Assembly: GCF_025263685.1 (NCBI RefSeq)
Contig: NZ_CP092109.1
Span: 1,551,001 to 1,615,000 of the forward strand
DNA from: Geoalkalibacter halelectricus
Lineage (GTDB): Bacteria; Desulfobacterota; Desulfuromonadia; Desulfuromonadales; Geoalkalibacteraceae
Length of the DNA stretch: 64,000 bases
Direction of reading: 5' to 3'
Shown here piece by piece: positions 1 through 64,000 of the stretch; positions within the stretch are counted from its first letter, which is position 1, and the number at the start of each line of letters is the position of its first letter. Both the position numbers and the translations under genes were made by a program. The notes beneath the pieces are model-generated. The model searched no databases, was not told the DNA's origin, and was given only the letters and a program-made list of their open reading frames with translations.

Positions 1-1
1 T

Positions 2-2401
2 CGTCGTCCCGAAGCTCCCAACCTGGTGCTGTTCAGTGCTCTTTACTGGACCCTGGTGGGCGTTCCCCTGATTTTCCTGTTCTTTCTCGGCGTGCAAGGC
101 GCAAGCCTTGGCGGCACCCTGCCCGCCGCCATGATGTATTGGCTGATCGGCGTCACCAACGCTCTGGCGGCAAGCCTGCTGTTGAACATACGCTCGTTTG
201 CCGGCCTGCTCGGACTCCGCAAGAGTTTGCAAACCCTCTCCCTGCGCCAGGTGGTTTTCAATCTGCTCATGGCCGCGGTGGTGGGGCCGGCCATTCTGAT
301 CATGGTGCTCAACGGCCGCATAATGGAGACCCAGAGTCATGACCTGGCCCTGAAACACATCGAGGACATGGCACGGCTCGCGCCCCTGGAAATCGAACCC
401 GCCATGGGGCGAAATCCGCAATCGGACGCACTTCAACAAGCCCTGGCGGCGCTGGCAAACTCCCCGGGCCAAGGCACGATCGTCAGCGTCAAAAATACGC
501 TGGGCAACATTCTTGCCAGTTCTCATCCGGCCATGCGCCCCGCCGGCCACAGCTACAACCCCTTCGAAGGGTGCGAGAAAATTCCGGTGGCCCCAGGCAT
601 CTTCCAGGCCCTGCCCCGCGGCGACATCCCCATTCCCCTCTGGCAACGGGTGCAACGCTCCAGCCTGGTCCTGGAAGCCCCCCTGCCCTCGGCTCCAGCC
701 TGGGTCCTGGTGATCGAACTGCCCCTCGGCCCCCTCAAGCAGCGCCTGCTCGAGCGCCAGACCTTCGCTCTCGCCCTGGTGCTGGGTTTGATCGTTCTGG
801 CGCTGATCAACGCGCTGTTCTTCTCACGCTGGCTGGCCCTGCCGCTGCTCCAGCTCTCCCAGGTCACCACCAATCTGCCGGCGCGCATCAGCGCCCGTGC
901 CCGCATCACTTATCCGCAAACCCGCATCGCCGAAGTCGATCGACTGATCGGCAACTTCAAGGTCATGGATGAGGTTCTGCAGGATAAGTTCCGCGAGATT
1001 ACCGAAGCCAAGGAAACCTTGGAGCAACGCGTCCAGGAACGCACCGAGGAGCTAAAATATCTCGCCACCCACGATCCCCTGACGCATCTGCCCAACCGCG
1101 GTCTGCTCCTCGACCGACTGAGCCAGGCCCTGGCCCTGCAATCGCGCCATGGAAAAAAACTCGGGCTGCTGCTCCTGGATCTCGACAATTTCAAGATGGT
1201 CAACGATACCCTGGGTCACAGCACGGGAGATCTTCTGTTGCAACAGGTCGCCCACCGGCTGCAAGAAGGCGTGCGCCAGATGGACACGGTCGCCAGGCTC
1301 GGCGGTGACGAGTTCGTGATTCTGGCCGCCGAAGTCGAGTCCCTGGATGCCATGGGCAAGATCGCGCAGAAGTTGCTGGAAAATTTCAGCGCTCCCTTCC
1401 ACCTCAACGGCCGGGAGCTTTTCATAACGGCGAGCCTCGGAATCACCATCCATCCAGACGACGGCCGGCAGACCGACATCCTGCTGAAAAACGCCGATAC
1501 CGCCATGTACCAGGCGAAAAAGCTGGGCAAAAATACCTTTCAGTTTTTCACCCGCGAAATGGATCAGCGCATCCGCAAGCGCCTTGACCTGGAAACGCGC
1601 TTGCGACGCGCCTTGGAGCGGAATGAATTCTTACTGCACTATCAACCCCAGGTGGAACTGAGCAGCGGCCGCGTCACCGGTGTGGAAGGGCTTTTGCGCT
1701 GGTGCAAGGATGGGGGAGAGATTCTGGTTCCGCCGCGCGAATTCATTCCCATCCTGGAAGAAACCGGCCTGATCGTGCCGGTGGGCGAGTGGGTGCTGCA
1801 AACCGCCGTGGCCCAGGCCAGGCAGTGGGAACTCGCGGGGCTTGCCCCGCTTCAACTGGCGGTGAACATATCCGCGCGGCAATTTTATCGGGAAAGTCTG
1901 CCGGAGAAAATTCACACAATTCTTGAGCAAAATGGCTTTTCCAGTTCGCGACTCACCCTGGAAATCACCGAGAGCATCCTGCTCCAGGATACCGGGGAAA
2001 GCTTGAGCAAGCTGCGCACCCTAAAGGATATGGGCATCAATATCGCCATCGACGATTTCGGCACGGGCTATTCCTCCCTGGCCTACCTCAAGCGCCTCCC
2101 CATCGACGAACTTAAAATCGATCGCGTTTTCGTCGAGGGCATGACGGAAGATCCCAAGGACGCCGCCCTCATTGAGGCGATCATCGAACTGGCCCGCAAA
2201 CTCGGCATGAAGGTCGTCGCCGAAGGGGTTGAAACCGCTGAGCAACTGGACTTTATCAGCCGCCGCGGATGCGAGAAGGTTCAGGGCTTTTTCCTCAGTC
2301 GTCCCTTGCCGGCGGCAGGCGTGGAGGAATTGCTCAAGGCACATTTCCCAGGTGGCGAGGACCGAGTCGGCTGGGCAGGGAGACGGCGGGACACTCTTTA
2401 A
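2..2401 (+). CDS. GGDEF-EAL membrane protein (5' end outside window)
   Basis: Membrane-bound cyclic-di-GMP turnover protein with both a diguanylate cyclase and a phosphodiesterase domain. The frame is open to the left edge without a stop, so the true start probably lies upstream; the first in-window candidate is GTG at 26. Counted from that GTG there are hydrophobic segments near residues 8-30, 35-55 and 75-100, a periplasmic stretch, and a further membrane segment near 245-270. A HAMP-like linker and coiled coil follow. The GGDEF domain has an intact GGDEF near residue 425. The EAL domain reads EGL near 553 in place of EAL and keeps DDFGTG near 676 and AEGVE, so both activities look possible. 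The last 4 bases overlap the convergent ndh stop. Whether it makes or degrades c-di-GMP in vivo cannot be told. Confidence 0.9.
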   Translation, partial: RRPEAPNLVLFSALYWTLVGVPLIFLFFLGVQGASLGGTLPAAMMYWLIGVTNALAASLLLNIRSFAGLLGLRKSLQTLSLRQVVFNLLMAAVVGPAILIMVLNGRIMETQSHDLALKHIEDMARLAPLEIEPAMGRNPQSDALQQALAALANSPGQGTIVSVKNTLGNILASSHPAMRPAGHSYNPFEGCEKIPVAPGIFQALPRGDIPIPLWQRVQRSSLVLEAPLPSAPAWVLVIELPLGPLKQRLLERQTFALALVLGLIVLALINALFFSRWLALPLLQLSQVTTNLPARISARARITYPQTRIAEVDRLIGNFKVMDEVLQDKFREITEAKETLEQRVQERTEELKYLATHDPLTHLPNRGLLLDRLSQALALQSRHGKKLGLLLLDLDNFKMVNDTLGHSTGDLLLQQVAHRLQEGVRQMDTVARLGGDEFVILAAEVESLDAMGKIAQKLLENFSAPFHLNGRELFITASLGITIHPDDGRQTDILLKNADTAMYQAKKLGKNTFQFFTREMDQRIRKRLDLETRLRRALERNEFLLHYQPQVELSSGRVTGVEGLLRWCKDGGEILVPPREFIPILEETGLIVPVGEWVLQTAVAQARQWELAGLAPLQLAVNISARQFYRESLPEKIHTILEQNGFSSSRLTLEITESILLQDTGESLSKLRTLKDMGINIAIDDFGTGYSSLAYLKRLPIDELKIDRVFVEGMTEDPKDAALIEAIIELARKLGMKVVAEGVETAEQLDFISRRGCEKVQGFFLSRPLPAAGVEELLKAHFPGGEDRVGWAGRRRDTL

Positions 2402-3738
2402 TCCGGCTCTTGCCGGCGGCGGTGAATCGCATCCTCGGCGTCACCGGTAATCAGGCGCGCGCTCTTGGTGAAGGAAAGATAGGACCACAACCAGGAGAAG
2501 ACCACGAAGACGCGCTTGCGAAAGCCCACTAGGGACAGGATGTGCACCAGGCACCACAGCAGCCAGGCAAAAAACCCGGAAAAAGTGAAACCCTTGAGCG
2601 AAGCCACGGCGCGGTTCTGGCCGATGGTCGCCATGGCTCCCTTGTCATGATAGTGAAATACCGGCCGTGGCGGCTTGTCGCCTTTCGCCTGGACCTCCTC
2701 GCCGATGACCCGCGCGACAAAGCGTCCCATTTGAATGGCCGCCGGTGCCACCCCAGGAACCGCCTCGCCGGTTCGCGCATCCACGACCAGGGCCAGATCG
2801 CCGACGACGAACACCTCGGGATGTCCGGGCAGGCTCAGGTCGGGACCGACCTTGATGCGACCGCTGCGGTCGAGTTCCACGCCCAGGGTCTGGGCCAGGG
2901 GCGCGCCGCGCACCCCGGCCGCCCAGATCACGTTGGTGGCCGGCAATCGCTCCTCGCCCAGCACGACCTCTTCCCGGCGAATGTCCGTCACCAACTGGCC
3001 CAGGCGCACCTCGACACCCATGGCGCGCAGTTGCTGCAAGGCGCGGGCACCGGCCGGCACGGGCATGCCCTGCAACAGGCGCGGACCGGCCTCGATGAGA
3101 ATCACCCGGGCCGAGGTCGTGTCGATGTGGCGAAAATCCTTGGGGATGGTGCGCGAGGCGATCTCCTTGAGGGCACCGGCCATCTCCACCCCCGTGGGTC
3201 CGCCGCCGACCACCACGAAGGTCAGCTTGGCCCGGCGCCGCTCCGCATCCACCTCCCATTCGGCATCCTCATAGGCCAGCAGCACCCGCCGCCGTATTTC
3301 AAGGGCGTCTTCGATGGTCTTGAGCCCGGGGGCAAAGGCGGCCCAATGATCCTGACCAAAATAGGAATGGGTCGCCCCCACCGCAAGCACCAGATAGTCG
3401 TATCCCAGTTCCTCTTTTTCCAGCAGGATGCGTCGCCGGTCGAGATCCACGGCCCTGACCTCGGCCAGCCCGACGCGCACATTTTGCTGATGCCGCAGGA
3501 TGTGACGAATGGGGGAGGCGATGTCCGCAGGCGACAAAACCGCCGTCGCCACCTGATAAAGCAGGGGCTGGAACAGGTGATAATTGCGCCGATCGAGAAG
3601 GGTGACGGAAACCGGAGCGCGGTCCAGCCCCTTGGCAAGGTTCAGACCGGCAAACCCACCGCCGACGATGACGACCCGCGAGCGGGCTTCATCGGTCGCG
3701 CTGGATGTCGATCCGGATGAAAACGCCCTGTCAGCCAT
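2398..3738 (-). CDS. ndh: Type II NADH dehydrogenase (NDH-2)
   Basis: Single-subunit FAD enzyme predicted to pass electrons from NADH to membrane quinone without pumping protons. It has the N-terminal dinucleotide-binding motif VVIVGGGFAGL near residue 25, the second NAD-binding glycine motif VVVGGGPTG near 170, and the late FAD motif VFVVGDLA near 300. The C-terminal 60 residues contain two hydrophobic stretches (AWLLWCLVHILSLVGF and VFVVFSWLWSYLS) that would anchor it to the membrane. The 446-aa length is normal. ATG at 3738 is preceded by a GGGAGGG ribosome-binding site 9 nt away. The 3' end overlaps the convergent GGDEF-EAL gene by 4 bp. An alternative is another pyridine nucleotide-disulphide oxidoreductase, but the membrane tail favours NDH-2. 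Confidence 0.9.
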   Translation of the reverse strand: MADRAFSSGSTSSATDEARSRVVIVGGGFAGLNLAKGLDRAPVSVTLLDRRNYHLFQPLLYQVATAVLSPADIASPIRHILRHQQNVRVGLAEVRAVDLDRRRILLEKEELGYDYLVLAVGATHSYFGQDHWAAFAPGLKTIEDALEIRRRVLLAYEDAEWEVDAERRRAKLTFVVVGGGPTGVEMAGALKEIASRTIPKDFRHIDTTSARVILIEAGPRLLQGMPVPAGARALQQLRAMGVEVRLGQLVTDIRREEVVLGEERLPATNVIWAAGVRGAPLAQTLGVELDRSGRIKVGPDLSLPGHPEVFVVGDLALVVDARTGEAVPGVAPAAIQMGRFVARVIGEEVQAKGDKPPRPVFHYHDKGAMATIGQNRAVASLKGFTFSGFFAWLLWCLVHILSLVGFRKRVFVVFSWLWSYLSFTKSARLITGDAEDAIHRRRQEPD

Positions 3739-3797
3739 GCTCTGCAGCCCTCCCTGGACTCTTGTGAGAGCATAGCAGATGGACCGGGCGAATCCAG

Positions 3798-4223
3798 TCA
3801 GTCCAGGTTGTTGAGACGGCGAAAACGTTCGCCGCGCTCGATGAGTTCCTGCGCTTCAACGGATAAGCGGGCCAGCGGCAGGGCCTCCAGACGGCGCAGG
3901 CCGATCTCTTCACCGCTTTCCTCGCAATATCCGTAGGTACCCTCCTCGATGCGCACCAAAGCGGCATCGATCTGGGCCAGAAGCCTCTGGTTGCGGAAGC
4001 GGCGTTCAAAATCAAAGTGCTGCTCGGCTTCCTGGGCACCCTGGTCCACGGGGTCGGCGTTGCGGTCCTTTTCGCCACGCAGTCGCTGCAGGCTCAGATG
4101 ATCCTCGTGCACGAGAATTCGGCGCCAGCGCAGCAGGCGTTCGCGAAAAAAGGCCAACTGGCGCGGATTCATGTAGGGTTCCTGTTCGCTGGGCCGATAG
4201 CCGCTCAGCTCAGTCTGACGCAT
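3798..4223 (-). CDS. DksA-family regulator lacking three of four zinc cysteines
   Basis: A 141-aa DksA/TraR relative that would bind RNA polymerase through the secondary channel and tune promoters with ppGpp. It aligns with E. coli DksA along its length: EPYMNPRQLAFFRERLLRW, the coiled-coil tip DPVDQGA, and YGYCEESGEEIGLRRLEA. The tip keeps both aspartates, but E. coli DPVDRAA has become DPVDQGA. The zinc site keeps one cysteine: CESC reads CEES and CIDC reads SVEA. The start is ATG at 4223 because of a strong GGAAAGGAG site 6-7 nt upstream; the frame stays open further upstream without such a signal. The gene is monocistronic, divergent from the methyltransferase. It probably belongs to the zinc-independent DksA2-type group; function as a ppGpp cofactor is inferred. 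Confidence 0.85.
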   Translation of the reverse strand: MRQTELSGYRPSEQEPYMNPRQLAFFRERLLRWRRILVHEDHLSLQRLRGEKDRNADPVDQGAQEAEQHFDFERRFRNQRLLAQIDAALVRIEEGTYGYCEESGEEIGLRRLEALPLARLSVEAQELIERGERFRRLNNLD

Positions 4224-4369
4224 GGCTCGCTCCTTTCCTGGCGGGAGAAACACCGCCGGCATTTGAGCGCCGAAAGGTTTGGGCCGTGTTGGCGCAGGGT
4301 AAATTTTTGATTTTCGCGCGCGCATGCCTTAAGGTAGCAAGGAAGAAATTTCCTCGATTCGGAACCCCT

Positions 4370-5320
4370 ATGGACCCCTGCTTGCCTGAACTACCCAAGG
4401 ACTTCTCGAACTTGCTGGCCGAGGTGGTGCCCCCAGCCGAGCACCCAGCGGTCCTATCCAGTTTTGCGCGGGTAAAGCCTGTAACCATTCGGGCCAACAC
4501 CCTTAAGGCCAGCGCCGCCATGCTGCGCGCCGAGCTCGAGCAGGCCGGCTTCACACCCAAACCCATCCCCTGGTATGGCGATGGCTTCCTCCTGCCCGCC
4601 GAAGACAAACGCGCGCTGACGGAAACGGCGGCCTTTTATGAAGGCCGCCTCTACATCCAGAATCTCTCCAGCATGCTCGCCCCTCTGGCCCTGGATCCCC
4701 AGCCCGGCGAGACGGTGCTCGACCTGGCCGCCGCACCCGGCGGCAAAGCCGCCCAGATCGCCGCGCTCATGGACAACAGGGGGCGTCTCTCCGTGGTCGA
4801 GGCGGTCAAGCCGCGCTTTTTTCGCCTCAAGGCCAACCTCGACCAGCAGGGCGTGACCATCGCCCGCGCCTTTCTCATGGACGGGCGCCTGGTGGGGCGC
4901 AAGTGTCCGCAAATGTTCGATCGCATCCTCTTGGATGCGCCCTGCTCCTCTGAAGCGCGCTTCACGCGGCTTGATCCGGACAGTTGGACCCACTGGAGTC
5001 CGCGCAAGGTCAAGGAAGCCGCCCGCAAGCAAAAGGGGCTGATCGCCGCCGCTTGGAGTGCCCTCAAACCCGGCGGCACCCTGGTGTACTGTACCTGTTC
5101 TTTTTCTCCGGAGGAAAATGAGCTGATTGTGAACGGTCTGCTGAAAAGAAATGAGGATGCGCGGATCGAGCCCTGGCTGCCGGACATCGCTAATCGACAA
5201 GCGGGCCTGAGCGCCTGGCAGGGGAAAGATCTGCGGCCGGAATTGGCCGACACCCTGCGGGTGCTGCCGGATGAGGTGATGGACGGATTCTATCTGGCGA
5301 AAATCCGCAAGGCGCCCTGA
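4370..5320 (+). CDS. RsmB/NOL1-NOP2-type RNA m5C methyltransferase
   Basis: SAM-dependent cytosine-C5 RNA methyltransferase of the RsmB/RsmF/NSUN family, 316 aa. The SAM-binding motif LDLAAAPGGKAAQ lies near residue 120. The two catalytic cysteines are both present, in LLDAPCSS and VYCTCSFSPEEN. The rRNA family is clear but the exact base is not; the protein lacks the N-terminal NusB-like domain of RsmB and the C-terminal PUA-like domain of RsmF. I chose ATG 4370 (MDPCLPELP) over a possible start 28 codons upstream because the earlier codons read as low-quality sequence. It is followed after 13 bp by a small HTH/zinc-ribbon gene, so the two are probably cotranscribed. Confidence 0.85.
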   Translation: MDPCLPELPKDFSNLLAEVVPPAEHPAVLSSFARVKPVTIRANTLKASAAMLRAELEQAGFTPKPIPWYGDGFLLPAEDKRALTETAAFYEGRLYIQNLSSMLAPLALDPQPGETVLDLAAAPGGKAAQIAALMDNRGRLSVVEAVKPRFFRLKANLDQQGVTIARAFLMDGRLVGRKCPQMFDRILLDAPCSSEARFTRLDPDSWTHWSPRKVKEAARKQKGLIAAAWSALKPGGTLVYCTCSFSPEENELIVNGLLKRNEDARIEPWLPDIANRQAGLSAWQGKDLRPELADTLRVLPDEVMDGFYLAKIRKAP

Positions 5321-5333
5321 GACGAGAGGGTTT

Positions 5334-5663
5334 ATGGCCAAGCTTCCACGCCCCCCCACCATTCCCCAGCCGGCACGCGAAACCCTGCGTCACGCCCTTC
5401 TCGGTCTGCTGCGCAATGAAAGCCTGAGCGCCCACGACCTCTCCGCCGCCCTGCGCATTCGTGAAAAGGACGTCTACGCCCACCTCGAACACCTGCGCCG
5501 CAGCCTCGGAACCGGCGGCGAACACCTGGAAATCACTCCGGCTCAGTGCCGCGGCTGCGGCTTTGTCTTCGCCAAACGCGAGCGCCTCACCCCGCCCGGA
5601 AAATGCCCGGCCTGCCGCAAGGAAGCCATCAGCGATCCCCGCTTTCGGATTATTCTAAGATAA
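5334..5663 (+). CDS. Small HTH plus zinc-ribbon regulator (COG3357-like)
   Basis: A 109-aa cytosolic protein. Residues 15-60 read as a winged-helix/ArsR-like DNA-binding domain (TLRHALLGLLRNESLSAHDL, then REKDVYAHLEHLRRSL). Residues 70-100 form a zinc ribbon with CRGC and CPAC as the two metal knuckles. This layout matches the predicted HTH-plus-zinc-ribbon regulators of COG3357. It lies 13 bp behind the RNA methyltransferase gene, so they probably share a transcript. No target is apparent. The domain reading is firm; a regulatory role is inferred from the fold. Confidence 0.8.
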   Translation: MAKLPRPPTIPQPARETLRHALLGLLRNESLSAHDLSAALRIREKDVYAHLEHLRRSLGTGGEHLEITPAQCRGCGFVFAKRERLTPPGKCPACRKEAISDPRFRIILR

Positions 5664-5674
5664 AAAAGAGTCAC

Positions 5675-5711
5675 TATTCAGCATGGGGTCGCAACCCACA
5701 CCGGATGAATA
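5675..5711. repeat. Short nested palindrome, copy 1 of a dispersed repeat
   Basis: Outer arms TATTCA/TGAATA (5675-5680 and 5706-5711) enclose an inner hairpin GGGGT-cgca-ACCC. The core GCATGGGG..GCRACCC..CACRCC and the arms recur at 59030-59065, so this is a dispersed palindromic repeat and not a one-off hairpin. It sits between the convergent HTH/zinc-ribbon and membrane-protein genes, where a REP-like transcript-end role is possible. Confidence 0.6.
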
Positions 5712-5729
5712 GATACAAAAAAGAAGAGA

Positions 5730-6188
5730 TCAGCGCCCGTGCTTTGCTTTTTTACGGGCCGGGGAGAGGTCATAATAGAATTTGTAACTCGCGCCCAACC
5801 CCAACAGCATGATCAACAAAGAAAAATACATCAGGATTTCGATGTTGAGCAGGCCCACCCGGGTCAGGATGTTGAGGGCCACGAACTGCACCGTGAAGCT
5901 GACCACGGAAACCAGGATCAACTGCGAGGTCTTTTCCTTGGTCCCTCCGGTGTCGTGCTTGACTTTCTTCATCAGGATGAAGGTTGCAACCAGCGTGCTT
6001 GCGCCGACGTAGAAAAACACATAGAGCGGCATCATCTCCTGGGTTTCTTCCGTCCCGATCATGACGCGCGCCAGGGTGACCACGGCAATGAAGGCCAGGG
6101 CATACGCCAGATAGCCGATGAGGCCGTTCATGGCATGATCGGCAAGGGTGTAAATTTTCGTCGGTTTTGCCTTGTCTTTTTTGTTCAT
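5730..6188 (-). CDS. Four-helix membrane protein of unknown function
   Basis: A 152-aa integral membrane protein I do not recognise. It has a short lysine-rich cytoplasmic start (MNKKDKAKPTK), then four hydrophobic segments near residues 20-40, 50-70, 90-112 and 116-138, and a basic tail (ARKKAKHGR). ATG 6188 is preferred because a TTGGAG ribosome site lies about 9 nt upstream; an in-frame TTG five codons earlier overlaps that site. The gene is followed on the same strand, after the short repeat at 5675-5711, by no other gene. It starts 19 bp after the end of uup, so it may be the last gene of a uup transcript. Confidence 0.7.
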   Translation of the reverse strand: MNKKDKAKPTKIYTLADHAMNGLIGYLAYALAFIAVVTLARVMIGTEETQEMMPLYVFFYVGASTLVATFILMKKVKHDTGGTKEKTSQLILVSVVSFTVQFVALNILTRVGLLNIEILMYFSLLIMLLGLGASYKFYYDLSPARKKAKHGR

Positions 6189-6207
6189 TTTTCCATTCTC
6201 CAATAAC

Positions 6208-8094
6208 CTAGCCTTCGGTCAACGCCTCCAACCCCTCCCAGCGGTCATAGCTCCTGGCCAATTCTTCCTCAACCGCGACCAGACGTTCCTGGATCGCGGC
6301 GACATCGCCACCGCCGTTGCGATAGAAATCGGGATCGGAGAGCCGGGCATGGATTTCAGCCTGCTCTTTTTCCAAGGCCTCGATGCGGCCCGGCAATTCT
6401 TCGAGTTCTTTTTTTTCCTTAAAACTGAGCTTGCGCGCCCGCTCCTTGGCGGGGCGGCGTTGCGGCTTGCTCTCTTGAGTTTTTTCCGGCGGCGCTATCT
6501 GCGGCCGCTGTCGCAGCCAATCCTCATACCCGCCAACGTATTCCCCCACACGCCCCTCGCCCTCCAGCACCAGGGTGCTCGTCACGACGTTATCAAGAAA
6601 GGCGCGATCGTGGCTGACCAGAAGCACCGTACCGGCGAATTCGACCAACAGATCCTCGAGCAACTCAAGGGTTTCGAGGTCCAGATCGTTGGTCGGTTCG
6701 TCAAGCACCAGCAGGTTGGCGGGCCGGGTGAACAGTTTGGCCAGCAGCAGACGGTTGCGCTCGCCGCCGGAGAGAGTGCGAACGGGCGAGCGCGCCCGTT
6801 CGGCCGGGAAGAGAAAATCCTGCAAATAGCCCATGACATGGCGCCGCCGCCCGCCGACATCCACCCAATCGTTGCCCTCGGCGACATTTTCGTGGACGGA
6901 GCGGTTTTCATCGAGTTGGGCGCGCAACTGGTCGAAATAGGCGATCCGCAGGTTGGTGCCATGCTTGACGCAGCCCTGTTGGGGAGTCAATTCGCCAAGC
7001 AGCAATTGCAGCAGGGTGGTTTTTCCCGAGCCGTTGGGACCGATGATGCCGATTTTGTCGCCGCGCAGGATGGTGGTGGAGAAATCGCGCACGATGGGCA
7101 GATCTTTCCAGGCATAGCTGAGGTGCTGCGCTTCGATCACCAGCCGCCCGCTGCGGTCGGCCTCCTGGACCTGCAACGCGGCGGTGCCACTGCGCTCGCG
7201 GCGCGCGCGGCGCTCGGCGCGCAGTTGCTGCAGCGCCCGCACGCGGCCCATGTTGCGCGTGCGCCGCGCCTTGATGCCCTGGCGCACCCAAGCTTCTTCG
7301 CGGGCGAGCTTCTTGTCGAATTCGGCCTGCTGCTTTTCCTCGGCGGCCAGTTGCTCGTCGCGCCGTGCCAGGTAGGTATCGTAGTCACACTCCCAATTGG
7401 AAAGAAGACCGCGATCCAGCTCAACGATGCGGCCGGCCACCCGACGCAGAAAGGAGCGATCGTGGGTGACGAACACCAGGGCCTTGTCGCGCCGCAGCAG
7501 AAAATCTTCCAGCCAGGCGATGGTGTCCAGATCCAGATGGTTGGTCGGCTCGTCGAGCAAAAGGATGTCGGGGTCGGCCACCAGGGCGCGACCAAGCATG
7601 ACGCGTCGCTTGAGCCCCCCCGACAGGGTGGAGAACTGATCTTCGGCGGGCAGCTGCAGGTGGCTGACAACCTGTTCGGCACGCTGATGCAATTCCCAAC
7701 CACCCGTCTCCTCCAAGCGCTTTTGCAAGCGCCCGAGCTCGTCAAGCAGGCCGCAGGTGCTGTCGTCCATCAAGCGGCGGCTGACGCGATGGAAATCGGC
7801 CAGCAGCTTGGATTGCTCGCCGAGTCCCCCGGCAACCACATCGAAAACCTTGCCGTCGATCCCCGCCGGCACCTCCTGGGTTACCAGCGCGGTGCGCAGC
7901 CCCTGGCGCCGCATAATCTCGCCGCCATCGGGAGGCAGATCCCCGTTGATCACGCGCATGAGGGTGGATTTGCCGGCGCCGTTACGGCCCAGCAGGCAGA
8001 CCCGCTCGCGTTCGCCGATGGTCAGGGTTGCACCATCGAGCAGCGCCGCCGCGCCGAAGGCCAGGGAGATGTTGTGAAGGGTAATTAAGGCCAT
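6208..8094 (-). CDS. uup: ABC-F ATPase, Uup type
   Basis: Cytosolic ABC-F protein with two ATPase cassettes and no membrane domain, 628 aa. Cassette 1 has Walker A GRNGAGKST, signature LSGGLKRRV and Walker B LLLDEPTNHLDL. Cassette 2 has GPNGSGKTT, LSGGERNRLLL and LVLDEPTNDLDL. The inter-domain linker is rich in Arg/Lys and the C-terminus is a coiled coil (KEKKELEELPGRIEALEKEQ onward), the DNA-binding tail typical of Uup. Uup is linked to ribosome function and suppression of precise transposon excision. The complete motifs make this a secure family call; the Uup subgroup rests on the C-terminal coiled coil. Confidence 0.9.
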   Translation of the reverse strand: MALITLHNISLAFGAAALLDGATLTIGERERVCLLGRNGAGKSTLMRVINGDLPPDGGEIMRRQGLRTALVTQEVPAGIDGKVFDVVAGGLGEQSKLLADFHRVSRRLMDDSTCGLLDELGRLQKRLEETGGWELHQRAEQVVSHLQLPAEDQFSTLSGGLKRRVMLGRALVADPDILLLDEPTNHLDLDTIAWLEDFLLRRDKALVFVTHDRSFLRRVAGRIVELDRGLLSNWECDYDTYLARRDEQLAAEEKQQAEFDKKLAREEAWVRQGIKARRTRNMGRVRALQQLRAERRARRERSGTAALQVQEADRSGRLVIEAQHLSYAWKDLPIVRDFSTTILRGDKIGIIGPNGSGKTTLLQLLLGELTPQQGCVKHGTNLRIAYFDQLRAQLDENRSVHENVAEGNDWVDVGGRRRHVMGYLQDFLFPAERARSPVRTLSGGERNRLLLAKLFTRPANLLVLDEPTNDLDLETLELLEDLLVEFAGTVLLVSHDRAFLDNVVTSTLVLEGEGRVGEYVGGYEDWLRQRPQIAPPEKTQESKPQRRPAKERARKLSFKEKKELEELPGRIEALEKEQAEIHARLSDPDFYRNGGGDVAAIQERLVAVEEELARSYDRWEGLEALTEG

Positions 8095-8272
8095 GCAATA
8101 AGATCCTGAGCATTACGAAATCGAAAAAGGGACCAAGGGCGAGGGCAAAGTTTATGGCATCTGTGCAAAAGCGGCAAGCCTGCTTTCTTTCCCTGCCGCC
8201 GAAAGCGGGTGGACATCGGCGCCTTTTGCGCTATGTTTTTTAACGTTGGCGATTTCTCGGAGGGCTAAATGC

Positions 8273-8482
8273 ATGGCACGTAAATATCCCACGACTGAGG
8301 ACAATCTTTGCACCAACGCCGCGGAGCACGGCACGCACATCTGCTCACTCATTGCGTCCGGCCGCGCCGACGAGGCCCGCAACCGGAGCCGAAAGGCGCG
8401 TTTTGCCTGCTTCAACTGCGGCGCACGCGCCGACGAGGAAAAAAGCCTGTGCAATCCTACGCCCTTGGCCGGCGAAGCCTGA
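8273..8482 (+). CDS. Small Cys-rich protein upstream of wrbA
   Basis: A 69-aa soluble protein with five cysteines: LCTN and HICS near the N-terminus, CFNC in the middle and LCNP near the end. The spacing suggests a small metal- or disulphide-binding fold, but I do not recognise the family. ATG 8273 has a CGGAGGG ribosome site 8 nt upstream; an earlier in-frame start would override it. The stop is 39 bp before wrbA, which has its own strong ribosome site, so the two are likely cotranscribed and may share a redox role. Confidence 0.65.
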   Translation: MARKYPTTEDNLCTNAAEHGTHICSLIASGRADEARNRSRKARFACFNCGARADEEKSLCNPTPLAGEA

Positions 8483-8521
8483 CCTGAGCGAGCACTTAAT
8501 CGATCCGCAAAGGAGGAGTTC

Positions 8522-9139
8522 ATGAGCACCAAAATCAACATTGTTTTCTACAGCATGTACGGTCACATCTATCGCATGGCCGAGGCCGTGGCGGAAGGAG
8601 TGCGCGAAGTTGAGGGTTGCGAGGCCAACCTCTACCAGGTGGCCGAACTCGTACCTGATGAGGCCCTGGAGAAATCCGGCGCCAAACAGGCCCGCGACGC
8701 CTTTGCCCATATCCCGATGGCCAAGGTCGACGACCTGAGTGCGGCCGATGCGGTGATTTTCGGCACGCCGACCCGGTTCGGCAACATGGCGGCGCAGATG
8801 CGCAATTTCCTCGACCAGACCGGCGGCCTGTGGATGAACGGTTCCTTGATCGGCAAGGTCGGCAGCGTCTTCACCTCGACCGCCACCCAGCACGGCGGTC
8901 AGGAAACCACCATCACCAGCTTCCACAGCACGCTGCTGCACCAAGGCATGATCATCGTCGGGGTGCCCTACAGCGAGCAGCGCCTGCTCAACATGGACGA
9001 GATCACCGGCGGCTCGCCCTATGGTGCCGGAACCCTGGCCGGCGGCGACGGTTCGCGCCAGCCCAGCGAGAATGAATTGGCCATCGCCCGCTTTCAGGGC
9101 CGTCATGTCGCTCAGATCGCCAAGAAGCTCAAAGGCTGA
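8522..9139 (+). CDS. wrbA: NAD(P)H:quinone oxidoreductase WrbA
   Basis: Flavodoxin-like FMN enzyme that reduces quinones by two electrons, 205 aa and of normal length. The start shows the phosphate-binding loop ([19 protein letters not shown]). The middle has the flavin-contacting [21 protein letters not shown], and the C-terminal half has the WrbA signature [19 protein letters not shown] and SPYGAGT. The ribosome site AAAGGAGGAG lies directly before ATG 8522. The gene is probably cotranscribed with the small Cys-rich protein upstream and ends at a strong terminator. A role in protection from quinone or oxidative stress follows from the family. Confidence 0.93.
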
Positions 9140-9160
9140 GACCCAGCTTGACCCCGACGC

Positions 9161-9190
9161 AAAAAGGCGCCCCACCAGGGGCGCCTTTTT
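9161..9190. terminator. Bidirectional intrinsic terminator between wrbA and can
   Basis: Perfect 13-bp stem (AAAAAGGCGCCCC, loop ACCA, then GGGGCGCCTTTTT). A-tracts and T-tracts on both sides let it end transcripts from convergent wrbA and the carbonic anhydrase gene. Confidence 0.9.
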
Positions 9191-9216
9191 GCATATAGCA
9201 CGTTTTCATCAGGGAC

Positions 9217-9861
9217 TCAGCAGCAATCGCCGTCGCCCATGCGATAAATGACCGGCATCTGGCCGGAACCATCGACGCTGACCCCCAGATCCTTGAGCAG
9301 GCCGTCGGCAATGGAATAGATCCAGCCGTGAATATTCAGCTTATCGCCGCGCGCCCAGGCGTTTTGCACGATGGTGCTGTGGGCGACGTTGGCGACCTGC
9401 TGAATGACGTTGATTTCGCACAGCCGGTCAATACGCTCCTGCTCGTCGGCAATTTCCTCCAGGCGCCGGCGATGCAGGGTGTAGACGTCCTTGATGTGGC
9501 GCAACCAGTTGTCGATCAGTCCGAACTGGCTGCCGCCCAGGGCGGTCTTGACGCCGCCGCAGCCGTAATGACCGCAGATGATAATGTGCTCGACCTTGAG
9601 CACTTCGACCGCATACTGGATGACGGAGAGACAGTTGAAATCGGTGTGCACCACCACGTTGGCCACGTTGCGGTGCACGAACAGTTCGCCGGAATCCAAA
9701 CCGACGATTTCGTTGGCCGGGACGCGGCTGTCCGAGCAACCGATCCACAGGTACTTTGGCGCTTGTTGGCGGCTGAGCCGGGCGAAGAAATCCGGATCAA
9801 GGCGGGTGCGGCCCGCGGCCCATTCACGGTTCTTGTCAAACAAATCTTGAAGTTTTTCCAC
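9217..9861 (-). CDS. can: Beta-carbonic anhydrase
   Basis: Zinc enzyme interconverting CO2 and bicarbonate in the cytosol, 214 aa. The zinc ligands and catalytic dyad are visible: CSDSRVPA (Cys, Asp, Arg) near residue 42 and HYGCGGV (His, Cys) near 98-101. The N-terminus (LQDLFDKNREWA) matches the E. coli Can type. The start is GTG at 9861, preceded by a GGAAAGGAC site. It is monocistronic and converges on wrbA. Bicarbonate would feed carboxylations; PurE/PurK in the next genes also handle CO2/bicarbonate chemistry, though the strands differ. Confidence 0.93.
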   Translation of the reverse strand: MEKLQDLFDKNREWAAGRTRLDPDFFARLSRQQAPKYLWIGCSDSRVPANEIVGLDSGELFVHRNVANVVVHTDFNCLSVIQYAVEVLKVEHIIICGHYGCGGVKTALGGSQFGLIDNWLRHIKDVYTLHRRRLEEIADEQERIDRLCEINVIQQVANVAHSTIVQNAWARGDKLNIHGWIYSIADGLLKDLGVSVDGSGQMPVIYRMGDGDCC

Positions 9862-10092
9862 TTGGGTGTCCTTTCCGATTCAAAAAAGGTATACGCCAAA
9901 AATGGCAACCAACCGTCCTCCGACCCTGCTCGGCAATTGCTTCCGCGTTCTGAAAATGGTAAAAGGTGAGTTTTGGGCTTTTCTCCCGGTGCCAGTTTAT
10001 AGGGGCCGGTGTTTATCGTCTTGCGCGCAAAATACTATATAAAGGCTCGAGAAAAGCAAAGTCAAAGAAAAAGGGAGACGATCATATTTACC

Positions 10093-11286
10093 ATGGCAGA
10101 CACCAACCAGACGACGCCCTCACGCGTGACCAGCCGCCATCCCTACCCGCTCATGCGCGTGGGCATCATCGGCGGCGGCCAATTGGCCAAGATGCTGGCC
10201 CTTGAGGCGAGCAAGCTCGGCTTTTCCATCGCCGTTCTCGACCCCGCCCCCGACGCCCCCGCCGGCCGCCTCGCCGAGCGGCAGGTGACCGGCGGCTATT
10301 TTGATGCCGCGAAATTACAGGAGCTGGTCGAGGGTTGCCAAGTGACGACCTACGACATCGAGCACATCGACGCCAGCGAGATGCGCCGCTTGGAGTTGGC
10401 CGGTCACACCATTCATCCCTCGCCCGGCATCCTCGAGATCATTCAGGACAAGCTGCACCAGAAACTGGTGTTCGAGCAAGCCGGCCTGCCCGTGCCGCGC
10501 TTTGCGCGCATGGACAAACCCGATCTCGCCCTCATGGAGACGTTTGGCTTTCCCCTGGTACAGAAGGCGCGCCGCGGCGGCTATGACGGCAAGGGCGTCT
10601 TCGTCCTGCGCAATGCCGAGGAAGCCAAGCAGGCCTTCGCGGGCGAGTCCATGCTGGAGAGCATGGTCGAGATCGACAAGGAACTCGCGGTGATGGTGGC
10701 CTGCGGCGCCGGCGGCGAGGTGCGTTGTTACCCGGTGGTCGAGATGCTCTTCGACAACCGCTCCAACCTGCTGGATCTGCTTCTGGCACCCGCGCGCATC
10801 ACCCCCGAGCAGACCGCGCGCGCTCAGGATCTGGCCGTTCAGGCCGCGCGTGCCTTCGAGGGCCTGCGCGGGGTGTTCGGGGTGGAAATGTTTCTGACCA
10901 AATCGGGCGAGATCCTCATCAACGAGGTGGCGCCCCGCCCCCACAATTCGGGCCACTACACCATCGAGGCCTGCGTCACCAGCCAGTATGAACAGCACCT
11001 GCGAGCCATCAGCGGTCTGCCCCTGGGCTCGACGGAGCTGCTCGTTCCGGCGGTGATGATCAATCTGCTCGGCGCCCCAAACGCCAATGGCCGCCCGTGC
11101 ATTGTCGGTCTTGACGAAGCCATGGCCATCGAAGGTGCTACAATTCATATTTACGGCAAGGAACAGGTGCGGCCCATGCGCAAGATGGGCCACGCGGTCA
11201 TCGTCGACCAGGATGTCGAGCGCGCCCTGGCCAAAGCCGAGAAACTCAAAGCGGTTCTGAAAATCATCGGATCGGAGGACGTATGA
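10093..11286 (+). CDS. purK: N5-carboxyaminoimidazole ribonucleotide synthase PurK
   Basis: ATP-grasp enzyme of purine synthesis that carboxylates AIR with bicarbonate and ATP. The N-terminal domain has the signature [15 protein letters not shown], and the ATP-grasp part has [14 protein letters not shown] and the metal-binding region [17 protein letters not shown]. With ATG 10093 the protein is 397 aa and carries about 20 residues before the usual family start at the later ATG 10153. The ribosome site GGGAG lies about 15 nt before 10093, which is long, so the start is uncertain. The stop overlaps purE by 4 bp (ATGA), indicating translational coupling. Confidence 0.92.
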
Positions 11287-11783
11287 ACAAGCCGGCCGTC
11301 GGCATCATCATGGGCAGCGATTCGGATCTTCCCGTCATGGAGAAAGCCGCGGAAGCGCTGCAAACCCTGGGCATCGCCTACGAGATGACCATTGTCTCGG
11401 CGCACCGCACCCCGCAACGCATGTACGACTATGCGCAAAGCGCCCACGAGCGTGGCCTTGATGTGATCATCGCCGGAGCGGGAGGGGCCGCGCACCTGCC
11501 CGGCATGGTGGCGGCGCTCACCGCCCTGCCGGTCATCGGCGTACCGGTCAACGCCACCCCCCTTCAGGGCTTCGACGCGCTGCTCTCCATCGCGCAGATG
11601 CCCGGCGGAGTGCCGGTGGCCACGGTGGCCATCAACAACGCCTTCAACGCCGGCATGCTTGCCGCGCGCATCCTCGGCACCAAAGACCCCCAGGCGCGCG
11701 AAGCCGTGGCCCGCTACATGGCGGATCAGGAAGCGCGCGTGCTGGAAAAAGCCGCCGCCCTGGAAAAAAGCGCCAAGAACTAA
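11283..11783 (+). CDS. purE: N5-carboxyaminoimidazole ribonucleotide mutase PurE
   Basis: Converts N5-CAIR to CAIR, the step after PurK. At 166 aa it has the normal class I PurE length. The phosphate-binding signature [13 protein letters not shown], the active-site segment [15 protein letters not shown] and [15 protein letters not shown] are all present. Its ATG overlaps the purK stop, so the two subunits of the pathway are coupled. The gene order purK-purE is the reverse of E. coli purEK. Confidence 0.95.
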
Positions 11784-11852
11784 GTGAGTTCAGCCTCTTT
11801 GGGCGCTTGCAGTGATCCCATCCGGAAACCATCGTCTTGAAAGGAATTCTTC

Positions 11853-14804
11853 ATGCCTGAAACACCCCGCGTCGGTGAACGCCTGCACGGTTTCGAAATT
11901 CTCAACGTAACCCCGCTGCGCGAGATCAATATCACCCTCGTCGAATTGCGGCACCTGGTAACGGGTGCGCGCATGGTGCATCTGGCCAATGAGGATCCCA
12001 ACAACCTGTTCGCCGTCGGCCTGCGCACCACGCCCCAGGACTCCACCGGCGTGGCGCACATCCTCGAACACACGGTGCTGTGCGGCTCGCGCCGCTTCCC
12101 GGTGCGCGACCCCTTTTTCTCCATGCTGCGCCGCAGTCTCAACACCTTCATGAACGCCCTCACCTCCAGCGACTGGACACTCTACCCTTTCGCGAGCATG
12201 AACCAGAAGGATTTCTACAACCTCATGGATATCTATCTGGATGCGGTGTTCTTTCCCCGCCTGAGCGAGATGAACTTTCGCCAGGAGGGCCATCGCCTGG
12301 AATTTGCCGATCCGCTGGATTCGAATTCCTCCCTCGAATTCAAGGGCGTGGTGTACAACGAGATGAAAGGGGCCATGGCCGATCCGTCCTCGCTTCTGGG
12401 CCGGCGCCTCAACCGCCACCTGTTTCCGACCCAGACCTATCATCACAACTCCGGCGGCGAACCAGACGAGATTCCCGACCTCACCCACGAAGCCCTGGTG
12501 GATTTCCACCGTCACTACTATCATCCGAGCAACGCCTGGTTTTTCACCTACGGCAACCTGCCCCTGGAGCAACACCTTGAAATGATTGAGGAGCGCGCCC
12601 TGGCGCACTTCGAGGCACGCTCCCTTGCTTCCGAGGTGCTCCCCGAGCAGCGTTTCGAAGAACCGCGCCGGGTGACCGAAACCTTTCCCGTCGCCGCCGA
12701 CGAACCCCTGACCCAGCGCTCCATGGTGCAGGTCGCCTGGCTGACCTGCGACATCGCGGACGGTTTTGAGCGTCTGGCCCTGGACCTGCTCTCGATTTTA
12801 CTGCTCGGCAATCCGGCAGCGCCCCTGTACAAGGCGCTGCTCGATTCACGCCTGGGGTCCAACCTGGCTCCGGGGTCGGGATATCACGACGACTACCGCA
12901 CCACCCTGTTCGCCGCGGGCTTGCAGGGCACCGATCCCGAGCACGCCGAGGCCATCGAGAAGGTGGTCCTTGAGACCCTGGAGGAGGTGGCGCGCCGGGG
13001 CTTCTCCCGTGAGCGCATCGAGGGAGTTATTCATCGCTTCGAGTTCGGCCATCGCGAAGTCACCGGCGACAGCTATCCTTATGCCCTGATGCTGTGCATG
13101 CGCCTGCTGGGCCCGTGGATGCACTGCGGCGACGCGGTCTCGGCCCTGCGGATTTCCACCCATCTGGAGCGATTGCGCAAGGAACTCGAGGCCGGCCCCT
13201 TCTTTGAAAACCTCATCCGTCGCCAGTTGCTCGACAACCCGCATCGGGTCACCCTGACCCTGCGCCCCGATCCCGAACAGAAGCGCCGCGAGGAGCAGCA
13301 GACCGCCGAACGCCTGGCGGCGATCCAGGCGACCCTGACGGCGCAGGACCGCCAGCGCCTGGTGGAAGAGGCACGGCTCCTCAAGGAAGTGCAGGAGGCC
13401 GAGGAGGACCTCTCCTGCCTGCCGTCCCTGGAACTCTCGGACATCCCCGCCGAGGAGCCGGCCGTGCCCTCCACCAGCAGCACGGAAAGCGGTCTATGCG
13501 TCCAGTGGTTCGCGCAGCCGACCAACGGCATCGGCTACTTCATCGCCCATCTCGACGCCTCGGCTCTCGATCCGGAGCACCAGCCCTATCTGCCCCTGTT
13601 CTGCTCGCTGCTCACCCAGATCGGCGCCGCCGGTCTGAACTACATGGAGATGGCCGAACGCATCGAAGCGGGAACCGGCGGCATCGCGGCATCGACAGAG
13701 ATCCTGGAAGATCCGCGCGACACCAGCCGCTTTCAGGCGCTGGTTCAGATCCGCGGCAAGGCCCTGGTGCGCAATCAGGACAAGCTCTTCGGCATCCTGA
13801 GCGATATTTTCGCCGCTCCGGACTTCAGCGATCGCGACCGTCTGCGCACGGTGCTCGGCCAGATCAAGACCACCCTGGAAAACTCCATTCCGTCTTCCGG
13901 CCACAGCTATGCCGCCCGCGCCGCCGCCGCGCGCCTGAGCCCGGCAGCTCGCCTGCGCGAAACCTGGTCGGGGCTTGAACTGATCGGCCTGACGAAAAAA
14001 ACCGCCGAACTCAAGGATGAGGCCCTGGATGAATTCGCCGGGCGCATGCAGGCCATTGCCGCCGCGCTGCTGCGCCGCAACCAGCTCAGTTGCGCCCTGG
14101 TCGCCGAGGAGCGCGACTTCGAAAAAATCCGCCCGGCCCTCAACACCTTTCTTGCCGGCCTGGCGCCCCAAGCCACCGAGCCGGTCGCGCCTCCGACCTT
14201 CAACCCGCAACCGGTCCGCCTGGGCTGGATCGCTTCGGTGCCGGTCTCCTTCGTCACCCGGGTGTTTCCCACCGTCCCCTTCACCCACGCCGACAGCGGC
14301 GGTTTGCTGGTTCTGGCCAAGTTGCTGCGCGCCAGCTACCTGCACCGTGAAATTCGTGAAAAGGGCGGCGCCTACGGCGGAATGTCCTCGGCCAATCCGG
14401 AAACCGGTCTGATGTCGCTGCTCTCCTACCGCGACCCCCATCTGGTGCGCACCTTGCGCGTCTACGACGAAGCGGCGCACTGGGCGGCCGCGGGGCGCTT
14501 CAGCGATCAGGAGATCAAGGAGGCGATCCTTGCAGTCTTCTCCGAGTTGGACAGACCCCTCTCTCCGGGTGGACGCGGGTACCGCGAATTTGCCAACACC
14601 CGCCAGGGCCTGACCCTGGAGATGCGTCAGGATTTGCGCCACAAGGTGCTGGCCACCGACCGCACCGCTTTACAGCGCCTGGCCCAGACCTACCTGGTCG
14701 AGGGCCGCGCGCGCAGTGCCGTCTCGGTACTCGCGGGAGAGGATCTGTTGCGCAAGGCCAATGCCGAATTGGGTGGGGAAGGTCTGGAAATCCGCAAGAT
14801 CTGA
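11853..14804 (+). CDS. M16C-family zinc metallopeptidase (PreP/CYM1-like)
   Basis: Large inverzincin-type peptidase of 983 aa, the size of the M16C group that degrades oligopeptides, including presequences in organelles. The inverted zinc motif HILEH is at residues 69-73, and a further family glutamate lies in VVYNEMKGAM. A second M16-like half begins near residue 540 without a zinc motif, as in the family. No signal peptide is visible, so it probably acts in the cytosol. ATG 11853 has an AAGGAA site 8 nt upstream. The gene lies 69 bp after purE but need not be in its operon. Confidence 0.9.
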   Translation: MPETPRVGERLHGFEILNVTPLREINITLVELRHLVTGARMVHLANEDPNNLFAVGLRTTPQDSTGVAHILEHTVLCGSRRFPVRDPFFSMLRRSLNTFMNALTSSDWTLYPFASMNQKDFYNLMDIYLDAVFFPRLSEMNFRQEGHRLEFADPLDSNSSLEFKGVVYNEMKGAMADPSSLLGRRLNRHLFPTQTYHHNSGGEPDEIPDLTHEALVDFHRHYYHPSNAWFFTYGNLPLEQHLEMIEERALAHFEARSLASEVLPEQRFEEPRRVTETFPVAADEPLTQRSMVQVAWLTCDIADGFERLALDLLSILLLGNPAAPLYKALLDSRLGSNLAPGSGYHDDYRTTLFAAGLQGTDPEHAEAIEKVVLETLEEVARRGFSRERIEGVIHRFEFGHREVTGDSYPYALMLCMRLLGPWMHCGDAVSALRISTHLERLRKELEAGPFFENLIRRQLLDNPHRVTLTLRPDPEQKRREEQQTAERLAAIQATLTAQDRQRLVEEARLLKEVQEAEEDLSCLPSLELSDIPAEEPAVPSTSSTESGLCVQWFAQPTNGIGYFIAHLDASALDPEHQPYLPLFCSLLTQIGAAGLNYMEMAERIEAGTGGIAASTEILEDPRDTSRFQALVQIRGKALVRNQDKLFGILSDIFAAPDFSDRDRLRTVLGQIKTTLENSIPSSGHSYAARAAAARLSPAARLRETWSGLELIGLTKKTAELKDEALDEFAGRMQAIAAALLRRNQLSCALVAEERDFEKIRPALNTFLAGLAPQATEPVAPPTFNPQPVRLGWIASVPVSFVTRVFPTVPFTHADSGGLLVLAKLLRASYLHREIREKGGAYGGMSSANPETGLMSLLSYRDPHLVRTLRVYDEAAHWAAAGRFSDQEIKEAILAVFSELDRPLSPGGRGYREFANTRQGLTLEMRQDLRHKVLATDRTALQRLAQTYLVEGRARSAVSVLAGEDLLRKANAELGGEGLEIRKI

Positions 14805-14819
14805 GGGATGGGTGGCCCA

Positions 14820-14840
14820 GGGCGAGGCAGCGCCTCGCCC
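14820..14840. terminator. GC-rich hairpin between convergent genes
   Basis: Perfect 9-bp stem GGGCGAGGC, loop AGC, GCCTCGCCC, exactly filling the space between the stops of the M16C gene and hrpB. There is no T-tract on either strand, so termination is plausible but not proven. Confidence 0.4.
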
Positions 14841-17363
14841 CTACGAATCGGTCTTGCGTTTGGTGAAACGGGTGGCTGTGGCCTTCCAGGGATCGTCGGG
14901 CCAGGGGTGCTTGGGGTAGCGTCCGGCAAGCTCTTTTTTGACTTCCGGATAGACATTGTCCCAAAAACTGCGCAGATCCTGAGTCACGGCCAGGGGCCGG
15001 CGGGCCGGGGAGAGCAGGTGAATGAGGACCGGCACCCGCCCGTCGACCAGCCGCGGCGTTTCGGCCAGCCCGAAGAGTTCCTGAAGTTTGACCGCCAGCA
15101 CCGGCGGCCCCTCGCTGGAGTAATCCAGCCGAATTCGCGAGCCGCTGGGAACCTCGATGTGTGTCGGCGCCAAGCGGTTCAGCCGTTGCAGCCTCGGCCA
15201 GTCAAGCAGGCTTTCCAGGGCCGGCCGCGGATCCAGACGCGCCAAATCGGCACGGTCGCGGGCGTCTTGGAGAAACGGGCCCAACCAGGTTTCCAGGCCC
15301 TCCAACAGGGCCAGGTCCGAGAGATTCGGCCAATCACCCTCGGCGTCCTCGCGCGCCACGAATCTCACCCGGGCGCGAAAGTCTCGCCCCTGCGCCGTCC
15401 AACCCAGAGCCTCCAGGCCCAGCCGGCGCAATCCCACCAACAAAGCCGCCGCCTGCTCCTCGGGCTCGGGCGCAACCTGGCGCTCGCGCAACTCCAACGC
15501 TCCCAGGGCCAAAAACTCCCGGGCAACGACCCGCTCCTCACGCTCATCCCAGCGCACCTCACGGCGCCAGAACAAACGCTCGGCGAACTCTTCCTCAATG
15601 AGGTCGCGCGTCAAGCGGCTGGCCAGACGAATTTCCCCTTCACCGCCCCCTACGCCCAGCACCTCGACGGCCACCAGAAAGGGCGGCGTTTGCACGGCTG
15701 AATGGCGTGACAGGCGCGCCCCGCGGCCGTTGGCCAGCAGGTACCGATCCGAGTCCGGCCGGCGTTGCTGCGCCACTCGGTCGGGATAGGCGGCCGCCAG
15801 CAACCGCCCCAGCACATCGACGGACAGAGCCGCCCCGTCCTGCCCGCCGCCGAGCCGCCGGTGCCAATGGCGCGCCGCGCGCGCGGCGTGACGAAGAGCC
15901 GCGCCCTGGGCTGCCTCCCGCGAATTGCCGCGCCCGTTTCGGCGCAGAACCTCAAGGCGCGCGATGAAATCCGAATCGCACGCCTGGACAGCCTCACCCA
16001 TCCCGCGCAACACATCGCGTTCAGCGAGCAGCGCGGCCAGTTCGCAGCCTAGCCGCGCAGCCCCCAGGGAGCGCCCCCGCAGCATGAGATTGGCCAGGCG
16101 CGGATGAGCACCCAGGTCGCCCAGGGCACGGCCGTGGGCGGTGATTCGATCGGCCCGGTCCAAGGCGCCGAGTTCACGCAGCAAATCGCGCGCCCCCGCC
16201 AAGGCACCGGCCGGAGGCGGATCAAGCCAGCACAGTTCAGCCGGATCGCCGACTCCCCAGCGCGCCAATTCCAGGGCCAGTTGGGCCAAATCCGCCTGGC
16301 GGATTTCCGGCGGGGTGAAAGGCAGCAAGCCGCCCTGCGTCGCAGGACTCCACAGGCGATAGCACACCCCCGGCCCCAGGCGCCCGGCGCGCCCCGCCCG
16401 CTGATCGGCCGAGGCCGCGGATACCCGCACCGTTTCCAGGCGCGTCAGCCCGGCGGCCGGGTCGAAGCGTGTCTGACGCGCCAACCCGCTATCGACCACC
16501 ACGCGTACCCCTTCAATGGTCAGGCTGGTTTCGGCGATATTGGTGGCCAACACCACCTTGCGCCGCGCTCCGGGCAAAATGGCACGCTCCTGATCGGCGA
16601 AGGGCATATCGCCGTACAGGGGACAAAGCTCTACCCTGCCCGGCGGCAGGGATTGCGCCAGCATGTCACGGCAACGGCGGATCTCGCCCGCGCCGGGCAA
16701 AAAGACCAAAATATCGCCCGTGGTTTGCTCCAGGGCGCGGCCAACGGCGCGCGCCGTATACTCCGCGACGGATCCTTGGGGGTTGTGGTTCAGATAGCGA
16801 ATATCGAGAGGATGACTGCGCCCGGCGCTGGTGATGAGCGGGGCCTGACCCAGCAAGTGGCTCACCGGCTGGGCATCCAGAGTCGCCGACATAACCAACA
16901 GGCGCAGATCCTCGCGCAAACCCTGCTGCGCATCGCGACACAACGCCAGGGCCAGATCCGAGTGCAGATTGCGCTCATGGAATTCATCGAAGATGACCAG
17001 TCCCACCCCCTCCAGGGAGGGGTCGGATTGCAGACGTCGCGTGAGAATGCCCTCGGTCACCACCTCGATGCGGGTGCGCGGCGAAACACGGCGCTCGAAG
17101 CGAATGGCGTAGCCGACCGTCTCGCCGACCTCCTCGCCCAGGAGCGCGGCCATGTAGCGCGCCGCGTTACTGGCCGCCAGGCGCCGGGGTTCAAGCATCA
17201 GGATGCCGCGCCCCGCCAGCCAGGACTCGTCAAGCAGCGCCAAGGGCACCCGCGTGGTCTTGCCCGCCCCGGGCGCGGCCTGCAGTACGGCGGCATCCTG
17301 ATCGCCAAGGGCCTGGCGCAGGTGCGGCAGAACCGCGTCGATGGGCAAGAGATTTTTTTCCAT
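14841..17363 (-). CDS. hrpB: DEAH-type ATP-dependent helicase HrpB
   Basis: RNA/DNA helicase of the DEAH/RHA group, 840 aa. Motif I is APGAGKTTRVP near residue 31, motif II is FDEFHERNLHSDLALAL (DEFH), motif III SATLD, motif V TNIAETSLTIEGV and motif VI QRAGRAGR. The helicase-associated HA2 and C-terminal HrpB domain follow. Bacterial HrpB is widespread with no settled role. ATG 17363 lacks a strong ribosome site. The 3' end meets the M16C gene across a 21-bp hairpin. Confidence 0.93.
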   Translation of the reverse strand: MEKNLLPIDAVLPHLRQALGDQDAAVLQAAPGAGKTTRVPLALLDESWLAGRGILMLEPRRLAASNAARYMAALLGEEVGETVGYAIRFERRVSPRTRIEVVTEGILTRRLQSDPSLEGVGLVIFDEFHERNLHSDLALALCRDAQQGLREDLRLLVMSATLDAQPVSHLLGQAPLITSAGRSHPLDIRYLNHNPQGSVAEYTARAVGRALEQTTGDILVFLPGAGEIRRCRDMLAQSLPPGRVELCPLYGDMPFADQERAILPGARRKVVLATNIAETSLTIEGVRVVVDSGLARQTRFDPAAGLTRLETVRVSAASADQRAGRAGRLGPGVCYRLWSPATQGGLLPFTPPEIRQADLAQLALELARWGVGDPAELCWLDPPPAGALAGARDLLRELGALDRADRITAHGRALGDLGAHPRLANLMLRGRSLGAARLGCELAALLAERDVLRGMGEAVQACDSDFIARLEVLRRNGRGNSREAAQGAALRHAARAARHWHRRLGGGQDGAALSVDVLGRLLAAAYPDRVAQQRRPDSDRYLLANGRGARLSRHSAVQTPPFLVAVEVLGVGGGEGEIRLASRLTRDLIEEEFAERLFWRREVRWDEREERVVAREFLALGALELRERQVAPEPEEQAAALLVGLRRLGLEALGWTAQGRDFRARVRFVAREDAEGDWPNLSDLALLEGLETWLGPFLQDARDRADLARLDPRPALESLLDWPRLQRLNRLAPTHIEVPSGSRIRLDYSSEGPPVLAVKLQELFGLAETPRLVDGRVPVLIHLLSPARRPLAVTQDLRSFWDNVYPEVKKELAGRYPKHPWPDDPWKATATRFTKRKTDS

Positions 17364-17388
17364 AAGCGGTGCCGACCGGGTAAACTTA

Positions 17389-17413
17389 AACCTGAATCCG
17401 TGAGATCCAGGTT
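17389..17413. other. Hairpin in the divergent hrpB promoter region
   Basis: AACCTGAAT and ATCCAGGTT pair with one mismatch around a 7-nt loop. It lies between divergent hrpB and the exported protein gene, so it may be an operator or simply leader structure. A GGGG-TCGCAGT-CCCC palindrome follows at 17434-17448; it resembles the inner core of the repeats at 5675 and 59030 but lacks their outer arms. Confidence 0.35.
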
Positions 17414-17448
17414 AATGCGTAACTGTGCAACAGGGGGTCGCAGTCCCC

Positions 17449-18900
17449 ATGACAAGGGGTACTTTTCGCCGCCCCGAAATTCAGATTCAGGTGGAGATCA
17501 ATATCGCAGCCAAGCGCTTGACCGATAAATCATTTGCAGAGCCGCTTCCGGCGCTCAACCGCCAACCGCGGCTATTGCCCGCCGCAACTTTTACGCTACT
17601 CATCGGGCTACTGAGCCTGGCGGCGTGGTTTCTGCTCGACGGCCCGTGCCGCACCGCTCACGCCCAGGAGCAGCCCCTGGCTGCCTATGCCATCGAAAAC
17701 CCGACGGCCGAGGGTCCGCTGATGCCCTGGGGCCTGGGGCCGCTGGCGGTCTGGGGCAGCCGCTCGGCCCTGCCCTATCATGACGGTCGGGGGCAGGACT
17801 GGCTCTATATTCAGGATCGTACGGGCTGGGAGCTTCATCTGCGGATTCCGGGCGAGTTGAGCCCCAATGATCGCTCCCACGCCGGTTATGCCTTTGCCAC
17901 CCCCAACGACTTCTGGCTGTGGTCCGGGGTATTGGGACGCGCAGCCCTGCGCCACTATCGGCTCAACACCCAGGGCGCGCGGATTGAGAGCCTGACCCTG
18001 GTCCGCGAAACCGCCCAGGGCGATCAAAACACCCGGCCGGCCGGTCTCATCTCCTTGGCCAATGGCGCCCTGGTCGGAGCCTGGCATCAGTTCACCTACC
18101 ACGAGGACCGCCATCTGGAAATCGGCTTTCTCTACCGCAGCCCCGACGGCCGGGTGTCGACCCTGGGTCCCTTGCGGGTTCCAGGGCGGGCCGGAACCCC
18201 TGTCGCCACCCGCTGGGCACTGGCCCAACACCCCGGCGACGGCAGCATCTGGGCTTTCTTGAAACGCGACAGCTACCGCGAAATCAGTGCGATTCGCCTG
18301 GTGGAGGACGGGGGACGGTTGCGCGTCGAGAGGATCGTGGCGGATTTCATCGATCGGCGCGCGGGGCTGCATACGCCGGAGAGCGAATTTCCCTACCTGG
18401 CGGCGGTCGCGGACCTGCAACGCAAGGTGATTTTGCTTGCCTATCAGAACTCCCGGCAGCAAATCTTCCATGTCGCCGACAGTGAGGGCAATCTGGTGGC
18501 GGGAGTCTGCCCGGAACCCGCCGGCGGCCGACTGGCGCCGCACGCCTTTGCCAAGAGCGCGCAGATAAGCATTGCCGAGATCCACGCCGACGGACGCACC
18601 TCCTTCGTCGACCTGCCCGCCTATACCGAACGGGTGCGCCCCTTTGGCCTGGCGGTCGAAGATGACATCTGGCTGATGTTCGAGGCGGCGACCTGTCGCG
18701 CCCAGGGCCCCGGCGCCGTTTTCACCAATGATGAAATTCTGCTGACCCGCCGCCGCGAATCCTGGCTGGCCCCGCAGCGCATCGGCCGCGCCGAAACGGT
18801 CAATAACACCCTGGCGGCGCATATTTTCTTCAATCCCGAGTGGCCGCAGTTCGTCGTGCGCCTGGCCAACGGGCGCCTGCACACCATCGAGCGGCGCTAA
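17449..18900 (+). CDS. Exported/membrane-anchored protein of unknown function
   Basis: A 483-aa protein I do not recognise. About 45 mostly polar residues precede a hydrophobic segment (ATFTLLIGLLSLAAWFLL), then a possible cleavage region ending TAHAQ. The rest is periplasmic or anchored and is rich in regularly spaced aromatic and Gly/Trp motifs (WGLGPLAVWGS, WLYIQDRTGWELHLRI, FWLWSGVLGR), which suggests a beta-propeller or beta-rich fold. Starts at GTG 17425 or ATG 17449 are both possible; both lie in a palindromic GGGG/CCCC stretch. The last 4 bases overlap the convergent aminotransferase gene. Confidence 0.7.
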   Translation: MTRGTFRRPEIQIQVEINIAAKRLTDKSFAEPLPALNRQPRLLPAATFTLLIGLLSLAAWFLLDGPCRTAHAQEQPLAAYAIENPTAEGPLMPWGLGPLAVWGSRSALPYHDGRGQDWLYIQDRTGWELHLRIPGELSPNDRSHAGYAFATPNDFWLWSGVLGRAALRHYRLNTQGARIESLTLVRETAQGDQNTRPAGLISLANGALVGAWHQFTYHEDRHLEIGFLYRSPDGRVSTLGPLRVPGRAGTPVATRWALAQHPGDGSIWAFLKRDSYREISAIRLVEDGGRLRVERIVADFIDRRAGLHTPESEFPYLAAVADLQRKVILLAYQNSRQQIFHVADSEGNLVAGVCPEPAGGRLAPHAFAKSAQISIAEIHADGRTSFVDLPAYTERVRPFGLAVEDDIWLMFEAATCRAQGPGAVFTNDEILLTRRRESWLAPQRIGRAETVNNTLAAHIFFNPEWPQFVVRLANGRLHTIERR

Positions 18901-20072
18901 ACACGCAGGGCGCGAAACCGGCGCACCGCCTCCGGGATCTGCTCTTCCTCGAGGTTGCCCAGGGCGATGCGCAGGTAGGAGGTGAGACCGGGCCCGAAAA
19001 TTTCCCCCCCCAGGGTCAGCACCCCGGCCTCTTCCAGCAGCAAGCGCGACACCTGGCGCCCCGTATGGCCCGGGAAGGGGTGGCGCACCCAGGCGAAGAA
19101 CGATCCCCCCGCCACCAGCCGAAAGGGATTGCCGTGCCCGCAAAACTGCTCGATGAACAAGGCATGGCGACGGTGCATGCGCTCGCGGTTGGCGGCCACC
19201 CAATCGGCGAGATGGCGCACGCCGTAGAGAATCGCCAGTTGGGTGATGCGCGGTGCGCAGACCGCCATGGTGTCCTGCGCCTTGAGGGCGTGGTGCAAGA
19301 ACTCCGGCGCCGCGGCCAGAACGCCCGCGCGCAGCCCCGTCAGGGCAAAGGTCTTGCCGAAGGAGGCCAGATGAATGAAGTGATCGTCCCAATCCGGCCG
19401 GGTAAAAAGATCGTGGGGACGCGCGCCTCCGGGGATGAATTCGCCGTAGGTTTCATCCAGGATCAGCGCCACGTCGTTTTTCTTCGCCAACTCAAAGATT
19501 TCACCGAGCACTTCGGGCGGCGCGACGGCGCCGGTGGGATTGCTCGGTGAAACCAGCAGCAAGGCGCGGGTGCGGCTGTTGATGCGCGAGGCCAGGGCTC
19601 GCACATCGGGCACGCCGCCGCTTTCTTCGTCAAAGGGCGCGAACACGCTGCGAATACCAAGCATATCCAGGGCCATGACGTGGTCGAAATAGTAAGGCAC
19701 CGCCACCACCACCTCATCGCCCGGCCGGCACAGGGTGACGATCGCCAGCCAGAAGGCCTGGCTGGCACCGATGGTCAGACACAGGTGGCGCGGATTCATC
19801 GCGGCGTCGTAGCGCTGCCGGTAATGGTCGCACAGCCCCTGGCGCACCTCGGGCAAACCTTCGTCGGGCGAATAACGATACACAGCCGGATCGCGAATCA
19901 TACTCTCAAGATGGTCGACCAACTGCGGCGCCGGCGGATAGGAGGGAACCGCCTGGCAGAGATCGAACAGGGGCCGATCCTGGGGATGGCGGCCCGCCGC
20001 GACCCAATCCCAGACCTCGGAGATGGGCGGAAAGTTGACCTCGCGGATGTGGGGGTTGATGGAATATTTCAT
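18897..20072 (-). CDS. PLP-dependent aminotransferase, class I/II
   Basis: Fold-type I aminotransferase of 391 aa. The substrate-side Tyr/Pro motif SPSNPTGAV, the PLP-contacting aspartate in LILDETYGEF and the Schiff-base lysine in SFGKTFALTGLRAG are all present. It resembles the aspartate aminotransferase superfamily, but the amino acid used cannot be told. ATG 20072 overlaps the stop of the M20 peptidase by 4 bp (ATGA), so the two are translated as a pair. A peptide-to-amino-acid breakdown route is a reasonable inference. Confidence 0.88.
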   Translation of the reverse strand: MKYSINPHIREVNFPPISEVWDWVAAGRHPQDRPLFDLCQAVPSYPPAPQLVDHLESMIRDPAVYRYSPDEGLPEVRQGLCDHYRQRYDAAMNPRHLCLTIGASQAFWLAIVTLCRPGDEVVVAVPYYFDHVMALDMLGIRSVFAPFDEESGGVPDVRALASRINSRTRALLLVSPSNPTGAVAPPEVLGEIFELAKKNDVALILDETYGEFIPGGARPHDLFTRPDWDDHFIHLASFGKTFALTGLRAGVLAAAPEFLHHALKAQDTMAVCAPRITQLAILYGVRHLADWVAANRERMHRRHALFIEQFCGHGNPFRLVAGGSFFAWVRHPFPGHTGRQVSRLLLEEAGVLTLGGEIFGPGLTSYLRIALGNLEEEQIPEAVRRFRALRV

Positions 20073-21205
20073 GCGCGGCGCAGGGTTTCGACCAGGAATT
20101 CGGCGACCCTGACCATATCGGCGACACTGACCGATTCGTCCACGGTGTGAACGTTGGTCATGCCCGTGCCGAGAATCAGGGTTTCAATGCCCTGAGCGTT
20201 GAAGATGTTGGCATCGCTGCCGCCCCCGGCGGCGCGCACCTCGAGGGGGCGCCCGAGAGCCGCGGCCGCCGCCTGCACCAAGGCGACCATGGGGCCCTCA
20301 AGCGGCACGTGCATCCTGGGGTAGTCCGAGGTGATTTCCCAGCGCACCTCGGGAGCCACCAGAGCCCCGTCGATCTCGCGCTGCAGCTCACGCGCGGCAT
20401 CCTGAAAACACTCAATCATGTGTTCCGTCTGAATTTCGAGGCGCTGCGGATCGTGGCTGCGCGCCTCTCCCTCCACCACCACCCGGCGCGGCACGATATT
20501 GATGGCCTGACCGCCGTGAATGGTGCCGATATTGGCGGTGGTTTCCGGATCGATGCGTCCCAATTGCATGCGCGCAATGGCGCGCGCCGTCGCCTCGACT
20601 GCGGAAATGCCGCGCTCGGGCGAAATGCCGGCGTGGGCCTCGCGCCCGATGACCTCGACGCGCAGTTTGTTGCCGGCCGGCGCACGATGAATGGCCAGAT
20701 CGACCCCGGAGGTGTCCAGGGCCAGTCCGCGGCGGCTTTTGAGGAGGGAGAAGTCGAAATGCTTGGCGCCCAGCAGCCCCACTTCCTCGCACACGGTGAT
20801 CACCACTTCGACCGGCCCGCGCGGGATCTGTCGCTCGCGCATCACCTCCAGGGCCTCGATGACTTCGGCGATGCCGGCCTTGTCGTCGGCGCCCAGCACC
20901 GTATCACCGGCGCTGAAGAAAACCCCGTCGCGCAGAACCGGAACGACTCCGTGGGCCGGCTCCACGGTATCCATGTGCAAGGACAGCATCAGGGGCGCGC
21001 AGTCGCGCCCCTGGGCGGGAAAATAAGCCACCAGGTTGCCGCTTTCGCTGCCGATACGCTGCGCGGCGTCATCAAAGACCACCTCGCCGCCGAGGCGGGT
21101 CAGACGCTCGCACAGGTAGCGGGAAATTTCTCCCTCGCCAAAGGAGGGACTGGCAATGGCGGCCAATCGAGCAAATTCTTCGCTAATACGGTTGGAGTTG
21201 ATCAT
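20069..21205 (-). CDS. M20-family peptidase (PepT-like)
   Basis: Two-zinc aminopeptidase/dipeptidase of 378 aa. The metal-binding series is intact: LSLHMDTV, LGADDKAG, VCEEVGLLGA and, near the C-terminus, GGGSDANIF. The PepT-like lid domain lies between. It has no signal peptide and probably acts on cytosolic di- or tripeptides. ATG 21205 is preceded by GAGG 8 nt away. It is the first gene of the pair with the aminotransferase. Confidence 0.88.
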   Translation of the reverse strand: MINSNRISEEFARLAAIASPSFGEGEISRYLCERLTRLGGEVVFDDAAQRIGSESGNLVAYFPAQGRDCAPLMLSLHMDTVEPAHGVVPVLRDGVFFSAGDTVLGADDKAGIAEVIEALEVMRERQIPRGPVEVVITVCEEVGLLGAKHFDFSLLKSRRGLALDTSGVDLAIHRAPAGNKLRVEVIGREAHAGISPERGISAVEATARAIARMQLGRIDPETTANIGTIHGGQAINIVPRRVVVEGEARSHDPQRLEIQTEHMIECFQDAARELQREIDGALVAPEVRWEITSDYPRMHVPLEGPMVALVQAAAAALGRPLEVRAAGGGSDANIFNAQGIETLILGTGMTNVHTVDESVSVADMVRVAEFLVETLRRA

Positions 21206-21311
21206 TTAAGGGGCCTCGCAAACCAACGGATAAATTCACACCTGCCTCTTCTTTTACCCCAGTTGCGGCCAGAAGGAAAGCCCCCGGGGTAAGATGAAAA
21301 TTGATTCAGAC

Positions 21312-21341
21312 TGGACATGGCTCCAGGTCTGTTGCTAATAT
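21312..21341 (+). promoter_or_regulatory. Possible sigma-70 promoter for the M23 gene
   Basis: TGGACA and TAATAT are separated by 18 nt, about 90 bp before ATG 21430. Both boxes are near consensus, but the match is unremarkable. Confidence 0.35.
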
Positions 21342-21429
21342 GCAGCCGCTTTTCCCCAGGATTTAATCAAGTCCAGCCCGAGTGCCGCTGCTTTTTTCCT
21401 GCTGTCCTTTTTCCGCCGGGGTTGCGTTC

Positions 21430-22764
21430 ATGAACAGGGACTACAATCCGCCCAACAGTTCTCGCCTCAGACGCGGTGGTCGTCGCCATCTGCCGGTTCT
21501 GCTCACGGCACTGATCGCCGTCGTCGCGGTCGGCATTTTTTTCCATCGTTCCTCGGTCACGCCAACCCAGGCCCACCTCGCCCCGGAACAGCCGCCCTCC
21601 CTTTCGCAAACCGAGCCCGTAAGTTTGGAAGCGGCCCCCGAAATCGAGCGCGAAACCATCTCCGGGGTCATCAGTCCCGGCGATACCCTCTCGGCTTTGC
21701 TGGGCGATTATCTCTCCTCCCAGGAAATTCATCGCCTGGCGCAAAAAAGCCGCCCGGTGTTTCCCCTTACCGGCATCTGCGCCGGACAGCCTTTCGAGTT
21801 GTGCTTGCAGGATGGCGATTTCGAGAGTTTTCTCTACGAAATCAACCGCAACGAACAGTTGTTGATCCGGCGCAGCGGCGAGAAATTCGAGATCAGCCGG
21901 ATTCCCATTCCTTTCACCGTGGAAGTCGAGGTCGTCGGGGGCACCATCAGTTCGAGCCTCTTCAATGCCGTGACCGCCATCGGCGAATCGGCCGAACTGG
22001 CAATTAAAATAGCTGACATCTTTGCCTGGGACATTGATTTCATTCGCGACATCCGCGAGGGCGATTCTTTTCAGGCGCTCGTGGAAAAACGCTTTCGCGA
22101 CGGCAATCGCTCGGGCTACGGCCGCATTCTGGCGGCCGAGTTCATCAATCAAGGCAACGCCCACCGCGCCGTCCTTTATCAGGACGGCGACCGCCGCCCC
22201 GACTATTTCGATCCCGAAGGCACAAGTCTGCGCAAGGCCTTCCTGCGCGCGCCCCTGGAGTTCACCCGCATCTCATCGGGTTTCACCATGCGCCGCTTTC
22301 ATCCCGTGACCAAGACCTGGCGCGCTCACCCGGCCATCGATTACGCCGCTCCCACCGGCACCCCCATCATGACCGTCGGCGACGGCACCATCGCGCGCAT
22401 CGGCTACACCAATGCCAACGGCAACTACATCCAGGTCCGCCATGCCAACGGCTACGCCACCATGTATCTGCACATGAGCCGCTTTGCCCAAGGCATGAAG
22501 CAAGGCAAGCAGGTTCGCCAAGGCGAGGTCATCGGTTACGTCGGCGCCACGGGCCTCGCCACCGGCCCTCACCTGTGCTTTCGCATGACCAGAAACGGCG
22601 AACCGGTCAACCCACAGCGCATCAGGCCGCCATCGGCACCGGCCGTTACCGCCGAGAACCTGGAAGATTTCAAGGCCGCGACCGCCCCCCTGCTGGCGCG
22701 CCTGGAACAGTCGGGCCTGCGCCAGGCCGACCTGGCCAGCGACGAATCCGCGCAAAATCCCTAA
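21430..22764 (+). CDS. M23-family cell-wall endopeptidase with HxC in place of HxH
   Basis: Membrane-anchored LytM-type peptidoglycan hydrolase, 444 aa. A basic N-terminus and one membrane segment (LPVLLTALIAVVAVGIFF) are followed by LysM/OapA-like and Csd3-like N-terminal domains. The C-terminal LytM domain has the zinc motif HPAIDYAAPTGTP, but the usual HLHFE reads HLCFR, so the last histidine ligand is a cysteine. I have seen this GPHLCFR form in other M23 proteins, so it may be active. ATG 21430 is chosen because the 16 codons before it lack a signal. It is probably involved in cell-wall remodelling. Confidence 0.85.
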   Translation: MNRDYNPPNSSRLRRGGRRHLPVLLTALIAVVAVGIFFHRSSVTPTQAHLAPEQPPSLSQTEPVSLEAAPEIERETISGVISPGDTLSALLGDYLSSQEIHRLAQKSRPVFPLTGICAGQPFELCLQDGDFESFLYEINRNEQLLIRRSGEKFEISRIPIPFTVEVEVVGGTISSSLFNAVTAIGESAELAIKIADIFAWDIDFIRDIREGDSFQALVEKRFRDGNRSGYGRILAAEFINQGNAHRAVLYQDGDRRPDYFDPEGTSLRKAFLRAPLEFTRISSGFTMRRFHPVTKTWRAHPAIDYAAPTGTPIMTVGDGTIARIGYTNANGNYIQVRHANGYATMYLHMSRFAQGMKQGKQVRQGEVIGYVGATGLATGPHLCFRMTRNGEPVNPQRIRPPSAPAVTAENLEDFKAATAPLLARLEQSGLRQADLASDESAQNP

Positions 22765-22851
22765 ACTGCCTTAGTCGGCGCGCGGCACTTGCCAAGAGTC
22801 CGGACATGGCTGATAATGCCGCCAGATTCATCGCGCGCGGAGAAAGATCTC

Positions 22852-23910
22852 ATGGCCATTAAACTTGGCACCCTGCTGGTTCAGACCGGCCTGATCACCC
22901 TGAGCGAACTTGACGAAGCCCTGAAGTTTCAGACGATTTTCGGCGGCAAGTTGGGCACCAACCTCATCGAGATGGGGCTGGTCGAGGAGGAAGATATCGC
23001 CCGCCTGCTCAGCCGCAAGTTGCATGTTCCCTACACCAGCAGCGACCAACTCCTTGAAATCCCTCCCGGCACGGCCAATCTGCTCAAACCTGAACTGGCC
23101 GAAAAGTTCAGAGTCGTGCCCTTCGCTCTCGATAAAAAACGCCTTCACCTGGTCATGATGGACCCCGGGGATTTGCGCGCGGTGGATGAAATCGGCTTCA
23201 TCACCGGCTACACCATTCGCCCCATGGTCGCGCCGGAGATCAGCCTGGTGCTGGCTCTGGAAAAACACTACGGCATCGAGCGCGACAAGCGCTACGTCCC
23301 CGTCATCAAACAGGTTCTCAACCGCAAAAGAGCTCAGCCCGCGCCAGCCGGGGCGAACCCGCCCAGGGAAGCGCCATCCCCAAGGCGCGAAGATGCCCGC
23401 CGCTGGCGGGAGAGCGTCGCCAAGCATTCCAGCGACCGGCTATCCCAAGCCCTGGCCGACGTTAAGGACCGCAACACCCTGGCGGCGCTGGTCCTTGAAT
23501 ACGTGGGGAGTTTCTTCGAAACGGCGGCGCTTTTTCTGGTGCGCGACCAGATGCTGACCGGCTGGCAGGCGCGGGCCGGGGAGCAGCCCCTGCCCGCTTT
23601 CACCAAATTCAGCCTGTCCCTCGATGAACCCTCGGTACTGCAAACCGTGGTGCAAACCCGCAGTTTCTATGTCGGAACCCCTCCCGACCTGCCCGCCAAC
23701 AACCAGATTCGCCAGGCCCTGCACGTCAAGTTGGCGGAAACCACCCTGCTGCTTCCCATCATCAAGCAAAACCGCGTCGTTTGCATTCTCTATGTCTCCG
23801 ACTCCGCGCCCGAGCTCAAGGACGCCTTTTTCGACCTGCAAAAAGTCGTGCACAAAGCCTCCCTGGCTCTGGATGTCCTGATTCTGCGCAACAAAATCCT
23901 GATGACCTGA
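22852..23910 (+). CDS. Stand-alone MshEN/GspE N-terminal-domain protein
   Basis: A 352-aa cytosolic protein whose first 140 residues match the N-terminal domain of type II secretion/type IV pilus ATPases: LGTLLVQTGLITLSELDEAL, then GGKLGTNLIEMGLVEEEDI, with two RLG-like units of the MshEN c-di-GMP fold. There is no ATPase core. After a Pro/Arg-rich linker (residues 160-190) a second globular domain of about 150 residues follows; it resembles a GAF-type sensor. ATG 22852 has GGAG 9 nt upstream. With several GGDEF/EAL genes nearby, a c-di-GMP effector role is reasonable but unproven. Confidence 0.75.
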   Translation: MAIKLGTLLVQTGLITLSELDEALKFQTIFGGKLGTNLIEMGLVEEEDIARLLSRKLHVPYTSSDQLLEIPPGTANLLKPELAEKFRVVPFALDKKRLHLVMMDPGDLRAVDEIGFITGYTIRPMVAPEISLVLALEKHYGIERDKRYVPVIKQVLNRKRAQPAPAGANPPREAPSPRREDARRWRESVAKHSSDRLSQALADVKDRNTLAALVLEYVGSFFETAALFLVRDQMLTGWQARAGEQPLPAFTKFSLSLDEPSVLQTVVQTRSFYVGTPPDLPANNQIRQALHVKLAETTLLLPIIKQNRVVCILYVSDSAPELKDAFFDLQKVVHKASLALDVLILRNKILMT

Positions 23911-23911
23911 C

Positions 23912-24484
23912 GTGAACTACCTGGTGCATCTCTACCTCTCCGACGGCAGTCCCGGCGGCCTGCTCGGCAACCTGATGGGAGACTTCGTCAAGGGCTCTCC
24001 CGATGCCGGACTCGCCCCCGACATCCGCGCCGGCATTCTTCAACACCGCCGCATCGATGCCTTCGCCCAGACCAACCCGCATTTTCGCCGGAGCAAGCGG
24101 CGGCTCGACGATCGCTTCGGGCATTGCAAGGGCATTCTGGTGGATGTTTTCTACGACCACTTCCTCGCGCGCACCTGGCGCCGGCACCACCCCCTGTCCC
24201 TAGAGGAATTCGCCACCCAGGTTTACCAGCTTTTGCAGGCCCATTTCGCCATTCTGCCGCCGGGCCTTCAGGAGGTGGCGCCGCGCATGATTGAACACAA
24301 CTGGCTGGTTTCCTACCGGGAAACCGCTACCATCGAGCGTGTCCTGCATCGGCTCGCCGCGCGTCTGTCGCGGCCCACGCCCCTGGCCGAGGGATTCACG
24401 GAACTGCTGACCCACTACGAAGATCTCGGCGCCGATTGCAGCGCTTTTCTCGCTGATGCGCGCCAACTATCTAATTTGACCTGA
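23912..24484 (+). CDS. acpH: Acyl carrier protein phosphodiesterase-like (DUF479)
   Basis: A 190-aa HD-like hydrolase matching AcpH, which removes the phosphopantetheine group from ACP. The family start MNYLVHLYLSDGSP, the GNLMGDFVKG motif, LQHRRIDAFAQTNPHFRRSK and the metal-site VDVFYDHFLARTW are all present. The start is GTG at 23912, one base after the stop of the MshEN gene, so it is probably coupled to it. The family call is secure; the ACP target is by homology. Confidence 0.85.
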   Translation: MNYLVHLYLSDGSPGGLLGNLMGDFVKGSPDAGLAPDIRAGILQHRRIDAFAQTNPHFRRSKRRLDDRFGHCKGILVDVFYDHFLARTWRRHHPLSLEEFATQVYQLLQAHFAILPPGLQEVAPRMIEHNWLVSYRETATIERVLHRLAARLSRPTPLAEGFTELLTHYEDLGADCSAFLADARQLSNLT

Positions 24485-24538
24485 GCTCCTCAACCAATCC
24501 CCACCTCGTGACCGTAATTCTTATTTAATTCGGCGCCC

Positions 24539-24566
24539 TTGACCCTCATCCAACCTTTGCTACAAT
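24539..24566 (+). promoter_or_regulatory. Sigma-70-type promoter for the DUF481 gene
   Basis: TTGACC, 16-nt spacer, TACAAT. It lies about 40 bp before ATG 24607, whose ribosome site is GGGAGG. Confidence 0.6.
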
Positions 24567-24606
24567 CGCAAGAATTTTCATCAGTTGCCATTCTCGGGAG
24601 GATTTC

Positions 24607-25626
24607 ATGCTGCGCCATTTCAAACCCCAGTTCCAAACTCTGTTGTTTGCCACCATTTTGTTCATCGCTCTTGGCGCCAATACGGCCGGCGCCGACCAGA
24701 TCACCCTGCACAACGGCGATCGCATCACCGGCACGGTGGTGGACGCCAAGGGCGGCAAACTGAACATCCTCACCCCCTACGCCGCCAAGTTCGCGGTCAC
24801 CATGGATCAGATCGCCACCATCGAAACCGATGCCCCCGTGACCCTGCGTTTTTACAGCACCGAGATCCTCAAAGGACGCCTTGCCACGCGCGAAGGGCAA
24901 ATACTTCTGCTCGCCAGCGAGGAACGCAGCGATACGGTCATTGCCTGGGATCAGGTGCGCTCCATCAACGTTCCCGACATCACCTGGAGCGGCAACATCT
25001 TTCTCGGCGGCGCCCATCAGGCCGGCAACACCGACCGCATGAGCCTGACGTTCGGTGCCGACGCGGTGCGCCGCAGCCCCGAGGACCGCTTCAGCCTCTC
25101 CTTTCTTTACAATTACGCCGAGGAGGACGGCGAATTGACCACCCGCGACGCCTATGGATCCATGAAGTACGACTATTTCTTCACCCCGCGCTTCTACGGC
25201 CTGCTCAGCGTCGAACTGCTCAAGGACCGATTCAAGGATCTCAACCTGCGTGCCGTGGTTGGTCCGGGGGTCGGCTATCAGGTCTGGGACGACACGCGCA
25301 AGGGGTTGGACCTGGAAGCCGGGGTGGCCTATTTTTCCGAGGACCGCATCGATGGCGAGGACGAGCAATGGATCACGGCGCGCCTGGCGGCCATTTTTCG
25401 CTACCAGATCACTCCTTGGTTGCGTTTCACCGACACTCTCATCCTCTATCCGCACCTCGAGGACGGCGGCGAGTACACCCTGCGCAACGACGCCACCCTG
25501 ATCACCTCCTTGGGATCGGCCTGGTCCCTGCGCCTGGGCAATATCTGGGAGCGTGACAGCGACCCTGCCCCCGGGGTGAAAAAGGACGATTTTCGCACCA
25601 CCCTGGCCTTGCAGTATTCCTTCTGA
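24607..25626 (+). CDS. DUF481 outer-membrane beta-barrel protein
   Basis: A 339-aa exported protein. A signal peptide (LLFATILFIALGANTAGA, cut near residue 30) is followed by a small SH3-like N-terminal region (LHNGDRITGTVVDAKGGKL) and then a beta-barrel of the DUF481/YdiY family, from about residue 120, with alternating aromatic strands to the final Phe (LALQYSF). The C-terminal Phe is the usual outer-membrane barrel signature. It may be a channel or a structural protein; no substrate can be inferred. Confidence 0.85.
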   Translation: MLRHFKPQFQTLLFATILFIALGANTAGADQITLHNGDRITGTVVDAKGGKLNILTPYAAKFAVTMDQIATIETDAPVTLRFYSTEILKGRLATREGQILLLASEERSDTVIAWDQVRSINVPDITWSGNIFLGGAHQAGNTDRMSLTFGADAVRRSPEDRFSLSFLYNYAEEDGELTTRDAYGSMKYDYFFTPRFYGLLSVELLKDRFKDLNLRAVVGPGVGYQVWDDTRKGLDLEAGVAYFSEDRIDGEDEQWITARLAAIFRYQITPWLRFTDTLILYPHLEDGGEYTLRNDATLITSLGSAWSLRLGNIWERDSDPAPGVKKDDFRTTLALQYSF

Positions 25627-25704
25627 AGCAGGTTGCGAGGCTCAACCAGGCGATTATACTTTTGCAATAAAACATCGATACTCTTTTGAGGGAGGGAAAA
25701 AACG

Positions 25705-26058
25705 ATGAACGGACTACAGATCGCCGAAGAAATCAAGCGCACCCGCACCGATCAGCAGCATTTCATCCGCTGGTGGCGCCGGGAAAACGATTTCGTCGAT
25801 TATCAATTGATCGAGCGGTTTCTCGAAACCGCCAGCGAGGACGACGAGTTCGAGGGATTTGAACTGCTCGACGTGGAGAGCATGTGGGAAACCTTGGAGA
25901 ATAAAGTGGATGGTCGGGTTCAGCGGGACAAACGCAAGGCTGGTGAGATGATCGTCTGGCAGCGCCCCGGCAAGGAAGATCAGACCTGCCCCTTCTCGCC
26001 GGAATCGATCATGACCATTTTCGACGTGGAAACGCGCGGCAACGTCATCGAACCCTAA
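25705..26058 (+). CDS. Small soluble protein of unknown function
   Basis: A 117-aa acidic protein with no recognised domain, no signal peptide and no membrane segment. It is rich in Asp/Glu and Trp (FIRWWRRENDFVDY, ESMWETLENKVDG). A GAGGGAGGG ribosome site lies 8-10 nt before ATG 25705. It is flanked by the DUF481 gene and a hairpin, and is probably its own transcript. The clear ribosome site argues it is real. Confidence 0.65.
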   Translation: MNGLQIAEEIKRTRTDQQHFIRWWRRENDFVDYQLIERFLETASEDDEFEGFELLDVESMWETLENKVDGRVQRDKRKAGEMIVWQRPGKEDQTCPFSPESIMTIFDVETRGNVIEP

Positions 26059-26091
26059 ACCCGGCCCCCAGGGATCTAGACTAAAGCTTGA

Positions 26092-26127
26092 GCACCGGGC
26101 GCCGCGGCCACATACGGCACCCGGTGC
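26092..26127 (+). repeat. Strong hairpin before the cupin gene
   Basis: GCACCGGGCGCC (26092-26103) and GGCACCCGGTGC (26116-26127) pair with one mismatch. It lies 15 bp before the cupin ATG, so it may be a terminator for the previous gene, an operator, or leader structure. No T-tract follows. Confidence 0.4.
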
Positions 26128-26141
26128 AATGAAAGAATCCC

Positions 26142-26480
26142 ATGGCCCAACCCTACCAGATCAAGGCGAAAAAGATCATTGCGCAGACCCCCGATCTGCG
26201 CGTCTCGGAGATGACCCTGGCGAGCGGCGAAGAGATCCCTTGGCACGCCCATTCCCAGGTCAGCGATACCTTTTACTGCCTTGAAGGGGTGGCCCGCCTG
26301 CAGACTCGACAATCCCCCGAGGGGCGATTGTTCCGACCCGGCGAATGCGCCACCCTGGGGCCGGCAGAGCCGCACCGGCTCTCCAATGCCGGCCCAGGCC
26401 TCTGTCGCGTGCTGCTCATCCAAGGCGTCGGCACCTATGATTTCCTGCCGACGGCCCCGCCGTCCGATGCTTCTGAGTGA
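26142..26480 (+). CDS. Small cupin-domain protein
   Basis: A 112-aa single-domain cupin. The first metal-binding motif is visible (PWHAHSQVSDTFYCLEG), and the second is GPAEPHRLSNAGPGL. Cupins of this kind bind a metal ion and may be sensors, isomerases or dioxygenases; nothing in the sequence settles which. It is soluble, with no signal peptide. It is followed 44 bp later by the membrane sensor gene. Confidence 0.75.
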   Translation: MAQPYQIKAKKIIAQTPDLRVSEMTLASGEEIPWHAHSQVSDTFYCLEGVARLQTRQSPEGRLFRPGECATLGPAEPHRLSNAGPGLCRVLLIQGVGTYDFLPTAPPSDASE

Positions 26481-26524
26481 ACCTGCGACTTCCCTTGCTG
26501 TCTCCCTGAGGGCCAACTGCGGAT

Positions 26525-27442
26525 ATGAACGGTGACAAGGATTCGAAACACCGCACCCTTGCTTCCCTGCCCACCCAGGAGGAGCAGCACCTGGGCTTTC
26601 AGCGCTTTTTCGTCTGGTCCTCGGCCCTGGCGTTTCTCATCATCATCTCGCTTTCCGCCTTCGGCACCTATCTGACCTTTCAGAACTACATCCGGCGCAG
26701 CGCCGAGGACCGCTCGGTGCGCATCAGCCGGAGCCTGCTGGAGCAGGATCGCGCCACCCTGATTCACCAGCAGCCCGACGGCCGCGCGCGCATCGCCCTG
26801 ACCACCACCGACTTCGACGCCTTCGACGAGCGCGTGCGCCTGATGCTCGAGGGCTTCAATGTCGCCAAGATCAAAATCTACGCGGCCGACAAAACCATCA
26901 TCTACAGCAACGATTACGCCATCATCGGCCTGGTCGACGAGGACAACCGCGCCCTGGAGGCGGCCCTGGGAGGAGAGGTGCATTCCAGCATCGGGCATAA
27001 GGGTGAATTCTGGGATCTTCAGGAAGAGCTGCAACTCGACATCGACGTGGCCGAAACCTATATTCCCATTCGCGACGCCCGGGGCGAGGTCATCGGCGTT
27101 TACGAAATCTATCTGGACGTCTCTCATTACCGCAAGGACGTACGTGGCCTGGTTCTGGCCGTGGGAGGCCTGCTTAGCGCCATCCTGGGCGTGGTGTTCC
27201 TGGTGATCTTCACCCTGTTGCGCAAAACATCCGCCATCATCCACAGCAAGACCCAGCAGATCAAGGTGCTTAGCGGTCTGTTGCCGGTATGCTGCGTGTG
27301 CAAGAAAATCCGCAACGAGCAGAACGAGTGGGAGGCCATGGAGGAGTACATCAGCGCCCGCTCGGAGTCGAACTTTTCGCACAGTTACTGCCCTTCCTGT
27401 CTGGCGCGGCATTATCCTGAATTAAAGCTGGACGATGATTAA
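26525..27442 (+). CDS. Two-TM periplasmic sensor with a C-terminal Cys cluster, no kinase
   Basis: A 305-aa membrane protein. A first membrane segment near residues 35-58 and a second near 210-232 enclose a periplasmic domain of about 150 residues resembling a Cache/CHASE sensor (AKIKIYAADKTIIYSNDYAIIG). The C-terminal tail has CCVCKKIRNEQNEWEAMEEY and CPSCL, the two-CxxC tail also found at the end of many Desulfuromonadales sensory proteins. There is no kinase, GGDEF or HAMP-output domain. It starts 44 bp after the cupin gene. A redox or metal-bound signalling output is inferred. Confidence 0.7.
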   Translation: MNGDKDSKHRTLASLPTQEEQHLGFQRFFVWSSALAFLIIISLSAFGTYLTFQNYIRRSAEDRSVRISRSLLEQDRATLIHQQPDGRARIALTTTDFDAFDERVRLMLEGFNVAKIKIYAADKTIIYSNDYAIIGLVDEDNRALEAALGGEVHSSIGHKGEFWDLQEELQLDIDVAETYIPIRDARGEVIGVYEIYLDVSHYRKDVRGLVLAVGGLLSAILGVVFLVIFTLLRKTSAIIHSKTQQIKVLSGLLPVCCVCKKIRNEQNEWEAMEEYISARSESNFSHSYCPSCLARHYPELKLDDD

Positions 27443-27576
27443 GGGCGCATTGCCTTTAACGGGTCTCGAACCGCCCCGCCGTGACAACGCTTGGTACCGT
27501 GGTAAATTTTTTTAAACCTGTCGGCATTGCAGCTCATGATCAATGGCCGGCTACCCCAACTCAAAACGAGGCGCGC

Positions 27577-28335
27577 ATGTCGCAAGAATTCGATACGTCG
27601 TTCGTCAAAATTCTCGGTCTGGCCAATTTTCTCGAACAACAGGGCCGCCTCGATGAAAATCTCGGCACCCTGGCCGCCTTGGCCGCCGAGGTTCTCGCCT
27701 CGCGGAATTGCTCCATCATGCTGCTTCGCGAGGAGCGCGGCACTTCCTGCATGAAAATCTTCGCCAGCCACGGCTATCTGCCCCCCGTGGCCTTTACCGA
27801 ACGCGCCCGCCATCGGGAAGGAATCGCCGGGCAGGTCGCCGCGAGCGGCGAGGCGCTGCTGGTGCCCGACATCCGCCAATCGCCCTATGCCGACCGCGCC
27901 CGCTGGCCGGACAAGGACGCCCGGGGATTTATCTCCGCGCCCATATTCATCGGCCGCGAGGTTCTGGGCGTCATCAACATCAACACGCCCCTCGACGGAC
28001 GCACCTACGGCGAAAAAGATTTGCAACTTCTGGTTCTGGTTGCCCTGATGGTTGGTAAATCCATCCAGGTCGTACAACTGCAGAACCTGCTCAAATCACG
28101 CTTCGCCCAGCAGGCGCTGTTGCACAGCGCCCAGGACGCCATGGATCAATCCCTGGCGCTGGCGGTGCAAAACCCCGCCAAAACAGCCCGGATCGTCGGC
28201 AAGGCCTTTTACCGGGAGATGAACCAGGCCGGCTTCGCCGACGATCACATCATTCAGGCGGCAACGGAGATCATTTCCCTGCTCAGCCAGAAATTGCGCA
28301 AACACAGCCGCCGCCGGGATAAAAACCCATCCTGA
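27577..28335 (+). CDS. GAF-domain protein
   Basis: A 252-aa soluble protein with an N-terminal GAF sensor domain (residues 15-165; CSIMLLREERG, REGIAGQVAASGEALLVPDI, FISAPIFIGREVLGVINI). A helical C-terminal region of unknown role follows, with a basic tail. ATG 27577 with GAGG upstream is preferred over an earlier GTG. It probably senses a small ligand; the output is unknown because no enzymatic domain is fused. A separate promoter is likely, because 134 bp separate it from the preceding gene. Confidence 0.7.
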   Translation: MSQEFDTSFVKILGLANFLEQQGRLDENLGTLAALAAEVLASRNCSIMLLREERGTSCMKIFASHGYLPPVAFTERARHREGIAGQVAASGEALLVPDIRQSPYADRARWPDKDARGFISAPIFIGREVLGVININTPLDGRTYGEKDLQLLVLVALMVGKSIQVVQLQNLLKSRFAQQALLHSAQDAMDQSLALAVQNPAKTARIVGKAFYREMNQAGFADDHIIQAATEIISLLSQKLRKHSRRRDKNPS

Positions 28336-28682
28336 CCTGGCGCGGACAAATCCACCCCCGGCCGAGCGCCTTCGACACACAGCAGCGCGGCCCGGGTTTG
28401 CGTCCCAGAGCGGCCTCCCCCTTTACGACCATCCTGCCATCTTTCCCTTTGGCCCGACCCAAACCTGCTTTTCCAGACTTGACCTACTTGACCTGCGCCG
28501 CGGCCTTCGGCGATAGTATGGCGCGACTAATGCAAACGATGTTTTTCGCTTCGTTTCAACCGCCGGCGGGAATCCTGGTCGGCGGCGCAAAAATTATCAT
28601 CCACAACACCCAGACCTTAAATTTGGGCCGATATTTCCGACATTTTGAGCACCGGCCGATGGCGCCATCTTCAGGAGAGACC
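28336..28682. other. Intergenic region before the lipoprotein gene
   Basis: 347 bp without a gene I can support. A tandem TTGACCTAC/TTGACCTGC lies near 28480-28497 and a possible -10 (TAGTAT) near 28515, but the spacing is poor, so the promoter is not fixed. An in-frame upstream extension of the next gene exists but has no ribosome site. Confidence 0.4.
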
Positions 28683-31600
28683 GTGCCGCCTTTTCACTTT
28701 GCTTTTTCTGGATTTCGCGGTGTCTTGTGCGCCTACAGGCGGCGCGCGACGATCAACTGGACCCTGGCGGCCGCGATCGCGCTGCTTGCGGGTTGCGGCG
28801 GCGAGAGCAGCAGCGTCGATATACCGGTCGCCGGCGCCACCCACGTTCTGAGCGGCTATGTGGAAGATGGTCCCGTGGCCGATGCCCTGGTCACCCTGCG
28901 CTTTGCCGGGACCGATCAGGTCGCTCGGCTGTGCGGGCAAAGCGGGCGCGGCGAATGCCGGGTCAAGTCCGACGACGACGGCTTCTTCTCCCTGCGCATC
29001 CATGCCGGAGCCTACCTGCCCGGGTTGTTGGCGGTTGCCCAGGGTGGCATCGATCGGGACACCGGGGTGGATTTTTCCGCCATTGAAATGCGCGCGGCCC
29101 TCTCCCAGTTCGAGGACCAACCAGATGCCGTGGCCATCACTCCGCTGACCACCCTGCTCGCGGCGCAACTCGATCGCGGCAGCCCTCTTGCCGAGGCGGC
29201 CGCGCAATTGCGCCTGCAATTGGCCCTGCCTGCAGACGCCGACCTTGGTGCCCGACCCTCGAACGATGAAACCTTGCAACACCGGGCGCTCTTGCTGACC
29301 AAGATCGCCCTGGAATCCAACCAGCAAGATTCCTTGCGGCAAATCCTCACCGACCTTGATGGCCAGGCGCTTTTTTCCTTCAACGGCCGACTTTCGGAAA
29401 CCGCGCTTCAGCACCTGACGCTACTGCAAGTTGAGGGACGCGAACGGGTGCGCGAACTGGAGAACCATCTGGCGAGCGCACCCGGTTACTCCTGGGGAGA
29501 GACCTTTCAGCGCCTGGAATTGCACCGCGCCCTCACGGACAATCTGGCGCTGATGCTGACGGACGACGCGACCCTCGATCCCGATGATGAGCGCTTTCTC
29601 GCCAACGCGGAGCTGTTCAGCAAGGCGGTCTTTGCGGCCACAGCCCATGAGGGAATCGTTTTAAGCGCCCCGGCGCCGCAACGCATCGTCCGCTACGCCC
29701 TTTTCGCCTACGGCCTCAACAACCTCGACACCTTTCTGCTGCCGCCCGACGAGTTCGCCGCCCGCCTCACCCGGGTTACCGAGACAGGTCCACTGCACTT
29801 GAAAAATGATCCGGAAATCCCTCACCTGGCCCAAAGCAGGGTGCGCTACAACCTAGTGGTGCCGCTTCTCGAAGGCGAGCGCCTGACCAGCGAGGCGCGG
29901 CGGATCGAATATTTCTACAATTCCGATGTTTCGCCTTTCTATCGCGCCGAACGATTGCTGGCCGGGCTCAATGACGCCGACCTCAGTGATGCCGTCATGC
30001 TGCGGATCCTCGAAGGCAAGGCCCGTAACGGCCTGCTGGCCGATGCCCGCACCATTGCCGAAACCCAGATCGTTCAGACCGTCAACCGTGGCCTGGGCTT
30101 CACCACCCTGGGCGATATTCTTGCCGAGCAGGGGCGGATACCCGAAGCCGGCGAGTCCTTGCGTCAGGCCCGCGTGCAATTTCTGCGCGTCATGGCGGCC
30201 AAGGGCTGGGCGAGCATTACCAACCAGGACGCCGCCCATTTTCAGAAATTGTCCAGCGCCTTTCGCCGCGCCGGCGACTTCTCCGCGGCCCGGGAGGTTC
30301 TCGACGACCTCGAACAAGCAGCGCCCCACCTGTCGACGGCGGTCCTGTTCAGTCGCTTGTTCATCGGCACCCGCAATATCGCCGACGAACACATTGAGCG
30401 CGGCGAGTTGGCGTTGGCCGCCGACCTGGTCGCCGCCATGCACGATTTTGCCCGGCGCACGCCCGCCAATGAGACGGCGGGCATCAAGCACTACAAGGCA
30501 CGCATTTTCAACCTGACGGAAACAGCGCGGCGCTACGCGGATATGGACGACCAGGCCGGTGCCTGGCAGGTGTATCAGGAGGTCATGCAATTGCGCCGCA
30601 ATGATGGCCTGGCAGGCTATAGCAAGGCCGAATCCTGGGTGTACATGCGCAGCCTGGCCGATACCCTGTTCCAGATCAGCCGGCGCGAGGAGGCCATGGA
30701 CCTGGCCCTTTCCATTCCCGACAGCTATGTGGACGCGCAGGGGATCACCCGCTCTTCGGTCTTTCACCGCAACGCGGCGCTCAAATCCGCCGCCGCTGCA
30801 CTCGCCCTGGAGGAGGGGATCGTCGCGGCCGAGAGCTTCATCCAGCAACATTTTCCCGACTTGCGCGATCAGATCGAGGCCTGGACCTATTTCGCCGGCA
30901 ACCGCACCACCGCTTTCGTCGCCGAGCAGGCGTTGCAACAAGAGCGCCTGGATCTCGCCCATGAAGCCCTGCTCAAGGCCCGCCCCCTGGTGGCGCAATT
31001 GCAGGAAAGCACCGACCAAAACCGCTATCGCTATATCATTCAATGGGGGTACGCCAAATTGGCCGATTTGGCCTGGCGCGGCGAGCGACCGGCGCTGGCC
31101 CGGGCGCTGCTGGAGGATGCCGAGGATATGGCCTGGACCCTCGGCGACGTCGTCTACCTGGTGGCGGCCCTGGTGGATATCGCCCGGGTCTACGACACCC
31201 TGGAGCAGCCGGACCAGGCGCAGGCAGTTCTGGAGGATGCCCTGGCTGCCGTCGGATTGCACCGGCAGCTCCTAACAACGCGCAACTATCTGGATCTACA
31301 ACAAAAAATTCTCGACGCATTCCAAGATTTCGTCGCCGAGCCCCTGGAAGGCTTTATCGCCGCCGCACGCGACCTCTTTACTCCGGGAAAATCCTACCCC
31401 GGTACCGAGCATGACGACCTGGCCAAACTCCAGGCCGAAGCCCTGATCGACGCCGCCGACATCCTTGCGCTTTTTGGCCACGGCAACCCCGACATGCTTG
31501 AGCGGGCACGCGCCCTTCTCGACGAAGCCCGCCGGGCGGCCGACGCGGTCTACGTACCCGCCACCCGCATGGGCCTCTACATCAACACCAGTTCCTCCAA

Positions 31601-31904
31601 GCGACACCTGATCGGCGCCTATGCGCGCGCGCGGGATTTTGCCACCGCCGAGGCCCTGACGCGCGCCCTGCCCTATCGCGGCGAGCGCCACCGGGCCCTA
31701 GAGACCCTGGCGACAATCTACTGCGAGTGGGACGATCTACCCCACATGCCGTCTGCCTCGGTGGATACCGACGGCGACGGGCGGCCCAATTTCTTTCACC
31801 CCTGGGCCACCGAAGTTGATCGGGCAGGCTGGGAACTTGACCCCGACAGTGACGGCGACGGTATTCCCGATCACCTCGATCCCCGGCCTCTGTATCCCGG
31901 ATGA
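28683..31904 (+). CDS. Large TPR-like lipoprotein with C-terminal calcium-binding-type repeats
   Basis: A 1073-aa secreted lipoprotein. GTG 28683 is chosen because AGGAG lies 6 nt upstream. The signal peptide ends in a lipobox LLAGC (Cys 38). Residues 45-110 resemble a carboxypeptidase-regulatory-like fold (SGYVEDGPVADALVTLRFAG). A long helical region, about residues 300-1000, has repeated A/L-rich helix pairs of TPR type (FTTLGDILAEQGRIPEAGES, AKSYNKAE-like spacing). The last 45 residues have two DxDGDG-type loops (DTDGDGRPN, DSDGDGIPD), a thrombospondin-3-like calcium-binding pattern. Its stop overlaps the TonB receptor start (ATGA), so the two are coupled. Function is unknown; a surface adaptor is inferred. 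Confidence 0.8.
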   Translation: MPPFHFAFSGFRGVLCAYRRRATINWTLAAAIALLAGCGGESSSVDIPVAGATHVLSGYVEDGPVADALVTLRFAGTDQVARLCGQSGRGECRVKSDDDGFFSLRIHAGAYLPGLLAVAQGGIDRDTGVDFSAIEMRAALSQFEDQPDAVAITPLTTLLAAQLDRGSPLAEAAAQLRLQLALPADADLGARPSNDETLQHRALLLTKIALESNQQDSLRQILTDLDGQALFSFNGRLSETALQHLTLLQVEGRERVRELENHLASAPGYSWGETFQRLELHRALTDNLALMLTDDATLDPDDERFLANAELFSKAVFAATAHEGIVLSAPAPQRIVRYALFAYGLNNLDTFLLPPDEFAARLTRVTETGPLHLKNDPEIPHLAQSRVRYNLVVPLLEGERLTSEARRIEYFYNSDVSPFYRAERLLAGLNDADLSDAVMLRILEGKARNGLLADARTIAETQIVQTVNRGLGFTTLGDILAEQGRIPEAGESLRQARVQFLRVMAAKGWASITNQDAAHFQKLSSAFRRAGDFSAAREVLDDLEQAAPHLSTAVLFSRLFIGTRNIADEHIERGELALAADLVAAMHDFARRTPANETAGIKHYKARIFNLTETARRYADMDDQAGAWQVYQEVMQLRRNDGLAGYSKAESWVYMRSLADTLFQISRREEAMDLALSIPDSYVDAQGITRSSVFHRNAALKSAAAALALEEGIVAAESFIQQHFPDLRDQIEAWTYFAGNRTTAFVAEQALQQERLDLAHEALLKARPLVAQLQESTDQNRYRYIIQWGYAKLADLAWRGERPALARALLEDAEDMAWTLGDVVYLVAALVDIARVYDTLEQPDQAQAVLEDALAAVGLHRQLLTTRNYLDLQQKILDAFQDFVAEPLEGFIAAARDLFTPGKSYPGTEHDDLAKLQAEALIDAADILALFGHGNPDMLERARALLDEARRAADAVYVPATRMGLYINTSSSKRHLIGAYARARDFATAEALTRALPYRGERHRALETLATIYCEWDDLPHMPSASVDTDGDGRPNFFHPWATEVDRAGWELDPDSDGDGIPDHLDPRPLYPG

Positions 31905-34402
31905 GACGCACTCCAAGCCACCTGCCCATAAAAGGGGCAGCGACCGGATTCCTCGCGGTCTTCTCCGCGGCATGGCTGCTCATGATGCTGGGTGCCGGTC
32001 TGTCCCGCGCCTGGGGCGAGCCGACCGGCGGCTATCGCCTTGAGACCATGCACGTCGGCGTTTCCCTGGAAAACCCCGCCACCGGACGCGCCCTTTTGCC
32101 CCGCGCCGTGATTCCCCACCTGCCGCGCGGCAACGGCAACATCACCGAACTGCTGGAAGTCTTGCCCGATGTGCACCTCGACCGGCGCTTCAACGACTCC
32201 CTCTCCGGCGGCGAGATCCTGCCGCCCGAGGTGTCCATCTCCGGCGGCAAAACCTTTCAGAACAACTTCACCCTCGACGGCATCAGCAACAACAGTCTGC
32301 TCGATCCGGCGGCGCGCAACCCCAACAGCCTCACGGATGTGCCGGGGCACAGCCAGGAGTTGTTTCTCGACTCTGATCTCATCGAGGAAATCACCGTTTA
32401 CGACAGCAATGTGCCGGCGCGCTTCGGCAATTTCACCGGAGGCGTCATTGATGCACGCACCCGCGGTCCGCTTCCACGTCGCGGCGGCAAGCTCAACTAC
32501 CGCACCACCAGCGACTCCTGGACACGCTTTCACCTCTCGCCCGGCACGCGCGCCGAATTCGAACGCTCGGACGGTTCCGCCGGGCAGCCGCGTTTTCGCA
32601 AGCATGACGCCGGGATGGAACTCAACCTGCCCCTGGGTGCCGAGCGCGGCCTGCTGGCCGCCTATCGCCTGCTGCAATCGGATATCCCCCTCTACAATCT
32701 GGGTCAAACGGAAAACCAGCGACGCCGCCGCCACAATTTGTTTCTCAAATACGCCCAGCCGCTCAGCGACTTCGATCTTCTGGAAGTAACCTTCAAGGCC
32801 ACCCCCTACGAAGCCGAGCATTTCATCCCCGACACCCGTGCCGGCCGCTTCCTCATCAAAGGCGGCGGCTACGTGGGCGCCCTCGACTATAGCCGCGCCC
32901 TCTCCCAGGGGGATCTCAACCTCAAGGGCGCCTACCGCTTCAGTGAAAATTCCCGCGAAGCGCCGGCGATCTGGCGCAACTGGGCGGCAACGGACACCCG
33001 GGATTGGGGACGGCAGGTCGGCTCGAGCTTCAGCCGCGAAGGGGGTTTCGGCGACATCGAGAAAACCCAGGAGAGCCTCAATCTCGCCGCGGATCTGCGC
33101 GGTTACCCCATCCACACCGTCTGGGGCCGCCATGAGGTCAACGTCGGCCTGGAATTTGAGCGGGTGCGCGGCACCTACGCACGCACCGAAACCGCGCTCA
33201 TCTATACCCAGCCACGCACCACCCCCGATGTCATCTGTGATGAGGATCTCATCGGCTGTATCGATGGCGAGCAATTCTTCACCCAACGCGACACCCATGC
33301 CATCTCCTCCGCCGCGGCGATTATCAATCAACTGGCCCTGTACGGCGAGGATCAGATCACCCTGGGCCGCGTGAGCCTGCGCCCGGGCCTGCGGCTGTCC
33401 TACGACGATTTCATGGGCAATCTCAATGCCGCGCCCCGTTTCGCCGGTGCCTGGGATTTGTTCGGCACGGGCACCAGCCTGATTCACCTCGGGGTCAACC
33501 GCTACTACGCGCCGGTCCTGGTGACCTACAAACTGCGCGAAGCCATCGCCCCGGCCTTGCGCGAAAACCGTTTTCTCGAGAATAGCTTGCGCCCGGCTCC
33601 CTGGGCGCCGGCGCCCGTGCAGATGCACAACGTGGCGCGCTTTTCCAGCCTGGCAACGCCCTATGCCGATGAATTCGCGGCGGGCGTCGACCAGCATTTT
33701 CTGGGCGGACGGCTGAGTCTGAAATACGTCCAGCGCGAGGGGCGCGATGAATTCGCCCGCCGCTATGGCGATTTGCAGCCCGACGGCCTGCGCTATTACA
33801 GCCTCAGTAACGACGGCCGCAGCCGTCACCGCAGTTGGCGAACCACCTGGGAGCGCAACTGGACACGCCATTTTGTCTCCCTCAACGCCACCTGGCGCAA
33901 ATCCGAGACCAGCAATGCCGACTACGATGCGCAGTTGAGCGAGGAAATCAGCGATGAGAGAGTCTGGTTCAACGACGAGATCCTTCATCGCGGCCAATTG
34001 CCGGACGCGCTCGCGGAGTTGCCCTGGGAGGCGCGCCTTATCTACATCGCCCGCCTGCCAAAGGGGCTGACCTTCACCAATTTCACCAGCTACCGCAGCC
34101 GCTTCAAGCGGATTGAGAACACCTTCGTCGAGCGCGCGGTGCCCTTTGGCGAGCGTCGCGTCGATCCGCGGACCGGAGAGGAGATTTTCGAGATTCTTGA
34201 AGTCTGGGAGCAAATATCCCATCCCCACACTTGGCGCTTCGACTGGAAGTTGAGTTGGGATAAGGCGCTGGGGGAGCACCGCCGGATGGTGTGGAATCTC
34301 GAAGCCAACAACCTGTTCAACCAGCGGATCGAGACCGACCCGGCACGCCGCAGCTTTGCCTTGGGCAGACAGCTATGGGCGGGAGTGGATTTTCACTTCT
34401 AA
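31901..34402 (+). CDS. TonB-dependent outer-membrane receptor
   Basis: An 833-aa TonB-dependent receptor. A signal peptide is followed by a TonB-box-like ETMHV at residues 48-52 and a plug domain at about 65-200 (SISGGKTFQNNFTLDGIS, EITVYDSNVPARFGNFTGG). A beta-barrel with long extracellular loops runs to the C-terminal aromatic FHF. The plug has GVIDARTRG, characteristic of this superfamily. It overlaps the lipoprotein gene by 4 bp. No transporter, siderophore or ABC genes lie beside it, so the substrate is unknown. The receptor family call is firm; a link to the lipoprotein is from coupling. Confidence 0.87.
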   Translation: MRRTPSHLPIKGAATGFLAVFSAAWLLMMLGAGLSRAWGEPTGGYRLETMHVGVSLENPATGRALLPRAVIPHLPRGNGNITELLEVLPDVHLDRRFNDSLSGGEILPPEVSISGGKTFQNNFTLDGISNNSLLDPAARNPNSLTDVPGHSQELFLDSDLIEEITVYDSNVPARFGNFTGGVIDARTRGPLPRRGGKLNYRTTSDSWTRFHLSPGTRAEFERSDGSAGQPRFRKHDAGMELNLPLGAERGLLAAYRLLQSDIPLYNLGQTENQRRRRHNLFLKYAQPLSDFDLLEVTFKATPYEAEHFIPDTRAGRFLIKGGGYVGALDYSRALSQGDLNLKGAYRFSENSREAPAIWRNWAATDTRDWGRQVGSSFSREGGFGDIEKTQESLNLAADLRGYPIHTVWGRHEVNVGLEFERVRGTYARTETALIYTQPRTTPDVICDEDLIGCIDGEQFFTQRDTHAISSAAAIINQLALYGEDQITLGRVSLRPGLRLSYDDFMGNLNAAPRFAGAWDLFGTGTSLIHLGVNRYYAPVLVTYKLREAIAPALRENRFLENSLRPAPWAPAPVQMHNVARFSSLATPYADEFAAGVDQHFLGGRLSLKYVQREGRDEFARRYGDLQPDGLRYYSLSNDGRSRHRSWRTTWERNWTRHFVSLNATWRKSETSNADYDAQLSEEISDERVWFNDEILHRGQLPDALAELPWEARLIYIARLPKGLTFTNFTSYRSRFKRIENTFVERAVPFGERRVDPRTGEEIFEILEVWEQISHPHTWRFDWKLSWDKALGEHRRMVWNLEANNLFNQRIETDPARRSFALGRQLWAGVDFHF

Positions 34403-34429
34403 CCTAAATCCCCGAGGCCCGGCCGGATC

Positions 34430-37400
34430 TCAGGGACTGAGATTCTGAATTTCGACGCGCAGTCCCGCCGCGGCGGTGGGATCCGGGAAAGCCCTGAGGA
34501 TTCCCGGAAAGTTCAGGGTTTCCGCGCCCTGGCTCAGGAACAGGCTGTAGGCGCCGGGGCGCGGCGGCAGGGGCAATTCGACCTCCAGTTCCTTGCGCCC
34601 TCTGGGGGTCAAGCGCTTGGCTCCGAGGGGCGCGCTTGCCAAACCGACCCCGGCCGATTCGGCCAACCACAGATTCTCATCTTCGACCAGAAAATCGGTC
34701 ACCGATGAAGCCGTCTCGATGGTGGCGATGCGTCGGGGCCGGTGCATGTCACTGAGATCGACGACATGGAGACCGGCTTGATGGGCATAGATATAGAGTA
34801 TGGAATCGACCTGGCGCAGTTTGCGGCTAAAACCCTTCAGGGGCAGGCTCGCCACCAGGCGCAATTCCCGGCCCTGTTCCGCCAGGGCATAGACGGCGAG
34901 ACCGGCATCGCCGTTGGCCAGCAGCAGGTAGTCGCCGGCAATGACCAGATCCCGAGCCGAGGCAAAGGCCCCGCGGGGCCAGGGCAGTTGATGCCGGCCC
35001 AGCAGACGTGGACGCTCGGGCACGCTCAAATCCCAGACTTCCAGACCCGCATCCCCCCCGGCCAGGTAGACCAGCGGCTCCCGCACCGCCAACCCGAGCG
35101 CCCGCGCGCCCAACTGCGCCTCCCCGGCCGGACGCAAGGCTGCGGGCCGGCGCAGGTCGATCATCGACAGGCGTCCGTCGGATTCCGAAACGTAGAGGTG
35201 GTTTTCCCCGACGCCCCAGGCGCTGACCGTATTTTTAAAACCCAGGGCGTCCAGGCGTCTGAGCCCTCCCGAGGCCTCGCGGATGAACACATGCAGGCCG
35301 GCGGTGCGATCCAGGACCAGCAATTCCTCGCCCCAGAAATGCATGCCGAGGATATGGCCGAGATTGTCGACCGCCAGGCTGGTAAGCCGCGGCGCCTGGG
35401 GATCGGTGGCATCCAGGCGAAGGATCCCTCCCAGAGGGAGGAACAGATACAGTTCCTCGGGGCCAGATGCCGTCAGGGCGCGGACCTGGTTACCAAAGGT
35501 CTTGCGACTCACCAGGCGCGGGTTGGACGGATCATCGACGTCCCAGACATTCAGCTTGCGATCCTCAAAAAGGTAGAGGTTTTTTCCCAGAACCCGAAAA
35601 CGGTACCAGTGATTATCCAGCGCAAGGCTCCCCTCCAGGCGCGGATTCTCCTCGGACCCCAGGTGAAAAATCCGCACCTGCTGCTTTCCTGAAGAATCCA
35701 GGGCTATCAGGTAAAGGTAGTCGTCCACAATCCGCACCTGGCGTCCCTGGATTCCAGGAAAAAGCCCCCCCGAGGCCCTGGGTTCGCCGGAGTCGCGTAG
35801 ATCGATGCGGTAGAGTCCCTGGCCCCTGGCGGCGACATAGAGGGTGTCATCGTATCGCGCCATGCCTTCCAGGATATCGGGCAAAACAACCGAGGCGCGC
35901 AGGATCGGCGCGCGCGGGGTGTTCATGTCGAAGAGGTGCACGTGCCCGGTGGCATCCAGGGCCGCCATGCCGCCCGACCAGAGGGCGAGGTCCACAATAT
36001 TGCCGAGGTCGCCGAAACTCTTGATCACCTCGGGCCGGCGCGGAATCCCAACATCGACCAGCCGCAGACCCTGGAGGCCAAGGGCCACCAGGGCAAGCCC
36101 CTCGCCTTCAATCAGAGCGATGCGCTGCGCATCCCCGCCGAGCTCGAGATGAGCGACCCGCCGCATGTGGTCCGCCGCTGAGACATCCATGACGCACAGG
36201 CCATCCGGGCCGGCGGCGAAAATCGCGTAATCTCCGACAAGCACCCCGTCTCGAATGGTCGCAAAAGCCTTCTCGGTTATCCCCAGGGCTCGCAATCCGT
36301 GAGGATCTTCCTGCGTCAGGGTATGGAGACCCTCGCCTAAAACAGCGGCATGAATCAGATCCGAGTTCGCTGCCAGGGCGGAAACCTTTCCCCCCAGAAC
36401 CATCGGCGGATCGGCCGAATCGAGCTGGATGTCAGCCAGATCAGCAATCTGCAATCCCTGGCGGCTGTCGGCGACGAACAGGTGCGTTGCACTCAAGTCC
36501 ACGCCGCGCGCGGAGCGCAGGGGCTGCAAAAAGCCCGCCCTGCGCAAACGGTGCGGATCGGTGACGTCAAAAACCTTAACGCCATAGTCCTGAGTCGCGA
36601 AGGCCAGAAGATTATCGCGCACCTGCACATCCCAGGGATTTCCGGTCACGGGTTGCGCGCTCAGAACACGCGGCGCCTGGGGATCGGCGACATCGACCAC
36701 CACCAGCCCGCGCTCACTATCCGCCACATAGGCGAGAGTATCGCGCACGCGCACGGCACGAGCGCTGCCGCCCGTGACATCAGGGGTGAGGCGCCGCGGG
36801 CCGGCGGAGTCGTCAAGATCGAAAATCTGCACACCGGCGCGATGGTCGGCCACAAAGGCCAGCCCGTCGACAACGGCCAGCCCCCAGGCAAAATCCAGGG
36901 CGGGGAGGTGCCCCACGGGCCGCGGCGCTCGCGGATCGGTCACATCGAGGATCAGAACTCCATGGCGGCCCTGGGCCAGAAACACCAGTCCCGCGGGAGA
37001 AAAGGTCAGTTCGAAACAGGGATGCGCGGAGACATAACGGCCGGTGATTTGGGGGCGGGTCGGATCGGACACATCGAGAATTACCAAACCCTGTCGGCTG
37101 TCGGACACATAAACCAGATCCCCGGAAACTTCGAGATCCCAGGGAGAGTGGATGCCCTGGCGGGCCACACCGAGGACCCGTGGTCGACGCGGGTCGCCGA
37201 TATCCACGACCTGCACCCCCGCGCGCATTCCGGCGAGATAGGCCCGGTCGCCGATCACCCGTACCTGCTCAAAGGTTCCGGGCATCCCGAAGATCTCCAC
37301 GCTCCCCACAATGGCCTGGCGATTGCCGCCATCGCGCGTCAGGGCTACCTGGCTTTGGGGCGAAAACCCGCTGCCTGTCAAACGCAGGCGCAGGGAATCG

Positions 37401-37555
37401 GTCGAGGAGGGCGGTAAAATTTCCACGGCCGAAATATGCAGGGGTGAAGTTTGGCGCCATCCCCCCCGACCCGGCAACATAGCCGCCGTCAGGACCAGAA
37501 CAATCCCGAGCCCGGCCGCAAACAACCACAAACGATTTGCATTCCTAGGATTCAT
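34430..37555 (-). CDS. LVIVD-repeat beta-propeller, membrane-anchored
   Basis: A 1041-aa extracytoplasmic protein. One N-terminal membrane segment (WLFAAGLGIVLVLTAAML) is followed by an IPT/TIG-like stretch (RLRLTGSGFSPQSQVAL) and then about 20 repeats of the LVIVD type (GLVILDVSDPTRP, GVLILDVTDPRAP, GLVVVDVADPQAP). Each forms a propeller blade. The C-terminal 90 residues look like a second IPT-type strand set (PRPGAYSLFLSQGAETLNF). It is convergent with the TonB receptor, 27 bp away, so it probably has a separate transcript. LVIVD proteins are usually surface or periplasmic; the partner is unknown. Confidence 0.8.
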   Translation of the reverse strand: MNPRNANRLWLFAAGLGIVLVLTAAMLPGRGGWRQTSPLHISAVEILPPSSTDSLRLRLTGSGFSPQSQVALTRDGGNRQAIVGSVEIFGMPGTFEQVRVIGDRAYLAGMRAGVQVVDIGDPRRPRVLGVARQGIHSPWDLEVSGDLVYVSDSRQGLVILDVSDPTRPQITGRYVSAHPCFELTFSPAGLVFLAQGRHGVLILDVTDPRAPRPVGHLPALDFAWGLAVVDGLAFVADHRAGVQIFDLDDSAGPRRLTPDVTGGSARAVRVRDTLAYVADSERGLVVVDVADPQAPRVLSAQPVTGNPWDVQVRDNLLAFATQDYGVKVFDVTDPHRLRRAGFLQPLRSARGVDLSATHLFVADSRQGLQIADLADIQLDSADPPMVLGGKVSALAANSDLIHAAVLGEGLHTLTQEDPHGLRALGITEKAFATIRDGVLVGDYAIFAAGPDGLCVMDVSAADHMRRVAHLELGGDAQRIALIEGEGLALVALGLQGLRLVDVGIPRRPEVIKSFGDLGNIVDLALWSGGMAALDATGHVHLFDMNTPRAPILRASVVLPDILEGMARYDDTLYVAARGQGLYRIDLRDSGEPRASGGLFPGIQGRQVRIVDDYLYLIALDSSGKQQVRIFHLGSEENPRLEGSLALDNHWYRFRVLGKNLYLFEDRKLNVWDVDDPSNPRLVSRKTFGNQVRALTASGPEELYLFLPLGGILRLDATDPQAPRLTSLAVDNLGHILGMHFWGEELLVLDRTAGLHVFIREASGGLRRLDALGFKNTVSAWGVGENHLYVSESDGRLSMIDLRRPAALRPAGEAQLGARALGLAVREPLVYLAGGDAGLEVWDLSVPERPRLLGRHQLPWPRGAFASARDLVIAGDYLLLANGDAGLAVYALAEQGRELRLVASLPLKGFSRKLRQVDSILYIYAHQAGLHVVDLSDMHRPRRIATIETASSVTDFLVEDENLWLAESAGVGLASAPLGAKRLTPRGRKELEVELPLPPRPGAYSLFLSQGAETLNFPGILRAFPDPTAAAGLRVEIQNLSP

Positions 37556-37579
37556 GCGCCCGCTGGACCTTGGTGGAAA

Positions 37580-40009
37580 TCAATTCAGCCATTTGTCGAG
37601 CACATTGAACAGTTCCTGCTGGCGAAAGGGCTTGGCAAGAAAATCATCCATGCCCGCATCCATGCAGCGCTGCACGTCGTCTTTCTGGGTGTGAGCCGTC
37701 ATGGCGATGATGGGCATCCCAAAGCCGCGCTGCCGGAGAATGCGCGTGGTTTCGAATCCATCCAGGCCGGGCAGTTGGCAATCCATGAACACCAGATCGG
37801 CGCCGTTTTGGGAAAGCCGCTCCAGGGCTTCACTGCCGCTACCGACAATGTGGAGCCGATAATCCAGGCCTTCAAAAAGCAGTTCCAGCAGTCTCTGTGT
37901 GGTAGGATTGTCTTCGGCGACCAAGATGCGCTTCATCGACGACGCGCCGGGGGTGACGGATTCGCCCACCGAAACCGCGGGCGGTATCGATGGGGGCGAC
38001 GCAATGGGTGACGCCAGAGCGGCGGAGAGGGCCTGCGGCAGCGCCGAGGCGCGCACGGGCTTGCTCAAAGTGCGCTGGATGCCGGCGGCGGCAAGCTCTT
38101 CCTGCGCGGTGCAGGTATTATGAGGGCAAAGCAGGAGGATGCGCGATTGGGCGAACTGTTCCAGGGAGCGAATGCGCGCGGCCAGCTGCACGCCATTTTG
38201 CTCGGGAAGGCTCCAGTCGAGCAGAATCAGGGAGTAGGCCTGACCTTGGACCTGCGCACGCTGCAAAAGGTCCATGGCTTGGGCCGGGTCTGCCGCCCCC
38301 TGGGGCCGCAGACCCAACTGCAGCAAGGCATCCATCAGGGCCGCGCGCGCCGCCTCATTGTCCTCGACCACCAGAACTTCGTGGCCGCTCAACACCTCCT
38401 GCGCAGGGTGGGCGCGATCCTTGCGCCCCGCCTGCTTGGCGATGCGCAGGTTGACCCAGAAGGTCGATCCTTTTCCGGGTTCACTCTCCATGCCGACCGC
38501 ACCGTCCATCATCTCCGCCAACTGTTTGGCGATGGAGAGCCCCAGGCCCGTCCCGCCGTATTGGCGCGAGGTCGAGTTGTCGGCCTGGCGGAAGGACTCG
38601 AAAATCTGCGATTGAACCTCGGGAGCGATGCCGATGCCGGTGTCGTGAACTTCAATGCGCAGCCAGATACCGTTGCGCTCCTCCATCAGGGTGCGCACAT
38701 CGACCACGACCTCGCCGGAGGTGGTAAATTTCACCGCGTTACCAACCAGATTGAGAAGGATTTGGCGCAGTCGGCCAGGATCACCGCAGACCAAATTCGG
38801 GGTCTTGGCATCGATGCGGCAGACCAGTTCCAACCCCTTGCCGAATGCCTTTTCCGCCAGCAGGTCCACGGCCTCCTCCACGCACTGGCGCAAATCAAAA
38901 TCCACCTTCTCCAGCTCAAACTTGCCGGCCTCGATTTTGGAAAAATCAAGAATGTCGTTGAGAATGCTCAATAGCGCTTCGCCCGAGTTGTAGACGGTTT
39001 CCGCCAGACTGCGCTGACGTTCGTCGAGGTTGGTGCGGAATAGCAGATCGGTCATCCCCAGCACCCCGATCATGGGAGTGCGGATTTCGTGACTCATATT
39101 CGCCAGAAACTGGGACTTGGCGCGGTTGGCCGCCTCGGCTTGCTCCTTGGCGCATTCCAGGTCCGCCACCGTGTTGAGCAAATCCTCGTTGGCCCGTCGC
39201 AATTCCAGGGTGCGCTGGGCGATGAGATTTTCGAGATTGCGCCGGTAGTTGTCCAACTCGAGGTCACGCTGCTCGATTTGTGTCAGCATCTGGTTGAAGC
39301 CCTCGATCAGCCCGCCGACTTCATCCTCGCTGGATTTCTTTGCGCGCGCGCGAAAATCATTCTCACGGGTCACGCGGTCCATGACGTCGACCAGATGCAG
39401 GAGCGGTTGGGAAATAAAGCGTTGCAGGCGCGAGGAGATAAAATAGGCCAGCAGGAGGGAGGAGCATAGAACCAAAAGCGCACCGAGGCCGAACCACTGC
39501 CAGCGCTGATAAAGCCGGCGCAGGTCGGTTTGCAGGACCACGGTTCCGATTTGACGGTCATCCACCTGGATGGGATGCAGTAGAATCAGCGCCGCCAGAG
39601 TGAAGCGATGATGGCCGCCGCCGTCACTCAGCAGGGCGCGCAAATCGGATTCCGCAAGCGCTAGATCCTGGGCATGCTGCCCCCCGGCGAGGCTGCGCGA
39701 ACTGAGATAATAGGCAAAAGGCCTATGATCGGCATCAAAGATATAGGCGGCCTGGACGCTGTCTTCGGCACTCAGGGAGGCGAGGGTTTCGCCTGCCGAC
39801 AAAGGATCCCTGAACACCAGGGCGCTTTGGCTGTTGCGGCCGATGATCTCGGCCAGGGTGGCGGTCTTGTCGATGAGCGTTTGACGGAAGGTGACGATTT
39901 CCGTGAGAATGAAGGCTGCCAGGGTCAGAACCAGCACCACCGTACTGGTCAGCATGATGATGGCGGTCAGCTTCTGCCGAATCGGCGCATTTTTAAAGAA
40001 ATTGCCCAT
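37580..40009 (-). CDS. Hybrid sensor histidine kinase with two receiver domains
   Basis: An 809-aa membrane kinase. Two membrane segments (about 18-38 and 170-192) enclose a CHASE8-like periplasmic domain; HAMP and a coiled coil follow. The H-box is [13 protein letters not shown] (phosphorylated His near 307), with an N-box [13 protein letters not shown]-boxes DTGIGI and [12 protein letters not shown]. The first receiver has VVEDNEAA and LLDWSLP; the second has [19 protein letters not shown] and a lysine AKPF. No Hpt domain is present, so an external phosphotransfer protein is likely. It starts 77 bp from the divergent rhomboid gene and ends 24 bp after the LVIVD gene, so these two may be cotranscribed. 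Confidence 0.9.
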
Positions 40010-40086
40010 TTACAACGCGTCCTGCCGCGCAAGAGTAGCAATGAAAGAGAACCTTAACAAAGTTGGATAGGGAAAAGAAAGAAGAA

Positions 40087-41025
40087 ATGACTACGGAGTC
40101 TCCCTCCGAGGACGAATATGAAATCGTCCCGACGGACATTCTGCCCGGTTGCGGCCACGCACTGAGCGCCGGGCAAGCACGCACCTGGACCCTGGTCCTG
40201 GAAGCGCGGCAGGTGCCGCATCGCCTGCTGCGCCGCGAGTGGGGCTGGGCGATTTGCGTTCCCGCGGAGTGTCGCCAGCGTGCCGAGTACGAAATCCGCA
40301 CCTATGAGGAGAAAAATCGCAACTGGCCGCCGGTCACCGCGCCGCAGCAAAGCCGGGACAATATCCGCGAAACCCTCTGCGTGCTCCTGCTGCTGGCGAT
40401 TTTCCATAATCTTATCCTGCTCGACCCCGGCCCCCTGGGCCTGCGCACGGCACAATGGTACGAACAAGGCGCGGCCCACGTCGCCGCGATCCGCGACGGG
40501 GAATGGTGGCGACTTCTCACCGCGTTGACCCTGCACACCGGTTGGCGGCATCTCGCCGGCAACCTGGCGATTGGCGGATTGTTCGCCGCGCGCCTCTGTG
40601 CTCAAGTGGGGACAGGTTGGGGCTGGGCGCTGATTCTTGTCAGCGGTGCCGCAGGAAATTTCCTCAATGCCCTAATGCAAACGGGCAACCATCGGGCCGT
40701 GGGTGCCTCCACCGCGGTGTTCGGATGCATCGGTCTGCTCTGCGCCCTGGCGACGCGTCAGCGTCATCGCGCGCAGAACTGGCGCCGTTTTCTACCCCTG
40801 GCCGCGGGAGCGGCCTTGCTGGCCATGCTCGGTGCCGGAGGTGAGAACACCGATCTCGGCGCCCACCTGTTCGGCTTTCTCGCCGGAATAGGGATTGGCG
40901 CAATACTGCCCAAAGCAATCTCCGGAGATCAGGCCGCGCACCTGCCCTTCTCAACCGCGGCCGGATTGGCGGCGCCGACACTTCTCATCCTGGCCTGGAC
41001 CCTGGCGCTGCGCCCGATTTTCTAG
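40087..41025 (+). CDS. Rhomboid-family intramembrane serine protease
   Basis: A 312-aa rhomboid-like protein. A soluble N-terminal region of about 85 residues precedes at least six hydrophobic segments. The catalytic serine is in GASTAVFG and the catalytic histidine is in GAHLFGFLAG, in the usual fourth and sixth helices. ATG 40087 is chosen over an unsupported TTG eight codons earlier. The stop codon lies in the first bases of a 169-bp palindromic element, so the present C-terminus may have been fixed by its insertion. Substrates are unknown. Confidence 0.85.
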   Translation: MTTESPSEDEYEIVPTDILPGCGHALSAGQARTWTLVLEARQVPHRLLRREWGWAICVPAECRQRAEYEIRTYEEKNRNWPPVTAPQQSRDNIRETLCVLLLLAIFHNLILLDPGPLGLRTAQWYEQGAAHVAAIRDGEWWRLLTALTLHTGWRHLAGNLAIGGLFAARLCAQVGTGWGWALILVSGAAGNFLNALMQTGNHRAVGASTAVFGCIGLLCALATRQRHRAQNWRRFLPLAAGAALLAMLGAGGENTDLGAHLFGFLAGIGIGAILPKAISGDQAAHLPFSTAAGLAAPTLLILAWTLALRPIF

Positions 41026-41190
41026 GAGGCTGTCGGACTATCCGGGCCGAAGCGAAAATTTGGATGTTTGAGTCCGGATTTTGGCTCCTTTGAGAGTGCA
41101 TAGCCGTAGCTACGTGCCGAAAAGGAGCCGGAATCCGGGCCAAACAGCCGGATTTGCAGCCGGCTCATGGATAGTCCGACAGCCTCCTAG
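41022..41190. mobile_element. MITE-like 169-bp palindrome
   Basis: Perfect 22-bp inverted repeats at 41022-41043 and 41169-41190 (outer part CTAGGAGGCTGTCGGAC), with the internal sequence pairing along nearly its whole length around a central GTAGCTAC. The outer CTAG is self-complementary, so a 4-bp target duplication cannot be told from the repeat. There is no coding capacity. It looks like a non-autonomous transposon-derived or REP-like element and contains the rhomboid stop codon at 41023-41025. Confidence 0.75.
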
Positions 41191-41230
41191 CTTGGCGGTC
41201 GTGGCCGGGAGGTTGGATTGCCGGACGGAC

Positions 41231-41566
41231 TCAAGGCAGCAGTTCGCGCCGGCGCAATTCCTGCCTTACCTCGTTCCAACGGACGCGCAAGGCCTGCACA
41301 TCCTCTTCATCGGCCATGCCGCGGGCAGCGCCGGCACCGAAGGTTCCAGTGCCATAACCAACCCGCTGGGAACTCCGCACAGCGCGTGATTCCCGTGCCA
41401 GTTGATCGCTTAATTGCTGATAATACGCCTGAAGCTCTGCGTCGGACATCTCCAGATAGTCCTGAGTCAGCAAACCGGCGGTGCGCTGACCCGCGCCACC
41501 GGACGCGCAAGCCGTCAATATGGCAATCAGCAGCAAAAACGCCGCCCATACTTTAACTGCCTTCAT
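41231..41566 (-). CDS. Small lipoprotein of unknown function
   Basis: A 111-aa lipoprotein. The signal peptide ends in LTAC (Cys 20). The mature part is helical and charged (LEMSDAELQAYYQQLSDQLARE; VQALRVRWNEVRQELRRRELLP) around a Gly/Ala-rich stretch. ATG 41566 has AGGAG about 8 nt upstream. Family not recognised. It has a clear signal peptide and ribosome site, so the gene is real. Confidence 0.75.
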   Translation of the reverse strand: MKAVKVWAAFLLLIAILTACASGGAGQRTAGLLTQDYLEMSDAELQAYYQQLSDQLARESRAVRSSQRVGYGTGTFGAGAARGMADEEDVQALRVRWNEVRQELRRRELLP

Positions 41567-41817
41567 GATACATCTCCTATGCAATCAAGTGTCACTTGGC
41601 CCGGAAGCGATGAAGCAAGCCAGGCGCCGGGGGCAGGGACGACTTTCGCGCCCACCCGAAAGAGCGCCGTGTCAGCGGTCATTCTCGCAGAAAATGCCGC
41701 CGAGGGAAATGCATTTTCCACCCTGACCACCGGCCAGGCGCTCAGCTCGTCGCGCCAGCGCACAGCACCCGTCGGATACAATTTTTTGTCGGGGGGTCAC
41801 CTACAGTCAAAGTAAAA
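41567..41817. other. Gene-free stretch before the frd promoter
   Basis: 251 bp. A 72-codon minus-strand frame starting at a TTG (41781) ends at 41563, overlapping the lipoprotein start, but it has no ribosome site and no recognisable protein. I see no other feature. It may be the remnant of an older gene. Confidence 0.35.
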
Positions 41818-41818
41818 A

Positions 41819-41847
41819 TTGACATTTTTGCCATGGACTGCTAGAAA
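41819..41847 (+). promoter_or_regulatory. Sigma-70 promoter of frdCAB
   Basis: Consensus TTGACA (41819-41824), a 17-nt spacer, TAGAAA (41842-41847). The start point is expected near 41854, giving a leader of about 310 nt to the frdC ATG. Confidence 0.7.
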
Positions 41848-41872
41848 AGGGTGGATTGTGTATACAGTCCAC
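41834..41872 (+). promoter_or_regulatory. Operator-like repeats over the frd promoter
   Basis: A 22-bp imperfect palindrome at 41851-41872 pairs at 9 of 11 positions. Its half-site TGGATTG (41852-41858) opposes CAGTCCA (41865-41871). A third copy, TGGACTG (41834-41840), lies in the promoter spacer. A protein bound here would cover the -10 region and start point, so repression is likely. In Geobacter the repressor HgtR controls central-metabolism genes; whether this is its site is unknown. Confidence 0.6.
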
Positions 41873-42170
41873 CTTTGAGAGGGTGTTAAAGACCTGTAAT
41901 CCCTAAGGAAAATGGGAGAAAAACAGTCACGTAATTGACTGCCGCGCCCTCCCCTTGCTCGCCGCGGGCATTTCCTGATGGACATTAACACAAAAAAACC
42001 GGAGATAGGTTTTCGGTCCCCCGCATCCTGGCGGGCGCCGCCGTTTTTCCCTGGATTTTCACCGCCGGTTCATACCGGCTGTTCCTAATGGGTCGTTTAT
42101 TGGAGAGAGTGCCCTCCGGCCCGCTTTCGGAGAGGCGAAGGCAATTCAACTTTTTCAGGGGATGATGGGT
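41855..42170 (+). other. Long structured leader of frdCAB
   Basis: About 310 nt with several hairpins: CAGTCA-cgtaat-TGACTG (41924-41941), the AAAACC/GGTTTT stem at 41995-42013, GC-rich pairs near 42015-42050, and GCCGGT-tcat-ACCGGC. On the minus strand the 41995-42013 stem ends in seven T's and would serve as a weak terminator. No known riboswitch could be assigned. Confidence 0.45.
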
Positions 42171-42842
42171 ATGCAAATGTTATTTGGATCCTCGGTGGGT
42201 AAGAAGATCGCCATGGCGGCGACAGGACTGATACTTGTCCTGTTCGTCATCGTCCACCTCATCGGCAACACATCGATTTTCGCCGGGCCCGACGGCATTA
42301 ATGCCTATGCGGCCGCACTTCACAGCATGGGACCGATTGTGTGGCTTTTCCGCCTGGTTATGTTGGCGGTTTTCCTGCTGCACATTTGGCTCGGTCTCAA
42401 ACTCACGCTCGAGAACAAACTCGCCCGCCCGGTCGGGTACGCGCAAAAGCAGAACATTCGCACCAGTTACGCTGCTCAGATCATGATCTACAGCGGCTTG
42501 GTGCTTCTGCTTTTTACCATCTACCATCTGCTGCACTTCACCGTGCGAGTCACGAACCCCGAAATCTCCCATTTCGTCGACGCCGCTGGTCGCCTGGACG
42601 TCTACGCCATGGTGGTTCTCAGCTTCCAGAAGTTTTTTATCACCCTGACCTACGTCATCGCCATGGTATTTCTGCTGCTGCACCTGAGCCACGGCATCGG
42701 CAGCATGTTCCAGTCCTCGGGCCTGAACAATGCACGCACCCTGCCGACCATTCAGGCTGCCGGCAAATGGATCGCGATCGTCCTTTTGGTCGGCTATATC
42801 GCCATTCCCATTTCCATTTTCGTAGGCATCGTTAAACTCTAG
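42171..42842 (+). CDS. frdC: Fumarate reductase/succinate dehydrogenase cytochrome b subunit
   Basis: The 223-aa membrane anchor of the complex, with five hydrophobic helices and histidines suited to two haem b groups (VHLIG, HIWLG, HLLH, HLSHG). It matches the Wolinella-type single-subunit di-haem cytochrome b. ATG 42171 is chosen because AGGGG lies 9 nt upstream; ATGs at 42162 and 42165 are too close to it. It would exchange electrons with menaquinone. The order C-A-B matches the Geobacter operon whose product works as both succinate dehydrogenase and fumarate reductase. Confidence 0.92.
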
Positions 42843-42853
42843 GGGGAACTATC

Positions 42854-44770
42854 GTGATACTCGACGGCAAATGTCCTACCGGACCCATTGAGCAGACCTG
42901 GGACAAGCACCGCTTCGACATGAAGCTGGTCAATCCCGCCAACAAACGCAAATTCAAAGTTCTGGTCGTCGGCACCGGCCTGGCCGGCGGCGCCGCCGCC
43001 GCCTCTCTCGGCGAACTCGGCTACAATGTCGAGGCGTTCTGCTACCAGGACAGCCCGCGCCGGGCCCACTCCATCGCCGCCCAGGGCGGCATCAACGCCG
43101 CCAAGAACTACCCCAATGACGGCGACAGCATCTATCGCCTCTTCTACGACACCGTCAAGGGTGGCGACTTCCGCGCCCGCGAAGCCGATGTCTGGCGTCT
43201 TGCCCAGGTCAGCAACAACATCATCGACCAGTGCGTCGCCCAGGGCGTGCCCTTCGCTCGCGACTACGCCGGTTATCTCGACAACCGCTCCTTCGGCGGC
43301 GCCCAGGTTTCGCGTACCTTCTACGCCCGCGGCCAAACCGGGCAGCAGCTGCTTCTCGGCGCCTACTCGGCTCTATGCCGCCAGATTCGCGCCGGCTCCG
43401 TAAAGATGTTCGCGCGCCGCGAAATGCTTGATCTCGTGGTCGTCGACGGCGTGGCCCGCGGTATCACCTGCCGCAACCTGGTCAGCGGCGAAATCGAATC
43501 CTACTGGGGCGATGCCGTTATCCTGGCCACCGGCGGTTACGTCAACGTCTTCTACCTCTCCACCAACGCCATGGGTTGCAGCGTCACCGCCCAATGGAAA
43601 GCCACCAAAAAGGGCGCCTTTTTCGCCAACCCCTGCTACACCCAGATCCATCCCACCTGCATCCCGCAGACCGGCGAGCATCAGTCAAAACTCACCCTGA
43701 TGTCCGAATCGCTGCGCAATGACGGGCGCTGCTGGGTTCCCAAGAAAAAAGAAGATGTCGCCAAGCCGGTTTCCCAAATCCCCGAGGATGAGCGCGATTA
43801 CTATCTGGAGCGCAAATACCCCTCCTTCGGCAACCTGGCCCCGCGTGACATCGCTTCACGCGCCGCCAAGGAGCAATGCGACGACGGCCGCGGTGTCGGT
43901 CCCGGCGGACGCGGCGTTTACCTCGACTTCGCCGATTCCATCAAGCGCCTCGGTGAAAACGTCATTCGCGAGCGCTACGGCAACCTCTTCCAGATGTACG
44001 AGAAGATCACCGATGAAAACGGCTACAAGGTGCCCATGCGTATCTACCCCGCACCCCATTATTCCATGGGCGGTCTGTGGGTCGATTACAACTGCATGAG
44101 CAACGTTCCCGGCCTGTTCGTCCTCGGCGAAGCCAACTTCTCGGTGCACGGCGCCAACCGTTTGGGGGCATCGGCTCTCATGCAGGGTCTGGCCGACGGT
44201 TACTTCGTCATTCCCAACACCATCGCCAACTACCTCGCCGGCATCAAACCCGGCCAGATCAAGGACGATCATCCCGAATTCAAGAAATCCCGGGAAGACG
44301 TCGACGGTCAGCTCAAGAAGCTTATCTCCATCAACGGCAAGAAATCGCCCGCCGAACTTCACCGGCAGCTCGGCAAGACCATGTGGAACAACGCCGGCAT
44401 GGCGCGCAGCAAGGAAAGCCTCAATGCCGCGCTTAAAGAGATTCCCCAGATTCGCGACGAATTCTGGAACAATCTCAAAGTCACGGGTTCCGGCGCGGAG
44501 TTCAATCAGCAGCTTGAGAACGCCTGGCGTCTGGCCGATTTCCTTGAGTTCGCCGAACTCTTTGCCAAGGATGCCCTGCACCGCGAAGAGTCCTGCGGCG
44601 GGCATTTCCGCACTGAGCACCAGACCGAGGACGGCGAAGCCATGCGCGACGACGAGAACTTCTGCTATGTAGGTGCCTGGGAGTTCAAAGGAGTCGACAA
44701 GGAGCCCGAACTGCACAAGGAGCCCCTGAAATTCGAAAACGTTAAACTTGCCGTGAGGAGTTACAAATAA
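42854..44770 (+). CDS. frdA: Fumarate reductase/succinate dehydrogenase flavoprotein subunit
   Basis: The 638-aa catalytic subunit that interconverts succinate and fumarate. The FAD-binding [10 protein letters not shown] is near residue 37, the covalent-FAD histidine lies in [14 protein letters not shown], and the substrate/active-site region includes [28 protein letters not shown] and [17 protein letters not shown] 42854 has a GGGGGAA site about 8 nt upstream. Its stop overlaps the frdB start by one base (TAATG). It is bound at the cytoplasmic face by FrdC/FrdB. Confidence 0.95.
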
Positions 44771-45549
44771 TGAATCTGACACTCTACGTTTGGCGCCAGA
44801 AGGGGCCCGGCGAAAAGGGCAAGCTTGAAAAATACGAAGCCAAGAACGTCAGCCCTGATTCCTCTTTTCTGGAGATGCTCGATGAGGTCAACGAGGATCT
44901 GATCAAGCACGGCCAGGATCCCATTGCCTTCGATCATGACTGCCGCGAGGGTATCTGCGGTATGTGCTCGCAGGTCATCAACGGCATCCCCCACGGGCCG
45001 GATGAGGAAATCACCGTCTGCCAGTTGCACATGCGCTCCTTCAAGGATGGCGATGCTGTCTATATTGAGCCCTGGCGCTCCAAGGCCTTCCCCATCATCA
45101 AGGACCTGGTTGTTGATCGCACCGCCCTGGACCGCATCATGCAGGCCTACGGCTATGTCAGCTGCCACACCGGCGGTTGTCCCACGAGCATGGAAAGCCA
45201 TAACGGCGGTGTACCCGACTCCAACGCCATCCTGATTCCCAAACCGGATGCGGACCTCGCCATGGACGCTGCCGCATGCATTGGTTGCGGAGCCTGCGTG
45301 GCCGCCTGCCCCAATGCCTCAGCCATGCTCTTTACCTCGGCCAAAGTCTCGCAGTTGGCCCTGCTGCCTCAAGGCAAGCCGGAAGCTGCGCGCCGCGTCA
45401 AGGCCATGGTGGAGCAGATGGATAAGGAAGGCTTCGGCAACTGCACCAACCACTATGAGTGCGAAGCCGCCTGTCCCAAGGCGATTAGCGTCTCCTTCAT
45501 CGCCCGCATGAACCGCGAACTGGTCAAGGCCCTGCCCAAGGCAGACTAA
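44770..45549 (+). CDS. frdB: Fumarate reductase/succinate dehydrogenase iron-sulfur subunit
   Basis: The 259-aa electron-transfer subunit. The [2Fe-2S] cysteines are in [12 protein letters not shown] and CHTGGC-like positions; the ferredoxin-like part has [15 protein letters not shown] and [15 protein letters not shown] for the [4Fe-4S] and [3Fe-4S] clusters. It overlaps frdA by one base. A strong terminator follows 20 bp after the stop, so frdCAB forms one transcript. The three subunits form a respiratory complex in the cytoplasmic membrane. Confidence 0.95.
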
Positions 45550-45568
45550 GGCGAAGTTTGGTTCAAAC

Positions 45569-45607
45569 AAAAAAACGGGGGAGGCCAAGGGCCTCCCCCG
45601 TTTTTTT
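45569..45607. terminator. Bidirectional terminator after frdB
   Basis: A long perfect stem (ACGGGGGAGGCC, loop AAG, GGCCTCCCCCGT) flanked by seven A's and seven T's. It would end frdCAB on the plus strand and the rhodanese gene on the minus strand. Confidence 0.9.
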
Positions 45608-45615
45608 GTGAATCC

Positions 45616-46455
45616 CTAACAAAGGCGATCATAGGCTTCGAGGAGCCGCTTAAGGTGCCGACGTTCATCGCCCGCCAGTATTTCCACGATGCGCCTTTGG
45701 TCTTCATCAGCGAGTTTACGCTGGAGGGACAAATAGCGATCATAGGCATTGGTCTCAAGAGCGACAGCCAGATCGATCACTTCCAGGGAACTCCGGCCTT
45801 GCGCCCACCGCCAAACGCTATCCAAAGCCACCCCCCCCTCGACAAAGATCTCGCCACCGAGACTGGCGCTCACACCTTCAGCGGTAGCCTCAATGCCTCC
45901 AGGAGCCGACGAGAACAGCGCATAGAGTTCGGCAAGGGTTTTTTTGTGTTGCTCTTCAGCCTGCGCCAGCTGCCCGAACAGATAAACCACTTTCACGTCC
46001 TCGCAAAGAGCGGCGAATCGGGCATAAAATTTCCGGGTTCCCTCTTCCAAGAGCCAAGCCGCGGCAATGAAATTTTCAATCGAGGAGGTATCAAGTACTG
46101 CGAAGGCCTGACGATCGAGCCCTTTGGCAACAGAGCCCTTCCAGGCGGCGTATCCGCCCTCGAGAATCGCCACATGCTTGAAACCGGCGCCGTGCAGCAA
46201 GGCCGCCGCAGCACGGCTACGCAATCCAAACCGGCAATAGACGATGGTCGGCAGGCCGGGGTTGAGTTGGCGCAGGTGCGCACCCAAATCCCACAATGGA
46301 GTGGATATGGCCCCGGGAAGGTGCCCCTGGACATATTCCGTTTCCTGCCGAACGTCGAGCAGTTGGAAATCCTCGGGATGTCTTTCCAACAGCCATTCCT
46401 GAACTTTGGTTGGCGCCCAATATGTGAGGGCCTGAAATAATCCAAACGCGCTCAT
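45616..46455 (-). CDS. Rhodanese domain fused to a ferritin-like domain
   Basis: A 279-aa fusion. Residues 15-110 form a rhodanese domain with the active-site cysteine in YCRFGLRS. Residues 125-275 are a four-helix rubrerythrin/ferritin-like domain with di-iron-style ligands EEGTRKFY, EEQH, ETNAYDRY and DERRH. Such a fusion could couple sulphur transfer to iron or peroxide chemistry; the real reaction is unknown. It is soluble, with no signal peptide. The ribosome site GTGGGA before ATG 46455 is weak. Confidence 0.8.
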   Translation of the reverse strand: MSAFGLFQALTYWAPTKVQEWLLERHPEDFQLLDVRQETEYVQGHLPGAISTPLWDLGAHLRQLNPGLPTIVYCRFGLRSRAAAALLHGAGFKHVAILEGGYAAWKGSVAKGLDRQAFAVLDTSSIENFIAAAWLLEEGTRKFYARFAALCEDVKVVYLFGQLAQAEEQHKKTLAELYALFSSAPGGIEATAEGVSASLGGEIFVEGGVALDSVWRWAQGRSSLEVIDLAVALETNAYDRYLSLQRKLADEDQRRIVEILAGDERRHLKRLLEAYDRLC

Positions 46456-46602
46456 AAATTTTTCCCACTTGGAAAAAACTATCCGCTGTATTTGCAGAGT
46501 TTACCTTATTTTTAACCAACCAGGCGTAAAGAAAGGTCGCTAACTTAGCCAAATATTCAGTTCTTATTTGTTGAACTTCTTGTTTCTTTGAACAAAGCAC
46601 AT

Positions 46603-46642
46603 AAAAAAACCGCCCAGCGGTAGGGCAGAGACCGCCGGACGG
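46603..46642 (-). terminator. Intrinsic terminator of the candidate small RNA
   Basis: Twelve-pair stem (46631-46642 with 46610-46621), 9-nt loop, then seven T's on the minus strand. Two pairs are G-U on the minus strand but A-C mismatches on the plus strand, so selection has kept the structure for a minus-strand RNA. Confidence 0.85.
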
Positions 46643-46726
46643 AAATGCAACTGGTTTATTTTTTCTCTGAGGAAAGCTCAGGTTGTTTTCGGTTAGGTCA
46701 ACCTTTTTGGGATCTCGTCCTTTACT
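46603..46726 (-). ncRNA. Candidate sigma-54-dependent small RNA downstream of glrR
   Basis: The minus-strand stretch between a sigma-54 promoter and a strong terminator. The start is set about 12 nt after the -12 GC and is approximate. It has no ATG or GTG and the few TTG frames are a handful of codons long, so it is unlikely to code. Predicted elements are a GGTTG/CAACC stem, a CTGAG-ctttc-CTCAG hairpin, an A-rich single-stranded part (AGAAAAAATAAACC) and the terminator. By context it would be controlled by the GlrK-QseG-GlrR system encoded just upstream. Being a GlmY counterpart is inference; no sequence match to GlmY is claimed. Confidence 0.6.
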
Positions 46727-46735
46727 CACCTAGTT

Positions 46736-46753
46736 TTGCAATCCAGATGCCAA
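46736..46753 (-). promoter_or_regulatory. Sigma-54 promoter (-24/-12)
   Basis: Minus-strand TTGGCATCTGGATTGCAA. The invariant GG and GC are exactly 10 nt apart and both flanks (TGGCA, TTGCA) match the consensus TGGCAC-N5-TTGCA. An A/T-rich tract at 46757-46775 just upstream could bind IHF. Confidence 0.75.
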
Positions 46754-46837
46754 CCCTTATTTTTTCAATTGTTTCATGGACTTAAAGCAGACAAAAGCAA
46801 ACAGGTCGAGTCAGAAAGCCCTCCAAGCCCAACTCGC

Positions 46838-46855
46838 TGTCTCCATTAAGCTACA
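46838..46855. promoter_or_regulatory. Putative GlrR-type site 1
   Basis: TGTC-N10-TACA, one change from TGTC-N10-GACA, with perfect outer arms GCTGT (46836-46840) and ACAGC (46853-46857). Its centre lies about 120 bp upstream of the predicted start, a typical enhancer distance. Confidence 0.55.
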
Positions 46856-46898
46856 GCCCGCCCCACCTAAAGGCTCCCTGCCGCGCTGCCCCTGGCTC

Positions 46899-46915
46899 AG
46901 GCTTTAATAAAGCCT
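46899..46915. other. AGGCTTT/AAAGCCT hairpin
   Basis: Perfect 7-bp inverted repeat with a 3-nt loop, between GlrR-like sites 1 and 2. Its role is unknown; it could be a DNA-binding site or a minor transcript structure. Confidence 0.4.
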
Positions 46916-46956
46916 CTTCGCCTAAACGCCAAGAATCCATGAGTTATAATGCCATA

Positions 46957-46974
46957 GGTCTTTTCACATGAACA
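46957..46974. promoter_or_regulatory. Putative GlrR-type site 2
   Basis: GGTC-N10-AACA, two changes from TGTC-N10-GACA, retaining the core GTC/ACA. It counts mainly because two better copies flank it. Confidence 0.35.
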
Positions 46975-47014
46975 AAAACCACGCTTTCATCCCCAGAAAA
47001 CCCCTTAAAAACCC

Positions 47015-47032
47015 CGTCTCCGAAAGACGACA
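47015..47032. promoter_or_regulatory. Putative GlrR-type site 3, or terminator of glrR
   Basis: CGTC-N10-GACA, one change from TGTC-N10-GACA. The same bases form a minus-strand CGTCT-ttcgg-AGACG hairpin before five T's, so this may equally be the end of the glrR transcript. Both readings could hold. Confidence 0.4.
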
Positions 47033-47041
47033 GACCCCAGC

Positions 47042-48400
47042 CTATTTAAACAAAGTCGGCACGATATGGTGACGGTTGAGCAATTTGTAGAACTCGGTAC
47101 GGTTGCGCTTGGCAAGCCGCGCGGCCTGGCTGACGTTTCCGTTGGTGATCTTAAGCAACTGCACCAGATACTCCTGTTCGAACTGACGCCGGGCATCGGC
47201 AAAGGAGGGAATGTCCTCGGGCGTTTCGCGAATAGCATTATGGATCAGATCCGCGGAGATCAGGTGGCTTGTGGACAGGGCCACGGCCTGCTCAACGACA
47301 TTGCCGAGTTGGCGGATGTTTCCTGGCCAACTGGCACTGATGAGCACCTCCATGGCCTCGGGTGAAATCCCCCCGACTTTTTTGCCGGTCTCGCTGGTTA
47401 CCTTGTGCAGGAAATGATTGGCCAGCAGGGGAATGTCCTCGCGCCGCTCGGCCAGGGTGGGCAATTCCAGAGAAACCACATTGAGGCGGTAATAAAGATC
47501 TTCGCGGAAATTGCCTTCCTTGATCTCATCCTCGAGCACCCGATGCGTCGCCGAGATAATCCGCACATTGATGCTGGTGGCGAGGGCCGAACCTATGGCC
47601 CGCACCTGCTTTTCCTGCAACACGCGTAGCAATTTGACCTGCAGAGCCAGCGGCATGTCGCCGATCTCGTCAAGAAACAGGGTGCCGCCATCGGCCGAGC
47701 GAAACAGCCCGGCATGGTTGCGATCAGCCCCGGTAAAGGCACCCTTGACATGCCCGAAAAGCTCTGACTCAAGAAGACTATCGGGAATTGCGCCGCAGTT
47801 CACCGCGACAAAAGGCTGGGCGGCACGTGCGCTGGCGCGATGAATCGCCCTTGCCAGCAGTTCCTTGCCGGTGCCGCTTTCTCCGCGGATCAGGACGCTC
47901 GAGTTGCTGGCGGCGGCCAAAAGCGCCTTTCTCAGCAAATCTTCCACCAAGGGACTCTGGGTGATGATTTCCCGGCGCCACTCCTGACCGGGCAGGTCGC
48001 CCCCTCCGCCGGGGGAAAGACTCAGGGCCTTTTCCACCTCGCGCAGCAGTTCGCGGCTGTTGATGGGCTTGGTGAGAAAAGTGAAAACCCCGCGCTTGGT
48101 GGCGTCAACAGCATCAGGAATCGACCCGTGAGCGGTCAGAATGATCACCGGCAACGACGTGTTGCTTTTGCGAATGGCATCAAAGAGCGCCAGCCCGTTC
48201 ATACCTTCCATACGCAGATCGGTAATCACCAGTTGAGGACGGATGACCGGCAGCAAGGCCAGGGCTTCCTCGCCGCTTTGCGCGAGGCTGACGTCGTAGC
48301 CGTTGCCGGTGAGCCGCATGGCCAGCAGCTTGAGCAGATCCTCGTCGTCGTCAACCAAAAGAATGCGTTTTTTGTCCAAAATCATGAAAACTCTTTTCAC
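47042..48400 (-). CDS. glrR: NtrC-family response regulator, GlrR/QseF type
   Basis: A 452-aa sigma-54 activator. Receiver: RILLVDDDED with phosphoacceptor Asp in LVITDLRM. AAA+ domain: Walker A GESGTGKE, sigma-54 contact loop GAFTGA, Walker B LFLDEIGD. C-terminal Fis-type helix-turn-helix: NVSQAARLAKRNRTEFYKLL, which resembles the E. coli GlrR tail. GTG 48400 overlaps the QseG stop (GTGA), with ATG 48385 as an alternative. It should be phosphorylated by GlrK. In enterobacteria GlrR activates glmY from a sigma-54 promoter; a sigma-54 promoter lies about 300 bp downstream of this gene. Confidence 0.88.
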   Translation of the reverse strand: MKRVFMILDKKRILLVDDDEDLLKLLAMRLTGNGYDVSLAQSGEEALALLPVIRPQLVITDLRMEGMNGLALFDAIRKSNTSLPVIILTAHGSIPDAVDATKRGVFTFLTKPINSRELLREVEKALSLSPGGGGDLPGQEWRREIITQSPLVEDLLRKALLAAASNSSVLIRGESGTGKELLARAIHRASARAAQPFVAVNCGAIPDSLLESELFGHVKGAFTGADRNHAGLFRSADGGTLFLDEIGDMPLALQVKLLRVLQEKQVRAIGSALATSINVRIISATHRVLEDEIKEGNFREDLYYRLNVVSLELPTLAERREDIPLLANHFLHKVTSETGKKVGGISPEAMEVLISASWPGNIRQLGNVVEQAVALSTSHLISADLIHNAIRETPEDIPSFADARRQFEQEYLVQLLKITNGNVSQAARLAKRNRTEFYKLLNRHHIVPTLFK

Positions 48401-48981
48401 AAACCGGGTCGGCCGTTGACCTCCCGTTGTCGCATGATGGTTTCGATGTTGCGCAGTTCATTCAACTGACGTGCCAAGGTCTCCGAGTTTTGCCTCTCGC
48501 GCGCCAGGAGCGTTTCGACTTTCTCGCGCTCGGCGACCAATCCGATCAGAAGCCGCGCCAAAGCGTCAAGGTCTTCGGAGCCGGGGGAATTTTTCAGATG
48601 CTCCTGAAGCAACTCACGTCCCCGGTGGGCATTGCTGAAGCCGCGCCCGGGAATCAGCATCACCGCAGCCAGTTGCAAGCGCTCCTTATCCTCGGGATTG
48701 GTCTCATAGCGTCGGGCGAGACGCAGGTATTCCTCGGCCTGCAAATCGGCATCCATGTCCTGAAAAGCAGCAAGAAAATCGAGCACATCCCTCGCTTCAA
48801 GCCGTCGCGGCGGGAGCGGTTCGCTGATCTCCGCGAAAGGCTCTTCAGCGATCTCCGCAACAGGTTCCGCTTCCGCCTCGGTCTCGGCCATCCATCCCGA
48901 GAGATGTTCATGTATGGCGACACAGCCGCCGAGACCCGTCGCCAAAACCAAACAGAGCAACAATACGCTGACCCATTTCAT
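48397..48981 (-). CDS. qseG: QseG-like outer-membrane lipoprotein
   Basis: A 194-aa lipoprotein: signal peptide to lipobox LGGC (Cys 20), an acidic stretch (ETEAEAEPVAEIAEE), a helical TPR-like region (DADLQAEEYLRLARRYETNP) and a C-terminal coiled coil (LARERQNSETLARQLNELR). In E. coli, QseG lies between the kinase and regulator genes and interacts with the kinase QseE. The position here is identical, with 4-bp overlaps on both sides (ATGA with glrK, GTGA with glrR). The homology is by layout and lipoprotein/coiled-coil features; the sequence itself is weakly conserved. Confidence 0.75.
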   Translation of the reverse strand: MKWVSVLLLCLVLATGLGGCVAIHEHLSGWMAETEAEAEPVAEIAEEPFAEISEPLPPRRLEARDVLDFLAAFQDMDADLQAEEYLRLARRYETNPEDKERLQLAAVMLIPGRGFSNAHRGRELLQEHLKNSPGSEDLDALARLLIGLVAEREKVETLLARERQNSETLARQLNELRNIETIMRQREVNGRPGL

Positions 48982-50399
48982 GCAAGATCCTCCGCGGCAA
49001 GAGGCAACCAAACGCGAAACAAGGCGCCACCGGCAGGGCTTTGCCCAACATCGACTCTTCCGCTCAGGGAGTCGACATATTCCCTGACAATGGACAATCC
49101 CAGGCCGGTTCCCTGGACATGGCTCAAACAAGGCGCACTGCCCTGATAAAAAGGCTGAAAGATTTTTTCTGATTCCTCAACTTGGATGCCGGGACCCGAA
49201 TCACCCACTTCGATCAGAGCCATATCACCATCGCGGCCCACGCTCAATTCAACAACACCACCAACGGGGGTGAACTTGACCGCGTTGGACAAGAGGTTGT
49301 CCATCAGAATCCGCAGTCGATCACGATCGCCCTGAAGTTGCAGGGGAGAGAGGCTGGTGCGCATCTTCAACTCTTTCTTCAGCACCGCGGCGCGCTGATC
49401 CTCCATAATATCCTCCACGAGGGCCAGCACGTCGACTGCCGTCTCAGCCTCGCCCAGCGCCTGCCCGCGGCTGAATCCCAGCAGGTTTTCGATGAGTTTC
49501 TGCAATTGCAGGCTGTTTTTCTGCAGGATGTGGACGATCTCGCGCTGCTGGGAATTCAAGGGCCCGGCCATCTCCTCCATCATCAGCTCAGAGCCCTCCC
49601 GGATGGATGCCAGGGGGGTTTTGAGCTCATGGCTGACATGGGCGAGGAATTTGGTTTTTTCCCGCTCGACCTCGCCCAGACGCCGACGCAACCAGTTCAG
49701 GCGTTCACCGAGGAATTGTAGATCCTGCGGCCCTCCGACCCTAATGGGCTGATCGTAGTCACCAGCGCCCATGCGGCTGATCCCGCGATTGATCTGCTTG
49801 ACGGGACGCGCCAGCAACCGGGTGAAAAGACCCACCAGCGCCAGGGTCAGCAGCACCAGGGCCAGGGACGTCCACAGCAGCACCATCTGGGTGCGGTCGG
49901 CATGGGACTGCATGGCCCCGACTTCCTGCTTGATCAGCTCATAGCTGTTGAAATATACCGCCTTGGCCAGTTCGTTGAGCGCGGCGAAAGTATCGAGATC
50001 AGGCGCGGGCCCGCCGCTGCGCTGCAACGCCGTGACCAGAATACCCACTTCGAGCAGCAGCTGATCGAGAACCTGCTGTGCGTCGGGCGGCGAGAGACTG
50101 CGCAGGTGATGGAGGGAATCAAAAAATTCATGATATTTCTCGGCGACCTCCTCAAGGAGCTGGGGATCCTTGAGTACCCTGTATTGGCGGGATTTTCGTT
50201 CCAGGTCGACCAGGTGTTCAAGCATGATGCGGCCGCCGTCGGTCGCCGCCACGGAGCGATAGACCGCCTCGGTGCCCTTATCCACCAGACGGCTCACGGA
50301 AACTTCCGCCGCGATCAGGGTGATCAGCAGGGGCATCAGCACCGCGCCGAAGCCGATCACGATGAACACCTGAAAAGATTTGGGCCGGAGCAAACTCAT
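48978..50399 (-). CDS. glrK: Sensor histidine kinase, GlrK/QseE type
   Basis: A 473-aa membrane kinase. Two membrane segments (about 10-33 and 170-192) enclose a helical periplasmic domain (ARKSRQYRVLKDP-like). HAMP region LARPVKQINRGISRMG leads to GERLNWLRRRLGEVEREKTKFLAH and the H-box HVSHELKTPLASIREG, which matches GlrK closely. N-box DNLLSNAVKFT and G-boxes DSGPGI and GTGLGLSI are complete. ATG 50399 has a GGAAGAG site about 6 nt upstream. The signal is unknown; in E. coli the system reports envelope conditions and controls glmY. Confidence 0.88.
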   Translation of the reverse strand: MSLLRPKSFQVFIVIGFGAVLMPLLITLIAAEVSVSRLVDKGTEAVYRSVAATDGGRIMLEHLVDLERKSRQYRVLKDPQLLEEVAEKYHEFFDSLHHLRSLSPPDAQQVLDQLLLEVGILVTALQRSGGPAPDLDTFAALNELAKAVYFNSYELIKQEVGAMQSHADRTQMVLLWTSLALVLLTLALVGLFTRLLARPVKQINRGISRMGAGDYDQPIRVGGPQDLQFLGERLNWLRRRLGEVEREKTKFLAHVSHELKTPLASIREGSELMMEEMAGPLNSQQREIVHILQKNSLQLQKLIENLLGFSRGQALGEAETAVDVLALVEDIMEDQRAAVLKKELKMRTSLSPLQLQGDRDRLRILMDNLLSNAVKFTPVGGVVELSVGRDGDMALIEVGDSGPGIQVEESEKIFQPFYQGSAPCLSHVQGTGLGLSIVREYVDSLSGRVDVGQSPAGGALFRVWLPLAAEDLA

Positions 50400-50429
50400 G
50401 AAACTCTTCCCGCCGACTGGTCCCACCCC

Positions 50430-51764
50430 TCAGGCGGACAGGGGCCAGTCGGTTTCAAAACCCGGCGGAAAAAAATTCTCCCGCGTCCGGTTGAAATAGC
50501 CGTATTGCAAGCGCGGCACACGTTGCTTGACCAGATCCATCATGGCTTTCATGCCCATGCCGGGATTCGTCTCGCCCATGGCCTGCCAATAAATCTGAGG
50601 GTCGATACTGAGATTGCGCAACTGTATCAGATCGACGCCGGTTTCTTCGAGCAAGGCCAACAGGGCCTCAACCTCCGCGGGCTGATCGCTCACCCCGGGA
50701 AACACCAGGTAGTTGAGCATGGTGAAAAGTCCCCGGCGCTTGGCACGCCGCAGGGATTCGACCACATCCTCGAACCGGTAGCCGCGGGGACGGTGATAGG
50801 CCTCGTAGAGGCCGGGGCGAACCGAGTTGAGAGAAACGCGAATGGAATCGAGTCCCGCTTCGGCCAGCCCCTCGACGGCATCGGGCAGCGAGGCGTTGGT
50901 ATTGAGGTGGATGGTCCCGCGCGCTGTGTGGCGCCGCATGCGGCGCACGGCCGCGACCAGCAGATCGGCCTGCAGAATCGGATCACCCTCGCAACCCTGA
51001 CCGAAGGAGACGATGGCATTTTGCGCCTGCTCGAGGTGGGGCACGGCCACCTCGCAAATTTCATCAACCGTGGGCACGAAGGCGATGCGCTCCTGGCTGG
51101 AGGGGCAACACTCGCTGGCCTCGGGTTGCAGGGAAAGACACCCCAGGCACGCTGAATTGCACGCCGGTGAGGTCGGCAGGGGGGCCTCCCAACGGCCGAA
51201 GAAGAGATTTTTCGCCGCGAAGCAATGATAATCCAGGGCACAGCGCGCCAACTGTTCCAGCAAGCGATTGCGCGGCTGCGCGGCAAGGCGCTTGCGCACC
51301 AGGGGGTCGAGCCTGCGGTCGTCAAAATGCCTGGGCTGCCACTGGTTGTTACGGTCCACCCGCGCGGCCGCCACATAAAAACGCTCTTCCTCGACGCACC
51401 ACCCCACCGCCGTGTACGCCCAGAGCGGCAGCACCAGCTGCTTGTCCGCGTAATCGGCCGCGGGCAACAGCGTTCGCGTATAGGCCGGCGCCATGAAGGC
51501 GCACACAGCCTGAATCGCGCCGCCCCCCCAGCGGCGGGGCAGACGGCCGGCCTTGACGAAGGCCTGTTTGGCCGGGTCGAAGCCCAGCGGTGCCATGCCC
51601 GGCAGGGTGAACAAACGGCTGCCCTCGGGCAAGGGAATCAGCTCCTCGGCGCGGGGCACACAGGGGGTCATGCCGTTCATTCCCGCCATGCGCAAATGTG
51701 GGTGTTCGAAGACCTCGCCCTGCTCGTCCGCCACAACGGCGAGAAATGTTTTTGTCTTTTTCAT
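50430..51764 (-). CDS. Radical SAM protein, first gene of the glrKR operon
   Basis: A 444-aa radical-SAM enzyme. The cluster motif is CNSACLGC near residue 205, preceded by a 200-residue N-terminal extension with no recognised domain. The barrel continues with FGQGCEGDP, GTIHLNTNAS and SIRVSLNSV, all typical. An extra CC lies soon after the cluster (ASECC). The product is unknown. It ends 30 bp before glrK, so it is probably transcribed with glrK-qseG-glrR. AAGGAAA lies about 7 nt before ATG 51764. Confidence 0.8.
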   Translation of the reverse strand: MKKTKTFLAVVADEQGEVFEHPHLRMAGMNGMTPCVPRAEELIPLPEGSRLFTLPGMAPLGFDPAKQAFVKAGRLPRRWGGGAIQAVCAFMAPAYTRTLLPAADYADKQLVLPLWAYTAVGWCVEEERFYVAAARVDRNNQWQPRHFDDRRLDPLVRKRLAAQPRNRLLEQLARCALDYHCFAAKNLFFGRWEAPLPTSPACNSACLGCLSLQPEASECCPSSQERIAFVPTVDEICEVAVPHLEQAQNAIVSFGQGCEGDPILQADLLVAAVRRMRRHTARGTIHLNTNASLPDAVEGLAEAGLDSIRVSLNSVRPGLYEAYHRPRGYRFEDVVESLRRAKRRGLFTMLNYLVFPGVSDQPAEVEALLALLEETGVDLIQLRNLSIDPQIYWQAMGETNPGMGMKAMMDLVKQRVPRLQYGYFNRTRENFFPPGFETDWPLSA

Positions 51765-51815
51765 GAATATTTCCTTGCCGCCCAGTCATAAATGCCGACA
51801 GGACTTAAACATCAC

Positions 51816-51845
51816 ATTGTACTCCCAAACCCCCATCCTTGATAA
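51816..51845 (-). promoter_or_regulatory. Possible promoter of the radical SAM-glrKR operon
   Basis: Minus-strand TTATCA, 18-nt spacer, TACAAT. The -10 is close to consensus and the -35 weak. It lies about 50 bp before ATG 51764. Confidence 0.4.
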
Positions 51846-51895
51846 GGGGATTTTTTCTCTTCACCTGGCCGCCGCCCTTGGCTATGCTGACGGAC

Positions 51896-53590
51896 ATGCG
51901 CACGATTCTGGCCACCCTGCACAGCAAATTCATCCACGCAAGCCTCGCCCTGCCCTACCTCGCGGCCGCCTGCGGCAAGGATTGCGGAGAAATCCTCATC
52001 GAGGAATTCACCGTCCACGAACCGCGCGAGCAGATTCTCGCCCGGCTGCTGACGGCAAAGCCCGATGTGGTCGCCTTTTCGGTCTACCTCTGGAACCGGC
52101 GCGAGACCTTCGACCTGATCGACGCCCTGCATGCCGCGGCACCGCAGGTTCGCTCCGTGGTCGGCGGGCCCGAGGTGTCCTACGACGACCGACAGCTTTT
52201 CGACCGCCACCCCGGCCTTGCCGCCCTGGTGCGCGGCGAGGGCGAAATCCCCCTGCGGGGCTTGCTGAAAGCCTGGTGTGGAAACGAGCCGCCCCAGGAT
52301 GTACCGCGCCTTGCCTGGCGCTCGCCCGCCGGCATCGTGGAAGGTCCGCAGCAGCAGCCTCCGGCTGAACTTGATCTCATTCCCTCGCCCTTCGCCGCCG
52401 GCCTCGTCGACCTGTCCCGCGGCCTGGTCTATTACGAAACCAGCCGAGGGTGCCCCTACACCTGCGCCTTTTGCATGAGTGCTCTGGATCAGGGTGTGCG
52501 TTCCTTTTCCATGGCGCGCATCCGCGCCGATCTGGGACTGCTCATGGCCCAAGCCGTTCCCCAAATCAAGTTCGTCGATCGCACCTTCAACTACGACGCG
52601 CCCCGCGCGCGCGACATCTTTCGCTTCATCCTCGCCCACAACCGGACCAGCTGTTTTCATTTCGAAATCGGCGCTCATCTGCTTGATGAAGAAACCCTTG
52701 AGCTGCTGCGCCAGGTTCCAGCGGATCTTTTTCAATTTGAAATTGGTGTGCAGTCCACCCTGCCCACGACCCTGAGCGCCATCGGTCGCGGCGTGTCCCT
52801 GAAAAAGCTCACGGACAACGTACGCGCCCTGCGCCATGCGAACAACATTCATCTGCACCTCGACCTGATCGCGGGCTTGCCCGGAGAAGGCTACCAGGCC
52901 TTTCTCGGCTCCCTGGACCGCGTCGCGGCACTGCGCCCCCACCATCTTCAAGTCGAGGCCGTAAAGCTGCTGCCCGGTTCGCCCCTGCGCGAGCGTGCCC
53001 CGAACCTGGGAATCCACTTCGACCCCAACCCACCCTACCGCGTCCTTGGCACCCCCGAATTAAGTTTCGCCGAGTTGGAACGACTGCGCGGCATCAGCCG
53101 CCTGCTGGATCTGACCTACAACGCGGGACGGCTGGAAGGGTTTCTCTCCGGGTTGAGCGAAGCCGCCGGCAGTCTCGCCCGCGGCCTGGAGCGCCTGGAT
53201 GCCTTCTGGCGACGCGAGGATCTGCACCGTCATCCCCTGGCGCAGCGCCGCCTGTTCGAGTACCTCGCCCACTTTGTCGCCACCGACTTCGCCTCGCAGG
53301 AACAGGACCGCCTCAGGGATTTGCTGGCCCGCGACTACGCCCGCTGCGAGCGGGTTCATCCTTCGGGCGCACCGGATTTTTTCGACCAACACCTCACCCC
53401 CGCCGAACAGGAAAAGATCCGGCGGCTGACCCGCGCGGCCGCGGAGGAGCTACGCGTGCAAGGGGTCAAGGTGCAGTTTTTCGCCGCCGTCTTTCATGCC
53501 CTGCCCGAATATCCCACCCGCACCGCCCTGCTGTTTCTCTACCAAACCCGTAGCGGTTCAAGCCTCAGAGTCGATGAGATTGTCCTGTAG
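51896..53590 (+). CDS. B12-binding-type radical SAM protein (DUF4080)
   Basis: A 564-aa radical-SAM protein. An N-terminal cobalamin-binding-like domain (about 1-150) leads to the cluster motif SRGCPYTCAFCMS near residue 186. A C-terminal DUF4080 region follows. The N-terminus TILATLHSKFIHASLALPYL is diagnostic for the family. The reaction is unknown. ATG 51896 fits the family start; ATG 51884 is an alternative. It is divergent from the radical-SAM gene of the glrKR operon. Confidence 0.85.
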   Translation: MRTILATLHSKFIHASLALPYLAAACGKDCGEILIEEFTVHEPREQILARLLTAKPDVVAFSVYLWNRRETFDLIDALHAAAPQVRSVVGGPEVSYDDRQLFDRHPGLAALVRGEGEIPLRGLLKAWCGNEPPQDVPRLAWRSPAGIVEGPQQQPPAELDLIPSPFAAGLVDLSRGLVYYETSRGCPYTCAFCMSALDQGVRSFSMARIRADLGLLMAQAVPQIKFVDRTFNYDAPRARDIFRFILAHNRTSCFHFEIGAHLLDEETLELLRQVPADLFQFEIGVQSTLPTTLSAIGRGVSLKKLTDNVRALRHANNIHLHLDLIAGLPGEGYQAFLGSLDRVAALRPHHLQVEAVKLLPGSPLRERAPNLGIHFDPNPPYRVLGTPELSFAELERLRGISRLLDLTYNAGRLEGFLSGLSEAAGSLARGLERLDAFWRREDLHRHPLAQRRLFEYLAHFVATDFASQEQDRLRDLLARDYARCERVHPSGAPDFFDQHLTPAEQEKIRRLTRAAAEELRVQGVKVQFFAAVFHALPEYPTRTALLFLYQTRSGSSLRVDEIVL

Positions 53591-53737
53591 CCAGATCGCG
53601 TCAAAAAAAAAAATCGCTCCCCACAAAAACAATGTTTGATTTTTTTCATCTCACCTGATAGGCTTCCATCAATTAGATTCCTCAAATTCTACTCCGCTTG
53701 CCCTTCCCCCCTGGGCAGCGGCCCCGGGAGACGGCTC

Positions 53738-55459
53738 ATGCAAGTTTTCAAGGCGATTTATGGATTTCTTGAAGAAAGTTTCTTCAATTCGCTGACCAAA
53801 AAACTCGCGGGCAACCTTGGCTTTTTGTTTCTGTTGCAAGCGGGCGGCTTGGCGGTGATCCTTTACGGCCCCCATGGCATCAAAGCCGCTCCCTGGATCC
53901 TGGGCGGCTCGCTGGTGCTGTTCGTGCTCAATTTCCTCTTCCTGCGCTACCTTCTGTTGGGGCCGGTGCGCCTCATCAACGGCGTACTCAAACAGATCGC
54001 CAGCGCCGAAGGTGACCTCTCCGTGCGGCTGCAAGCCGCAAGTCGCGATGAACTTGGCGATCTGGCCGACAATTGCAACGCGGCATTGCACAAGCTGCGC
54101 GAGATGTTTCTGGGGGTGCGGCGCATGGGCGTGGGCATCGCGGTCAACGCCGCCCAACTCTCCAGCCGGGTCGATGCCGCGGCCGATAATGCCCGCAACC
54201 AGGAGGTCCTGGCCCAGGATATTTTTGCCGGCAGCAACGAGTCGAAATCCGCCCATGATGAAATCGCCGATCGCACCCAACGCATCTGCACCTCCACCTC
54301 GCGCAATCTCGAGGCGGCCCGGTCCACGGCCGGCGAACTCGCCGAGGTAGCGCAGAATATCCATCACATGAGCGAGAGCGTGGAGCAAAACCAGCAGACC
54401 GTCACCCGCCTTGATGACGAGTCGCAGCAAATCCAGAAAATCATCGGCCTGATCCGCTCCATTTCGGCGCAGACGTCCCTGCTCGCCCTCAACGCCGCCA
54501 TCGAGGCGGCACGCGCGGGTCAGGCCGGAAAAGGTTTTTCCATCGTGGCCGACGAGGTGAAAAAGCTTGCCGGACAGGTCGACAAGGCCAGCACCGAAAT
54601 CGAGGAAAAAGTCGGCGGCATGCTCGAGCAGATCCGCATCTCTCTGGAGCAATCCAAGGACATCAGCAACTACGCCCACCACAGCCGCGAAGTGGTCACC
54701 CGTGCCTGTGCGGGCTTTGAAACCATGGTGCGCGATTTCGAGGAGAACGACGCGCAGCTTCAGGGCATCAGCGCCTCGGTGGAGGAACTTTCCGCCGCCA
54801 ATGAGGAAATCCACGGCAAGGTAGGCACCATCAACCAGGCCAGCCGCGACGTGGGCGCCCTGATGCGCTCCGCCGAGCAGGCCACTGGATCCTTGAAGCA
54901 CACCACCGAGGATCTGCTCGAAACCGTTGCCGTCTATCGCACCGGCGAAGGAGCCCTGGAAGGAGTCATCGCCCATGCCGCGGCATTTCGCGGGCAGGCC
55001 GTCGAGACGTTGAGAGTTCTTTTAAGCCAAGGCTGCGAGCTCTTCGACACCCACTATCAGCCCATCCCCGGCACCCAACCACAGAAATACCGCACCCGTT
55101 ACGACGAAGCCTTCGCCACCGCCCTGCAACCGATTTACGACCGCTTCCTCAACGATCTTCCCGGGGCGTCCTTCGCCATCTGCGTGGATCGCAACGGCTA
55201 CGCGCCGACCCACAACAGCCGCTATGCCCAGCCGCTGACCGGCGACCCCCAGGCCGACCTGGCCAACAGTCGCGACAAGCGCATTTACAAGGATCCCACC
55301 GGCCTGCGCGCCGCGCAAAACGACAAGCCGCTGCTGCTGCAGACCTATATGCGCGACACGGGCGAAATTCTCTGCGATCTCTCCCTGCCCATCCTGATCG
55401 ACGGACGGGCCTGGGGCAGCGTGCGCCTTGGTTTCAAGCCTCAGATCCTTGACGCATAA
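53738..55459 (+). CDS. Methyl-accepting chemotaxis protein with C-terminal sensor domain
   Basis: A 573-aa chemoreceptor. Two adjacent membrane helices (about 25-70) have almost no periplasmic loop, followed by HAMP, then the signalling hairpin tip SAQTSLLALNAAIEAARAGQ near residues 243-262. After the coiled coil a C-terminal cytosolic domain (about 425-570) has DRNGYAPTHNSRYAQP and YMRDTGEILCDLSLPI, a C-terminal PAS/Cache-like sensor. Sensing is therefore cytosolic. ATG 53738 has GGGAG 8 nt upstream. Confidence 0.9.
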   Translation: MQVFKAIYGFLEESFFNSLTKKLAGNLGFLFLLQAGGLAVILYGPHGIKAAPWILGGSLVLFVLNFLFLRYLLLGPVRLINGVLKQIASAEGDLSVRLQAASRDELGDLADNCNAALHKLREMFLGVRRMGVGIAVNAAQLSSRVDAAADNARNQEVLAQDIFAGSNESKSAHDEIADRTQRICTSTSRNLEAARSTAGELAEVAQNIHHMSESVEQNQQTVTRLDDESQQIQKIIGLIRSISAQTSLLALNAAIEAARAGQAGKGFSIVADEVKKLAGQVDKASTEIEEKVGGMLEQIRISLEQSKDISNYAHHSREVVTRACAGFETMVRDFEENDAQLQGISASVEELSAANEEIHGKVGTINQASRDVGALMRSAEQATGSLKHTTEDLLETVAVYRTGEGALEGVIAHAAAFRGQAVETLRVLLSQGCELFDTHYQPIPGTQPQKYRTRYDEAFATALQPIYDRFLNDLPGASFAICVDRNGYAPTHNSRYAQPLTGDPQADLANSRDKRIYKDPTGLRAAQNDKPLLLQTYMRDTGEILCDLSLPILIDGRAWGSVRLGFKPQILDA

Positions 55460-55478
55460 AGAGGATGACCGGCGCAGC

Positions 55479-55507
55479 TTGCCAAAAACACCGATTGCCT
55501 CTATAGT
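55479..55507 (+). promoter_or_regulatory. Sigma-70 promoter of the CHASE4-GGDEF gene
   Basis: TTGCCA, 17-nt spacer, TATAGT, about 104 bp before ATG 55611. The leader has a GC-rich hairpin but no recognisable riboswitch. Confidence 0.65.
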
Positions 55508-55610
55508 TGGCGCTGCACGGACGCCTGTCGCGGCGCCGCCCCAAGAGCATGGGCGGACGCAATTCTCGGCGGGAGGGTGCGAATCATGAGATTGCGGGAG
55601 CCATAGAAGA

Positions 55611-57287
55611 ATGCGGCTGCAAACCCGGATCATCCTTTCGATGATCTTTTTCTTTTTGCTGTTCGTGCTGCTCGGTGCGGCGACGACGCGCCAGTTGCTC
55701 GGCCCGGTATTGCTGGCCGCCGAGGAAGAGATCGCCCGCATCAACCTGATGCGCGTGGCCTCGGCGCTGCAGCGCGAATCCGAACATCTGTCCATCCTCA
55801 TCACCGACTGGGCGCACTGGGACGAAACCTACCGCTTCGTTCAGGACCGCAACCGCAGATTTCAGGTCACCAACCTCTCCGCCGCCACCTTCAGCAAAAC
55901 CCGCCTGGATCTGATGCTGTTCATCAACACCGAAGGCGAGGTCATTTGGGCGCGCCAACAGGACCATCTCACCGGGCAGGATCTGGAACTCCAGCGCCTG
56001 CCCGTCACCCGCTGGCCCACCGATCACCCGCTGCTCAACTTCAGCGACCCGCAGGAAATTCACTCCGGCATTCTCGCCACCCGCCTGGGTCCCCTGCAGA
56101 TCGCCGCCAGCCCGATTCTCACCAGCATGGGCCACGGCCCGCGCCAAGGCACCATGATCATCGGGCGGCTGCTCGGCGGCAACGAAATCAACCGCCTCAT
56201 CGAACAGACCCGGGTCAACTTTCACCTCTGGCTGGCCGAGGAGAGGGCCTTGCCGCCCGAATCCCTGCGCCTGACCAACTACCTGGAAACGGACTTGAGC
56301 TTTCCCGAGCTGCGCGCCTTGCAGCAAAGCCCGGAATTCGAGCGCATTCTGGCGGATACGGCCGACTTGTCGCCGCCGGAATTTTTCCGCGACCCCGACA
56401 CCTCGCGGATGCTCAACGTCTTTACCCATTTCCCCGACATCTACGGCCAGCCGAGCCTGCTGCTCGAAGTAAGCTTTCCGCGCATTCTCCAGCAATTGAG
56501 CCAGCGCATCTCGCTGATCGTCTTTTCGTGCCTCGCGGTGGTGGGCGCCCTTTTCAGCCTGGCCCATCTGGGCATCATCCGGCGCCTGATCACCCGCCCC
56601 ATCGGCCAGTTGCAGGCGCACATTTCCGAAATCAACGCGGATGAGAGCCTTTCCGGCCGGCTGCAACTGGACGGCGAGGATGAAATCGGGCGGCTTGCCC
56701 AGACCTACAACCGCATGCTCGAGCGCCTCGAAGTCGACCGCGAAAAGCGCACCCAGGCGGAGGCCGAGCTGCGCCGCAACGAGCGCAAATTTCGCACCCT
56801 CTCCATCCGCGACGATCTCACCGGTCTCTACAACGCACGCTATCTCTACCAGGGTCTGCGCCGGCACTTTGAAAAATGCACGGCCGCCAATCGGCCCTTG
56901 GCCCTCTTGTTCATCGACATCGATCGGTTCAAGCAGGTGGTCGACACTCACGGCCACATTCTGGGCAGCCAGGCCATCGCCGAGATGGCGCAGACCATCG
57001 CCGGCTGTTTGAGCAAACCGGCCTTCGCGGTGTCCTACGGGGGGGATGAATACGTGGTGGTGCTACCGGGAGCCGACCGCAAGGCGGCCATCGCCAAGGC
57101 CGATGAGATGCGCGCGCGCATTGCCCAGACGACCTTCCTCGCCGAGCATGGCCTCAGCGTCAAGCTTACCTGCAGTTTCGGGGTAGCGAGCTACCCCGAG
57201 GATGCCGGCGACCTCAAGAGCCTGCTCGCCATCGCCGATAAGTCCCTGTTCTATGTCAAAAGTCGCGGACGCGACGGGGTCGCCTGA
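55611..57287 (+). CDS. CHASE4-HAMP-GGDEF diguanylate cyclase
   Basis: A 558-aa membrane protein. Membrane segments at about 8-28 and 293-316 enclose a CHASE4 domain (ILITDWAHWDETYRFVQD). HAMP and a coiled coil lead to GGDEF (about 390-558) with the catalytic motif SYGGDEYVVVLPG near residue 475; the last Phe is Tyr. The RxxD inhibitory site upstream of the motif is missing, so product feedback is probably absent. It should make c-di-GMP in response to a periplasmic signal. Confidence 0.9.
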   Translation: MRLQTRIILSMIFFFLLFVLLGAATTRQLLGPVLLAAEEEIARINLMRVASALQRESEHLSILITDWAHWDETYRFVQDRNRRFQVTNLSAATFSKTRLDLMLFINTEGEVIWARQQDHLTGQDLELQRLPVTRWPTDHPLLNFSDPQEIHSGILATRLGPLQIAASPILTSMGHGPRQGTMIIGRLLGGNEINRLIEQTRVNFHLWLAEERALPPESLRLTNYLETDLSFPELRALQQSPEFERILADTADLSPPEFFRDPDTSRMLNVFTHFPDIYGQPSLLLEVSFPRILQQLSQRISLIVFSCLAVVGALFSLAHLGIIRRLITRPIGQLQAHISEINADESLSGRLQLDGEDEIGRLAQTYNRMLERLEVDREKRTQAEAELRRNERKFRTLSIRDDLTGLYNARYLYQGLRRHFEKCTAANRPLALLFIDIDRFKQVVDTHGHILGSQAIAEMAQTIAGCLSKPAFAVSYGGDEYVVVLPGADRKAAIAKADEMRARIAQTTFLAEHGLSVKLTCSFGVASYPEDAGDLKSLLAIADKSLFYVKSRGRDGVA

Positions 57288-57302
57288 CGGCGCACCGCAC
57301 TG

Positions 57303-58994
57303 TCAAGAGTCTAGTCGTAGTATCAGACCACCGACAAAACGCGGATCCAGATCCCGAGGTTCCAGGGAACACAATCCCTCCTCCCAAAGATCCAGGCAGT
57401 AATCGGCAAACTCGCCCGCCCCCGGCGCCAGCCCCTCGGCCCAGGCGCGGCTTTCCTCGCGCACCCGCGGCTTGATCCGCCCTTCCTCGGTCACCAGACT
57501 CCATAAGCGCGCCAGGTCGTCGCGGCCGAGGGCGCAGGGTGCCGCCTCGCCTCCCAGCAAACGATTGGCCAGAGTCGTCAGGAACAGATCGGAGAGGCCC
57601 ACATCCTCTGGGTTCTCCGGAACGCATCCGGACAGGTCCCAGGTGCTCGGATCCGGCAGGACAAAGCCCAGCCGCCCGTCGAACAAGCGCACCTGGGTTT
57701 CGATCCGTTCCAACCAGCGGGCGCACAGGTGCACTTCCTCCACGGCGGCGAACGGGCGCTCACCGGCGCGGTGGACATCGAGGGCGCCCTCGTAGAGCAT
57801 GGGGCGTTTGCGGCACAGGGCTTCGAGCAGAGCGCGAAAGGGGCCGTCAAGGTAAAACGCGGGCGGCGCGCCACGCAGCGCTTCGGCGCGCTTTTTCAGA
57901 TCCAGGGTCAGGCTGAGGCCGAGGCGAAACAGATATTCGAGGTAGGCGTTGTCGAAATAGCGAATGGCCTGATCGAGATCCTTACCGGCCAGGTGCTCCA
58001 GGGCGATGTTGAGATAGCGATACACCTGCTGCATGGCCTGCTGCACCTGGGCCAGATCGCCGACATCGACGCGCTCGGCGATCATCACCTTGTTGAGCAG
58101 GTAAGTCAGCTCCCAGCAGGCGTCGGGCTCCAGACCGCGAGCGAGGATCTCGCCGAGCAGATTGGCCGGCGGCACGGCAAGCACGAAACCAGGAGCCTCG
58201 GCGCCTTCCTCGGCGGCGCGGAAGGGAATCTTGGCGCGCGCCTCCATGCTGAAGGACGCCGGGGCCAGGTAGGCAAACACCCCCAGGGCCTCGAAGGGAT
58301 CGGGAAAGCCGCGATCCTGAAGTCTCGCGCTACGCCCCTGGTAGGCGAAATCCTCGAGGGAGGAGTCGGCTTCGTTACGCACCGTCTCCATGAGCAGCAG
58401 ATAGAAATCTCGGTCGTGCCGATAGAGAATATCGAGGAAGTGACCGATGATTTTGGCGCTCTCCGAATCGACAAAATCCATCTCATAGATGCGCTCGGAG
58501 CGCCCATCGGCCAGGGCGTCCTCGTCGACCAGGGATTCGAGACCGCGGGTGATGACGATGAATTTGCGCAGCATCAGGGTCAGCAGCTCGAAATCCATCT
58601 CCCGCGCCGTCTCCACAACCTTGCGCTCGCCCGTTTCCAGCAGCATGGCCAGCCACTCCAAGGTCGGCTGCGGCATCAGCTCCTCGCCCTGCCACAGATC
58701 CAGGTCGAAAAAAGTGGTCATCTGCTCGGTGGTGGCCATGGCCAGCAGTTCGACGCAATCCTCGACACCCAACTCCTTGATGAGCAAATAGACTTCCTGG
58801 GACGGCAAGCGCCGCACCAGTTCCTCGCAATCACGCGCGTTGAGCAGCAGCTGATATTTCTGCTTCCCGGAGACATTGCGCACCAGACGCAGGCGCTCCT
58901 CGACGGTCAGGGCATTGAATTCGGCGGTTGCGGAAGTGGGCCGCGGACGCAGGGCGCGCTCGGTGCCGCCTTCGGGGTGTTCGGCAGAGATCAT
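57303..58994 (-). CDS. DUF6178-family protein
   Basis: A 563-aa cytosolic, mostly helical protein of the DUF6178 family, found in Desulfobacterota and relatives, with no known function. Its residues are acidic and Leu-rich (LVRNVSGKQKYQLLLNARDC, LLAMATTEQMTTFFDLDLWQ), suggesting a TPR- or armadillo-like helical stack. ATG 58994 is preferred over an upstream in-frame start because the added N-terminus would be encoded by the dispersed repeat at 59030-59065. No catalytic motif is visible. Confidence 0.75.
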   Translation of the reverse strand: MISAEHPEGGTERALRPRPTSATAEFNALTVEERLRLVRNVSGKQKYQLLLNARDCEELVRRLPSQEVYLLIKELGVEDCVELLAMATTEQMTTFFDLDLWQGEELMPQPTLEWLAMLLETGERKVVETAREMDFELLTLMLRKFIVITRGLESLVDEDALADGRSERIYEMDFVDSESAKIIGHFLDILYRHDRDFYLLLMETVRNEADSSLEDFAYQGRSARLQDRGFPDPFEALGVFAYLAPASFSMEARAKIPFRAAEEGAEAPGFVLAVPPANLLGEILARGLEPDACWELTYLLNKVMIAERVDVGDLAQVQQAMQQVYRYLNIALEHLAGKDLDQAIRYFDNAYLEYLFRLGLSLTLDLKKRAEALRGAPPAFYLDGPFRALLEALCRKRPMLYEGALDVHRAGERPFAAVEEVHLCARWLERIETQVRLFDGRLGFVLPDPSTWDLSGCVPENPEDVGLSDLFLTTLANRLLGGEAAPCALGRDDLARLWSLVTEEGRIKPRVREESRAWAEGLAPGAGEFADYCLDLWEEGLCSLEPRDLDPRFVGGLILRLDS

Positions 58995-59029
58995 GGAGAA
59001 ACGATACCTTTGGAAGGATGGCGCTAATT

Positions 59030-59065
59030 GTTCAGCATGGGGCTGCGACCCCACGCCAGGTGAAC
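59030..59065. repeat. Short nested palindrome, copy 2 of the dispersed repeat
   Basis: Outer arms GTTCA/TGAAC with an inner GGGG-ctgcga-CCCC hairpin, sharing the core and spacing of 5675-5711. It lies between the DUF6178 start and the antiporter stop. Confidence 0.6.
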
Positions 59066-59133
59066 TGAGTTATGGAGGTCAATGTAATGCAGGGTACAAA
59101 CGAGGTCAAGCCAAGGTCCAACAGCCAAGGCCC

Positions 59134-60828
59134 TCAGCCGTCGGTGGTGCTCTTGACCAGGGCGAGAAACTCCGTCATGCCGGATACCTCCAGGGCCGCC
59201 TGGCGGAATTCGCGCTGTCGGAAGGTGCGGGCGATATCGGCCAGGATCTGCACCTGAGCGCCATTGTCGTCCTCGGGGGTGAGAATGAGCAGGATGAACT
59301 GCGCCGTCTTGCCGTCGGGAGCGTTGAAATCAATGCCGGCGGCGCTCAACCCCAGAACCACCACCGGCTCGGACAACCCGGCAAGCCGCGCATGGGGCAC
59401 CGCCACCCCATAGCCCAGGCCGGTGGCCATGAGCCGCTCGCGCGCGCGCACCGCCTCGACGACGGTTTCGACGCTGATCCCCTCCACGGGCCCCAGGGTC
59501 CCGGCTAATTCGGCAATGGCCGCGTCACGATCATGGGCCTGCAGACGCACCAGACCTCGAGACGGTAAAAAATTGATGAAGCGGCGGGGTTTTTTCAAAC
59601 GCAGGATGCTCTGCATGGCCGGCCCGCTCATGAGCGAGGTGACAATGGCCATGATGACCAGGGCGACAAACAGGGGCTCACCGATCAGCCCGAAACGCAA
59701 CGCCAGCAGCCCCAAAATGATCTCCATGGCGCCGCGGGCATTCATGCCAAAACCGATGGCCCAGGATTCTCGCGGCGACAACCCGGCCAGACGTCCACCC
59801 AACCCACAGCCCAGCACTTTGCCAAGGCAGGCCACCACCAGCACCACAAGCACCAGCAGCGGATCGAAATGCTCGACGAAATTGACCTTGAGCCCGATGG
59901 AGGCGAAAAACAGGGGCGCGAAGAAAAACGAAACGAACTGGTCGATGACTCCACGGATGCGCTCGCGGAAATGGGGCGTATCGCCCATGGCCACCCCGAC
60001 GAGGAAGCTGCCGAAGATGGCATGCACCCCGATCCACTCGGTAAAGGCGGCGCCGAGCAGGGCCACCGAAAGGGTGAAGCCCAATTGGCCGCCGGGCCAG
60101 CTCGCATGGGCCTGGATCCAGGGCAGCATGCGGTGAATCGACCAGCGCGCCACGGTGAGCATCATCAGGGTAAACAGCAGGGTCAGAATAATGGTCGAGC
60201 CGATGGAGAAGGCATCGCTGCCCGTAACGCCCATCATGCCCAGAATCACCGCGAAAATGATCCAGCCGATGAGATCGTTGAAGACCGCCGCGGCCACGAT
60301 CATCATGCCCAGATCACTGCGGTAGAGATCCAGATCCATGAGGGTCTTGGCGATGACCGGCAGTGCCGAGATGGACAACGCGGTGGCGATGAACAGGGCG
60401 AAAATAAGTGGCGCGGCGCCCGGCTCGCGACCCATCAATCCGGGCAGGTACCAGGCCATGGCAAAGCCGGTGGCAAAGGGAAAGACGATGCCGGCCAGCC
60501 CCACGGTGGCAACGGCGCGCCCCTGGCGCCAGACCGTGGAGATGTCGGCCTCCATGCCCGCCACCAGCAGAAACAGCACGATGGCCAGGGTGACCATGCC
60601 GTCGAGCAGCAAGGCGCCGGTGCCGCTGCGCGGGAACAACAGGTTGCTGAAGTTCGGGGCCAGGGCGCCCAACACCGTGGGGCCAAGCAGGATTCCGGCA
60701 AGAATTTCACCGAATACCGCCGGCAGCTGAAATCGGCGCGCGATTTCGCCCAGCAGACGCGCAGCGGCCAACAGCACGCCCAGGCCGGCGAGCAGGATGG
60801 TGACATCCTGATGGCTCAGCGACTCCAT
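59134..60828 (-). CDS. CPA2-type cation/proton antiporter fused to PTS EIIA
   Basis: A 564-aa membrane protein. Residues 1-400 are a 12-helix Kef/NhaK-like antiporter (LAGILLGPTVLG, GMEADISTVW, FGSFLVGVAMGDTP). Residues 430-560 form a PTS EIIA type-2 domain with a phosphorylatable histidine in GVAVPHARLAG. Exchange of Na+ or K+ for H+ would then be tuned by PTS phosphorylation, as in other EIIA fusions. ATG 60828 is chosen for the family start MESLSHQDVTILLAGLG; an extra in-frame stretch upstream is unsupported. Confidence 0.85.
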   Translation of the reverse strand: MESLSHQDVTILLAGLGVLLAAARLLGEIARRFQLPAVFGEILAGILLGPTVLGALAPNFSNLLFPRSGTGALLLDGMVTLAIVLFLLVAGMEADISTVWRQGRAVATVGLAGIVFPFATGFAMAWYLPGLMGREPGAAPLIFALFIATALSISALPVIAKTLMDLDLYRSDLGMMIVAAAVFNDLIGWIIFAVILGMMGVTGSDAFSIGSTIILTLLFTLMMLTVARWSIHRMLPWIQAHASWPGGQLGFTLSVALLGAAFTEWIGVHAIFGSFLVGVAMGDTPHFRERIRGVIDQFVSFFFAPLFFASIGLKVNFVEHFDPLLVLVVLVVACLGKVLGCGLGGRLAGLSPRESWAIGFGMNARGAMEIILGLLALRFGLIGEPLFVALVIMAIVTSLMSGPAMQSILRLKKPRRFINFLPSRGLVRLQAHDRDAAIAELAGTLGPVEGISVETVVEAVRARERLMATGLGYGVAVPHARLAGLSEPVVVLGLSAAGIDFNAPDGKTAQFILLILTPEDDNGAQVQILADIARTFRQREFRQAALEVSGMTEFLALVKSTTDG

Positions 60829-60977
60829 GGCTTGGCCGCCTGCGCCCGACTCACCCGGGGGCGCCTGCTGGAAGAAATGTGAACAAACCGCATGAGGACA
60901 TCTCCACGGAGATCCTGGCACGGCTCCTGGCAGAAGCCTTGCCGCGCCTCGACGAGCCTGGCGCCCGCCGGGAATAC

Positions 60978-61007
60978 TTGACACAAACCGCGGCCGCCAC
61001 GTAAAAA
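60978..61007 (+). promoter_or_regulatory. Sigma-70 promoter of the PAS kinase gene
   Basis: Consensus TTGACA (60978-60983), 18-nt spacer, TAAAAA (61002-61007), about 28 bp before ATG 61035. A GGAG lies 11 nt before the start codon. Confidence 0.55.
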
Positions 61008-61034
61008 TGACATAATCCGCGGAGAAAATACATT

Positions 61035-62204
61035 ATGGAAATGCACTCGCTTACGACCTGCCATGCGCCCCCCGAGCGTGCCGACGGCGAAGAGCTTAGG
61101 GTCCAGGCCGGGCTGTTTGCTCGCAACGATTTGAGCCGCGAACTGCTTGACGCCGTTCCCACCCTGCTCGCTATCCTCAACGCCCAGCGGCAGATCGTGT
61201 TCAGCAACCGCGCCCTGTTGAATTTTCTCGCCACCACCGACGAGAGCACCGGTCGCGGCCTGCGCCCGGGCGAGCTGTTCGGCTGCACCAACGCGCGGCT
61301 CATGCCCGCGGGCTGCGGCACCGCCGAGGCCTGCCGCACCTGCGGCGCGGTCAACGCCATTCTCAACGGACTCGCCGGCCGCGGCGACAGCCAGGAATAC
61401 CGCCTGACGCGCCAGGACCAGGGCCACCACCAAGCCCTCGACCTGCGCATCCACACCACACCCCTGAGGCACCAAAACCAACAGTTCGTGGTCTTTACCA
61501 TCGAGGACATCAGCCACCAGAAGCGTCGCTCGGCCCTGGAACGCATCTTTTTTCACGACATTCTCAATCTGGCCGGCAGCGTGCAGGGCTTCTGCCAACT
61601 GCTCGCCGACCAGCCCGGGGATCCCGACGCCCCGGAAATGCTGCGCCTCATCGATTCGGCCTCCTCGCAGGTCGTCGAGGAGATCAAGGCCCAGCGCACC
61701 CTGCTCGCCGCGGAAAACCGCGAATTGCAGGTCAACTTCGAACCCCTCAACGCCCGGGCCATGATTGTGCAGGCCATGGAAACCTACCGCCGCCATCCCA
61801 GCGCCCAAGGAAAGCAGATCCTGACCGAATCAAACGGCCAGGATCTCTGGTTCCAAAGCGACCCGACCCTGCTCGGACGGGTTTTGGGCAACATGGTAAA
61901 AAACGCCCTCGAGGCCTGCCGCGAGGGCGAAACGGTCCGCGCCGGCTGCCGCCTGGCCAATGATTACGTGCAGTTTTGGGTGCATAACCCCGCGGCCATC
62001 CCCCGCGACATCCAGCTACAACTCTTTCAGCGCTCCTTTTCCACCAAGGGGCCGGGACGCGGTTTGGGCACCTACAGCATGCGCCTGCTTACCGAGGAGT
62101 ATCTGGACGGCACCATCTCCTTTACCTCAACGCCCGAGGAGGGCACCACCTTTCAGGCCGCCTTTCCCCTCAACCTGCCCTTCGCCCCACCCCGCGGAGC
62201 CTGA
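61035..62204 (+). CDS. Soluble PAS-type histidine kinase with a cysteine cluster
   Basis: A 389-aa cytosolic kinase. A PAS domain (about 30-165) contains FGCTNARLMPAGCGTAEACR and CRTCG, four conserved cysteines suited to a redox or metal cofactor. The phosphorylated histidine is in RIFFHDILNLAGS. The ATPase domain has VLGNMVKNALEACREGE and GPGRGLGTYSM. No receiver is fused or adjacent. The kinase assignment is firm; the cofactor is inferred from the cysteines. Confidence 0.82.
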   Translation: MEMHSLTTCHAPPERADGEELRVQAGLFARNDLSRELLDAVPTLLAILNAQRQIVFSNRALLNFLATTDESTGRGLRPGELFGCTNARLMPAGCGTAEACRTCGAVNAILNGLAGRGDSQEYRLTRQDQGHHQALDLRIHTTPLRHQNQQFVVFTIEDISHQKRRSALERIFFHDILNLAGSVQGFCQLLADQPGDPDAPEMLRLIDSASSQVVEEIKAQRTLLAAENRELQVNFEPLNARAMIVQAMETYRRHPSAQGKQILTESNGQDLWFQSDPTLLGRVLGNMVKNALEACREGETVRAGCRLANDYVQFWVHNPAAIPRDIQLQLFQRSFSTKGPGRGLGTYSMRLLTEEYLDGTISFTSTPEEGTTFQAAFPLNLPFAPPRGA

Positions 62205-62233
62205 AATTCGCGCTTCTAACCGGGGTCCTGAGG

Positions 62234-62713
62234 TCAAAGGCTCCACTCCCAGCGCTGCCCGGGCCAGTATTCTCCGGCCCACTCGGCGAGTTGCTTGCCC
62301 GTAGCGTAGCCCAGGGTCAGGGTCACGCCCGGAACACGGCTGAAACGCATCTCCAGGGTGTGTCCGAAAAACCCTTTCTTGTCCTCGACGCTGATTTCCT
62401 CCCAGGGAATCAACAAAGGTGGGTGTCCGGGGCGCAGCACGAACAAAGGCGCCAAATATAACCCCTGGTGGCTGACGCCAAGGGTCATGGTGTTGCCGTA
62501 GCGCACCCCGCGCTCCAGCAAAATCGTCTGCAGAAACAGGCGCCGCCCACTGAATCCGCCCAGCAGGGAGTAGGGTCCGCTGAGCTTTGTCCACCCACCG
62601 AATCGCGCCACACCGTGACAGAGAACAAACCAAGCCAGCAGTCCCAACACCAGCCATTCCAGCCAGGCACCCTCGGCGGCTTCCAGAATCAGGCCCATCC
62701 CCAAATCGACCAA
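62234..62713 (-). CDS. Membrane-associated protein of unknown function
   Basis: A protein of about 159 aa with one clear membrane helix near the N-terminus (EWLVLGLLAWFVLCHGVARF) and a PH-like beta-rich rest (PLLIPWEEISVEDKKGFFGH). TTG 62713 is chosen because a GGGAGG ribosome site lies about 8 nt upstream; ATG 62737 (8 codons longer) has none. The family is not recognised. Confidence 0.6.
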   Translation of the reverse strand: MVDLGMGLILEAAEGAWLEWLVLGLLAWFVLCHGVARFGGWTKLSGPYSLLGGFSGRRLFLQTILLERGVRYGNTMTLGVSHQGLYLAPLFVLRPGHPPLLIPWEEISVEDKKGFFGHTLEMRFSRVPGVTLTLGYATGKQLAEWAGEYWPGQRWEWSL

Positions 62714-62852
62714 GAACACACCTCCCTTCTTTTGCATTCATTTTAAAAGATAAGTGATTTCAGACCGATGGCAAGCCCCCGCGGCAGGTTGCCGCCCAAG
62801 GGGTAAGCCTGAGCCTAAGATTAAAAAAACCGCCGGGCAAATTGAAAATTCT

Positions 62853-62881
62853 CTTGCAGCTGGTATATCTACCTTATAATA
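62853..62881 (+). promoter_or_regulatory. Possible promoter of the OmpA-like gene
   Basis: A perfect -10 TATAAT (62876-62881) has a weak -35 TCTTGC 17 nt upstream (62853-62858). It lies about 70 bp before ATG 62953. Confidence 0.5.
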
Positions 62882-62952
62882 TTCGTTTCCGGCTTGCTTA
62901 CGTCCGGAGAGAGCTTTCACCAATCAACAATTTGTACTAGGGGGATTAAGGT

Positions 62953-64000
62953 ATGAAAAAAACCGCATGGGTAACACTACTACTAATCCTTGCCGCAAGC
63001 CTGATTTCCGGCTGTGCGGGGCACAGGGCCGCTCCCGCGCAACCGCTGGAATTTTCGCCCGCCAACATTCCCGCTGGACAATATGAGGCGAAAATCGACA
63101 ATTTTCAGGTCATCATCGACGCTTCCATGTCCATGGGAACTTTCAACCAACGTGATCTCAAGACCGCCAAGAACTTCGCCGCCACCCTCAACCGCAGCAT
63201 CCCCAGCGACCTGGAGCTGACCGCCGGATTGCGGACTTTCGGGCACAGCGATCGTCAGTCCAGCAAACTGACCGAACTGGTCTACGGCATGAGCCCCTAC
63301 TCCCAAGGCGATTTCACGCAGGGATTGAACAAAATCAAATATGCCGGTGGCAACAGCCCGCTGGGTGCCGCGCTTACCGAGGCGGGCAAGGATCTTGCCG
63401 GTCTCTCGGGCAATTCGGCCATACTCGTCGTCAGCGACGGCATGCAGATGGAAACCGCGCCCGCCGCCGCGAAGAAGATCAAGGGCGAAATGGGTGATCG
63501 GCTGTGCATCTACACCGTGGCCATCGGCAACGACCCGGCCGGCCTGAGCCTTCTGGAGAAGGTCGCCCAAGCCGGTGAGTGCGGATCCGCCACCACCGCG
63601 GCGGCCCTGACCTCCCAGGCCAACATGAGAAATTTCGTCGAAAGCGTCTTTTTGACCCCCAGGACCGCAGCTCCGGCACCCGCCCCGGCTCCGGCAGCTC
63701 CGGCACCCGCGCCGCGCGTTGAGTTAACGCTTTACATTCACTTCGACTTCGACAGCGCCGCCATTCGCCCCGAGCATCAGAGCGAGTTGCAGAAAGCCGC
63801 GGATTTCCTGAGAAACAATCCGCAGATCCCGCAGATCATCCTGGCCGGTCACACCTGTCACATCGGCCCCGAAGCCTACAACCAGGGACTCTCCGAGCGG
63901 CGCGCCAATGCGGTACGCAAAGCCCTCACCGAGCAATACGGCATCGACGGCAGGCGCCTGGTCGCGCGTGGCTACGGTGAAACCCAGCCCATCGCCGACA
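62953..64000 (+). CDS. VWA-OmpA lipoprotein (3' end outside window)
   Basis: At least 349 aa, running off the right edge. The signal peptide ends in a lipobox SGC (Cys 21). A VWA-like domain (about 45-230) has the metal-adhesion motif IIDASMS, GGNSPLGAAL and VVSDG. A Pro/Ala-rich linker (PAPAPAPAAPAPA) precedes an OmpA-type peptidoglycan-binding domain (IHFDFDSAAIRPEH, GHTCHIGPEAYNQGLSERRA). The usual Asp after GHT is Cys, a variant I know from other Desulfuromonadales OmpA proteins. It would tie the outer membrane to the cell wall. Confidence 0.88.
   Translation, partial: MKKTAWVTLLLILAASLISGCAGHRAAPAQPLEFSPANIPAGQYEAKIDNFQVIIDASMSMGTFNQRDLKTAKNFAATLNRSIPSDLELTAGLRTFGHSDRQSSKLTELVYGMSPYSQGDFTQGLNKIKYAGGNSPLGAALTEAGKDLAGLSGNSAILVVSDGMQMETAPAAAKKIKGEMGDRLCIYTVAIGNDPAGLSLLEKVAQAGECGSATTAAALTSQANMRNFVESVFLTPRTAAPAPAPAPAAPAPAPRVELTLYIHFDFDSAAIRPEHQSELQKAADFLRNNPQIPQIILAGHTCHIGPEAYNQGLSERRANAVRKALTEQYGIDGRRLVARGYGETQPIAD

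Follow-up and report, generated by a model that had tools for sequence, protein, structure and literature searches.

A candidate sigma-54-dependent small RNA gene with GlrR-type sites downstream of glrR in Geoalkalibacter halelectricus

In Escherichia coli, QseF (GlrR) activates glmY and rpoE from sigma-54 promoters (PMC6075780), and the QseF sites are given as TGTN12ACA or TGTCN10GACA (PMC6075780 and PMC8745638). The locus reported here resembles the enterobacterial arrangement (glmY-qseE-qseG-qseF) in having a predicted small RNA beside a GlrK/QseG/GlrR-type operon, a sigma-54 promoter and sites of the same type. It differs in that the candidate RNA follows glrR instead of preceding glrK, is unrelated in sequence, has one strong hairpin, is predicted to be 69-129 nt long and would originate in a lost protein operon. 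In Pseudomonas, the gene of CrcZ (CbrB/sigma-54) lies directly after cbrB, its own NtrC-family activator gene; this position of a small RNA gene right after the activator gene is the nearest layout known to us. CrcZ is longer than the candidate RNA and sequesters Hfq/Crc through CA motifs. The Qrr RNAs of Vibrio differ from the candidate in activator family, sequence and target logic. They resemble it in combining an EBP (LuxO) with a sigma-54-driven small RNA (PMC10162802). The DNA features of this sigma-54/EBP-driven class (promoter, EBP sites, and terminator) are present at the predicted RNA locus. The class of 3′UTR-derived small RNAs is similar in that the functional part corresponds to the terminator hairpin of an mRNA 3′UTR in sister genera; it is dissimilar in that the locus reported here has lost the coding sequence, and the RNA would be transcribed directly from the promoter of the former mRNA.

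The window, which is the whole stretch of 64,000 nt that was analysed, covers positions 1551001-1615000 of the 4.13-Mb single-contig genome of G. halelectricus (G000). It was compared with three other Geoalkalibacter genomes (G001, G002, and G003), giving a genus set of four, and with one genome from each of the sister genera (G004 and G005); "family" refers to these six. The features of the locus, in window positions, were as follows.

45616-46455, minus strand: gene of a rhodanese plus rubrerythrin/ferritin-like protein (Pfam), next downstream; far edge of the proposed deletion; in G004 it comes after AGQ-SH3
46603-46726, minus strand: putative small RNA of 124 nt; predicted start placed by the -12 element, end set at the terminator
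46610-46642, minus strand: covarying terminator hairpin, then U7; loop core CUGCCCUA at 46628-46621
46643-46653, minus strand: CAGTTGCATTT, a conserved stretch preceding the hairpin; the genus consensus, GTTGCAYTTCC in all four genomes, takes in the first two bases of the stem
46737-46752, minus strand: predicted sigma-54 promoter TGGCATCTGGATTGCA, GG-N10-GC, found by pattern; counterparts in G001, G002, and G003
46838-46855, minus strand: proximal GlrR-type site TGTAGCTTAATGGAGACA, one mismatch to TGTC-N10-GACA, starting 103 nt before the promoter
47015-47032, minus strand: distal GlrR-type site TGTCGTCTTTCGGAGACG, one mismatch to TGTC-N10-GACA, found by pattern
47042-48400, minus strand: glrR-like sigma-54 response regulator gene; best family NCBIfam NF011695 (GlrR), with Pfam receiver, Sigma54_activat, and HTH_8
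48397-49131, minus strand: lipoprotein-like gene at the qseG position; lipobox identified by eye, true start probably internal, before MKWVSVLLLCLVLATGLGGC
48978-50426, minus strand: glrK-like sensor histidine kinase gene (HAMP, HisKA, and HATPase_c); GlrK name taken from its position

NF011695 was the clear best family of the glrR product at 611 bits, under the curated cut-off of 763 bits. The middle gene (48397-49131) had no Pfam or NCBIfam match and is called putatively QseG-like by its place and lipobox alone. A radical SAM protein gene (50430-51764) lies on the same minus strand directly upstream of glrK. Between the end of glrR (47042) and the rhodanese/ferritin-like gene is a gap of 586 nt, which on the minus strand contains the two GlrR-type sites, the sigma-54 promoter, the predicted 124-nt RNA and the terminator.

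The original prediction had placed on this strand, just after glrR, a GG-N10-GC sigma-54 promoter, 124 nt without an ATG and a terminator of 12 pairs, two of them G-U pairs that form only in the minus-strand RNA, preceded by three NGTC-N10-NACA sites. All were present: the promoter at 46752-46737; the ATG-free stretch at 46726-46603, from which GTG is also absent; the hairpin with both G-U pairs, followed by U7; and the sites, read on the plus strand, at 46838-46855, 46957-46974, and 47015-47032, two of which, on the minus strand, deviate from TGTC-N10-GACA at no more than one position. The case for a candidate small RNA beside glrK-lipoprotein-glrR, under putative sigma-54 and GlrR control, was strengthened by conservation in all four genus genomes and by GlrR-type sites at the homologous place in 20 of 20 glrR-bearing genomes, as described below.

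When the 450 nt after glrR were dinucleotide-shuffled 200 times, no shuffle equalled the score of TGGCATCTGGATTGCA. No sigma-70-type promoter was found in 46400-47060. A GG-N10-GC promoter was present in each of the four genus genomes (TGGCATCTGGATTGCA in G000, TGGCATTTAGATTGCA in G003, TGGCATGAAGCATGCT in G001, and TGGCACAAGATGTGCT in G002; equalled by 0, 0, 3, and 3 of 200 shuffles, respectively). These promoters were located by pattern; MAFFT alignment placed them wrongly. The proximal GlrR-type site starts 103, 101, 105, and 103 nt before the promoter in the same order of genomes, and the GlmY-type combination of a sigma-54 promoter with upstream GlrR/QseF sites is predicted in all four.

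A GlrR orthologue was identified (E <= 1e-130) in 20 of the 58 relatives. Within 450 nt after glrR, these 20 loci together had 41 sites with no more than one mismatch to TGTC-N10-GACA, versus 2.06 in shuffles, and every one of the 20 had at least one. Genome-wide, TGTC-N10-GACA and its reversed control occurred 30/33, 38/14, 28/22, 47/36, 9/20, and 36/41 times in G000 to G005, without consistent excess, so that such a site is meaningful only by its place. GlrR is named as the putative activator on the basis of site similarity and place.

The predicted RNAs are 124, 129, 69, and 71 nt long in G000, G003, G001, and G002. The 124-nt RNA has two TTG frames, one closing after 2 codons and one never closing, and its overall folding is no better than that of shuffles (z -0.74). 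A query of 181 bases had BLAST matches in five of the 58 related genomes: the own genome, the three genus members and G005. The promoter, the proximal site and the 3′ core were retained in 4/4 genus genomes, where conservation had been proposed as a check. When the gap was scanned in 18-nt windows, the filter was passed at the proximal site (46855) and in the 3′ core (46657 to 46598) alone, and not at the sigma-54 promoter. The best 3′ core windows exceeded all 60 shuffled windows in three of three comparisons, and the proximal-site window was above the shuffled maximum in one and equal to it in two. The predicted RNA is free to vary in its 5′ part and constrained in its 3′ part.

Among the genus hairpins the stem varies and the loop CUGCCCUA is constant in all four; the loop core CTGCCCT is invariant in six of six sequences from three genera. 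The covariation alignment was small, consisting of the four Geoalkalibacter cores, G005 and G004, the last found by eye. Across the six aligned cores, pair 29-51 reads CG, CG, UA, UA, CG, and GC, and pair 27-53 reads UG, UG, CG, CG, UA, and CG. Paired cells amounted to 93.1% (2/500 shuffles as high), versus at most 55.6% when slid, and covariation was 0.356 (2/500 shuffles as high), versus 0.033-0.139 when slid. Three pairs were changed on both sides, a number by itself not beyond shuffles (94/500). A covariance model, R1, gave one match in each of the six family genomes at 70.7-84.1 bits, these being the same six sequences from which it was built. Among the remaining 130 genomes of the 136 from the order, the best match reached 35.4 bits, and CTGCCCT was found in none of 13 weaker matches; with the stricter filters used and 40 candidates scored per genome, weak copies may be lost from this search.

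The homologous place in relatives is occupied by protein genes. In 13 of the 16 glrR-bearing genomes outside the genus, the GlrR-type sites after glrR are followed by a gene whose product carries, near its N-terminus, a motif of typically ALxAYAGQxGY (AGQ). The frames span 153-192 codons stop to stop in eight and 69-90 in five of the 13. An SH3 motif was found downstream of AGQ in 11 of the 13 loci, and a sigma-54 site equalled by no more than 10/200 shuffles in seven, those of the others being weaker or not evident; the sister-genus sites scored 0/200 (G004) and 3/200 (G005). AGQ was not seen by motif in the remaining three genomes: 1) G054, from which AGQ and a clear promoter are gone and in which two GlrR-type sites remain; 2) G014, where the stretch ends early on its contig; and 3) G010. 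AGQ proteins form an uncharacterised secreted or membrane protein family (e.g., G005 L027:380-856, G004 L028 on the minus strand, and G050 L032:354-866); the two that were scanned had no Pfam match over the cut-off and no NCBIfam match.

In G004 the gene order is glrR-AGQ-SH3-rhodanese/ferritin, and in Geoalkalibacter it is glrR-[RNA]-rhodanese/ferritin; in G002, which was read by eye, the contig ends within the latter gene. The G005 AGQ protein as query matched none of the four Geoalkalibacter genomes at E <= 0.1; the same query finds the 33%-identical G004 protein. A terminator between AGQ and SH3 was found in G005 by BLAST (E 2.5e-5), and reading of the G004 sequence revealed a hairpin between AGQ and SH3 with the same loop core. 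The RNA core is thereby homologous to the AGQ mRNA 3′UTR hairpin in G004 and G005, one genome each. Within the genus, SH3_and_anchor was over the cut-off only in G003, at another place (L048:1227-1379), where the gene sits behind a GlrR-type site, TGTCGCCAGGGAAAGACA, and a sigma-54-like CGGCACATGAATTGCT; possession of its own site and sigma-54-like promoter suggests SH3 as a GlrR target away from the glr locus and hence as a member of the regulon.

The most likely reading, which we consider probable, is that the gap contains a small regulatory RNA gene under GlrK/GlrR control through sigma-54. At the level of sequence it has behind it the predicted promoter and sites, the hairpin covariation, the loop conservation, the synteny and the lack of an AGQ match in the genus; we infer transcription of the candidate RNA, its GlrR dependence, the signal, action in trans and use of Hfq. 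Envelope-related signals to GlrK would yield GlrR-P, which would bind the sites starting about 100 and about 280 nt upstream of the promoter. Sigma-54 polymerase would then make the 124-nt RNA, terminating at the hairpin, and the RNA may act in trans via the C/U-rich terminator loop CUGCCCUA and the preceding GUUGCAUUU stretch, probably with Hfq. Pairing of terminator loops to G-rich leaders is known for other small RNAs. The hfq gene was found in five of the six family genomes, the one without a match being G004, a genome 81% complete.

As to origin, deletion of the AGQ and SH3 genes, present in most glrR-bearing relatives of the order, would have fused the promoter to the AGQ 3′UTR hairpin. 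We hold more tentatively, as a possibility just short of even, the fuller history in which the ancestral AGQ mRNA already had a trans-acting 3′UTR hairpin, the coding genes were deleted in Geoalkalibacter so that the GlrR/sigma-54 promoter makes the hairpin RNA alone, and the GlrR-small RNA coupling arose independently of enterobacterial GlmY. On our best reading, the RNA was born when the coding genes separating promoter and 3′UTR hairpin were lost, and this proposed origin is the most unusual aspect of the locus. If true, it would be a case of stepwise small RNA birth, sister genera keeping the protein operon with its 3′UTR hairpin and Geoalkalibacter the promoter and hairpin only. It would also suggest that a small RNA has come under GlrK/GlrR on two occasions, once in enterobacteria and once at this locus. 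A recognisable GlrR site and a likely regulon (AGQ, SH3_and_anchor, and the small RNA) would be extended to Desulfuromonadales, and the GlrK/GlrR signal and output would become testable outside enterobacteria.

The literature searched yielded nothing on small RNA in Geoalkalibacter, and among the papers found on GlrR and GlmY none concerned Desulfuromonadales by listed title or the start of the abstract. The available main text of the G. sulfurreducens RpoN regulon paper does not contain 'small RNA' or 'sRNA' (PMC2725144). The D. vulgaris sigma-54 regulome reports four non-coding RNAs, and its available part makes no mention of GlrR or QseF (PMC4641369). As far as these searches reach, the candidate RNA is found nowhere in print.

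A cis-acting attenuator would explain the hairpin differently: the sigma-54 transcript would read through, and a protein or RNA at the hairpin loop would control the next gene, SH3 in the sister genera and rhodanese/ferritin here. The hairpin does lie between AGQ and a same-strand SH3 gene in G004 and G005 and before the same-strand rhodanese gene in the genus, and the conserved loop could be a protein site. We nevertheless regard this explanation as unlikely, since the loop is constant whether SH3 or rhodanese follows it, the SH3 gene at its new place in G003 has a site and a promoter and no such hairpin (R1 without a match on L064), and the predicted fold has no long stem competing with the hairpin.

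For a trans-acting small RNA, targets were sought with complements of its conserved 3′ part. The complement TAGGGCAGA occurred at 74 places, 19, 18, 15, and 22 in G000, G001, G002, and G003, versus 10, 11, 5, and 19 for the reversed control, and the complement GGAARTGCAA at 37 places in the genus genomes. All 111 matches were placed and clustered by flank similarity, and the two- and three-genome clusters were viewed with their ORF context; neither complement marked an mRNA start common to all four genus genomes. The RNA itself and the strand antisense to 6S RNA made up the clusters with one match in each of the four genomes. The sense string UCUCUGCCCUAC of the G000 loop also occurs in 6S RNA (L142:1531-1712, plus strand), and apart from the candidate RNA this is the one homologous place where all four genomes have the loop 9-mer; the 3′ arm of 6S RNA, CGGUAGG, 7 nt, could pair with CCUACCG of the candidate RNA. 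Both the sharing and the pairing are probably due to chance. A three-genome cluster (L087, L073, and L151), presumably antisense of an anaerobic ribonucleotide reductase gene as judged by eye from a motif, is not at a gene start.

The pattern AGGGCAGRN{1,10}ATG was found at least 48, 51, 52, and 66 times in G000, G001, G002, and G003, versus 6, 8, 5, and 9 times for the reversed pattern, so that the loop complement before ATG was about 6 to 10 times commoner in all four genomes; the reversed pattern is an unfair control for a motif of SD plus start codon, and the excess is therefore left unexplained. In G000, the only genome in which these stretches were read, 47 of the 48 matches were scanned and 17 stretches open an ORF of at least 60 codons. 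A rhodanese paralogue (L199) carrying AGGGCAGG ahead of its ATG was set aside, since its counterparts in G001, G002, G003, and G004 lack the motif. The G003 RNA can form nine pairs with the start of the relocated SH3 gene (AUGCAACUG), but 31/500 shuffles pair as well, and SH3 was not over the cut-off in the other three genus genomes; this pairing was therefore rejected.

The absence of a conserved target from these searches and the lack of conservation in the 5′ part would suit a vestige, i.e., a leftover promoter and terminator giving a useless short transcript after protein gene loss, which would be the direct outcome of the deletion history. We judge this distinctly unlikely. The promoter, the site spacing and the loop have been kept in four species while the rest of the intergenic DNA has largely diverged, and nothing would make an idle terminator preserve its loop while the stem covaries. 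The one comparable neighbouring terminator did turn over: in G000, G003, and G001 the rhodanese gene is followed by terminators unlike one another in both stem and loop. This control is limited to one gene, because glmS, the rhodanese paralogue and hfq gave almost no terminators with the finder.

A GlmY-like arrangement, as originally proposed, holds for the regulatory logic and fails for position, sequence and structure. The suggested pairing with glmS was computed and received no support: for the loop, 38, 40, 58, and 100 of 200 shuffled glmS leaders gave energies as low in G000, G003, G001, and G002, and for the 5′ part 36, 158, 196, and 126 of 200. With duplexes no better than those with shuffled leaders in 4/4 genus genomes, glmS is not supported as a target. 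Just before glmS, a palindromic GTAGGGGCGCACCGATGTGCGCCC-like element was observed in the four genus genomes (L065-L068), with small variations. Rfam cmscan of 46300-47200 with E up to 10 gave three matches under gathering scores, none of them GlmY/GlmZ (RF00128). A genuine homologue of GlmY/GlmZ, with glmS as its target through RapZ, would share the activator family, the sigma-54 control and the neighbourhood, but is very improbable given the lack of an Rfam match, the wrong side of the operon, the one strong hairpin and the glmS pairing no better than with shuffled leaders. Equally improbable is a short peptide. All four genomes do have a frame opening with TTG that continues through the 3′ core, and in G003 two further TTG frames, 7 and 15 codons long, close. 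Against a peptide, the frame common to the four does not terminate within the RNA, the four predicted RNAs have no ATG or GTG start, and nothing AGQ-like was recognisable by eye.

The G000 genome has two rhodanese plus ferritin/rubrerythrin-like paralogues (window 45616-46455 and L266). One such paralogue adjoins the glr locus in G000, G001, G003, and G004, and not in G005.
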